From Populus alba (lineage: Eukaryota; Streptophyta; Magnoliopsida; Malpighiales; Salicaceae), in NCBI RefSeq assembly GCF_005239225.2, contig NC_133295.1, positions 6,696,001 to 6,760,000 of the forward strand: a stretch of DNA of 64,000 bases, given 5' to 3'. The position numbers and the translations under genes are program-made. Position 1 is the first letter of the stretch. Each line of letters begins with the position of its first letter. This document shows, piece by piece, positions 1 to 64,000 of this stretch. The notes beneath the pieces were generated by a model. That model saw nothing but the letters and a program-made list of their open reading frames with translations, did not search any database and was not told the DNA's origin.

Positions 1-1167
1 AGTTCAGACACTTTTATGCTAAAGGTTAACCCAAGTTTAATGTTATTATTAATATTATAAATATTACTCTTGGATTAGGTGATGCAACCAAAACTGAGAC
101 TTTTGGGTATAACTTTACAAAAAAACCTAACACTTTTAGATCTTGGCTATTTTTAAAATGCAAAAAATAATTGATCCGTGGCATCACACGGGGCATATAA
201 CTAGTATAACACTGTACAGAATAGGGATCAATGGCCTTTTGAAGCTACCTCTAATGGAGTGGTCATAGACAAAGCATCAATTCCACACCTTTTACTTTCT
301 TATGAAATCGTATTTTTGGTTTTTTCGAGTTATTTAAAATGTAGAGATTGTAACTACAGTTCTTAATATATTATATATATATATATATATATAAAAGAAC
401 TATAGTTACAATCTCCTAGTAGCAGCAGCAGTAGTAGGAGTACTCTTCTTTCTTCTTCTTTTTTAACAGTTTCACTTGAAATCAGCACAAATAAAGATGA
501 TTAGAAGAAATCAGGCTAGGATCCTCTAAAAAATCAACTTGGATCATTCTAATGCATCATGGATGCGGCACCCATTTCATGATGGGAACAACGGTTCACA
601 AGCGGCTTAAGGAGAGACTAGGGTTTTATTCATCATCACATAATAAAACATCCAAGTAGTAATCTTAAAAAGTGATGCTATTTGCCGAGTTACAACTTAC
701 AGCAAGAAACTATCATTATAAACAGACACCCTTTTTTTTTTTTTTTTCTCAACTTCTGTTTGTTTAAGATTACAGAACTGAATCGAAGCAAAGCATGGAC
801 ACAACAAGAAATTAAACCTACACATATTAATAATACCTACCAGACTATCCAGAGCCACTAACCTAACGATGAAGAATGTCCAATGCGCATGGTGAAAGGT
901 AGAATCCCATACAAACCTCACAAAGAAAACACAGTTTCATGTCACCTCATGTCAAGTTCATGCCGGGTCAGAACAACTGGATACAAGAAAATGCATTAAT
1001 GGACACCACTTAATACAGAAGTCCTGACTAGAGCAATATTTGATAGTTATTCGTGACCGAAACAACAGTCTCAACTGAAATCCAACAAATGATCTCAAAT
1101 GTTGAGGTTGAGGGCTTATAGGGATTCCTTTGCCACAGCTTCCCAATGTATATATACCTTGTGAAAA
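1..1167. other. 3' flank of ZEITLUPE-like gene
   Basis: No coding gene is visible. The part next to the stop codon is probably the 3' UTR of the minus-strand gene that ends at 1168. The stretch holds a long hairpin (listed separately), a TTC/TTCTTT-rich patch near 445-465 and a poly(T) run near 730-747. Short open frames here have no recognisable domain. Confidence 0.6.
344..415. repeat. 21-bp inverted repeat around a (TA)n loop
   Basis: The left arm 344-364 and right arm 395-415 are reverse complements at 20 of 21 positions. They enclose a (TA)n tract of about 30 bases. The shape fits a small foldback element or palindromic MITE remnant; the arms are too short to call a microRNA precursor. 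Confidence 0.7.
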
Positions 1168-8998
<7,831 letters not shown>

Positions 8999-9000
<2 letters not shown>

Positions 9001-9823
9001 GCCTCATTTGTTTTCATAAAAAAGTGGTTTTTTAGAAATCACTTTTCAAACTTTCCTGCATTTGCTTGTCATTAGAAAAATTGATCAACGAAAAACACTT
9101 TTCAGTCAAAGAAAAATTTGGTTTGGTTTTTATGAAAGTGTTTTCCTGTTATTTTGGGCAGAAAAACACTTTTCAGACATTGTGAAAAAAATAAAAATAT
9201 CATATTATTTGCTGATTATATCATATTTGGTCCTCAAATTTTGTATTGCTATATATTTTGTTTTGAATATTTTTTTTCCAACTTTATCCCTTAGAATTTG
9301 ATTTAATTTGATTTTTATATTAACTTTGGTCCTTATTTTTATTATTGTTATTTGCTTTTCTCTTGTCATTTTTTTAATTGAAATTTTTTATTTATCAGAT
9401 TTGGTTCTCATTCTTTTTATTGTTATTTATTTTATTTGAAATAATTTATGAAATTAAAATTATTATTTTTTTAATTTCATCATCTTTCAACTCTTTTATC
9501 TGTTAGATTTTATCTCTATTATTTTGATTGTTATTTATTTTATTTTAGATAATTTATGAAATTAGATTTTTTTTTTCAATTTCATTCTCATTTAATTTTT
9601 AAATTTGTAAGAATTGTTCCTTATTATTTTAATAAACTTGAGAAAAAATAAAAAATTAATAAGTTATTTTTTAACTCATTTTCCATGACATATTCAAACA
9701 CTGAAAAATATTTTATAACTTATTTTTCATGACACTATTAAACATAAAAAAATAATTCACTTCTTAAGAAAAACCACTTTCCAAAAGGAAACTACTTTTC
9801 CGGCAAACAAATAGAGCCAAAAT
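8999..9823. mobile_element. Non-autonomous terminal-inverted-repeat element, copy 1
   Basis: The left end reads GGCCTCATTTGTTT and the right end, on the other strand, GGCTCTATTTGTTT: an imperfect terminal inverted repeat. It continues inward as AAAGTGGTTTTT-like sequence on both sides. The interior is T-rich with repeated phrases of the type TTTGGTCCTTATTTTTATT and encodes nothing. A diverged copy lies at 18757-19553. Flanking AAAAT-like bases suggest but do not prove a target duplication. The superfamily (hAT or PIF/Harbinger) is uncertain. Confidence 0.65.
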
Positions 9824-10852
9824 GCATAACCAAAACATAATTGTCATTTAAAAAAAGCTTCCTAAAAAAATAAAAGAGAAAATTAATATTAATCTAAATA
9901 CAAATAAAGAAAAAATTTGAAAACAAATATAAAAAAAACATTAATTGAAAAAAAAGAGAGGAAAAGGTGAGACATTGCTGAGCTTGGCAAGATAGACTAG
10001 CCCGCTTGACATATTTTTTCACGGCCCGCACCCGGGCCTACCTAGCATATTTGGGTGATCGAGCCCTTGTGTTTTTTTATGCAAAAAATAAATAAATTAG
10101 ATGACACGTCACCTGCTAAGACAAACACTTCGTCTGATGCTGCCCAGATCCTGGCTACTATGGTTGCTAGAAAATCAGGCTTCAACTTATTTTGACCCAA
10201 AAACCTGTTTTTCAACTCATTTTCAACCCAAAACATTTAGAAAAACACCTTATGAAGTGTGATAAACTTATCCATGACCTTAAAAACAAAAAAAAAAAAC
10301 CTAAAAACTAAAATCAACCTGAAACCAAAATTCAAAATGAGTTCATATTTGTTTTTTCAATGACTTTTAAGCCAAAAAAAAAAAAAAAAGGTACCTAATA
10401 TGAACTCCTCTCATCAAATCAGTGTCAATGACATTTTTTTCTCTCTATCGCTGGAATACGACGACCTCTTTCTCTCATCTCTTTAGCTAGAAACTAAAAA
10501 ATAACAAAAAATAAAAAGTAAACTTTTGTACCAAAATTGAACTTGAAAAATATTGACATGTCGAAATTATATAATTTGCGTTATTAAAGTTTAAGGACCA
10601 AAATTATTTATTGTTGAAACTTATGGCACACTACAAGTGTTTGGCGGATTTTTCATTTCAGCCTCTCTTCTTTCAACCCTATCTTTTCCTAGAAAATCAC
10701 AATCAATTGACCTTCAATTAAAACTAATTCGCTAAAAAAATTGACGACCAAAATGATTTTTTGACAAATGCACAGTGCATCATGATGTCATCCACAATGA
10801 TTTGTGTGTGCATGAATAATAATTGCCTTTACAATAAAAACAAACCCACGCG

Positions 10853-10898
<46 letters not shown>

Positions 10899-12070
10899 GT
10901 GGTTCCAATTTTTAGATTTTGCTTAGTAATAATAGGAAAACCTCAATTGTACCTTTAAATGGTGTTTGGTATATTGGACAATATTAATTATATTGGACCG
11001 GATAAAAGAGGTAATTTTCGTATCTTATGTTTGGTGGATATTGCACTAGACTAGATAATTTATTCTATTTTATGTTTGGTAGACATTAAAAAAGATAGAA
11101 CTAAATACTATAATGACAATAATATTATTGTTTTATCCAATATTTAAAATATATATTTTAACATATATTTTAACCCAACAATTTATTTTTTAATTTAATA
11201 AATAAATATATATTTTTTATTAAATCATTATTAGTATATATTTAAATATTATTTTATTTTGAACAAAGTTCACAATTTTTATATGTTAATTAACATGTTA
11301 TTTTAGTAATGCACTTATAATTACTTTAAATTAACTCATGTTTGAATTTTGAAACAAATTATTAGTTGAAAAGTTTCAATTCTTTGATTCATTTTCCTTT
11401 TTAATATCAAGTTATTACTCATTTATAAATGTAATGAAGCATGAGCAATATTATTTTATATGTTTCATAAACTATTTCATATACATCTATCATCTGCATA
11501 ATTTTGATAAACATGCATACTTTTAATAAGTAAAACACATAGCTCATGATATAGAATTCAAATCTGAAACATGTTACGTAAAATCCGAAGGAAGACAATC
11601 ATAAAGCAATATACTGATGAACTATGGAGTTGAGTTTTAACAGTAAAACTTAACTCACCCGCATTATAATCAGGGCCAAAGCCTCACCAAATGGTTGTAA
11701 CGGGCAATGACTTGCCTACTCCTTTATTAAATCAATTAAGCTACTTTTCCCTCGAAACCCTAACACTTAGATCAGCTAAAAATCAAGAATATTTACCAAA
11801 ATATGGAGGCTGAAAGATCTCCAACGCCCTCCAAAGTACATATGCCAAAATTGACTCGAGGGGTCATTTTTATTTATTTGGCAGCATAAAGATTGACGAC
11901 ATCCAAAGCAAAACCATTTTCTTATATTATTAATTTATCTGGAAATTCATTAACTACATATACATAAACAAGCAAGTTGGTGCTTGAACATTCAATATAG
12001 AAAGTGACTGATTCTCAAGCCTTGAAATATAAATAGATACCAGATAAAGCACCAAAAAACTTAATAATGG
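9824..12070. other. Intergenic, AT-rich, no gene
   Basis: No coding gene is supported. It contains a (TA)n microsatellite at 10857-10895. Beyond about 10960, the repeated phrase TATGTTTGGT and nearby GGTGTTTGGTATATTGGAC look like the end of another small inverted-repeat transposon whose other end I could not place. Confidence 0.5.
10857..10895. repeat. (TA)n microsatellite
   Basis: About 39 bases of uninterrupted alternating T and A. Confidence 0.95.
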
Positions 12071-12075
12071 AAAAT

Positions 12076-12502
12076 TGGAGCAATAGACATGGACAATGGG
12101 TTATTTGATTCAAATATAACAGATAACAAATGAAATGAAGAAGAAGATGGCGATAGATGAAGGGAAAACATGAGTGGTGCACAAGGCTGGAAAGGGGAAA
12201 GGGAAAAAAGCAAGAGAAAAGTGAGAAGAGTAATCTCTGAAAATGCTGGGATGAGTTGTATATTAAATTCTGCATGCATTCTGTTGAAACAAAATACAAT
12301 ATATAGTAGCCTTTCCATTCTTTAACATTTTAGCATTTTTTTCCCAACACACGTGGCTCTACTAGCTACTAAACAAGTAAAATAAAATGCATAGTATTGG
12401 CTTATACTTGCAATACACCGAACACATTGTATTGTCTTATTGATGCACCTAATTTGAATTCCCCCCCAAAGAAACCCACTTATCAGTTCCTTCCTTGCAA
12501 CA
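12076..12502 (-). repeat. 3' LTR of the Reina-like element
   Basis: Begins TGGAGCAATAGAC and ends TTGCAACA. It aligns along its length to 17042-17456, with many substitutions and several indels, including extra bases near 12165-12185. The element's 3' end, with a plausible polypurine tract AAAGGG, abuts it at 12503-12520. Confidence 0.92.
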
Positions 12503-12551
12503 GTTGACCCTTTATCAAATAGACCTTGTGCTCAAGGTCGAATTGTGGAAA

Positions 12552-12821
12552 TTACAGAGCTAGTTCATCAGCAAATTCCCAAGTGAATTCTGCTAGTGTT
12601 AAGCTCGTCCAGTGAATGAGTATTTGGGTGGCTGCGACTGCTTGTTGATTTTTCTTGACCATTCGCCGATCTAGTATAGCTTGTGGGAAAAAAAGAGGTC
12701 CAAAGGGCAGAGTTGGCAATGTGGTGTGCACCTCCCTATTTCCCACCTTTTTCTTCAATAGGGATACATGAAATATGAGATGGATGGTTGTAGAGGCGGG
12801 TAACTTTAGCTTATAGGCCAC
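12552..12821 (-). pseudogene. Integrase C-terminus and chromodomain-like fragment
   Basis: The 89-residue open segment reads like the tail of a chromovirus polyprotein. A stretch with IHLIFHVSLLKKKVG is followed by an ILDRRMVKK motif, then a Trp-containing chromodomain-like end (HWTSL...FTWEF). Upstream reading is blocked by stops, so it is a remnant. Confidence 0.75.
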
Positions 12822-13204
12822 GATACCAATTCTTGCTAAAACTTTATACGGACCATAGTACTTTGAGGTTAATTTTTTAGATTGTATGTGGGCTACTATT
12901 TTCTATCTATATGGTTGTAATTTGATGTAGACTAGATCTCTTATTGCAAATGATCTCTCGCTCTTGTTCTTTTTTGCTAATTGAATCATTTTGTGTCGTG
13001 CATCCTATAGATTCCTCTTAACAGTTTACAACATTAGTTCCCTGTTAAAACATCACCCACGACCTCTACTTATGAGTCCCTTGGGAAATATGGAATGTGT
13101 AGAGAGGGAGGGTAGCCATAAATGATTTCGTATGGAGTGGATTTTGTAGTAGTATGGTAGTTGGTGTTATACCACCATTCTGCTTATGAAAGCCATTTAA
13201 CCCA

Positions 13205-13558
13205 TTAAGTTAGAGAGGTATCTGTCATGTAATGCAAACAGTTCTTGAGGCATTTATTGACCACCTCCATCTGGTTGTCCGATGGGGGATGATAGACAGT
13301 GGAGTAACATAGTTTCACCCCTTTTCTAGCTAATATTTCCTTCCAAAAGAGGCTTAGAAAGATAGCATCCCTATCACTAACAATGGTAGTTGGTAGTCTA
13401 TGCAATTTGCAGACATTGTCGAGAAAGACTCTTGCCACAGAACTTGCAATATATGGATGGTGAACGGCCATGAAGTGTGCATACTTACTAAATCTGTCGA
13501 CGATCACAGTTATAACATCTCTACCTTCAGACTTAGGCAGCCGCACAACAAAATCCAT
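13205..13558 (-). pseudogene. Integrase core fragment
   Basis: This segment starts in the integrase core, with MDFVVRLPKSEGRD and VDRFSKYAHF. The second catalytic-site region follows (IVSDRDAIFLS), then a YHPPSDNQMEVVNK segment close to the usual YHPQTDGQTE site. It is 117 residues long and broken on both sides by stops or frameshifts. Confidence 0.88.
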
Positions 13559-13920
13559 ACTAATATCAATAAAGAGGGCTTTAAGTATAGGGAGTGATTG
13601 TAGTAACCTTGAGGTGCGTGTGTTTTCTGATTTGTTCCGTTGATAAATGGGATATTCCTTGACATATCATCGGATGTTTTTCTACTGCCCCTTCCAATAG
13701 AACCAGCTAACCAACCTTTTGGTTGTAATAATAGTTCCTGAGTGCCCCCTATTGTTGAGTTATGATATAACGCAATGATCTTAGTTTGAAGAGGCACATT
13801 ATAGCCAACCACAACCTTACCCTTTTAACACAGTAGTTGATTGATCCATAAGTAATGGGGGTGAGAGGTAGGATTCATGCTCAATTCTTAGATGAGGGTT
13901 TGCACAACTTTATCATTTAC

Positions 13921-15250
13921 CTAGGATTCCTTAATATCTTTCATAAGTGTAGTAGAGATGGTAGAGACTACTAGGGTGCTTAATTCTCCGCAAGACACCC
14001 TGGATAGTGCATCAATAACCATATTATCCTTGATCTCATAATCAAAGCCAAGTAGTTTAGCTAGCCACACATGCTGTGATGGGCAGGTCACCTTTTGTTC
14101 CAACAAATGTTTAAGACTAATATGATCAGTGCGAATTATGAAATGTTTACCCTATAAGTAGTGCCTCTATTTAGTGACATCAAGTAGAATAACTAGCAGT
14201 TCCCTTTTATAGGTGGAGAGTGTCTATTGTTTGACCTCAAATGACTTACTAATGAAGCAATTACGCGACCTTCCTATATTAGAACTGCTTATATTCTTCT
14301 GTTACTAGCATTTGTCTCTATAATAAACTATTTATCCAGGTCTGACAATGCTAATATTAGGGGGTTAATCATAATATTCTTGAGCTGATTGAAGGTTTTG
14401 GTTGTCTTTTCATTTTATAAATAGGAGTCATTCTTTAACAGATGTGTTAAAGGTTTGCATATGATACCATAACCCTTTACAAACCTCATGTAGTATCATG
14501 TGAGGTCTAGAAATCCTCTCAATTGTTTAATGTTGCTTAGGATAGGCAAATCTAGTATGGCCTTGATTTGTTATGGATCAGTTGATACCCTGCTGCAAAG
14601 ATAACATGACCCAGGTATTCAAATTGGGTACTGCAAAAAACACATTTACTGGCCCTAGCATATAACTGGCTAATCTTTAGTATCTCAAATATAGTTCTTA
14701 GGTACCCCAATTATTCTATCATGATGTTACTGTAGATAAAAATATCATTAAAAAAATACAAGGATAAACTTTCGCAAATGGCATTAGTCAAGCCAAAAGG
14801 TATGACCAGGAATTCATAATGTCCATTGCGAGTTTTGAATGCAGTCTTATAAACATCCTCAGGAGACATTCTAATCTAGTGGTAACTAGATTTAAGGTCT
14901 ATCTTATAAAAAATAAAGGCACCAACCAGCTCCTTTAGGAGTTCATCTATTAGAGGAATAAGGAATTTATCCTTCATTGTAAGCTTGTTTAATGCTCTGT
15001 AGTCAATGCATAACCTTTATGATCTATCATTCTTCTTGACTATGACTATTGAAGAAGTAAAAGGGTTATGATTGTGTTGGATGGTTCTCGACTCTAACAT
15101 TTCTTTAATTATTCTCTCCACCACATCCTTTTATATGCTTAAGTGTTTATAGGGCTTAAGGTTGACAGGATTATAGCCCTATGTTATGGGTATACTATGG
15201 TTATAGCTATGAGGTAGTGGCAAGCTCTTAGGTTCCTCAAACACTTCTTG
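13921..15250 (-). pseudogene. Decayed reverse transcriptase and RNase H region
   Basis: No long frame is open, but fragments are readable on the minus strand. An RNase H tail near 14100-13990 includes KLLGFDYEIKD and VIDALSR. A decayed catalytic-box region lies near 14730. A [12 protein letters not shown] segment lies near 15000-15030. Order and spacing agree with the flanking protease and integrase fragments. Confidence 0.7.
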
Positions 15251-15534
15251 GTATTCTTCTTGCAGAATTGCTAAAGTAGCATTCTCAAGAACACAAGGTC
15301 ATAACCTAATGGATATTGGTTGCCCCTCGCGATCTTGATCCTTAATAAGGTGTAGGTTTCACATAGTAATTTCAGAAACTAATCTAGTGTTGCATAACAA
15401 GCTATTGAGTTGCTCAAATTTGACAGTCTTTACTGATACTAGGCTATCCTCTTTGATAAAGACTTTAAACCTTGCCATATAAATGCCATCCATATCTCTT
15501 TGTAATTGCAAACAATGGTTTTCAATTTAGCTAG

Positions 15535-15774
15535 CTATTGAATTCCTAGGATTATATTACAAATTTTAAGGTCCAAGGTAAAAACATCAGTTGCGAAATC
15601 AACTCCTTGCATTGACCATTGAAAGTTGTTGCACACAACAGTGTAGGTTATAATTCCACCATCAGTTACTTGCATATTTAAAGCTTTAACACTGGTGAAT
15701 TTACAACGCCACATGTCTGCCACTTGATTACTGATGAAGTTGTGTGTGCTTCCAGAGTTCATAAGGATATACAA
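15535..15774 (-). pseudogene. Aspartic protease fragment
   Basis: An open segment of 79 residues has an active-site-like motif ILMNSGSTHNFIS, where Asn replaces the catalytic Asp of the usual DSGSTHNF. It ends with a LDLKICNIILGIQ stretch that matches the second conserved part of retroviral-type proteases. The missing Asp alone would inactivate it. Confidence 0.82.
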
Positions 15775-16064
15775 TGGTTATTTCTCTACCCTTTTAGTGA
15801 CTTTAAGAGTATTTAGGCCAATCACTCCTTTTAAGGCATTAAGAGATATGTGTGGGCTATGAGTGTCATGGTTTACTTCGATTACTCTATCTTCCTTACT
15901 ATCCTCATCGTCTTCTTCAACAACACACAAGGAGTAAAACTTCTTGTTTTAACACCTGTGTCTAAGTATAATTTTTTCATCATACTAAAAATAAAGCCTT
16001 TAGCTCTTCTCTCATCCAAGTCCCTGTTCATGATGGGTCTCATGTTTTATAAGCATTGTCGGGG

Positions 16065-17008
16065 TTATAAAGTGGGAGGATTTGGTAGGATACCGGTGTA
16101 GAGTGGTTTATAACTGTTATTAGGAAGTCCTAGTAGGCTTTTGTTATAGCTGAAAGGGGTGGAGGTCTTGTTTTGGTAGGCATATGTGGTTAAATGATAG
16201 GTCTGTTTGTTAGAATTAGAACTATAACATTGATAGGTAAGGGTGTTATCATGCAACTTGGCTAAGGTGTGGGCTTGTTTTAAGGATTTTGGTTCAAACA
16301 TCTTAATCAGATTCTTGACCTTTATGTCTAGCCTTCCTATAAAAAACATCAAGGCATTTTTCTCAGAAATTTTGAATTTACTCCAGAGGATATCAAAGTC
16401 CTTGTTATAGGTTTCTAAATCATTTTTTTGCTTTAGTTTAATAAGTTATTCTAAAGGGTTCCTCCCCCCCAAACCTGCAACACAAGGCCTCTACATACTT
16501 TGGCCACGACACAACCTACCCCCCCAAGCTTCTCATAAAATTTTGATGCCAACACAAAGCTATTCCATCTAGATAATAGGAGGCTAGTTTGAGCTTATCA
16601 TGCTCAACAGTCTCCTCAACATCGAAGTACTAGTTACATTTATAAATACATTTAAGGACATCTTCTCCCTTAAAGACATGGAATTCTTTTTTTGGTCTAC
16701 GTAGTTGATAATAAGGGGGTGTACTTTTACTGACCCAATTGAGTTTGGTAGAGGAGTCCCTTGTAGTGGGGGTACTGAGATGCCTTGGGTAGACTGGACT
16801 CATCAATGGAGAGTTGAGTTTTTTGCAATGTTGAGTCTACACAAAAAATAAGGGCATCAATAACTTTCTTAAGCTCTTTGAAGCGTACATTGGAATTAAC
16901 CCTAGTATCATTAAGTTGTTGTTGAATTTGATCATGTGCTTCGGTATACTCCGGATTGGTGGTTTCATCCACTTTTCTAGCATTTTGGGATCTCGTTTCA
17001 GGTGGCAT
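16065..17008 (-). pseudogene. gag remnant of the Reina-like element
   Basis: The first frame (17008-16727) starts MPPETRSQNARK, just inside the primer site, as expected for gag. A second piece (16352-16065), in another frame, carries FIGRLDIKVKNLIKMFEPKSLKQAHTLA-type gag sequence. Stops and frame changes separate the two, so no intact gag is made. Confidence 0.75.
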
Positions 17009-17028
17009 TTTTTAGTATAAAGATACTA

Positions 17029-17039
17029 CTCTGATACCA
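17029..17039 (-). other. Primer binding site (initiator-Met tRNA type)
   Basis: The minus strand reads TGGTATCAGAG, the standard plant retrotransposon primer site for initiator-methionine tRNA, two bases from the LTR end. Confidence 0.9.
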
Positions 17040-17041
17040 CT

Positions 17042-17456
17042 TGGAGCAATAAACTTGGACAATAGGTTATTTGATTAAAATATAACAGATAAAAAATGAA
17101 ATGAAGAAGGAAATGACGATATAAAAAGGGAAAGATAGGGTTGGAAAGGGGAAAGGTAAAGAAGCAAGAGAAGAGTGAGAAGGAGAATCTTTGAAAATAA
17201 TGGAATGAGCTGTATATTAAATTCTGCATGCATTTTGTTGAAACATAATGCAATATATAACAAGTCTTTCCATTCTTTAACATTCTAGCATTTTTTCCTA
17301 ACACATGTGGCTCCACTAGCTAGTAAATAAGTACAATAAAATGCACAGTATTGGATTATAATTTCAATACACCGAACACACCATATTGTCTTATTGATAC
17401 CTCTAATTTGAATTTTTCTCAAGAGAAACCTACTTATCATTTCCTTCCTTGCAACA
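17042..17456 (-). repeat. 5' LTR of the Reina-like element
   Basis: Begins TGGAGCAATAAAC and ends TTGCAACA. It pairs with 12076-12502 and is followed by the AAAAT target duplication. Confidence 0.92.
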
Positions 17457-17461
17457 AAAAT

Positions 17462-18097
17462 CCATTAGAAAAATTGTATGCGCTAAAGAAAGCCCCTAAA
17501 TCAATATTGGAGTCCAAATTTCATCCCTCTCTCTCCCTACCATTTTGTCATAAAACCTCTAAATCAAAAACCTTAGTTTCAAAATCAATGAAAGCCAAAT
17601 TAGGGCTTCATCAAACAGATTAGGAAGCCATAATTAGACATGAAAAGCACAAATTGGCAATCTGTTTAAGAAACAATTTTTTTTTTATGCTAATTAGACG
17701 CAATCTTCTAAACAAAATCACAAAATGATGGATAATTAATTGGCAAGTCAAAAGAAGAGAAAATAATTAGTTGCTGATATTTGAGAAAAGAACAATTTGA
17801 TATAACCGAGATGGATTCTGGTTTGAATGCAAAGAAAAACCCAAACTTTTGTTATTCTCTCCATTTTTTTTTCCCTGCAATAGAGAGAGAAATAAAAAAA
17901 GATAAATAATTTCTATAAAGTTATATTCTATAATAAGAGCAGTATAGTTATTTTAAATATTTTAAAACTTGTGCACAAGATTGGATAAACTTGTTCTATA
18001 TCTATCTTTATCTTTTGAAAGAGACAAAAATTTATTTTTTATAATGATTTTAGACGGAACAAAAATTGATTTTATACTATTCAAAAATTCACCAAAA

Positions 18098-18146
<49 letters not shown>

Positions 18147-18756
18147 TCCTTGTCTATTGTACCAAAGGCTTTCTTAATGTAGTCGAATAATAACAATTAA
18201 GTTCTAAGCCTTTTAGGTTTATTAATTTTACTCCAAACATAATAGATATCAAATAATGCCAAGATACCCCTTCTCTCCATCCGTTGCTAGTGGTCATTAA
18301 AAGATTTCATCCAATTTGCAAGTGATTTTTAACCACTTTCATCCAATATATGAAAATAAATCTCCATCATAAATGACTATTTTAACGTGAAATTAGATTT
18401 AATTTCCTATTTTTTCTTGTTATTTAAGTTGTATAGTAGAGTAAAAAATTAAGTCTTATTATGGTGCCTTGGATTGAAGCACTTAATATGCACTTGCAAA
18501 TTAGACAAAAAAAAAAAAGAGAGTAAAATTGTCTATTATAGATTATGTTTTGAGTAAAATTAACAATATCAAAATAATTATGACTTAATTAATAATGAAG
18601 CAGTACTTTTATCTTCCATTAGAGATGTTAAATGCGCGGCACATTGTGCCCTATGAATTCGAGGTGCTTCGCATGTGAACTTAAATTGTTAATGCCTGAT
18701 CACCTTCTTTTTTCAACGAGAATTAAAAAAATTGGAACTTGTTTATATTTTTACTG
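17462..18756. other. Intergenic, no gene
   Basis: AT-rich sequence with a (TA)n tract at 18101-18143. The short open frames are low-complexity and unsupported. Confidence 0.6.
18101..18143. repeat. (TA)n microsatellite
   Basis: About 43 bases of alternating T and A. Confidence 0.95.
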
Positions 18757-19553
18757 TTCGTTTATATGATGAAAAGTAGTTTTTAAAAAATTATTTTTTA
18801 AATTTTTTTAATAATTATTTATCATTAAAAATATTAGTTACCAGAAAACATTTTTTAGTTAAAAAAAAAATTTAGTTTAATTTTCATAGAAGTATTTTCT
18901 TTTATTATGGGCGGGAAAATACTTTTTGAAAATTGTGAAAAATTTAAAAATATTATATTATTTGTTAATTATATTAAATTTGATCCTCAAACTTTTAATT
19001 GCTATATATTTATTTATTTTTTGAATATTTTTTTTTTCAATTTCATCTCTTAAAATTTGATTTCATATTAAATTTGGTCTTTATTTTTATAATTGTTATT
19101 TACTTTTCTCTTATCATCTTTTAATTGAAATTTTTTATTTATTAAATCTGATCCAATTTTCTTTTGATTATTTTTTAATTTATTTGAAATAATTTATGAA
19201 ATGGTGATTATTATTATTTTAATTTTTTTATCTTTAATTTTTTTTATTTGTTAGATTTGATCTCTATTATTTTAATTATTATTTATTTTATTTGAGATAA
19301 TTTATAATTTTTTTTTTAATTTCTTTCTCATTCAACTTTTAATTTGTAAAATTTGTTCCTCATTATTTTAATAAACTTGAAAAAAATAAAAACATTAATA
19401 AGTTATTTTTTAGCTTATTTTTCATGGCATAACCAAACACTGAAAAATATTTTTCAATTTATTTTTCATTATATTACTAAATATTAAAAATTAATTTACT
19501 TTTTTAAAATTCACTTTAAAAAAATAAACTACTTTGTCGTCAAGCAATTAGTG
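18757..19553. mobile_element. Non-autonomous inverted-repeat element, copy 2 (diverged)
   Basis: This copy is collinear with 8999-9823. It shows the same AAGTAGTTTTTAAA start, the same ordered T-rich phrases (TTTGGTCTTTATTTTTAT, CTCATTATTTTAATAAACTTGA) and a similar AAACTACTTTG end. The termini are too decayed to show a target duplication. Both copies have the same orientation and bracket the Reina-like element. Confidence 0.65.
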
Positions 19554-21766
19554 GTGTCTTTTGTGTCAAACGGCGTAAGATTGCAGGCAGGGAATGTTCT
19601 GTTGTTGGTAGGTTTGGCTAGCGATCATCGCATTATGAGCTTACCTTAGTTTTCTAAATCCGTCTGAAGTTCTGAATGGAAGAGACAAGTGTTCTTTCTT
19701 TGTAGTATTAGAAAGGAAATAATGAGAGTTATGGCCATTTGCGAAATGTGATATCATAAAATGCTTCTCAGACTGCTTGAAGGTTTGATATCTGTGTAAA
19801 CAAGACCTCCATTTCTTGTCTGTTGTAGCTATCAGTCTCTAGCATTTTGTTATTTGTTGACAGTATTGGTAGTAACATTAATGTTCGGTCTAGGGATTCT
19901 TTCCATTATCGCCAATGGGGGGAGCTTGAACATAACTCACTAGTAAGAACTCACACCCATTTTTTTTTATTTTTTTCCTTCTCCATGACATAGTATTTTA
20001 CTCGTTAATACATAACAAGAAGGTGGTTGGATAATTTGTTACTTAAGTTGGGTGTAAGTAAGTAAAACAGCCTTGAAAACAATTGTACTACATATACACT
20101 AAGCAGGAGTACAGCAGGTATTCCCCAATTATACTTACAATACTCAATTTTCCAAGCAATCCGCCACCCAACTTCCTCCAGACAGCTGATGCTCCAGTTG
20201 AAGCTCTTCTATTTAAATTTGATGATTTGAATCCTCGACTTTTTTTTTCCAGCTGAAAAACAATCCCGAGCAGTTTCACTATTGAAATCATCAACTCTCT
20301 TTGAACTGGCTTGTTTCCAAACACTGATCAGTGAGCACCAATAGCCCTGTTCACCAAACAAATCCCAATGTATTATTGTCAGATCCTCTGACATACAGAA
20401 ACATCAAAGAGATCTCAAAGAATCCCCGTTTGAATAAGACTCAATGAGAACCTACTTTCTTCTTTTTTTTCCCTGAATTGAAGAACATCAGAAATTTAAC
20501 AAAGAGGTGGTGCTTGCAACCAAATTAGCACACAAGATACAATTAAACAAGTGTTCAGTTACATTGTTAAGGCCCTCAACCTAACTTGGCAGATTAGAGT
20601 TGCACCAAAAGTAGAGGACTCAAGTTTGAAACACCCACTCGGGATGGTCTTCCATCAGGTTGACAAAAAATAATGCACAGTTATATTAAAACCTCAAGAT
20701 TCCAGAAGGAAGATTATGCAAATATGTTTGTAACTCAAGCATAACCATGAAGTCCTTGTCAATTGATCGTGTTGGAAGTACATGCTTAGTTATTTATTAA
20801 TCAATGATCTGATATGATGGTGAAAATCAGTTAAACGCCATATGCTTAAGAAGGATGTGACCGGAAATAAAAGATTAAATAGTAGTTAAGTATATCATCG
20901 CGAGAGAATTCTTGTAATCAACCATAAAAACTAAATGGAAAATGAACCACAGACTAGACATGTTACAAAGCTAAGACAGCCACGGGTGAGAACATGGATA
21001 TCACTATTCTCTGCCATGAAAATCATCACCCTGTTCGGATCAGGTTTAGGGAGATGGATGGAAATAATCCCTGACCAGATTTCAGGCTTGAGAAAGACAA
21101 CATGAGAATCTCAGAACCTGATTATGTATGTTTGTGTATCGAATGCTATAAATCTCGTGATTGTTTCTTTATTTGTATATCATGTGTTATTACTTTACAG
21201 TGCGAGAAGCATACTAATTATATGGGCTAACTTATTTAAAAAAAAAAAAAAAAACAATAGGCAAGTATGAACTTCTTTCACATCATATTATGATCTAGAC
21301 ACTGATCTTACGATAAAATAATTTAACCCGCAGCTTTCAAGTTTCTTCATGGGAAATTCCCTATGAGAGAATGAGGATTCATATTCTCAACAAGGATAGG
21401 AATGCAAGGACACAAGAATCATCATCAGGTATGGGGTGGAAACAAGGCAATTCCTATTGCCTCCATAATACATATAGAAAATGATCAAATCAAGGATATG
21501 TTTGGGACTGAAATTCCTATCACAGACCTGATTTTGTGAGGTAGATACAATAAATAAAGCATGCACCCGAAGCATATTTCTATCTAGTTTTTTTATTTTG
21601 GAAAAAAAAAAAAAAGCTTCTTCTTAACAAATATATTTACACAGGGAACTTACTTGAAGAATCATGGACCAGCTGAACAGTTGCTCACAATTTTTTTCAG
21701 GATTACTCACTCAATAGTTCCCATGATGGACCAAACAAGAAGATCCAATTGGAATGCTTAAGTGAG
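19554..21766. other. Intergenic region downstream of PPR gene
   Basis: Base composition is more balanced than in the AT-rich repeats, but no frame is convincingly coding. The 21500-21766 part is the likely 3' UTR of the minus-strand PPR gene. A 78-residue open frame near 20088-20324 has no motif I recognise and is not called. Confidence 0.5.
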
Positions 21767-24283
21767 TCATGACTGCATATTCTCCCGAACACGAGAAGCT
21801 AGCCTTCGCATGGACTGATAATCAAAAGAATCATCAATATCCGTAATAGTTGATACAAAATCCATGGCTTCTTTGAATTTCTTTGCTTTACAATAACCAT
21901 CCACGACAATTTTGTAGGTTAGCTCATTTGGCCTGCAATCGTGCTTAGTCATGTAGCTAAGCACTTCATCTATTTCTGCAAACATTCCCTTTGCTGCATA
22001 GCCACCAACAAAAGTATTGTATGTAACTATACAGGGTCGAATTCCTCTAGATATCATCTCGGATAGAGTTCTTAGGGCTTCATGCATGAGTCCTTGTCTA
22101 CAAAAGCCTTTAATGACAGTGTTATAAGAAATAAGGTCAGATTTGCCACCAGAGTTTTGTAGCTCCCTCAGAATCTCTTCTGCTTTCCAGCACTCTCCTC
22201 CTCTGGCATACAGGTCCATTAAGCTATTGTAAGTAACAAGATCTGGCTGCAGTCCACACTCTTGAATCAAATGCATTATTTCATGGGCTCGGTCATGCAT
22301 GTTTTTCCTGGAAAACATAGAAAGCATTGAGTTGAAGACAACTAAATCTGGTTTGTATCCATGCTTTTGCAATGCTTGAAAAGCCCTTTCCATACCCGCT
22401 AGTGCTCTACACTTGAAGTTTGCAAGAATAAGGGTTCTCAAAAGCATCCAACTGGGAAAGATATGACCATCATAAATATCCTTTTCAATCCTATTTATTC
22501 CTTTCACATACCCTCCCTTTGCATAAGAATTGAGAATTAATGAGTATGAGGTTTCACTGGGTTTGAAGCCCTTATTCTTCATGTCTTTGATGACTGATTC
22601 CGCTGTTCTCCAGTCCCCTCGTCGAGCCAGAGCATTCAGAAGAGCATTGTAGGTGGCAACAGAGGGAGTAAATCCCGCTTCAAGCATTTCATCGTAAATT
22701 TTTTCTGCGTCAATATCTGAACCACAACGGCCAGATGCAGTAATCAAAGTATTGAATGTATCTCTATCAGGCTCAAAACCACAACTTTTCATTTCCTGAA
22801 AAACCCTTTTTACGTGTTTGTGCATACCCTTATTACCACACATGGAAAGCATTGTGTTCCATGTTATACGATTAGGAGCACATCCATTTACTTTCATATC
22901 ACAAAGTATCTTCATCATTTCCTCTGATTGTGACTTCTTCCCTAGCATCCCAAGGATAGCATTGTAAGTGCACACATTAGGAGCACAGCCGGACTCCTTC
23001 ATCTGGTCATACAAACTTAGAGCTTTGTCCACTTGTGATGCTCTGCCATAAGCATTTATCATGGTGGTATATGTAACAGCATTTGGTTTAATCCCATTTT
23101 CAGTCATTGTGTCTATTAAAGCTGCTCCTTCCTCGTAGAATCCTGCTCTCACATAAGCCGCCACAAGCTCATTATATGTCACAGCATCAGGTGGACAATT
23201 ATTATCTTCCATTTCTTTCATGATGCTCAAAGCCTCTGAATAAATCCCCGCCTTCCCAAATACTTGCAGTAGAGCATTATAAGTAACAGTTCCTGGAGCA
23301 TATCCCTGAGACTTCAATCCAACAAAGAACTCTTTTGCTTCATCTAACAAGCCCTCCCTCCCACAAGCAGATATAACAGTACTGCAAGTAAACTCATCAA
23401 AAACAAGTCCTCTACTTCTCATCTCATCTAAGAGACCTAAAATCTTATTCCAAGACCGACCCATCTTCCCATAAACATCAAGCATGACATTGTAAGTGAC
23501 CAAAGTTGGCGACAAGCCTGACTCGTTCATTTTCTCAAAAATAGCAACAGCCCTCTCATACTTGCCACATCGCGAATATGAGTGCAGAATGGTTGTGTAT
23601 GCTCGAACATCAAGCGAGTAATCATCAAGGGGAATCACATCAAAAAGTTTTGATGCAATAGAATGTTGTGACTCCCTACCAAGAATCCTAGCCATTAATT
23701 CAACAGCCTGATTATCTAAATTCACATTTTCAGTGCCTAGATTCAATACCAGCCATTCAAACAACAAAATGGCTCTTTCACTATCGCCAGAAAGGTCTAG
23801 TGCTTTCAAGACACCAATCAAATCAACTTGAAACAACTCGAACTTGCAAGACTCAAAGAAAGCATTCAAACCACCCAAAGGATGTTCCTTTATTGAATTA
23901 AGCAGCAACTTACCCCTTTTCGACAAAAATTCAAGTGACTCATTTTCAGATAAACCCTCTTCTTTCTCAACTTCAAACTCAAGAACTGAAACTGAAGTCG
24001 AAATGGGCTTTCTACTTGTGTTCTTATAAAGCTGTTTGTGACTAGAAGAATCATTAGAAATTTGAAGAGAAGGGAATTGGGTTTTGTTTAATTTGTGATT
24101 GGGTGGGGAAGAGAGGTGGAGGAGGTGTTGGAGGAGAGAGTCAAAATGAAAAGAGGATTGAGGAGAAGGAGGAGGTGGCAGTGTAGCAGAGCTGAATTTT
24201 AATGGTGGGTTATTGGGTAATGGTGGTGGCCTGTTTACTGGGATAGGATACACTGGTTTGTTTGCAAACAGACTGCTTTCCAT
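21767..24283 (-). CDS. P-class pentatricopeptide repeat protein (At5g02860-like)
   Basis: An intronless 838-residue RNA-binding PPR protein. The first 70 or so residues are rich in Pro and Ser and poor in acidic residues, as expected of a plastid transit peptide. From about residue 225 the chain is a nearly unbroken run of 35-residue PPR motifs, with recurring VTYN(A/T)L and M...G..P signatures, to near the C-terminus. There is no E, DYW or SMR tail, so it belongs to the P class, whose members usually stabilise, splice or translate specific organellar RNAs. Length and sequence character recall Arabidopsis At5g02860 (about 819 residues); that identity is from memory. The start at 24283 is the first Met and is followed directly by the transit-peptide-like region. 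The RNA target cannot be read from the sequence. Confidence 0.92.
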   Translation of the reverse strand: MESSLFANKPVYPIPVNRPPPLPNNPPLKFSSATLPPPPSPQSSFHFDSLLQHLLHLSSPPNHKLNKTQFPSLQISNDSSSHKQLYKNTSRKPISTSVSVLEFEVEKEEGLSENESLEFLSKRGKLLLNSIKEHPLGGLNAFFESCKFELFQVDLIGVLKALDLSGDSERAILLFEWLVLNLGTENVNLDNQAVELMARILGRESQHSIASKLFDVIPLDDYSLDVRAYTTILHSYSRCGKYERAVAIFEKMNESGLSPTLVTYNVMLDVYGKMGRSWNKILGLLDEMRSRGLVFDEFTCSTVISACGREGLLDEAKEFFVGLKSQGYAPGTVTYNALLQVFGKAGIYSEALSIMKEMEDNNCPPDAVTYNELVAAYVRAGFYEEGAALIDTMTENGIKPNAVTYTTMINAYGRASQVDKALSLYDQMKESGCAPNVCTYNAILGMLGKKSQSEEMMKILCDMKVNGCAPNRITWNTMLSMCGNKGMHKHVKRVFQEMKSCGFEPDRDTFNTLITASGRCGSDIDAEKIYDEMLEAGFTPSVATYNALLNALARRGDWRTAESVIKDMKNKGFKPSETSYSLILNSYAKGGYVKGINRIEKDIYDGHIFPSWMLLRTLILANFKCRALAGMERAFQALQKHGYKPDLVVFNSMLSMFSRKNMHDRAHEIMHLIQECGLQPDLVTYNSLMDLYARGGECWKAEEILRELQNSGGKSDLISYNTVIKGFCRQGLMHEALRTLSEMISRGIRPCIVTYNTFVGGYAAKGMFAEIDEVLSYMTKHDCRPNELTYKIVVDGYCKAKKFKEAMDFVSTITDIDDSFDYQSMRRLASRVRENMQS

Positions 24284-25920
24284 GGCATAGAGGGTTAAGC
24301 AGAGAGGAGGGTTTTTTGGGGGATTCTAAAGTTACTAGAAATGATTGATTTTGAGCACAAGATAAGATAGCAAACAAGGCGGGTTTTTTTTCCGGTAATG
24401 GATCATGTAAGGGTAAGGTGAGGATGGTTGGTGTTCGTTTGGGCTATCAAAAGACAAGATTCTTGGACTCAGATCCTCGGTCTTTAAGACACTCTCTCTA
24501 CAGACACTCCCCCATCTATTCAAAGAGGCTGTCGTTTAATGGAGCCATGCTTTTAAAATTCCCATTCAAATTGTAATACGATACCAAAAAAAAAAAAAAA
24601 ACTCTAATATCCAGAAAACTAATCCCTAAAACATAGATTACTATTTATTCATTATAATAGTAAAATTATTATTTTACTTCTTGATCATTTTATTTTTTAC
24701 TTTTACTTTAGAGGTAAAATAATCTTTTTGCCATGACATAAATATATTTTAAAGATTGTACAAGGTTATTTTTGTAATTGTATTTTTAATGCATAGTAAA
24801 ATTAATAATGTAATCATTGAATAAAATAATTCAATGACTTTTGCACAGGGGCATTTTTGTATTTTTATATTTTATAGAACAATATAATTACTATATTAAC
24901 CTTACCATTTGAGTTTTTTAACCTTGGCTTCAGGGGCTTGGTTGTAATTTCATTATGATTTGTTTGTTTGTTATTATTGTTTAGTCCTAACGTCATTTCA
25001 GTTCTGTATAAATAAAAAAAATGAAAAAACTGCTTATGTGAGTGACACAAGTGTTAACCACTCCACCGTCTTCTAGACTCCAATGGTTGTAACTGTGATT
25101 TTGTCGCTTCATATGATTCGTCTCAACATCATCTTTCTCTTTAGGGGGCGCGTTTATGGTGGTTTGTTATCTTTTTTTTCTTTGACAAGTTTTTGAAATT
25201 TATATTTTTAAATTGATTTATAATAAACTTTTTGTTATGACCGGATTCTAGAGTTTCATATGTTGCAAGATTTTTAAGATTTGACTATGTTTAAGATATT
25301 TGTCTAGGTTTGCTTGGTTTTTACAAATGTTTTTAATTTCACCCATATAATTTTTTTTTTATCTTTAAAATTTTGTCCTTATTCTTTTAATCAATATTTA
25401 TTTTGTTTGAGATTATTTTTTATTTTTTTCATTAAAGTGCATCCTCCTTTTATTTTATTAAATTTTATCTCTATTTTTTTTGTTACTTTTGCAGGGTTTT
25501 TTTTATTAATATTTTTTTACCAATCTCATCTTTCGAAATTAAATTGGATAAGAATTGTGCTTCTTGATTAAATTTGGTTCAAAATTTTCACAGGATATTA
25601 CTTTTAAATATTAGACTAGATTTAAGAGATTTGTTATGCTTTTTTTCTATTTTTCTAAATTGATGTTTTCTTATTTTTTTATCCTTTTTTAACACTTGTT
25701 TTGTTATTTTTTTCAATTTAATTCTCTTTTTTTTTTTTACCTTTTGTTTTCTTATTTTTTGGGTTGATTCTATTGCATTTGCCCTCAACAATTTTTTTCT
25801 ATTTCACCCCTACCATTTTTTAATCTATCTTTTGGTCCTAATTCTTTTAATTGGAAGTATTTTAGATTAAACTAGGTTTAGAAGGTTCGCCTAAGTTTTC
25901 TTGTTTTCCCTCCTATTTTT
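24284..25920. other. Intergenic: PPR 5' flank, then T-rich repeat sequence
   Basis: The first 250 bases are the probable leader and promoter of the PPR gene. From about 25300 to 25880 the plus strand is T-rich and repeats phrases such as TTTGTCCTTATTCTTTTAAT. The same kind of sequence appears on the opposite strand at 52980-53340 and inside the element at 8999-9823. No gene is supported. Confidence 0.5.
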
Positions 25921-25932
25921 TAAGCTTATATT

Positions 25933-25935
<3 letters not shown>

Positions 25936-25976
<41 letters not shown>
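25936..25976. repeat. (TA)n microsatellite
   Basis: About 41 bases of alternating T and A. Confidence 0.95.
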
Positions 25977-25979
<3 letters not shown>

Positions 25980-27550
25980 TAAGTTTGGCTCTGTTTTTCT
26001 GTCATCCTTGAAAATTCTTGAGGGTAGAAATTTAGATGGCCATATCTCGATATTCCACCCTTAGATTGAGATTTTTTTAGGATATGTAATGCTTTTCAAC
26101 ACCCTCTACAATATGATCGTTATGAGCTGAAGGATCGATTTATGTTTAGGAGTTATAACCCTCAAAATATTTCAAAGAAAAACTATTTACAGGTTAGTCA
26201 TAATCGCCATTTATTTCATCCCTTATTAACCGTTGGATTATACTTAATTTGGGATATATTTCTTGTCTTTATAATCTTTTCATTTTGAACAATGGATATA
26301 AGAATCAAAGACTCTGAATAGAAGTTGTTCATCATTGAACAATAAATTATCAATTTTCAAGTTAGTTTGGTTTTGTTTTAATCCAGGCAAATCTATCCAT
26401 TTACGTGATCTAACCATTCACCATTTGAATTTGATTAATTCTGATTTAGTTAGGTCTATCCGAACCTATTGACAGTTTTGAGTGTGTTGTAGTAACTCAC
26501 TGAGTTACTATTTAGGCTACTATAACAAATTATGAAAACTTAGGAAATGAGTTTTGGCCAAGATAAACATGTTAAGGGAGACTTTAATCTTACTGAAACT
26601 TTTTTTTTGAATTAAGTTAGTAAAAATGAAATAAATGGAAAGTGTGGATGATTGAGAAAAACCTATAATAATCTTTATCTTTATATTGGACCATTTCAAG
26701 TGGAGGATAAATTTGAGTAAGTTGTTTGTTATATGATTTATGCAGAATGATGTTAAAAGATATAATGGATAGAAATGGGTACCTTGAATGGTGAAGAAAC
26801 ACATGAAAACACTTGGTTGTTTGCTAAACTTGAAAACTAGAATCTGGATGGTTGTGTTACTTGATTTATATATGGAATTAGAGACTCAAAATGAAGGAAT
26901 TAGGGGGATGATTTTCATGAAAGTTGTAGCTAAGGTTGCTTTTAAATGGAACTAAGTTTGCTTAATTTGGAGTTATAAAACTCTATATATGAATTAAAAA
27001 ATGAAGATAGATCAAATTGAAGCTTGCTATAGAGATTGTATATGTCACTAAAACAAGTAATTTTAGGTGTGTTAAGGGTAGAACTAGGTTTTCTTCCCTT
27101 CATTTAAGTTGTAGCTTAATTTTTGAGCTCTCTAAAAAGGTTAGCCACATATAAAAATGAGATTTACACTTTAGTTATAAGTAAAATACTAAACAATATT
27201 CTAGTATTACTACATTAAGTATTAGACATTATGTACATGTTTGAAATGATAAGAAATTTGCTTTATTAATAAAACCAAGATTTTGAATTGAATGAGGATG
27301 GGAAGTGGAAATTTTCAATGTTTGTGGAACACTGGTGATGGCTTGAATTTTCTTGGTGCATGAGAGGTTATAAGGACTGCATGTTAATCGGGTATAACTA
27401 TATGATAGAAGGCTTGGGTAAGTGCTCGACACCTTATAATTTCTTTTAAAGTTTTATTAATTTTGTAACTTTAAATTCATTTTCAAAATCTTTATGTTGA
27501 AAATATATATAAAAGAAAAGAATGAATAAAGTGAAAAAACTAAAAGAAAT

Positions 27551-27705
27551 TGATTGGTATCCTTATGTGGATGGACAGATTTGATTGGCGTTCTTATATA
27601 GATGACCGGATTTGATTGGAGTTCTTATATGGATGGCCAGAATTGATTGAAGTCTTTATGTGGATGGCCAAATTTTATTGATGTCCTTGTACGGATGGCC
27701 ACACT
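27551..27705 (+). repeat. Tandem repeat, 31-bp unit, five copies
   Basis: Units begin at 27551, 27582, 27613, 27644 and 27675, exactly 31 bases apart. The consensus is roughly TGATTGG.GTTCTTAT followed by .TGGATGGCCAGAT. Copies differ from each other by several bases, so the array is not recent. Confidence 0.9.
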
Positions 27706-28932
27706 TTTGAGGATAGCTGGGATAATGTGACAACTATATGGATAACAAGCTTTTTATAGTGAAAGGTTTAAAGGTGACCAACATAGTGGAATAAATATGT
27801 CATAAGGTGGGGACTAATGGTATTAGTTAAGATTAAGAACGAGATTGTTTATTAGCTGGAAAAATATGGAAAAGTCATTAACAAAGAAAAGATCATGATA
27901 CATCATAATGATGACAAAGTAAGGGTTGATGAAAGAGAAAGAAATGCAAATGGGTATTGTATATTCATAGGAGAGGGCTGGTTTATTTGGAAGACTTATA
28001 AAAGGAGATTAATCTGAGGTGTTAATGGAAGATAGGATGGTAAGACAACGGACGCGTCCCATGGTAAAGTAATGAGTAATGATGTTAATAGTCAAACTAG
28101 AAGATGATGGACGAGTGTAGGCTAATACATATGATGGGTGAATGATCTTTGTTCTAAGGATTTATATATGGAAGAAAAGAAATATTTAGATATACTATGA
28201 GTGGCAACAATAATGAAAGTAAAGTCGAATTAAAGTGGGATGATAAAAAGTATATATATGCGATGTTAAGTTGAGTTATCAAGATGGACTAATTGTATCA
28301 TATTTCTAGATTGTAAGGAAAGCTAGTTCGTTGTGTAAGAGTAGTAAGAAGATAGTTGTTGTGGCAATTCACATATGAGGATTTTTAGGCCTTAATGACA
28401 ACGTAGAGTGTGCAAGTGTAGATTAACTGAGTTTAATATGATTATGAAGAGGTTAAGATGTATGATTGGAGATTAGAGATCTATTAGAAATATAGATCCA
28501 GACTATTAAAAGATTGCATGAAAATATACATTAAGGCACTTACCTGCTTGGTAAATGGAAGGTGGAAGCTCACGAGGAACCCATTTCCATTTCGTATAAT
28601 GAATGGGAAATATGTCATAAGATATGAAGTTAATGATTGTTTTAGAATAATAATATAGCATAAAACAAAGGCTGATATGATTTGTATCTGTGTAAACTTC
28701 CAACTAAAATTTTTCAAGAATATAAAAATCTTAGTCTGGAGATAAAATGGGTAATTAAGATTTAGAAAAAAAATTAAATCTTTATTTTAAAGGTGAAATT
28801 GAAATGAAATAAAAGTGTTGTAATACTAAACAAAAAGAGGATGAAATAAATTAGAAATTGTGGGGACAAATTGGAATTATATGAGAATGAGGGGTTAACG
28901 TGTATTTAACAAAAATATCTAGTATAAATACC

Positions 28933-28963
28933 CTTCTCTCTATCTCTCTCTCTCTCTCTCTGT
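28933..28963. repeat. (CT)n microsatellite
   Basis: A run of about 30 bases, mostly CT, at the edge of the retroelement-like region. Confidence 0.9.
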
Positions 28964-30289
28964 TAGGTCATCAATAAAGAATAGAAAGAAAAGGAAAGAA
29001 AAGCTTCATTTTATCAAAACTTTCTTAGAAAAAACCTTAGAGAATTAAGGAATTGAAGGCAAATTACGAGAATTGTTAATCATCTCACAAAAAATCCTAA
29101 ATAAGAGATAGAGAAGTGATAGAAAAAAAAGGGAATTGAGGGACATTGTTCATGGTAGCAATAGGAATAAAGGGAGGGACCCCAAAAATTTTGACTGGTT
29201 AGGATTCAAAGTGAAAAATATTATCTGGCAAGGAGTTCTAAACCTAACCAAGCAAGCTCATATGAAAAGGAAAGTAATTAAGGTTAAATTCATGAATTTA
29301 ATGTTAGGGTTTATAATAAAAAAATATGAAAAATGCAAATTGAGTCAATTAGGTTATATTAGGTTATGATGGGTGCTAAATTAGGAAAAAAAAATAAAAA
29401 AAATTATGGAGTTCCTAGCTCAATGGTCGGCCAATAGAGAACCAAATTGCATGTGATGAATTTGTGTTTATTCAAGCGTAATTGTGCTAGATTAATGTAT
29501 GTGTCGAAATAGGGTAGATAATATGTCTTATATGAGATAAATTGAAGAGAATTTGTATCCTTTTTTTGTTGTACATGTTTCGGCAAAATGGGAGTAGGGA
29601 TGAAAATTGTGATTTATGAATGTAAAATTATTTAAAATCTATATAAATTGATGATAAATGTGTGAAGGAATGAGTAGATTCCTTGTGTCTTTTTAGAATG
29701 AAATTAAAATACTAAGAACTTAACTAACTGAAGAGGAAAAAATTGGACAATTTCATCACCTAGTTTTCAGAGCAATATATGGCTTGAAAATAATGAAATC
29801 CTGGACAAGTTTCTCATGAAAGTTGGAGTTAGGGATATTACCATGTAAACAAAACTGACCTTACTTAATTTGTAACTCGAAAACTTCAAATAAGGGTCAA
29901 AATCTAAGGGGAGGTTAGGTTGAAAGTTAACTAGGCAGTGTAGTTCGGTTGTATTAACAAGTAGTTTTGGATGTGTTAATGGTAGAATTGACAGTAATGG
30001 CTGATCGGGGACAAGATGTAGGAGACTTTTTATGGAAGAATTGGTATGTAAAAGTCAAATTTCATGGAAATAGGGATGTAAAGTGGATGTTCTTCTTCTA
30101 TTTATAAAAAAAACTTCATTCTATTTGAAAGTCTAGAACTCCACAACGAGCTCTTGGAAGATGTCACACCGATGATTCAAAACTGCCAAAGAAGAAGATG
30201 AATAATGGGTGAACGATGTGTCATCTAGGTTAAAAACCCTAGAAATTAGGGTTTTTAATTTGAGATTTGATATATTTTATTTTAGTCTC

Positions 30290-30960
30290 TATTCTTCTAA
30301 TTGCTTTTATTTGCACTCGTAGTTGCCTCTCAAACTCTTAATTTCATGCAATTGTACCTATATTAAACTCAATCATTAGAGACCCAAAGTTTAGTGTCAT
30401 TTTCATCTTGATCCTTGATTTTTGATCTGTGCACTTAGACTCGTAATTGACCATTAAACTTTCAATTTTCCTTAATTTGACCCCTGATTTGGTCAATTTC
30501 AACCTTTGAAGTCTCACGTGTTTTATGATGTGGTCCTTAGTTTTGAATTTCTTCAATCAAACCCTTAATTGGCTATCAAATTTTAAATTTTTTTTTCATA
30601 ATTAAGCCCTTTATTTGACCAATTAAAATAATCAAAGTCCAATTTCAGTAAAAAAAAAAAAAAACTTCAATTTCTTCCAATTAACACCTAAATTGACTCT
30701 AAAAAACTTATTTTCCTTGGAATTAAGTCATTGATAAAATTAATTAAGTCTTCCAAAATCTTCATCGAGTCCTTACTCATCCAAATTTGTATTTCTTTAC
30801 CCCAAATAAAAATATTTTTACCAAATGGGTCTTTTGTCAATTAGAATTAGGTCGTCAATTTTGTCAATTTTATATATTCTGATCCTGTAACTTTTTCGCT
30901 TATCATTTTGGTCTTTCACCTCAAATTTGAGCAATCTTTTAGGCTTTCTTCATGTGTATA
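30290..30960 (+). repeat. Dispersed repeat, copy 1 (relative at 56880-57480)
   Basis: Ordered phrases such as TTTGATCCTTG, GACCCTTAATTG, GATTTGGTCAATT and CCTATCAAATTT are shared, in the same order and orientation, with 56880-57480 over some 600 bases. This is probably non-coding sequence of a Ty3/gypsy-type element, since the other copy lies upstream of a gag fragment. Confidence 0.7.
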
Positions 30961-31154
30961 CTCTTGTATTTTTGGATTTTTTTCTTGATTTTTTTTTGCA
31001 ATGAAAAATGGGTAACATCAAAAGAGATCTAAGGAATTAGAGCATTGCATTTCCAGTATTTTCTGTAGCTTATTTTGAATTCATTAAGTGAGGTCTTCCT
31101 TTGTGTGATAATTCATTTTGATAACAATATTCCTATCCTATTCAAATGATCCCC

Positions 31155-31335
31155 AATTAAGTGTCCGTTTGTTTATGCGGTTGCGATAGCTTTTAAAGGA
31201 AATCGCAGATTTTAAATGTTTGGTAATAAAGAACCACAATGTATTATTCATGTGGGACCTATTAAAATTTGGTTAAAACTACAGGTTTGTGGAAAGCAGC
31301 TCTCAACTGCTTTCTGCAAACCTGTGGACACAGTA
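31155..31335. mobile_element. Truncated MITE-like element with internal hairpin
   Basis: It starts GTCCGTTTGTTTATGCGG, a typical MITE-style end, and contains a strong inverted repeat at about 31282-31325. There ACAGGTTTGTGGAAAGC faces GCTTTCTGCAAACCTGT, 15 of 17 bases paired. A possible matching end, CCGCAATAGCAATCG, lies near 31558, but the part between looks rearranged. Confidence 0.5.
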
Positions 31336-31819
31336 GAATTACATGACTTCTTTTCTAATAATAACTTTTCCTTGCAAGTAATTGACTAGATGATTCGAAA
31401 GACTCGTGGCATGCATAGAATTACAATTTTAGGTTTAGGAAAATATTTGGAAGTTTCTAGCACCATCCAAGAGTAATCTTTTTTTACTATTTATTTACAT
31501 TTAAAAATAATAAATTAAGTTCATTTATTCTGAAAACATCATTTTCAATACTACTACCGCAATAGCAATCGAAATGATATTTTCAAAACAAATACATTTA
31601 ATATGGATTTTTTTAAGGAAAAAATATTAGTTTAAATAATAAAAAAAAGAAATTGGAGCTTGAGAAATTTCATATTGAGCATGAATTCTCAACCAATAGC
31701 TATAGGTTTGGAGAGATATTTTTTATAGTAGTTTAAAGTATTCATCACAATTTATTTTTAATTATGTTTTATTAAAAAAATTAGAAGGAGATCACTTGAT
31801 GGCATTACATTTGCGGAAT

Positions 31820-32580
31820 TTGATTGTAATCTCAATTTTATTCATGATGATATTTTACCTGATGTTGTTGTGCGCATAAGAAACAAAAAAAACTGTAGTT
31901 CTTGTTGGATAGTTGAACTGTTATCATTGCAGATTAACAAGCCATATCTTGCAGTGGCATCGGGGGAGTACTCTGTAAGCACTGGCGTGATGATTGTTAC
32001 ATCTTTCTCCATCAAGGCATCTATATTCAAGAATATTCTTATTCACAGATTATTACTTGTTTACAGTGGTGGATAATCCTTAATTTTTGCAACTTCGTTT
32101 ATGAGCTTCTTCTCGGTTGTTATAGCACTATTCAAGGTAAATGGTATTTATTTGTTTTAATTTAATTTTAGTAGTAGGGGAGGAGTCAAGGCAGAAGATC
32201 TTCTAGTTAGCTGTTTGTATTTAATAAATGGAGAACTCCTAGCTGGTAGTAACCTTTGTTTTCACTGATGTCTCTTGGCCGAGCCTGATTTACCAATTTG
32301 CTCAGGTATTTTGGACATGTATTTCATTACTTGAAATTGCTTATGCTGTTGCCAGGCTGAAATGATTATATAAATCTTTATTGGTAAGCATAAATCCTGG
32401 CTATAACTGGCATGGTTATTTTGAATATCCTTTACTGATGGCTTCCTAGCTACATGCCTTGGTGCTGATCATAGATAATTCCCGGTCATTAATCAATATT
32501 AAGAGTGAATTAGCAGACAGTAACACAAGCTTTACATGCTGATCATAGATAATTCCCGGTCATTTTGACAAATCAAACAT
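31820..32580. other. Unidentified, less AT-rich segment
   Basis: This stretch is less AT-rich than its surroundings and does not look like the neighbouring repeats. A short open frame on the plus strand (to 32076) includes KPYLAVASGEYSVSTG but matches no family I know. It may be a decayed exon of an old gene. A 28-base direct repeat lies at its right end. Confidence 0.35.
32463..32564. repeat. 28-bp perfect direct repeat
   Basis: TGCTGATCATAGATAATTCC and the eight bases after it occur at 32463-32490 and again at 32537-32564, with a period of 74. No transposon ends are visible at either copy. Confidence 0.9.
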
Positions 32581-33117
32581 GTACCAAGCATCAAAACTTA
32601 TACTCAATATTGCAATACCCCTATATATATAAAAACAAAATAAATTATTTAGTCAATTCACAAAATAAAAAATCAAATATAAAATAATAAAATTAAAAAA
32701 AGATACATAAATATTTTCCTTGTCCAAGCAAACCAATCCCTAATGCATTAAAATTGAAGGCACTCAAAATTTTTCAAAGCCTCAAATTCGATAATTACAG
32801 CTTCAATTGCTCTAAACCAAATAAATTAAGTTTTATTTCGTAAAACTGAGCATTAATTAAACAATGAAATATTTTTTCCATAGCGCGAGGTCTCTTTCAT
32901 GGACGATTAAGTATAACTTGTGAAGTTCAAACACAAATTATTGCGAGCAAAAAATATATAAATAATTAGAAAAATGAATCTATCAAGAATTAATATCATC
33001 ATCTTTTTTACCTTATAATAATAATAAATTTAGTCACTTACACTTGTTAAAGAAATACTAATAGAGACAGCTAGTCCTCAAAGTTGAGAATCCGAATTAA
33101 AAAGCTTTTACATTTCA

Positions 33118-33350
33118 CTTGAATGAAGCTTGTTTATTTTTGTATTTTAAAAATATTTTTAAAAATTTTTTTATTTTTTTTTTTTAAATTAATATTTTTT
33201 AGTATTATTAGATTATTTTTATACGCTGATATCAAAAATAATTTTTTTTAAAAATAAAAAAAATTATTTTAATATATTTATAAGTAAAAAATACTTTAAA
33301 AATTAACTTTAATAATACATTTAAATATAAAAAAAATTATTGTAAGATGG
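33118..33350. mobile_element. Short AT-rich dispersed element typical of Salicaceae
   Basis: The phrases TTTTAGTATTATTAGATTATTTTTATACGCTGATATCAAAAATAA and the following AAAAATACTTTAAAAA recall a very common short poplar repeat. That recognition is from memory. It encodes nothing. Confidence 0.45.
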
Positions 33351-34049
33351 GAGAGATAAAATTTCTCTTTTCTGTTCTCTTCGTGTAGAGAGTCTCATAA
33401 TTTGGAGTTTTTTTTTTTAATTTTGATTTTATATATTTACCCTTGTCTTAAACCGGGAACGTGAAAGTTTATTAATTAATTAATTAAGATATAATTTAAT
33501 CTATAATTCAATAATTTATTCAAAATTAATAGAAAATTAATTAAGAGAAAATAAATAACATTGAAATTATATTTTACAAACTCTTTCTGATTGTGCCATG
33601 TAAATAATTGTGATGTATAAAGAGATTATTAATTTATATTTTTGGTGGAACATGTATTTTTTTTAAATAATTATCTTAGAATTATTAATTTATCACAAAG
33701 TCCAAAGTCAACACCAATATAAAATATTATTTAATTAAAATTATTAAATTATTAAATATTAATTTATCAATGTTATACTGTAATTTACCTCATGTTTTAG
33801 ATTCTAAAAATGAAATCAGATAGATATCCACAATTTTAAAACTGAAATAAACAAAATAGAATGGTACTTTCTTTATTATTCTTTTTTAAAAGAAAAACCT
33901 CAAAGGAACCCAGACAGAGCCCTTATCAAAACCCTAGCTATCTAACGTAGCGTTATTACCACAATAATAACTAAACACCACCAGTCAGTCGCCCCCCCTC
34001 GCTCTATCGAACAGCTGAACTGCGTGCCTTGTCTCTCTCTGATTTAACA
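33351..34049 (+). promoter_or_regulatory. Upstream region of lysyl-tRNA synthetase gene
   Basis: The region is AT-rich to about 33900, then more GC-rich with CT runs (GTCTCTCTCTGATTT) just before the start codon, as in many plant leaders. No clear TATA box is seen, which suits a housekeeping gene. Confidence 0.5.
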
Positions 34050-39913
<5,864 letters not shown>

Positions 39914-41100
39914 AATTTTGAGATTTGCAGTAGAGGTGGCTGTGTTGTCAACTTTTTGTAGTGTTTTTTTGGCTCCAAACTGATAATTATTTGGATTTGT
40001 CATCGGACATTTGCCGCAGAGGAGGGCTTGACAAGCTACACGATACTCATTAATTATAGCAGATGTAGTTTTGTTTCAGTTCTTGACTGTGAGTTGAATG
40101 ATTTGGAGATATTTTTTAAAACAAATCTATTTTGCGGTACAAAAGTCTCTTGTGCACAGACGGTATAAAAGTTTCAAGAGCTGCATCATATGGAACCTTG
40201 TGTTTTTGGTTGATGGGTAAAACTAACCGTTAAGAACATTTAAAACCTCCATTAATTATCCATTTTTAAGGGATAGAGAGCATATTAATTATTATCTCCT
40301 TAAATCCTGTAACTTGAGAATAAAATTACTGAAAGGACCTTTTTATATTTTAAATTGGAATATTCACCTTTACATTAATTCTTTTCTTTTGGCTCTTATT
40401 TTTCTTCACAAATCCACCGAGAACCTAATTTTATCTCTTATTTTAACATGCTGACTATCAGCTTTTAATTTGACGAAAAAAAAAACCTATTAAAGGAAAT
40501 ACTAAATGGCGAGGGAGTCTAATGCTTATAACTCTCACATTTTATAGTGGTTTTTTTAATTTTTTTGTTTTGGTCACCTTTTTCGCTTTTTGATCCCAAT
40601 TTTTTGTTCCCATACCTTTCACATAGCAGAGAAAGTTATTGAATTATTATAATAAATAATGTTAGTTGACAATTATATTATTTGAATTTTGAAGAAAAGT
40701 TTCATTAAAATGTTTTTCACCTTTAAATTGCTTTTAAATCCAATCCATAAAGTTTTTGGGTTTTATATTGTTTTTTTTTTTTTAATTATTATTATTTTTG
40801 AACTGTTTTTTAGATTATTTAAAGACATGAATGATTGATTTTATTCAGTTTTCTAGGGTGTTTTTGGGTAAAAACAAAAAATGATTAAATATATATTTTT
40901 TGGATGTAAAACGCTCAAAATCTAATTTTTTAGTGACCTCTAGTCACTGGAATTTGAAAAAAGCAAGTAATGCGTCGCTTACTATTTTTTTTTTTCAAAT
41001 CACTAGCCATAAAAATAAAATAAAAAAATTTTAGAAGGCCTAGGTGCTTGATTTGCCCTATGCTCGTGTTTCTCAACCTTTTATTTGGAGGTTGAGGCAT
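39914..41100. other. 3' UTR of lysyl-tRNA synthetase gene and AT-rich spacer
   Basis: The first 250 bases or so are the likely 3' UTR. The rest is AT-rich with no gene seen. Confidence 0.55.
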
Positions 41101-41105
41101 ACTGG

Positions 41106-42704
41106 TGATTAGTATTTAAAAGTGTATTTTTATCAAGGTTTTATATCATCATTTTGCACTTGAAGTATCAATAACTTCTTAACTAGAGCATGTTTTATAA
41201 TATTATGTCGAATATTATAAGATACCTTTAATTTATGGTAAATGTTCATCTTAAATACAGCCCTATCACATAAATGAAAGTATTGATTGATGAGTTTAAC
41301 TACTGAAATTGAGAAGACAAAGAGAGGGCTAAACTTAGAAAAGAGATGTCGGTTCCGTCCAAACTAGAACATTGTTCAGTCATTGGACCATATCTGGAGC
41401 TGTAGATCTTAGATTTCAATTTGGTTTATATGGCTAGAAAGCTAAGACATAGGTCTAAAACTTTCATGGAGAGTTCAAGATTCAAAAATGTCTCTTTCAA
41501 GTTCAAATTGTAGCAATAACGAAGAAGTCAGAATTTATCCTGCAGCCCAGACATTGTTCAGTGTTCAGCCCATATCTTGAGTTCTAGAAGTGCAAATGCA
41601 TCGATTCTTTTTTCGTTAAAAAGCTGAGACAATTTCCTAGAACTTTCATGAAGACAATCTGTTCAAATTCTGACGTTAGCAATGACATTTTGTTCAGACA
41701 AGAAGATAAAGATTGTCATCAAGTCAAGATGTGGCCACCCACTTAATAATTAGTCATCAAATCAATAGTTCCAAATTTTGGCTTATAAAAGGAGGCATTT
41801 TCCATGCATTTAAGCTTTTTGGTTTTCAGATCAAGATCATATTCTTACTTTCTTTCTTTGTATTTTCTAATGTTCAAGTTTTATTCCATGTTATATATTT
41901 TTTAATCTCTTGTTTATGCTTTTCATTTCCTTTACTATACTTATATAATTATGTTCTTCTTATCTTGTTTATATATGTTTCTCTTTTTCATTATGTTTAG
42001 CTAAGTTTATTATGTCAAGGTGAAAAAGTTTCACTAATTGTGTTAGGATCAATATAATATAAATTCAATATGGATTTCAATGCTTATATCCCAAACAACT
42101 TGGTATTAACGTGTCTTATCATTTTTATCTTGTTAATTCTTAATACTTTGCTTGTTAAATGGTTAATCTAGATTTGTGTTATATAACACTTGGTACATCA
42201 AATGCTTGGCACTTTCATAGCCAACCGTATGGTATAATTTATACTTGTGCTATGAAAGGAACTTGATTTGTTGTTAACATAAGTTAGCATCATGGATTCC
42301 TGATAATATTTAAAAGTTTGGTGTTACTTTAATAAAATAATTAATATGATCATGTTAATAATTTATAATAAGCTATTAATGACATATCATCCAATTGGAA
42401 CCTCCTTTGTATGTGGTTTCCAGTTGAGTAATAAAAAGAGTTTATAGTATACTTATTTGAAATACCATTAGTGGATTCTTTAACATTGACAATTGTTTTT
42501 ATCATTGTATAGTCTTCACATTAATCTTACATCTCAAAGTTCTCTTTAACCCCACCACCATCATCATCATTGTTGTTGTTGTTGTTGTTGTTATTTATAA
42601 TTTATATAGTTAACCTTTATGTGGTTTGACCCTAGTCTTTCCGGGTTATTTATTACTTCGACACTCCTGCACTTGGGATAAGACATCAATCTTTTGGTCA
42701 TGTC
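41106..42704 (+). mobile_element. Solo or truncated LTR, older relative of the 43.4 kb element
   Basis: It starts TGATTAGTATTTAAAAGTG and aligns with the young LTR at 43358-45096 along nearly its whole length, including the TATA region GCTTATAAAAGG (41781-41792) and the end ACACTCCTGCACTTGGGAT. It differs by many substitutions and gaps. No primer site or gag follows it, so it is a solo LTR or a 5' end cut off from its element. I could not confirm a target duplication. Confidence 0.85.
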
Positions 42705-43352
42705 TTGGGCCAACCAGGCCTTCACGCATAGGCCTTTCTTTTCTTTCTTTTTTGTTTATTGGATTTCCCCCAATTTGATCCATCACAATTGGATCTTTAT
42801 TGATTTTTCTCGTCAAATTTATTTTTTAATTTCATCATTTAATATTTTGTTGATTTTTAATTTGGAAATGTAATTTTTTTTGGTTTCATCAAATGATTAA
42901 ATAAAACTTATAAAAAAACTTAGTGAACCAAATTGAGTCCATGTCTCGGATTATGAATTTGGCTGGTTAGCTTCAGTTGATTAGGAACCAGGCTTCATAA
43001 TTTGTTTCAATTTTTTTTTTTGAAATTATTAGATCTCAAATAAACATATCCCAACTTTGCATTGATGCTCAATTTTACAAGCAACTAAAAAAATAATCTC
43101 AAAAGAAAAATTTAAAACATGATGAGTTGCATGCTTGATGAGTTAGGCTGTGAAACCTTGATTGATCCAATAAGGTGTCGTCTCAATAAATTTTAAAAAA
43201 TCAATGTCAACTCTTATCAACTTTTCAAATCCATGACCTGGATTATTAGATCGGAAGCACCTTTTATAGAAAAATCATGAAACTCTATTCCTAATCAATC
43301 AAATATTGAAGGATGAAATTGAAAAAAGAATTTGAATTATACAAAGGGATAG
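42705..43352. other. Spacer between the two related LTRs
   Basis: Retroelement-like debris with no open frame. Its right end continues, across the inserted element, into the purine-rich sequence that begins at 52975, so the young element landed inside an older repeat. Confidence 0.5.
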
Positions 43353-43357
43353 AAAAC

Positions 43358-45096
43358 TGATTAGTACTTAAAAGTGCATGTTTATCAAGGTTTTATATCA
43401 TCATTTTGCACTTGAAGTATCAATAACTCCTTAACTAAAGTATGTTTTATAATAACAAGTTTGATATTATAAGATACCTTAATTTATGGTAAATGCTCAT
43501 TTTAAATGCAGGACTATCAAATAAATAAAAGGATTGATTGATGAGTTTAAGCATTGAAAGTTAAAGGACAAAGAGATGGCCAAACTTAGAAAAGAGATGT
43601 CGGTGCAGTCCAAACCGGAACAGTGCTCGGTAATTGGATCATATCTGGAGCTCTAGATCTCGGATTTAGGTCCATTTTATATGGATGGAAAGGTAAAACA
43701 TAGGCCTACAACTTTCATTTGGACACCAAGATCTAAGAAGGCCGTTTTCAAGTCCAAAATATAGGAACAACGAAGAAGTCCGAAGCTGTCCTGCAGCCCA
43801 GACACTATTTAGTGTTCAGCCCATATCTTGAGTTCTAGAAGTCCAAATGACCTCATCTTTTTTTTGTTGGAAAGCTGAGACAATTTCCTAGAACATTCCT
43901 GAGGATTCTGGGCAAATTATGATGTTAGCAATGACGTCTTGTTCAGACAAGAAGATAAGGATTGTTATCAAGTCAAGATATGGCCACCCACTCATCAATT
44001 AGTCAACAAATCAATAGTTCCAAATTTTGGCCTATAAAAGGAGGCACTTACCATGTATTGAGGCATCTTGGTTTCCAGATCAAGATCATGCTCTTTCTTT
44101 CTCTCTTTGTATTGCTTATGTTTTTCTTTCATTAATATCAAGTTTATGCACTTCATTTCCTTTCTTTTACTTAGTTAACTTCTTTCTCATTTATGTTCTT
44201 ATCTTGTCTATTTATGTTTCTTTCTTTCATTATGTTTAGCTAAGTTAATTATGTCAAGGTGAAAAGGGTACACTAATGGTGTAAGAATAAGTATAATATA
44301 AACTTAACATGGACTTAACGTTGGATACTAACATGTTTTATATTTGTTATCTTGTTCACTTTTAATACTTTGCTTGTTAAATGGTTAATCTAGATTTATG
44401 TTGTATAACACTTGGTACAACAAATACTTGGTACTTTCATAGCCCATACTGTATGGTATAACCGACACCTGAGCTATGAAAGGGACTTGATTTGTTGTTA
44501 ACATAAGTTATAATCATGAATGCCTGCCAACATTTACAAGTATTAGCTTTATTCGAATAAGATAACTAATGTAATCATGTTAACAATTTATAATCTGATT
44601 GGAACCTCCTTTATGTGTGGTTTCCAATTGAGTAATAAGAGTTTATATTATACTTGTTTGAAGTACCATTAGTGGATCCTCTAACCTTGACATTCGTTTT
44701 TATCATTGTTTAATCCTTACATTAATCTTCTAACTCAAAGTTCTCATTAATTTCTTCATCTACTTCTATTACTACTACTACTACTACTATTATTTTTATT
44801 ATTATTGTTGTTGTTGTTATTTACATTCTGTAATATATCCCTTTGATCTTTTCATAAACTCAGTATATAGGCTGGAAACCTGTGACCCGATCTTTTGGAT
44901 CATTCTCAGGTGTAACAACGCCATGTACTGAGTATTATAATTATTGTTATTGTTATTGTTATTGTTGTTGTTGTTGTATTGTTATTTATAATTTATACAA
45001 TTAACCTCTCTGTGGTTCGACCCCGGTCTTGCCGGGTTATTTATTACTTCGACACTCCTGCACTTGGGAAAAGACATCAAGCTTTTGGTCGTGTCA
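43358..45096 (+). repeat. 5' LTR of the LOG-carrying element
   Basis: It starts TGATTAG and ends GTGTCA. It contains a TATA box (CTATAAAAG at 44032-44040) and (GTT)n and (ATT)n runs near its 3' part. Confidence 0.97.
44032..44040 (+). promoter_or_regulatory. TATA box of the 5' LTR
   Basis: CTATAAAAG followed by GAGGCAC, conserved in all three LTR copies of the window (also near 41782 and 51902). It probably drives the genomic transcript; this is inferred from sequence only. Confidence 0.75.
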
Positions 45097-45120
45097 AGTT
45101 TTTGGCGCCGTTGCCGGGGA
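45097..45120 (+). other. Primer binding site
   Basis: TTTTTGGCGCCGTTGCCGGG lies directly inside the 5' LTR. This phrase is the usual primer site of Athila/Tat-type Ty3/gypsy elements in plants. Which tRNA primes it was not checked. Confidence 0.85.
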
Positions 45121-45319
45121 GGTAAATTCTTGTATAAATTATAATATTTATTTCATTTTCTCTTTTCACTTTTCATTTTATTTAACTTTTGTTTTCTTTT
45201 GTTTCTTTTTCTTCTCTTCTCCTTTCTTCCTTTTATTCTCTTCTTACACGTGCATGAGAGTTTGGTCACGTACATTAAGTGGTAGACTTTGTAGGGTATC
45301 CTCATCATTTTCAGAAAAT

Positions 45320-47239
45320 ATGGCCGAAGAAGATAATCAATCACTTCATAATGAGAATAATGAGAATAACCGTATGAGAACACTTAGAGACCACATGAAT
45401 CCCACAAGAACAAGTGCACCCTCATGCATAGTTTTCCCTTCTGATGCATCTCATTTTAATTTTAAGCCAGGCATTATTCAACTTTTACCATCTTTTCATG
45501 GCTTAGACTTAGAAAATCCATACTTGCATTTAAGGGAATTTGAGGAGGTCTGTAATACCTATAATAACTCAAATTGTAGCATGGACACCATTCGATTAAA
45601 GCTTTTTCCTTTTTCATTAAAAGATAAAGCTAAAACATGGCTACAAAATTTGAGACCAGGATCTATTCATGCTTGGGATGATATGCAACAACAATTTTTA
45701 AAGAAGTTTTTTCCATCTCACAGAACAAACTCTTTCAAAAGACAAATCATCACTTTCACTCAAAAGCCAGGAGAAACATTTTACCAATGTTGGGATAGGT
45801 ATCGAGATTTGCTTAATACTTGCCCACATCATGGTTTTGAAACATGGAGATTGGTTTCACATTTTTATGAGGGTTTAACACCTAGAGATAGGCAAATGGT
45901 TGAATTGATGTGCAATGGAACCTTTGAAGATAAAGACCCTAATGAAGCAATGGAGTACCTAGACTTGCTAGCCGAAAATGCTCAAAATTGGGATACCACA
46001 GGTACTTATGAGGCACCAAGTAAAACTCAACCTCATACATCTAGTGGAGGTATGCACAACCTTAGGGAAGATCATGACCTTCAAGCCAAGTTTGCATCTT
46101 TAGCTAGAAAAGTCGAGGCACTAGAATTGAAAAAGAGTGGTCAATTAAAATCTGTTCAAGACATTGTATGTCAAATCTGTGAAACAAATGAGCATGCAAC
46201 AAATAATTGTCCAACTTTGCCTTCTTTCAAGGAATGCCTCCATGAACAAGCCTATGCTTTAAACAGTTTCCAAAGACCCAACCATAACCCATACTCACAA
46301 ACATATAACCCTGGTTGGAGAAATCACCCAAATTTTAGTTGGAAGAGTGATAGCAACAATGCACAAACTTCACATCCACCGTTTCAAGCACACCATAATT
46401 TCCAAAATTCTCATGGATATGCACCTCCTTATGCTCCACCTCCTAGAAGAAATTTTGAGGAAACATTGCATGCATTCATTGAAAAGCAGGAGACAATCAA
46501 CACTCAACTTGCTCAAAGCATGACCGATTTTAAAGATGCTCTTGCAAAATTAACATCTGCTCTCAGTTTCCAAGAGAAAGGTAAGTTTCCTTCTCAACCA
46601 CAGCAAAATCCAAAGGGGCAATACAATGCAAATGCAAGTAGTTCTGGAAGCCAACACATGGATCAAGTCAAATCAGTCATCACTCTTCGTAGTGGTAAGG
46701 TTATTGAAAAACCTATTCTTGAACCTTGTGAGAAAGATGATGAGTCTATCTCTGAGGGTAAGGAAGAGGTTGAACCTGAACATTGCAAAGAAAAGGCTAA
46801 TTCCCCGCCAGCACTTCCATTTCCTCATGCCATGATCAAACAAAGGAAAGTTAGTCACAACTCTGAAATCTTTGAAATTTTCAAACAGGTAAGGATCAAT
46901 ATACCTTTGTTGGATGCTATTAAACAGGTTCCTTCCTATGCTAAATTTTTGAAAGATCTGTGCACTGTGAAGAGAAAATTGAATGTGAAAAAGAAAGCAT
47001 TTTTAGCCGAACAAGTAAGTGCCATTCTTCAAAACAATAATGCTTTGAAATATAAAGACCCTGGTTGTCCTACAATTTCTTGCTTTATTGGAGAACATAA
47101 AATTGAAAGAGCCTTACTTGATCTTGGAGCTAGTGTGAATTTACTTCCATATTCAGTTTTTCAAAGTCTCAATCTAGGTGAGTTAAAACCAACTTCTGTA
47201 ACTCTTTTACTCGCCGATAGATCTGTAAAAAGTGCCTAG
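45320..47239 (+). CDS. gag and protease polyprotein of the LOG-carrying element
   Basis: About 639 residues from the Met in MAEEDNQSLH. The gag domain (about 50-230) contains LHLREFEEVCNTY, LKDKAKTWL and KPGETFYQCWDRY, the standard retrotransposon gag block. A CCHC zinc knuckle (CQICETNEHATNNC) sits near residue 284. A protease domain near the end has DLGASVNLLP, the Athila-style form of the active site, close to residue 601. The frame then stops in a short A-run near 47225-47230, while protease sequence continues in another frame from 47232. A one-base change there is the simplest reading. The open frame extends upstream to 45029, but that part lies in the LTR and leader. Confidence 0.92.
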   Translation: MAEEDNQSLHNENNENNRMRTLRDHMNPTRTSAPSCIVFPSDASHFNFKPGIIQLLPSFHGLDLENPYLHLREFEEVCNTYNNSNCSMDTIRLKLFPFSLKDKAKTWLQNLRPGSIHAWDDMQQQFLKKFFPSHRTNSFKRQIITFTQKPGETFYQCWDRYRDLLNTCPHHGFETWRLVSHFYEGLTPRDRQMVELMCNGTFEDKDPNEAMEYLDLLAENAQNWDTTGTYEAPSKTQPHTSSGGMHNLREDHDLQAKFASLARKVEALELKKSGQLKSVQDIVCQICETNEHATNNCPTLPSFKECLHEQAYALNSFQRPNHNPYSQTYNPGWRNHPNFSWKSDSNNAQTSHPPFQAHHNFQNSHGYAPPYAPPPRRNFEETLHAFIEKQETINTQLAQSMTDFKDALAKLTSALSFQEKGKFPSQPQQNPKGQYNANASSSGSQHMDQVKSVITLRSGKVIEKPILEPCEKDDESISEGKEEVEPEHCKEKANSPPALPFPHAMIKQRKVSHNSEIFEIFKQVRINIPLLDAIKQVPSYAKFLKDLCTVKRKLNVKKKAFLAEQVSAILQNNNALKYKDPGCPTISCFIGEHKIERALLDLGASVNLLPYSVFQSLNLGELKPTSVTLLLADRSVKSA

Positions 47240-48305
47240 AGGAATAATTGAAGATGTGTTAGTACAAGTCGATAAATTCATTTATCCTGTGGATTTTATT
47301 GTCTTGGACACGCAACCTGTTGAAGCATGTAATTCATTTCCTATTATTTTAGGACGTCCGTTTCTTGCAACTTCTAATGCATTGATTAATTGTAGGAATG
47401 GACTCATGAAGTTATCTTTTGGAAACATGACATTAGAGATGAATATTTTCAACGTTTGCAAGCAGCCTGGAGATGATAATGATTTACAAGAAGTAGATCA
47501 TATTGAAGAATTAGTTCATGATCAACTTGAATCTACTTTGAGTAAAATTGAGTTGGATGAATATGAAGATTTGCAAATGATTTATTCTCAGGAAGAAATC
47601 ACGGATGAAAAAGGCACCGAAAATATTGATGCCGATCTTTTGTCAAGAGTGACAACAGATTTGATATCTGACATCACATCAATCGATGATTACTTTCCTG
47701 AAGAATCCTTACTTTCTCTCAGTTCAATGCCTTGGTTTGCTAAAAATATCAATTTTCTTGCAACAAGGGATTTGCCAGCTCACTGGAGTACCGAAGACAA
47801 AGGAAAGTTTTTGAACGAAGTGAAGAACTTTTACTTAGATGACCCTTACTTATTCAAAAATTGTCCTGATCAAATATTTCAAAAATGCATTCCCGACAAT
47901 GAGGTAAGTAATGTCATTAAACTTTGTCATTCTGAAGCATGTGGGAGTCAATTCTCATCAAGAGAGACGACTGCAAAAATCTTACAAAATGGATTTTATT
48001 TGCCCACCATGTTCAAGGACACACATGCATTCTGCAAAACTTGTGAAAATTGTCAAAAAGTTGATACTGGTCAAAAAGTTTTGCTTTATAATTCTCAACT
48101 CCATTTATTTCCTGAAAAACTAAGATCAAGATGGAGCGGTCCATTTATTTTGAAACATGTGTATCCTTATGGGGCCCTTGATATTGAGAATCCAAAGAAT
48201 GACAATGTTTTGAAGGTAAATGAACATCGTTTAAAAGCTTACTTTGATGAGTTTCCTAGTGAAAATGAATCCATTGGTTTGAATAATCTTATTGATAAAG
48301 GTTGA
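47232..48305 (+). pseudogene. pol remnant: protease end joined to integrase fragments
   Basis: An open 357-residue segment in a different frame from gag. It begins with the rest of the protease (FPIILGRPFLAT). It then passes from a linker to a TENIDADLLSR segment that normally marks the end of RNase H, followed by the integrase zinc-binding part (HSEACGSQFS..., CKTCENCQK). It then jumps to the integrase C-terminal tail (LRSRWSGPF). The whole reverse transcriptase, most of RNase H and the integrase catalytic core are absent, yet the remaining frame has no stop. The open frame suggests the deletions were in frame, and that the shortened protein may be translated. Confidence 0.88.
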
Positions 48306-48513
48306 TTATTTTGTTTTTCTCACATTTTTTTTGTTGCTTTTTAGTGTGACTTTTGTTTTGCTAGTCTCTCACCCCGGTCAAATGGCGGATAACGGTACTC
48401 CGTGACTTAAGTCGGTTCTTTCAGTTTCCCAAATAACTGATATCTGTATATGTTTGTATAATTCTTAGCTCTTTCTTCCTTCTTTGAATCGCTTCTCTAA
48501 TTCTCTTTTGAAA
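48306..48513 (+). other. Spacer between pol remnant and extra ORFs
   Basis: About 200 bases without an open frame, including CACCCCGGTCAAATGGCGG. It may hold a promoter or leader for the downstream ORFs, but no clear signal is visible. Confidence 0.4.
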
Positions 48514-49062
48514 ATGGACACCACTCTTGAAAAGTTGAAAAGGTATTTTCCCGCTTTGCCTCCAAATGCGATTAATAAAATTTACCGTGCTAGGTGTGAA
48601 AGATTACGGTTGTTAATGAATCATGGAATTCCTGAAGATATTCGCTGGCTAATTGAAGCAAAGGTCCGATTATCAGGTGAGTCATCCAATTCTTTCATTT
48701 CACACATGCCTGGAACAGGTAAAAGCACTTTTGCAAAGAAACGTCGTGCAAAACGACTGAAAGTCTGTCATCGATGTGCCAGATGGACTTGTAATGCGAC
48801 ATGTCGTTCTTTAGGAATGGTATCTGTAAACCGTGAAGATAAAATACAATTCATTAAGGATGGCCTGAGTAAGGGGTCTTTAGATAATCTTTTGTTGACC
48901 CTTGAGACGCATCCTAGTGGAGATGTGCATCGTGTAATTCATGATTTATGGCCACAATTCCATAAAGAACATGATCGACTTAGTCTTGGGAATCTGACTA
49001 AAAAAGACCCTGTTTGCCAGTTTTTAAGAAAACTGGATGGGAAGCCTATCCCCGACCCATAG
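48514..49062 (+). CDS. Extra ORF: basic zinc-finger protein, viral NABP-like
   Basis: An intact 182-residue protein absent from standard gag-pol. I chose the ATG at 48514; the frame stays open 30 bases further upstream without another ATG. Residues 1-60 look helical. A GTGKST stretch (67-72) leads into a basic cluster KKRRAKRLK (75-83), then four cysteines at 85, 88, 93 and 97 (CHRCARWTCNATC), and a region with QFIKDG (112-117). A GKST-like turn, basic cluster, CxxC finger and a QFI..G motif, in that order, recall the cysteine-rich nucleic-acid-binding proteins of carla- and allexiviruses (Pfam Carla_C4 and Viral_NABP), some of which enter the nucleus and suppress RNA silencing. This is pattern resemblance from memory, not a search. 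The last 65 residues match nothing I know. Confidence 0.7.
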   Translation: MDTTLEKLKRYFPALPPNAINKIYRARCERLRLLMNHGIPEDIRWLIEAKVRLSGESSNSFISHMPGTGKSTFAKKRRAKRLKVCHRCARWTCNATCRSLGMVSVNREDKIQFIKDGLSKGSLDNLLLTLETHPSGDVHRVIHDLWPQFHKEHDRLSLGNLTKKDPVCQFLRKLDGKPIPDP

Positions 49063-49318
49063 AGGGCGTTTAAGCCGTTCTTGGACGTAAAACCAAGGGA
49101 AGATGTGAGCCACAATCACAACTACCTGTACATACACATGCTTTTTCAAAATAAATAATTAATAAAGAGAGAGAGAGAGAGAGAGAGTTTGTGAGACTAC
49201 AGCTGGCCTACATATAGGTGGTATGATTGCATTTTCAATTTTCATCTATAAATTCTTCTCTTCCTTCCCTTCATTTCTACTCATCCCATACATTCATCAA
49301 ATATAGAAGTGTGTAGAA
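49063..49318 (+). promoter_or_regulatory. Possible internal promoter and leader of the LOG gene
   Basis: The spacer contains a (GA)n tract (49165-49187) and a TATA-like TCTATAAAT (49245-49253) about 70 bases before the LOG start. A CT-rich stretch between them resembles an ordinary plant leader. If used, it would let LOG be expressed apart from the LTR. This is inference from motifs. Confidence 0.4.
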
Positions 49319-49972
49319 ATGGCAGGTTCCTCAAGTCATCACATAAAAAATATTTGTGTTTTCGGTGGATCCAGTCCTGGGAAAGAAAAAGAGTTTTTAG
49401 AATCAGCAAATCATCTTGGTCGGGTACTAGCTGAGAGAAAGATTCATTTAGTGTATGGGGGAGGCAGCCTTGGGTTAATGGGAGGTGTGTCAATGGCTGC
49501 ATTTTTAGGAGGCAGTCAAGTTTTGGGGGTTGTCCCCAAAGCTTTAGCAACTGGGGACATCATTGGAAAAACAATTGGAGAGGAACTACAGGTCCCAACA
49601 ATGTCTGACCGACTGAATACCATGTTTAACCATGCTGATGCCTTCATTGCCTTACCAGGTGGTCTGGGCACATTGGAAGAGATCTTTCATATTTCATCTT
49701 GGGCCCAATTGCACATTCACCATAAACCTATAGGTTTGTTAAATGTTAATGGTTTTTATGATAAGTTGCTGTCTTTCCTTGATCAAGCTGTGGAACAGGA
49801 ATTTCTAACATCTTCGGCACGACGAATCATAATCTCTGCTGCTACTGCTGAACAATTGATTGACCAACTACAATCTTTCATCCCTGTCATTGATCCCTGC
49901 ATGAGTCGTCTAGATTGGTCAACTAAGGAAAGCCGTAAAAAGCTTAGATTAGATTTGAGCCTTCATCTGTGA
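49319..49972 (+). CDS. LONELY GUY-type cytokinin-activating phosphoribohydrolase
   Basis: A 217-residue LOG-family enzyme, the usual full length. LOG releases the free cytokinin base from the riboside 5'-monophosphate in one step in the cytosol. The family features are present in order: a Rossmann-like start (ICVFGGSSPG, 12-21), YGGGSLGLMG (46-55), the Met-x-x-Arg segment with Arg 98, and the signature PGGLGTLEE (113-121), whose last-but-one Glu is followed by a second. The catalytic Arg and signature Glu are kept, and there is no stop or frameshift. Ordinary plant LOG genes have several introns; this one has none, so it was probably copied through RNA. It lies between the zinc-finger ORF and the element's 3' end, on the same strand. 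It differs from the commonest LOG proteins (SDRLNTM rather than a QRKAEM-type segment), so it belongs to a divergent subgroup. Activity is likely but unproven. Confidence 0.93.
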   Translation: MAGSSSHHIKNICVFGGSSPGKEKEFLESANHLGRVLAERKIHLVYGGGSLGLMGGVSMAAFLGGSQVLGVVPKALATGDIIGKTIGEELQVPTMSDRLNTMFNHADAFIALPGGLGTLEEIFHISSWAQLHIHHKPIGLLNVNGFYDKLLSFLDQAVEQEFLTSSARRIIISAATAEQLIDQLQSFIPVIDPCMSRLDWSTKESRKKLRLDLSLHL

Positions 49973-50133
49973 AACCTTGTGTCTTTTGGTTTTATTAATA
50001 GCATATTATTTTGTTTTGTTACTTCTTATGTTTGTTTAAGTGTGTTTCAGGTTTGTCATTGTTCGCTGTTTCAGGTGATGTCTTTTATACTCTATCTTTC
50101 TACCTTCGAACATTGAGGACAATGTCTCGTTTT

Positions 50134-50157
50134 GGTTGGGGGGAGAGGGTAGTACTT
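50134..50157 (+). other. Internal copy of the polypurine tract and LTR start
   Basis: GGTTGGGGGG, then six bases, then TAGTACTT. The same two words with the same spacing occur at the true 3' junction, 51215-51238. Confidence 0.7.
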
Positions 50158-51214
50158 CAAAAAAAAAAAAAAAAAAAAAACTAACTTGCTAACTGTTTTT
50201 TGCTATTATTAAACCATTTGACAAAATTGTTATTAGGATGACAGAGTATGGAATCAATTTTATTGACTCTAGAGACGCATCTTAGTAAGTTTCATTACCA
50301 AGGTCTATCATAATACTTCTTGAAATATTCAGGTTTACAAACTCTCACATTGTTATCACTTGATTCTGCTCATATACTCATTTAACAAGTATTATTAAAC
50401 CTTCATTTTCACACACACACTTTAACATATGATTGTGGGTTGCACATTGGATTATTACAGTAATTATGTTCTTTTGTTGAAGGTAACAACTAAGGGTAAA
50501 GGATAGTATATAATTTTGCAAAAAAAAAAAAAAAAAAAAAAAAAAGAAGAAGAAGAAAAAGAAAAAAAAAAAAAGAAAAAGAAAAAAAAGATAGTATTGA
50601 TGATAATAAAACGTGGATAAGTTTGGTTTCGTAGCCTCCATAACCTAAGCAATTAAGCCCGAAGGGGTGTTTTAACACCTAATACCCTAAAGTCAACTGA
50701 CTTGGGAGCTATTGGCCCAAAGCTTGTTACATGGGTTAAGGAGAAAGCTTAAGGGAATCAAACATTGCACTATCTACGTATTAGTATCTGCAACCCGAGT
50801 TGTTAAGCTCGTAGGGGTGTCTCAACACCTAATGCCCTAAGACCAACTGGTCTGGGAGTCATTAGCCTAAAACTCGTTACATGGGTTAAAGATACATTGT
50901 GTTTTAAGTTGTATGTGTATATAAATAAAAAGAAAAAAAAATAATCCCAACCCAAGGAAGTTCACCTTAAACATTTGAACATAATATTGTTTTCTTCCAA
51001 CAAAAGCCCCATCATCTATGTTTTCATTGAGCACACAAAAAGAAGGTTTATTAATATCTTGTTTAAGAAGTATGAAGCAGGAATATAAATTTAATGAGAG
51101 TTTGTTTATCTGGATAGATTAATGGAAGTTGAATGATGAATGCCTTGCTTTGTGGAACTTGCAAATTGTTTCTCTATTTTAACGCTTTAGATTACTAGGG
51201 ACTAGTAATAAGCT

Positions 51215-51224
51215 GGTTGGGGGG
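51215..51224 (+). other. Terminal polypurine tract
   Basis: GGTTGGGGGG directly before the 3' LTR (start 51227). It is the expected primer for plus-strand DNA synthesis. Confidence 0.85.
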
Positions 51225-51226
51225 TG

Positions 51227-52974
51227 TGATTAGTACTTAAAAGTGCATGTTTATCAAGGTTTTATATCATCATTTTGCACTTGAAGTATCAATAACTCCT
51301 TAACTAAAGTATGTTTTTATAATAACAAGTTTGATATTATAAGATACCTTAATTTATGGTAAATGCTCATTTTAAATGCAGGACTATCAAATAAATAAAA
51401 GGATTGATTGATGAGTTTAAGCATTGAAAGTTAAAGGACAAAGAGATGGCCAAACTTAGAAAAGAGATGTCGGTGCAGTCCAAACCGGAACAGTGCCTCG
51501 GTAATTGGATCATATCTGGAGCTCTAGATCTCGGATTTAGGTCCATTTTATATGGATGGAAAGGTAAAACATAGGCCTACAACTTTCATTTGGACACCAA
51601 GATCTAAGAAGGCCGTTTTCAAGTCCAAATATAGGAACAACGAAGAAGTCCGAAGCTGTCCTGCAGCCCAGACACTATTTAGTGTTCAGCCCATATCTTG
51701 AGTTCTAGAAGTCCAAATGACCTCATCTTTTTTTTGTTGGAAAGCTGAGACAATTTCCTAGAACATTCCTGAGGATTCTGGGCAAATTATGATGTTAGCA
51801 AATGACGTCTTGTTCAGACAAGAAGATAAGGATTGTTATCAAGTCAAGATATGGCCACCCACTCATCAATTAGTCAACAAATCAATAGTTCCAAATTTTG
51901 GCCTATAAAAGGAGGCACTTACCATGTATTGAGGCATCTTGGTTTCCAGATCAAGATCATGCTCTTTCTTTCTCTCTTTTGTATTGCTTATGTTTTTCTT
52001 TCATTAATATCAAGTTTATGCACTTCATTTCCTTTCTTTTACTTAGTTAACTTCTTTCTCATTTATGTTCTTATCTTGTCTATTTATGTTTCTTTCTTTC
52101 ATTATGTTTAGCTAAGTTAATTATGTCAAGGTGAAAAGGGTACACTAATGGTGTAAGAATAAGTATAATATAAACTTAACATGGACTTAACGTTGGATAC
52201 TAACATGTTTTATATTTGTTATCTTGTTCACTTTTAATACTTTGCTTGTTAAATGGTTAATCTAGATTTATGTTGTATAACACTTGGTACAACAAATACT
52301 TGGTACTTTCATAGCCCATACTGTATGGTATAACCGACACCTGAGCTATGAAAGGGACTTGATTTGTTATTAACATAAGTTATAATCATGAATGCCTGCC
52401 AACATTTACAAGTATTAGCTTTATTCGAATAAGATAACTAATGTAATCATGTTAACAATTTATAATCTGATTGGAACCTCCTTTATGTGTGGTTTCCAAT
52501 TGAGTAATAAGAGTTTATATTATACTTGTTTGAAGTACCATTAGTGGATCCTCTAACCTTGACATTCGTTTTTATCATTGTTTAATCCTTACATTAATCT
52601 TCTAACTCAAAGTTCTCATTAATTTCTTCATCTACTTCTATTACTACTACTAGTACTACTATTATTTTTATTATTATTGTTGTTGTTGTTATTTACATTC
52701 TGTAATATATCCCTTTGATCTTTTCATAAACTCAGTATATAGGCTGGAAACCTGTGACCCGATCTTTTGGATCATTCTCAGGTGTAACAACGCCATGTAC
52801 TGAGTATTATAATTATTGTTATTGTTATTGTTATTGTTATTGTTGTTGTTGTTGTATTGTTATTTATAATTTATACAATTAACCTCTCTGTGGTTCGACC
52901 CCGGTCTTGCCGGGTTATTTATTACTTCGACACTCCTGCACTTGGGAAAAGACATCAAGCTTTTGGTCGTGTCA
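51227..52974 (+). repeat. 3' LTR of the LOG-carrying element
   Basis: Nearly identical to 43358-45096: two substitutions (G/A in TTGTTGTTAAC, C/G in an ACT run), five one-base indels and one extra six-base TTATTG unit. Confidence 0.97.
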
Positions 52975-52979
52975 AAAAC

Positions 52980-55535
52980 AAAAAATAAAATAGCAAATAA
53001 AAGAATGAGGATAAAAATTGAAATACAAAATCAATTTTATCCTTATTTAATAGGTGAAATTGAAAAGAAAAATCAATTTTAAGAAAGGAGAAAAAAAATT
53101 CAAAAGAATAAGGATCAAAATTGAAATAAATAACACAAATAAAATTTTGATTTAAAGGTAAAATTAAAAAGAAAAAATAATTTAACAAAAGCCTAAAAAA
53201 CCAAAATCAAAAGAATGAGGATCAAATTGAAAAAACATAATATATAAAAAACATAGATTGAAGGATGAATTTGAAAATAAATAAAACTTCTACAAAAATG
53301 TTAAGAATAAAAATTAGAAATTAAAAGAATGAGGACTGAAGTTGAAATAGTAAATAATAAAGAGGGTCAAACTATAATTTTTCAGGGTAGGAGACAAAAA
53401 AGAAAAAAGAAAAGTCAATCGGTGACAAACCACCCTACCAATATTTACACACTCCACACAAATAGAAAGAAGACAAAACGACACTTCCAACAACACGGTG
53501 GAAGGGTATTTCCGGATTCTAGGAGTCACCACACAAAGTGAGGGGGTTACTCCTATGCGCCTACACTTTTTCCCATTAAACTAATATTTAATTCATGCTA
53601 AAAGACTAAATTGTCCTTCATAAAACCGATAATAACAAAAAAACCATAGTGAAAAGGCCAAAAAGCTCTTGAATGCATGTTTTAATTTTATTTATTTATT
53701 TATATGGTAAAATTTTTATTTTATTGTGTTTGAAGACAACATTTTATCGTTATAGATCATTTCAGTTATCTTGTTGTAGTATGACTAGATATGGGTTTTT
53801 GGGTATTCTAGTCTAGTATACTTGACGAAGTTCAGCATTCTGAACTCCTTCAACACTACAATGTTTGAAACCAAACAAACTTCAGCTGCTAACACAGGGT
53901 CAACCAGATTGTTTCGTTTAACTACTCTCAATCTCTCTTTTAGGGCAACTTATTTATCATGGTCTAGGAGATCGATAGACTATTGTCAGAAAGTCCTTTT
54001 GTTGTTGGATCCATGATGATTTGAGCTTGACTTGGATAGATAGGGGCAAAAGGGACAAAATGATGCCCAATTATTGAGTTTGCCCTCAAGTTCTGAAATG
54101 TGCGAGGGATGTGGATTGATGGTGTTTCCACATAAAGCTATGCAGACATTTCCTTTCCCTTTTTGAAGCTTAGCACTTGTTCAAATATATATCTAAGTCT
54201 AGCTACTTCTTCTTTAATGCTCTTAATTTTCTTTTGATAATAAGCCTCTATTCCATCTTTTTCTTAGGTCAAGTAGTAGACCTTAGGTGAGGAAATCTAC
54301 ATTTCAACATGAGAGCATATATGTTAAATGTATGAGCATGTTTTTATACGATGATCTCGCTCTTTAAGGGGTGACACATGGTCATAACTCGTAACTCGTA
54401 ACTCTTGCATGATGAAACAAGAACTTGATTCTTGTCCAAACTCTACAACAAAAATTTTCTATATGACGATCATTGTGTCACCTGCAAGTCCTAAGTTCAA
54501 GATGCTTCAAGAAGGGCTAGCCTTGATGCAAAATGAAAGTAGCATAAACAACCTAAGGATATGTTCAATTCTTCAAGTGAGTATGAGTAAGTTTTTTACC
54601 TAGTCTTAAAAAGGCATCAGATCTTCTTAGTGATGCTCTTTGTAAATATAACATTGGGGTGTTGTAAGGAATGATTAAGGCACGTATGCCCACCATTACT
54701 AAGCAAACACTTAGTTATAAGTTAGATGTTTCACGCATCTGAACCATGACTCATAGTCATAGGGCAGACTAGTAATCCCTTACCTAACTTAGAAGCTTGT
54801 GTGTGCTTGAAAATTAAGACATGTGATGCATGAGGCAATTTTATACGATGTGTGAATAATATGTACCAAAATTAAAGCATAGAAGCAAATAAATAAAGGA
54901 AATGTCTCTATTAACAATAAACACACAAACCAAACAATAAAACACAATAAACAGACAAAAACAAAGGTTAGTCCACGAGAATCCCTAGTGGAGTCACCAT
55001 TCTGTAGCACGAGCACGGCGTCATGGTGATCACCCTCCTAGAATTCGTGGTATGATGTGGAATGGAAATGATAGGGAATTATTGTCCTTTATTAGTGGAA
55101 AGAGGGAATGAGAGTTGAAATATAATATTTTGGTCACTAAGAACTTTAACTGGTCTCAAAGATTGGGCACGAAGACTGGTTGCGTAATGGAAGGTATTAA
55201 CACTTCTAATACGTCTTACCTGAGGCAAGCTGCATTGTTTAATTATCTAATATAACTAAAGTATTGTTGTGCTTTCTAATTTTTAGTTTGTCTAAGGTTT
55301 AAGCAAAAGTCCTTAGTAAGATATCTTTATCTTATTAGATAAAAACCTAACCGTTCTAATGTCCATATAAAAATAAAAGAACTACCTTTTTAAATATGGA
55401 CCTAGTTCTCATGACTTTAATAAACTGGTTTATACATTTGTTTTTATTTTTTTTTGTATAAAAATACAATATGAAGTTTTTTATATTTTTGAGAGACTTT
55501 GCCGTATGCAGGAAAACAAGACATTTTTTTGGTTG

Positions 55536-55588
<53 letters not shown>

Positions 55589-55800
55589 CAGAGAAAATTA
55601 GATATTTTAATACCAAATTTGTATCTTTACAGTGTAAAAATAGAAACCAATATTTAGTAAAATTGGTAGAAAAATACATGAAAAAATCAAAAAAATTTTG
55701 AAAGGATTTTAATTTTTTTTGGAATTTTTTGTTTTTGTTTTTATTTAATATATAATATAATATTATATGTTATTATAATTATATAATAAAATATACTGGG
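52980..55800. other. Intergenic retroelement debris, no gene
   Basis: 52980-53340 is purine-rich repeat matching, on the other strand, the T-rich text at 25300-25880. At 54975-55230 the phrases CCCTAGTGGAGTCACCATTCTGT and GGAAGGTATTAACACTTCTAATACG resemble the LTR-leader junction of Tat/Ogre-type elements. That is from memory. No open frame has a recognisable domain. Confidence 0.45.
55541..55586. repeat. (TA)n microsatellite
   Basis: About 46 bases of alternating A and T. Confidence 0.95.
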
Positions 55801-55997
55801 ATAGGCCCGACCGAGTTATGTGGGTTGCACCCATCCTGGTTGGGCCGAGATCAACCTAAAAAAGTTGGGCCAATATCAACCCAAAATAGGGGTTGGGTCG
55901 ATAACGACCCAACATGTTCTTCTCTAAGGGGACGGGGCTGGATCTGGCCTAGTCATTTTGATCTGGGCTGGCATTGGTCCAGTTCAGGAATAATAGG

Positions 55998-56057
55998 CTC
56001 TCCACTATTCATATGCTACGTGAATAGTGGAGAGTGAATTATAATTCACTCTCCACT
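55998..56057. repeat. Overlapping inverted repeats forming alternative hairpins
   Basis: The arm at 55998-56011 pairs perfectly with 56021-56034 (14 bp, 9-base loop). The arm at 56026-56040 pairs perfectly with 56043-56057 (15 bp, two-base centre). The two share bases 56026-56034, so only one can form at a time. Confidence 0.85.
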
Positions 56058-56879
56058 GTTCACTAGCAAAACAATGGAGATAGGGTGAAGAAGAAGAAGA
56101 AAAAGAAGAGGAGGGGGAAGCTGACCTAACGATGGCTCATGGTGGCGTTGTGGCGGTGACGAGGAAATTGGTGGTGGTTCCAGGCATAACAACAGAGACT
56201 ACAGGGGGAAGAAAATGGTGAGAGGCTGGGGAGTTTGTGTTCATTTTTATCCTTTTCTTATTTCTCTTTGTTTTCATTCCTATCTTATCTCTCTCTCTCT
56301 CTCTTTCTCTCTCTTTTCTTTCTCTGTTTCCCCCTGTTTTTTTCTCTTTTGTTTCGTTTGTTTTTCCTCTCTTGTTGTATGTTTTCTCGTCCTTTTTTGT
56401 GCTTCCTTACCCTTTGTTCTTTTTTTTTTGTCACCCCCTCTCTTGGTGAGGGGGGGGTATTTATAGGAGGAAGGGGGAGAAGGAACTACTCTACCCCTGT
56501 CTAGTCATGCTGAAAGGGTAGGGTGGCTTGGGCGATGACTATGTAGCAACCCACATGGCTTGTCCCTTTTGTTTTTTCATCTCGATGGTAGGCCATGAGT
56601 AGGGTATGGGTTATGTTGGGGTTTTTGGGCAAGTAAGAGAGAGAGAGAGAGAGAAGCTGCAAAGAAGGGAAAGAAAACCTTCTTCCTTTGCCTGTAGCGT
56701 GTCCAGGGGAAGAAGATGGCAGACAATGCCATTAAAACAACATTGTTTTGTTCTGTCTATCTGCATGTCTCTTTTGTTTTTGTTTTTTTTGTTTTTTTTT
56801 TCTTATAACAGTGAACAAAACAACGTCATTTTGCACAAAACACACCTTTTTATTTAAACGAAATGATGCCAAAAAAAGC

Positions 56880-57480
56880 TATATTTCCAAATTAGTCTTC
56901 AATTTTCAATTTATTCAATCAAGTCCTTAATTGAGATTTTAAGAATCAATTCAATTACATCCATGTCAAATTCAAATATTAGCCCTGTAGTTGGCTGCCA
57001 TTTTCACTTTGATCCTTGGTTTTGAATTTGTGCATTTTGACCCTTAATTGATCAATAAACTTCCAATTTCTTCAATTTAGCTCATGATTTGGTCAATTAC
57101 AGCCTCTATATTCATGTGTCTTTTCCAATTTGGTCTTTGATTTTGGATTTCTTTAATCAAGTCTCTAATTGCCTATCAAATTTCAATATTTATGTAATTA
57201 AACGTTCAATTTGACCAAATTAACTCTTAAAAATTGTAATTCGACCCCTAAACTTTAATTTCTTCCAATTAAAGCCCAAATTGACTTAAAAAATCAATTT
57301 TCTTATAATTAAACTCTCCATAAATTCAATTAAACCTTCAACATTCAATTTTGAATTTCTTTTTCTCAAATTGAATTTTCTTTGCCAATTTCATCAGTAA
57401 AAAATATACTATCAAATTTCAATTTTTATATTTTTTAACCTCCTTCAACAATTTTTGATCATTTACTAGGCTTCCGGGTG
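56880..57480 (+). repeat. Dispersed repeat, copy 2 (relative at 30290-30960)
   Basis: Collinear with 30290-30960 (GATCCTTGGTTTTGAATTTGTGCA, GACCCTTAATTGATCAATAAACTT and later phrases). It is non-coding and lies upstream of a gag fragment, consistent with the leader region of a degenerate Ty3/gypsy element. Confidence 0.7.
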
Positions 57481-57959
57481 TCCTCTTCTCACTGATATAA
57501 AAAATGTTTTACTCTTTTTTTTTTCCAATATTTTTTTTTTTGTATGTTCTCCTTTCCTCTTTCATTTTGTGTGAGGACCCTGAGAATAAGTAACGACATT
57601 GTGGATCAAGTGCTAAAATAAAACTTCAATTCCCTAAAGAGACATAGCAAAATGATATGCAACAAAGTAACGCTCACAATCTTATAGTCAAAAGTAGTTA
57701 CACACATCATTCTCTCATAAGATACTCTAAATGATCTAGTCACCATTGATCTCCACATGAGTCTCTTTCACACACTAGAAAAAACCTAGGTGTGAATTAG
57801 ATCCATGACTTTATGAGATTCTTAACACGTCCTAATCAAAGAATTTCCATTTTATCATAGAATCCTACACACTCGACTTTTTAAAGATTGTGTTTCTATA
57901 AAGGCTAACCTAGATAACTACAAAGAACTCACACACCTTTGAGCGAAACGTATAAAATA

Positions 57960-58650
57960 TAAGAAGTATATTAGAGCTTATGACACAAGACACTGATGCT
58001 ATATACAAAGTTATTCCAATAACATTTTGTGGATCTGCATGTACATGGTACCACAGCTTAGAGCTTAACTCTATTATCCACTTTCATGATCTTAGTTCTA
58101 AACTCATCTATTGCTTTAGCATAAACATTCCCACTAACAAGAGCACTACAAAGTTCTTCACCATTACATAATGAAAATATGAAAGCACCATAGCCTATCT
58201 TTACTGGTTAAAAAAAAAAAAAAAAACTCAACAATGAAAGACTCCTTGAACTCATACTTGTAAAAGCTTTAATTAGGGTAGTATATTATTATTCACCATG
58301 AGAAAGGTTATACAAAAAGTCTTCTCAACTTCAAATAGGTAATAAAAAATTCTATTGGGGTAGAAACTAGTGTGATGAGACAAGGTCTCTATGTTTCCAT
58401 GCATGAGCAAAGTCTTTACCATGTTATTAATCTCTAATAAAAGCATCTAAAAGAAGCACCGAGAGGGTACATTCATGACCGCCTAACATTCCCCAAGTTC
58501 ATGACTACACATTTGACCGCCACAGAGATTGATTGTGCGATATTCTCCTCCTATGAAAAGCAATGCAAACACAAAGAACCCTAATAAGTTGTCTCTTTCA
58601 CCATAACAATGAGCATGACACTAAGGAGTGCCACACACTAAAGAAAGATA
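57960..58650 (+). pseudogene. Decayed gag fragment of a Ty3/gypsy element
   Basis: The open part 57980-58171 reads like the core of a Tat-type gag, with ITFCGSACTWYHSLELNSIIHFHDLSSK in the place of the usual gag block. Downstream pieces in several frames to about 58650 continue with gag-like text, broken by stops and a poly(A) run near 58210. Not functional. Confidence 0.65.
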
Positions 58651-59100
58651 AAATGATTGATCACTAGATATTACCTCCACTAGTTTGTGAGAAAAGAAAA
58701 ATTAATGAGGCTCTAATTAAAAAAACAAAAAAGCTAAAATAGTAGATAAAAACCCTTTATTATAGTATTTTTCTGTGTATTTCATGATTTTGATCTTGTG
58801 ACAACATTAATTCACTTGTCTCTCATTTGCTTTTTATTTATCATGTATAACGTTTTCTATTTGTGGAAAAATAAAAGAAATGATTTTTTTGATTCATCGG
58901 ATGGCCATTTTGGGTTACATAATAAAGGATAGTTTTTATTATTTTTTTTCCTATTATATATTAAGAAACAAAAATAGACTTTGAACCATGTTACACCAAA
59001 TTAAAGAAATCATCGATATACAAATACATAACTACCAGTTAAATTTATCACATGAAGAGTTGAATATAAATCTAATATTAATGTAGGGTTTATTTATGAG
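58650..59100. other. Intergenic, no gene
   Basis: AT-rich sequence; nothing recognisable. Confidence 0.5.
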
Positions 59101-59530
59101 ACTAAGCTATGGGTGAGCAAAAAAACTAAAAACCCAATTAAATCGAGAAAACCAGAAAAAAAATAACCGAAAAAACCGAATTGTGAAAAAAACTGATTAA
59201 ACCAATTAAAATTTTGAAAAAACCGACTGGTTTGGTTTGGTTTTGGTTTTATAAGCCTGAAACCGAAAAAATCAAATTGAACCGAACCTAAACTGGAAAA
59301 AAACCAAGTGCAACCGGACCAAACCGAGCCAAACTAAGCCAAAACCGAGTCAAATTGAAAAAACCAAGCCAAACCGGTTTGAACCAGTTTTTGTCTTAAA
59401 AAGCTGAATCGAACCGAAACTGGTCGGTTTGAACCGTTTTTTATTTAAAAAAAAAAATGTTAGTTTGGTTATTTTTCTTTTTATATATAAAAATTAAGCC
59501 GAACTGAAAATGAACACCCCTAAACTAAGC
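59101..59530. mobile_element. Small hAT-like non-autonomous element
   Basis: The direct repeat ACTAAGC (59101-59107 and 59524-59530) flanks a 416-base unit. Its ends are TATGGGTGAGCA and, on the other strand, TTAGGGGTGTTCA. The interior is built from AAACCGAACC and GGTTTGGTT words on both strands. A 7- to 8-base target duplication with such ends fits hAT-type elements. It encodes nothing. Confidence 0.7.
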
Positions 59531-60346
59531 ACATACACTTGTTAAAATAAGTTTAAAATCTTCCTCCATTCACCATAACAAAGAAGGCTATTTATTTGAA
59601 TTCGCGTGTATTGTCCATAATTATGTAGGCATTTCTCTCTTTTGAATGAAACGAAAATAAATCTCTTTGAATTTGTCATTTCAAACAAATAAAGGAAGTG
59701 GGTATGTTAAAGCAAATAAAATCCGTAATATACATTTCACATATAGTTTAGAAATAATGAATATTAGATTCACAGTATCTCTTCAAGATTTGATTATTAT
59801 CAAACTTTGATATTTTAACTCACAAAATCTAAATCTGAGATCCTTAAACATCTTACCTTTATTTTACTGCCAGAATTCTACTATTCAGGTTGGAGCTCGG
59901 CGTCGCTATGAATTTGTTAAAATTAATTAATTAATATATTAATTTTTGAGTAACACCTGATGATTTAAAAATCACCCAGTCAAATTCTTTTACAGGCATA
60001 AACTCCTAAGATAATGTTTATTTAATTCATTCCATCTATCAAGATTATTCAAAGAATAATCTTTTTTGTTTGTTTTTAAGAACCAGCGAAGGACATGCAT
60101 GCCAGCAACAACAGCAAGATTTGTGGAAGAAGATGACTAATGATCTTAGTAAACCTTATTAAAGTGAACGAATATCAAAGTATTATAAAGGAAATTCTAT
60201 TTATTCATGAGAACAAATGCTGAAAATCTTAACGTTTCAAGTAACCTAGCAAAGTAGCACTCTACAATGTCCAGATTACATTCCCCCAGGAAAGGAAAGG
60301 TTTTGGAATCCCAAGACAACACAACCAACCCCGACAAGTCACCGCA

Positions 60347-60377
<31 letters not shown>

Positions 60378-60470
60378 TCCTTAAAACTACTCCTACTTCC
60401 TAATTGTGAATGTGGGTCCTACTTTTGTAGGGTTTAAGAGAGAGGGGGAGGAAGTAAAAACATGTCCAAT
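59531..60470. other. Intergenic and distal promoter of the H+-ATPase gene
   Basis: No gene is seen. A (GA)n tract lies at 60353-60377, about 100 bases before the TATA box. Confidence 0.5.
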
Positions 60471-60475
60471 GTCGT

Positions 60476-60485
60476 CTATAAAAGG
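60476..60485 (+). promoter_or_regulatory. TATA box of the H+-ATPase gene
   Basis: CTATAAAAGG at 60476-60485, about 240 bases before the start codon, implying a leader of about 210 bases. GA-rich tracts flank it. Confidence 0.7.
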
Positions 60486-60584
60486 AGAGGTTAGAGGGGC
60501 TTGAAAGAAGCCTCGTCTTAATTATCTCTGCACACACTCTCTTGATCTCCGGCCCTTTTCTTGGGATAGGCAAGGTCTCATTGA

Positions 60585-60629
60585 ATGGCCTTTACCTTCA
60601 TTACTCTCCCTCCTCTTCTTCCATATTGA
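60585..60629 (+). promoter_or_regulatory. Upstream ORF in the H+-ATPase leader
   Basis: ATG at 60585 opens a 14-codon frame (MAFTFITLPPLLPY) ending TGA at 60629, 91 bases before the main start. Short upstream ORFs that tune translation are known in tobacco plasma-membrane H+-ATPase leaders. Confidence 0.65.
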
Positions 60630-60720
60630 GTTATACATAATCTTGTTACCAAAAACCGATTGAGAGAGAGGGAGAAATTTTTGGCTCTGTGTTGTGGTTT
60701 CCGGGGGCTAGAGTGGAAAG

Positions 60721-63700
60721 ATGGCAAAGGCCTTTAGTCTCGAGGAGATCAAGAATGAGAACGTTGATCTGGTATGGTGTTTTTTAATTTCCTCAGCACT
60801 ACTTTCTCTTTATGTTGTTTACATTTTCTGCAGCTGCTGCTGTTTGCTAAAAAAACATTGAATGGTACTTTTGTTGTGCATGTGATTGTTGAGATCTCTA
60901 TGATGATATCATAGATAGCTGAATAGAATCCTAGTTTCGCCCCATTTCCAGTTCTGTTCAGATCAAGATGGAAATTTTTTCAACCTCGTGTTAGAACTCT
61001 TTCCATTTAGTATGTTCTTTGAAATCCTTCTTTTGATTGCTGAATTAAAAAAACAAAACTGGAAAGATTGTTAAAGGATGGAAAAAATTTAAATAAATCT
61101 TTTATTAGGTCCACTTGGGCCTAAGAATAAATTCGACTTTTTGAGTTTGAGCTCTTATGAAAAGCTATCGTATTTTTGGGTACTTTTTCTCACACGAAGA
61201 CAACTAAAGTAAGAAAGATAAAAATGAGGTGGCTATGTTTTATATTTGTTAACGATTAAAGATGCCTAAACAAAGAAAAAGCATCTCTCAGCCTTTTGTT
61301 TTGTTGTTTTGGATTTTTTAGTACCTGTCCGTGGTCCTTTACCTTTTTCCGTGGAATTTTTAGTTTCTCTCTCTCTCTCTCTCTCTCTCACGTTCAAACC
61401 GTACTGACACTACGACCACTGGATTTATTTCCTGGATTCATCAAATATTTAATGATTCTGTTGATTTGACAAGTTTGACCCTTCTTTTCTTGGAATTTGC
61501 ACCGTAGACCTTACATCTTGTATTTGAGAGATGTGTGCTGCGCTTCCGTTCACGTGCCAATCGGAATCGCACAAAGTGGGGGCTGTCCCTTCTGCGAGAG
61601 CAACCTTTTCTCGGTGTCTTTTGTAATTCCAAGACTCGAAAAAATGTTACTCGCTGTAAAATAATAGGGTTGTTTTAACGGTTATTTCTCGATTGGAATA
61701 ATTAATCCAAATTGTTATAAAAATACAATAGTTAAAAAATGAAATTCAAGATTTAATATCGGGTCACCGTGGATACTAATAATTGCAATGTTGTGAAATT
61801 GGTTTTTGTTAACAGGAAAAGATTCCGGTTGAGGAAGTGTTTGAGCAATTGAAATGTACAAAAGAAGGTTTGACCTCGGAGGAAGGAGCCAACAGGCTTC
61901 AAATCTTTGGCCCCAACAAATTGGAAGAGAAAAAGGTCCCTAATGATACCTTGGCATGTACATGGAAGTTATTATGATATGTTGTTTGCTGATTTGTGGA
62001 CTAATGGCAAGTATTTCAATGAACAGGAAAGCAAATTTCTCAAGTTCTTGGGGTTCATGTGGAATCCTCTATCATGGGTTATGGAAGCTGCAGCTATCAT
62101 GGCTATTGCATTGGCGAATGGCGATGGAAGGCCCCCAGATTGGCAAGACTTTGTCGGTATCACCTGCTTGCTTGTGATCAACTCTACCATTAGTTTCATT
62201 GAAGAAAACAATGCGGGAAATGCTGCTGCTGCACTTATGGCTGGCCTGGCTCCTAAAACCAAGGTAATTCAAGAAACTGTGTATCACATTTAGTTGCAAA
62301 TTGGCGCTAAGGCACTCTGTTCACATACATATGCATAAATTGTAAGATATTTTCATTGGCTTGTGTGTTTTATGATGTGTGAAATCTGATGACTTGGATA
62401 AGCCTCTGAATTGTCATTTATACTGGTTTATAGTGGACTAGGTATCGAGCTCTTTTAATTTTTTTTAAAAAGTCAGTGCCATGCTTCGTTACAAGTAAAT
62501 AAGAAGAAAAAACATAATCTACTGATGATAAATGTTAGATGCTGGCATACATGTACTGCCATTATGCTAGAAAAAGAGAAGAATAAAAAAGTGGTTAAAC
62601 ACTTGCTTAAAAATTAATATTAACTAATTATAATTTATTTAAAATTTTATTTTCATTCCATGCTGGGGTAGGTTCTTAGGGATGGAAAGTGGACTGAGGA
62701 GGATGCTGCAATTCTGGTTCCCGGAGACATCATTAGTGTCAAATTGGGAGATATCATTCCTGCTGATGCCCGTCTTCTTGAGGGTGATCCTTTAAAGGTT
62801 GATCAATCTGCTCTCACCGGGGAGTCACTTCCAGTAACTAAGCATCCAGGCGATGAAGTTTTCTCAGGCTCCACTTGTAAACAAGGAGAGATTGAGGCTG
62901 TTGTTATTGCTACTGGTGTTCACACCTTCTTCGGAAAGGCTGCGCATCTGGTGGACAACACCAACCAAGTTGGCCACTTCCAAAAGGTTCTTACTGCTAT
63001 TGGGAACTTCTGTATTTGTTCCATAGCAGTTGGAATGGTTATTGAGATCATAGTCATGTACCCGATTCAGCACCGCAAGTACAGAGATGGAATTGACAAT
63101 CTTTTGGTTCTCTTGATTGGAGGCATCCCCATTGCTATGCCAACGGTCTTGTCGGTGACGATGGCTATTGGATCCCACAAGCTGTCCCAACAAGGTGCCA
63201 TCACTAAGCGTATGACTGCCATTGAAGAGATGGCAGGTATGGATGTACTCTGCAGTGACAAAACTGGGACGCTAACCCTCAACAAACTGAGCATTGACAA
63301 AAACTTGATTGAGGTTTTTGCAAAGGGTGTGGACAAAGATTATGTCATCCTGCTTGCTGCCAGGGCCTCTAGAGTTGAAAATCAAGATGCCATTGATGCT
63401 GCCATGGTTGGAATGCTTGCTGATCCAAAGGAGGTACAATGCCTGCTTTGCATATTTTAAGACATCAAGTAATGAACGCGAGCCCTTATCTCGTGTATAT
63501 ATATGCAGGCAAGGGCTGGTATAAGAGAGGTACACTTCCTTCCATTCAATCCTGTGGACAAGAGGACTGCTCTAACCTACATTGATGCTGCTGGAAACTG
63601 GCATAGAGCAAGTAAAGGTGCCCCTGAGCAGGTAACTTGTTGCTACTTTAGATTTCATACCACCTTTTGGTGTAACACTCGAAATAGATTAGTGAGTTAT

Positions 63701-64000
63701 CTTGTTCAAACTAATTTTTTCTGTGAATAGATCCTCGCCCTATGCAATTGCAGGGAAGATGTTAAGAAGAAGGTTCATTCTTGTATTGACAAGTTTGCTG
63801 AAAGAGGGCTTCGGTCATTGGCTGTTGCTAGACAGGTTTTAATGCCTTGCATTGATATTCTGCAGCGTTCCTTTGCTTTCCCTTCATTATTTTTGTCAAA
63901 AATATCCTCTTTTTACTGGTACTGTGGTTTGGATGCAGCAAGTGCCCGAGAAAAGTAAGGAAAGTCCAGGTGGTCCATGGGAGTTTGTTGGCTTGTTGAA
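60721..64000 (+). CDS. Plasma-membrane H+-ATPase (P3A type), 5' part
   Basis: Pumps protons out of the cell at the expense of ATP and energises nutrient uptake and cell expansion. Exons in the window are 60721-60771, 61816-61935, 62027-62263, 62672-63433, 63509-63631, 63731-63835 and 63939 to beyond 64000. All join in frame through GT-AG introns, giving about 486 of the usual 950 residues. Visible parts are the N-terminus [17 protein letters not shown], the first membrane helices (residues about 60-110), the actuator-domain TGES motif, the helices around [10 protein letters not shown], and the phosphorylation site DKTGTLT (Asp near 332), followed by part of the nucleotide-binding domain (KGAPEQ). 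The C-terminal autoinhibitory domain is off the window. The sequence resembles subfamily II (AHA1/2, PMA4); that is tentative. No defect is seen. Confidence 0.96.

Follow-up and report, generated by a model that had tools for sequence, protein, structure and literature searches.

A LOG-like phosphoribohydrolase gene and a gene resembling viral cysteine-rich proteins, both with signs of purifying selection, in a Ty3/gypsy retrotransposon family of Populus alba

The window analysed here, a 64,000-nucleotide stretch of Populus alba DNA (contig NC_133295.1, positions 6,696,001 to 6,760,000), contains a pol-deleted LTR retrotransposon with two accessory genes. We consider it fairly probable that this element belongs to a large, recently active Ty3/gypsy family, which we take to be Athila-like, and that both genes are under selection and act for the element. 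Situated between pol and the 3' LTR, they would encode a nucleic-acid-binding protein of the carlavirus type (hereafter NABP-like) and a plant-descended phosphoribohydrolase of the LOG (LONELY GUY) type. The use of accessory genes in plant LTR elements is mostly unknown; in this family two of them can be named, and both carry a signature of selection.

Structural marks of an LTR retrotransposon are present in the window element (Table 1): LTRs with TG...CA ends, a target site duplication and a primer binding site, the latter presumably matching tRNA-Asp, as in Athila/Tat elements. The preliminary description had called the element young, with perfect target duplications, and had placed the LOG gene between an integrase remnant and the 3' LTR; we agree on each point, as the LTRs differ by two substitutions over 1738 aligned sites, in addition to their differences in length, the duplications are identical on both sides, and the frame upstream of the LOG holds an integrase zinc-finger remnant. 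That description overlooked the second accessory gene, and it did not recognize the element as a non-autonomous form, which it is because its frames show, in a Pfam scan, no reverse transcriptase (RT), RNase H or integrase core. Its gag/protease frame ends prematurely near position 47230; the corresponding frame is continuous in another copy from the same genome (L035). The spacer preceding the LOG, with its TATA-like motif, could possibly provide the gene with its own promoter, judging from these letters. Between the LOG and the 3' LTR, two 101-base direct repeats that are 77% alike occupy positions 50642-50892.

Table 1. Features of the retrotransposon, with positions counted from the first nucleotide of the window.
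Feature	Position	Strand	Description or evidence
Target site duplication, left	43353..43357	.	AAAAC, 5 bases abutting the 5' LTR
5' LTR	43358..45096	+	TGAT...GTCA ends; 1739 bases
Primer binding site	45103..45120	+	TGGCGCCGTTGCCGGGGA, read in the window
gag frame into protease region	45320..47239	+	Pfam PF03732
Protease end and integrase zinc-finger remnant	47232..48305	+	Pfam PF17921
ORF resembling virus-type nucleic-acid-binding/cysteine-rich proteins	48514..49062	+	182 aa; PF05515, PF01623
Spacer	49063..49318	+	GA repeat and TATA-like CTATAAAT about 70 bases upstream of the LOG start (sequence)
LOG-like phosphoribohydrolase ORF	49319..49972	+	217 aa; ORF list, Pfam PF03641, NCBIfam TIGR00730
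3' LTR	51227..52974	+	TG...CA ends; 1748 bases
Target site duplication, right	52975..52979	.	AAAAC, 5 bases abutting the 3' LTR

The LOG frame runs without interruption from ATG to stop over 217 codons and belongs to the LOG/TIGR00730 family, matching PF03641 at 1.6e-38 and TIGR00730 at 173.3 bits (cut-off 96.35), so that the complete frame with PGGLGTLEE signature and catalytic arginine reported earlier is upheld. Across 38 family copies, the PGGxGTxxE motif and the catalytic residues are retained, with the Arg and both Glu present in every copy and Gly118 in 37. The closest solved relative is AtLOG3 (E 4.9e-60), and amino-acid identity amounts to 49-51% with AtLOG3, 45% with AtLOG8 and 47% with a Pseudomonas LOG. 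An AlphaFold2 model (pLDDT 90.3), computed from an alignment that included 29 bacterial LOGs, matched AtLOG3 best among PDB structures (TM-score by target 0.95) and AtLOG8 next, the scores ranging from 0.93 to 0.95. When this model was compared with viral structures in Foldseek, the single clear LOG-family match was a cyanophage protein with 25% identity, no closer viral kin appeared in that search, and a homology search confirmed no LOG relatives in viral contigs.

The LOG in the element is not a single capture, because all 150 scored protein candidates from the same 416-Mb genome (the best 150 of 1784) match it at 96-100% identity and five copies with a full pol layout carry it too; the dispersal by a mobile element that had been envisaged in the preliminary description is thus matched by many copies. 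These protein matches extend over all 217 residues in 149 cases and over residues 1-213 in one; at the DNA level, the 40 scored candidates show 99-100% identity. The NABP-like protein gave a similar picture, with at least 96% identity in each of 150 scored candidates (the best 150 of 1716). Internal stops were absent from 140 of 150 LOG and 137 of 150 NABP-like candidates, shares that are biased upward since these are the best-scoring copies. The loci studied further are not a random sample: L015-L034 are 20 whole loci that form the first half of the 40 LOG DNA matches; L011/L035 is a full-pol copy, to which L012 and L013 were added; and L036-L055 are 20 NABP-LOG stretches, for the most part more diverged, that were hand-picked from a Pfam listing of the NABP gene. 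From the 44 loci given, 38 LOG copies were covered to at least 90%, and 21 of them are fully intact, as are 21 of 39 NABP-like copies. Both LTRs are complete in 12 of the 20 whole loci, where they differ by 0-18 substitutions per approximately 1730 sites (two pairs by none) and are flanked by perfect 5-base target duplications in ten cases, by a duplication with a mismatch in one, and by none in one; the remaining eight loci are truncated, were cut off by the fetch, or have unclear boundaries.

Copies with a full pol layout (L021, L026, L028, L032 and L011/L035) contain both accessory genes, and the pair therefore belongs to the whole family and not just to the pol-deleted type seen in the window. 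Among these five, both genes are intact in L026 and L028. A stop interrupts the NABP-like gene of L021, whose LOG is undamaged, and the LOG carries an indel in L032 and a stop in L011, two copies in which the NABP-like gene is intact. In L021, the gag-pol stretch is an open frame of 1661 codons, and in L035 Pfam places protease, RT and RNase H in one frame and the integrase in the next frame downstream, which is the Ty3/gypsy order. The three frames of L035 that were scanned yielded neither a chromodomain nor a second (archaeal) RNase H, the absence of both being among the criteria for the Athila lineage alongside placement in RT/RH/INT trees (PMC6317226); our placement of the family in that lineage is tentative. 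Neither accessory gene is needed in cis, because there are recent insertions with a partial NABP-like gene as well as five loci lacking the LOG. In L019, L020 and L034, which have 0-3 LTR substitutions and perfect target duplications, the NABP-like gene is reduced to its 3' third (the LOG is intact in L020 and L034, and that of L019 has no stop codon), and in L012, L039, L049, L053 and L054 the NABP-like gene is present and the LOG is absent from its expected place, with just its last 38 bases left in L053 and L054. A second LOG subfamily, approximately 6% diverged from the window copy, comprises L036, L040, L043, L045, L047 and L052; its members have amino-acid differences in common (for example, Met for Leu at residue 99), and the gene is intact in L036 and L043.

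Sequence variants among these copies indicate purifying selection on both the LOG and the NABP-like genes in the sample examined. Variants present in at least two copies will mostly have arisen during replication of the element, and singletons mostly after insertion; we compared nonsynonymous-to-synonymous ratios (N/S) between the two classes, with expectations derived from the types of mutation observed, in 36 distinct LOG, 39 NABP-like and 15 gag copies. Shared variants had an N/S of 0.39 in the LOG (39 nonsynonymous, 38 synonymous; singletons 0.82, Fisher P 0.023), of 0.34 in the NABP-like gene (33 and 37; singletons 0.87, P 0.007) and of 0.16 in gag (24 and 55; singletons 0.53, P <0.0001), the significance being moderate for the two accessory genes. 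Shared ratios in their true frame ranged from 0.26 to 0.39, compared to 1.09-1.73 when the same genes were read in wrong frames or on the reverse strand; one control deviated, with a ratio of 0.74 (P 0.016) among the singletons of the LOG read in frame +2. The more diverged copies entering the test had been selected by the Pfam score of the neighbouring NABP-like gene, and the young LOG set by itself is too small to be significant (3 nonsynonymous, 4 synonymous, P 0.20). Codon models gave an omega of 0.437 for the LOG (15 of 36 distinct copies; P 1.3e-7 against omega fixed at 1) and of 0.362 for the NABP-like gene (21 of 39; P 4e-9), from hand-picked rows (for the LOG, copies free of indels in which any stops had been masked, and for the NABP-like gene the 21 copies that are intact), a choice that favours low omega. 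The preliminary description had named dN/dS near 1 and stops in most other copies as the pattern that would speak against it; that pattern did not appear, as shared ratios lie well below 1 and 21 of the 38 LOG copies examined are without lesions.

The substrate of the element LOG is a separate matter, and here the earlier assumption of a cytokinin-activating enzyme has become doubtful. In CgLOG, Arg99 and Glu122 are catalytic, and Met96, His97, Lys100, Glu125 and Trp129 form the proposed site for the prenyl group (PMC4979012). Mapped by alignment onto the 38 element copies in CgLOG numbering, the catalytic Arg and Glu are found in all 38, Met96 in 38 and Trp129 in 37, whereas the other three of the five pocket residues are replaced in every copy: His97 by Ser (38 of 38), Lys100 by Leu (32) or Met (6), and Glu125 by His (37) or Leu (1). 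AtLOG3 and AtLOG8 have His97, Lys100 and Glu125, and the 79 bacterial LOGs that we aligned (the best 80 of 592 relatives, with one omitted) have Lys in 79, Glu in 79 and His in 76. The base pocket was thus altered before the examined copies spread. Because the catalytic residues are kept and the base pocket is rebuilt, these residues make it likelier that the element LOG is a phosphoribohydrolase with a different or broader specificity than that it activates cytokinin in the normal way.

How both genes came to be where they are, and what they do there, can be read in other ways. They might be passive passengers hitchhiking on a successful element: recent copies without parts of either gene exist, and the copies are so closely related that there was little time for decay; yet the low shared ratios of the true frame, unlike those of the wrong frames, the omega values below 1 (P 1e-6 or less) and the invariance of the catalytic Arg and Glu even among copies 4-9% diverged make such hitchhiking very improbable. 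Somewhat more weight, while still unlikely, can be given to an ordinary cytokinin-activating LOG, with which the element would spread hormone activation and perhaps keep host cells dividing: the fold and the PGGLGTLEE motif are kept, as are the catalytic Arg98 and Glu121 together with Met95 and Trp128, and plant descent is favoured by the tree described below. Against it stand the three replaced pocket residues, which make cytokinin activation of the ordinary kind doubtful, since they comprise positions at which Lys and Glu are universal in the bacterial set and all five prenyl-site residues are identical across AtLOG3, OsLOG and CpLOG (PMC4979012). According to the same source, alanine substitution of AMP-binding or catalytic LOG residues, S19A excepted, abolishes activity almost wholly. 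The element LOG also scores 116.7 bits with the NCBIfam cytokinin equivalog NF058542, whose cut-off is 300, in a comparison that had no plant LOG scored alongside. Pocket residues alone leave the function unsettled, because wheat LOGs with identical critical residues are described as varying in activity (PMC11593424).

The missing introns would require no RNA step if the donor of the LOG had been a bacterium or some other organism outside the plants, and its identity to the Pseudomonas LOG (47%) is about equal to that with AtLOG3 (49%) and AtLOG8 (45%). We nevertheless regard such a donor as quite improbable: in a quick tree with two plant, 79 bacterial and no fungal sequences, three element LOGs group with AtLOG3 and AtLOG8 against the bacterial rows (SH-aLRT 93, branch not starred), and the best 80 of 592 bacterial relatives include none with more than 50% local identity. 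Plant descent by an old capture is favoured by this tree, in which the path to the element LOGs is long (1.76 changes per column), so that the capture would not be recent. A host LOG is expected to be much closer to AtLOG3 than are the element copies. When AtLOG3 was searched against the same genome, all 150 scored matches (the best 150 of 1492) covered most of the query at 49-53% identity, and many fell at known element copies; there was no closer uninterrupted match and no host exon or parent gene among them. The host LOG genes are thus probably split by introns, because an intronless one would have ranked above these matches, and capture through an RNA copy, which fits such genes, is plausible. 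The contrast that had been drawn between an intronless element gene and intron-bearing plant LOGs accordingly holds for the element frame, and for the host it has the indirect backing of the AtLOG3 matches. As to the 182-aa ORF, its likeness to viral proteins could have arisen by convergence of a basic stretch and cysteines, or viruses could have taken their gene from such an element, which we judge somewhat unlikely. The ORF exceeds the curated cut-offs of PF05515 (Viral_NABP; 2.1e-7, 31.6 bits against 23) and PF01623 (Carla_C4; 4e-6, 27.1 bits against 20.9), as do all 15 family copies given (the open frames among the 39 NABP-like copies later examined, with E up to 0.01), compared to none of ten shuffled sequences; PF05515 was found in none of 14 control genomes, which may not be plants. 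A basic stretch is followed by Cys85, Cys88, Cys93 and Cys97. The Pfam match is, however, confined to residues 37-120 (84 of 182), the single-sequence model is unusable (pLDDT 39), no solved relative turned up in the PDB at E up to 1, and no relatives in viral contigs were confirmed. Viral_NABP and carlavirus cysteine-rich proteins are encoded by positive-strand RNA viruses, and the gene described here lies inside an LTR element.

In the reading that we favour, both proteins serve the element, and the one resembling viral proteins would most likely work as its viral kin do, by suppressing RNA silencing or by regulation in the nucleus. Viral cysteine-rich proteins are described as suppressing RNA silencing and determining pathogenicity, and the protein from chrysanthemum virus B also as a transcription factor that induces hyperplasia (PMC12172455). 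The LOG, for its part, would cleave a nucleotide 5'-monophosphate, its specificity being shifted from, or relaxed relative to, ordinary cytokinin nucleotides, and the two proteins together might increase the permissiveness of the cell towards the element. Tentatively, then, the pair could constitute a permissiveness module borne and selected by the element, made up of a silencing suppressor or transcription factor of the RNA-virus type and a neofunctionalised LOG that reshapes a pool of nucleotides or a signal. Since one accessory gene resembles a class of proteins with reported anti-silencing activity, retrotransposon-borne counter-defence becomes a directly testable question, and the element LOG, with catalytic residues kept and base pocket replaced, amounts to a natural experiment in LOG specificity.

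The abstract of Steinbauerova et al. 2011 (Genetica) reportedly names two Athila-like elements similar to LOGL4. A YgdH/LOG domain has been listed in LTR-retrotransposon consensuses of Citrus sinensis and C. clementina, and of P. trichocarpa when a five-consensus filter is off (PMC9289625, section 12), a finding that its authors describe as agreeing with Steinbauerova et al. 2011, and the earlier statement that no named family of this kind was known needs amending in this respect. Those elements resemble ours in having a LOG-family domain in plant Gypsy-type elements, and they probably represent the same or a sister family; section 12 is a domain listing and includes for them no selection test, pocket analysis or virus-like neighbour gene. 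The observation is thus real and partly known: the LOG domain in LTR elements is published, and our literature search, which covered few subscription journals, found no report of a carlavirus-type protein in a retrotransposon, of selection on an element-borne LOG, or of the pocket change. Both accessory genes fall below the limit of a survey that recorded extra ORFs only from at least 250 codons upward (PMC6317226). An enzyme gene is likewise retained in Phalaenopsis Gypsy elements, where an AlkB-type RNA demethylase is proposed by the authors to exert epitranscriptomic control between host and element; these elements differ in their enzyme, in their size of 25 kb and in that activity was demonstrated in vitro (PMC9289625). 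With the cysteine-rich proteins of carlaviruses, allexiviruses and mandariviruses (PF05515, PF01623), the 182-aa protein shares a basic stretch and a Cys-rich region above Pfam cut-offs, but those are viral genes, and ours is retrotransposon-encoded and matched over less than half of its length. The element LOG has the fold, catalytic Arg and Glu, and PGGxGTxEE of AtLOG3, AtLOG8 and CgLOG, and departs from them in its three pocket residues, in its 45-49% identity to the Arabidopsis proteins and in being intronless in the element.

Directly upstream of the element, at positions 41106-42706, lies a third LTR-like copy with 62-89% identity to the element LTRs (in separate ungapped pieces), which is probably a solo LTR from a related family. 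Elsewhere in the window, host genes or exons resemble, judged by eye, a Kelch/F-box gene of the ZEITLUPE type (1168-2769), a PPR gene (21767-24283), a lysyl-tRNA synthetase exon (37480-38025) and a plasma-membrane H+-ATPase exon (62744-63460).
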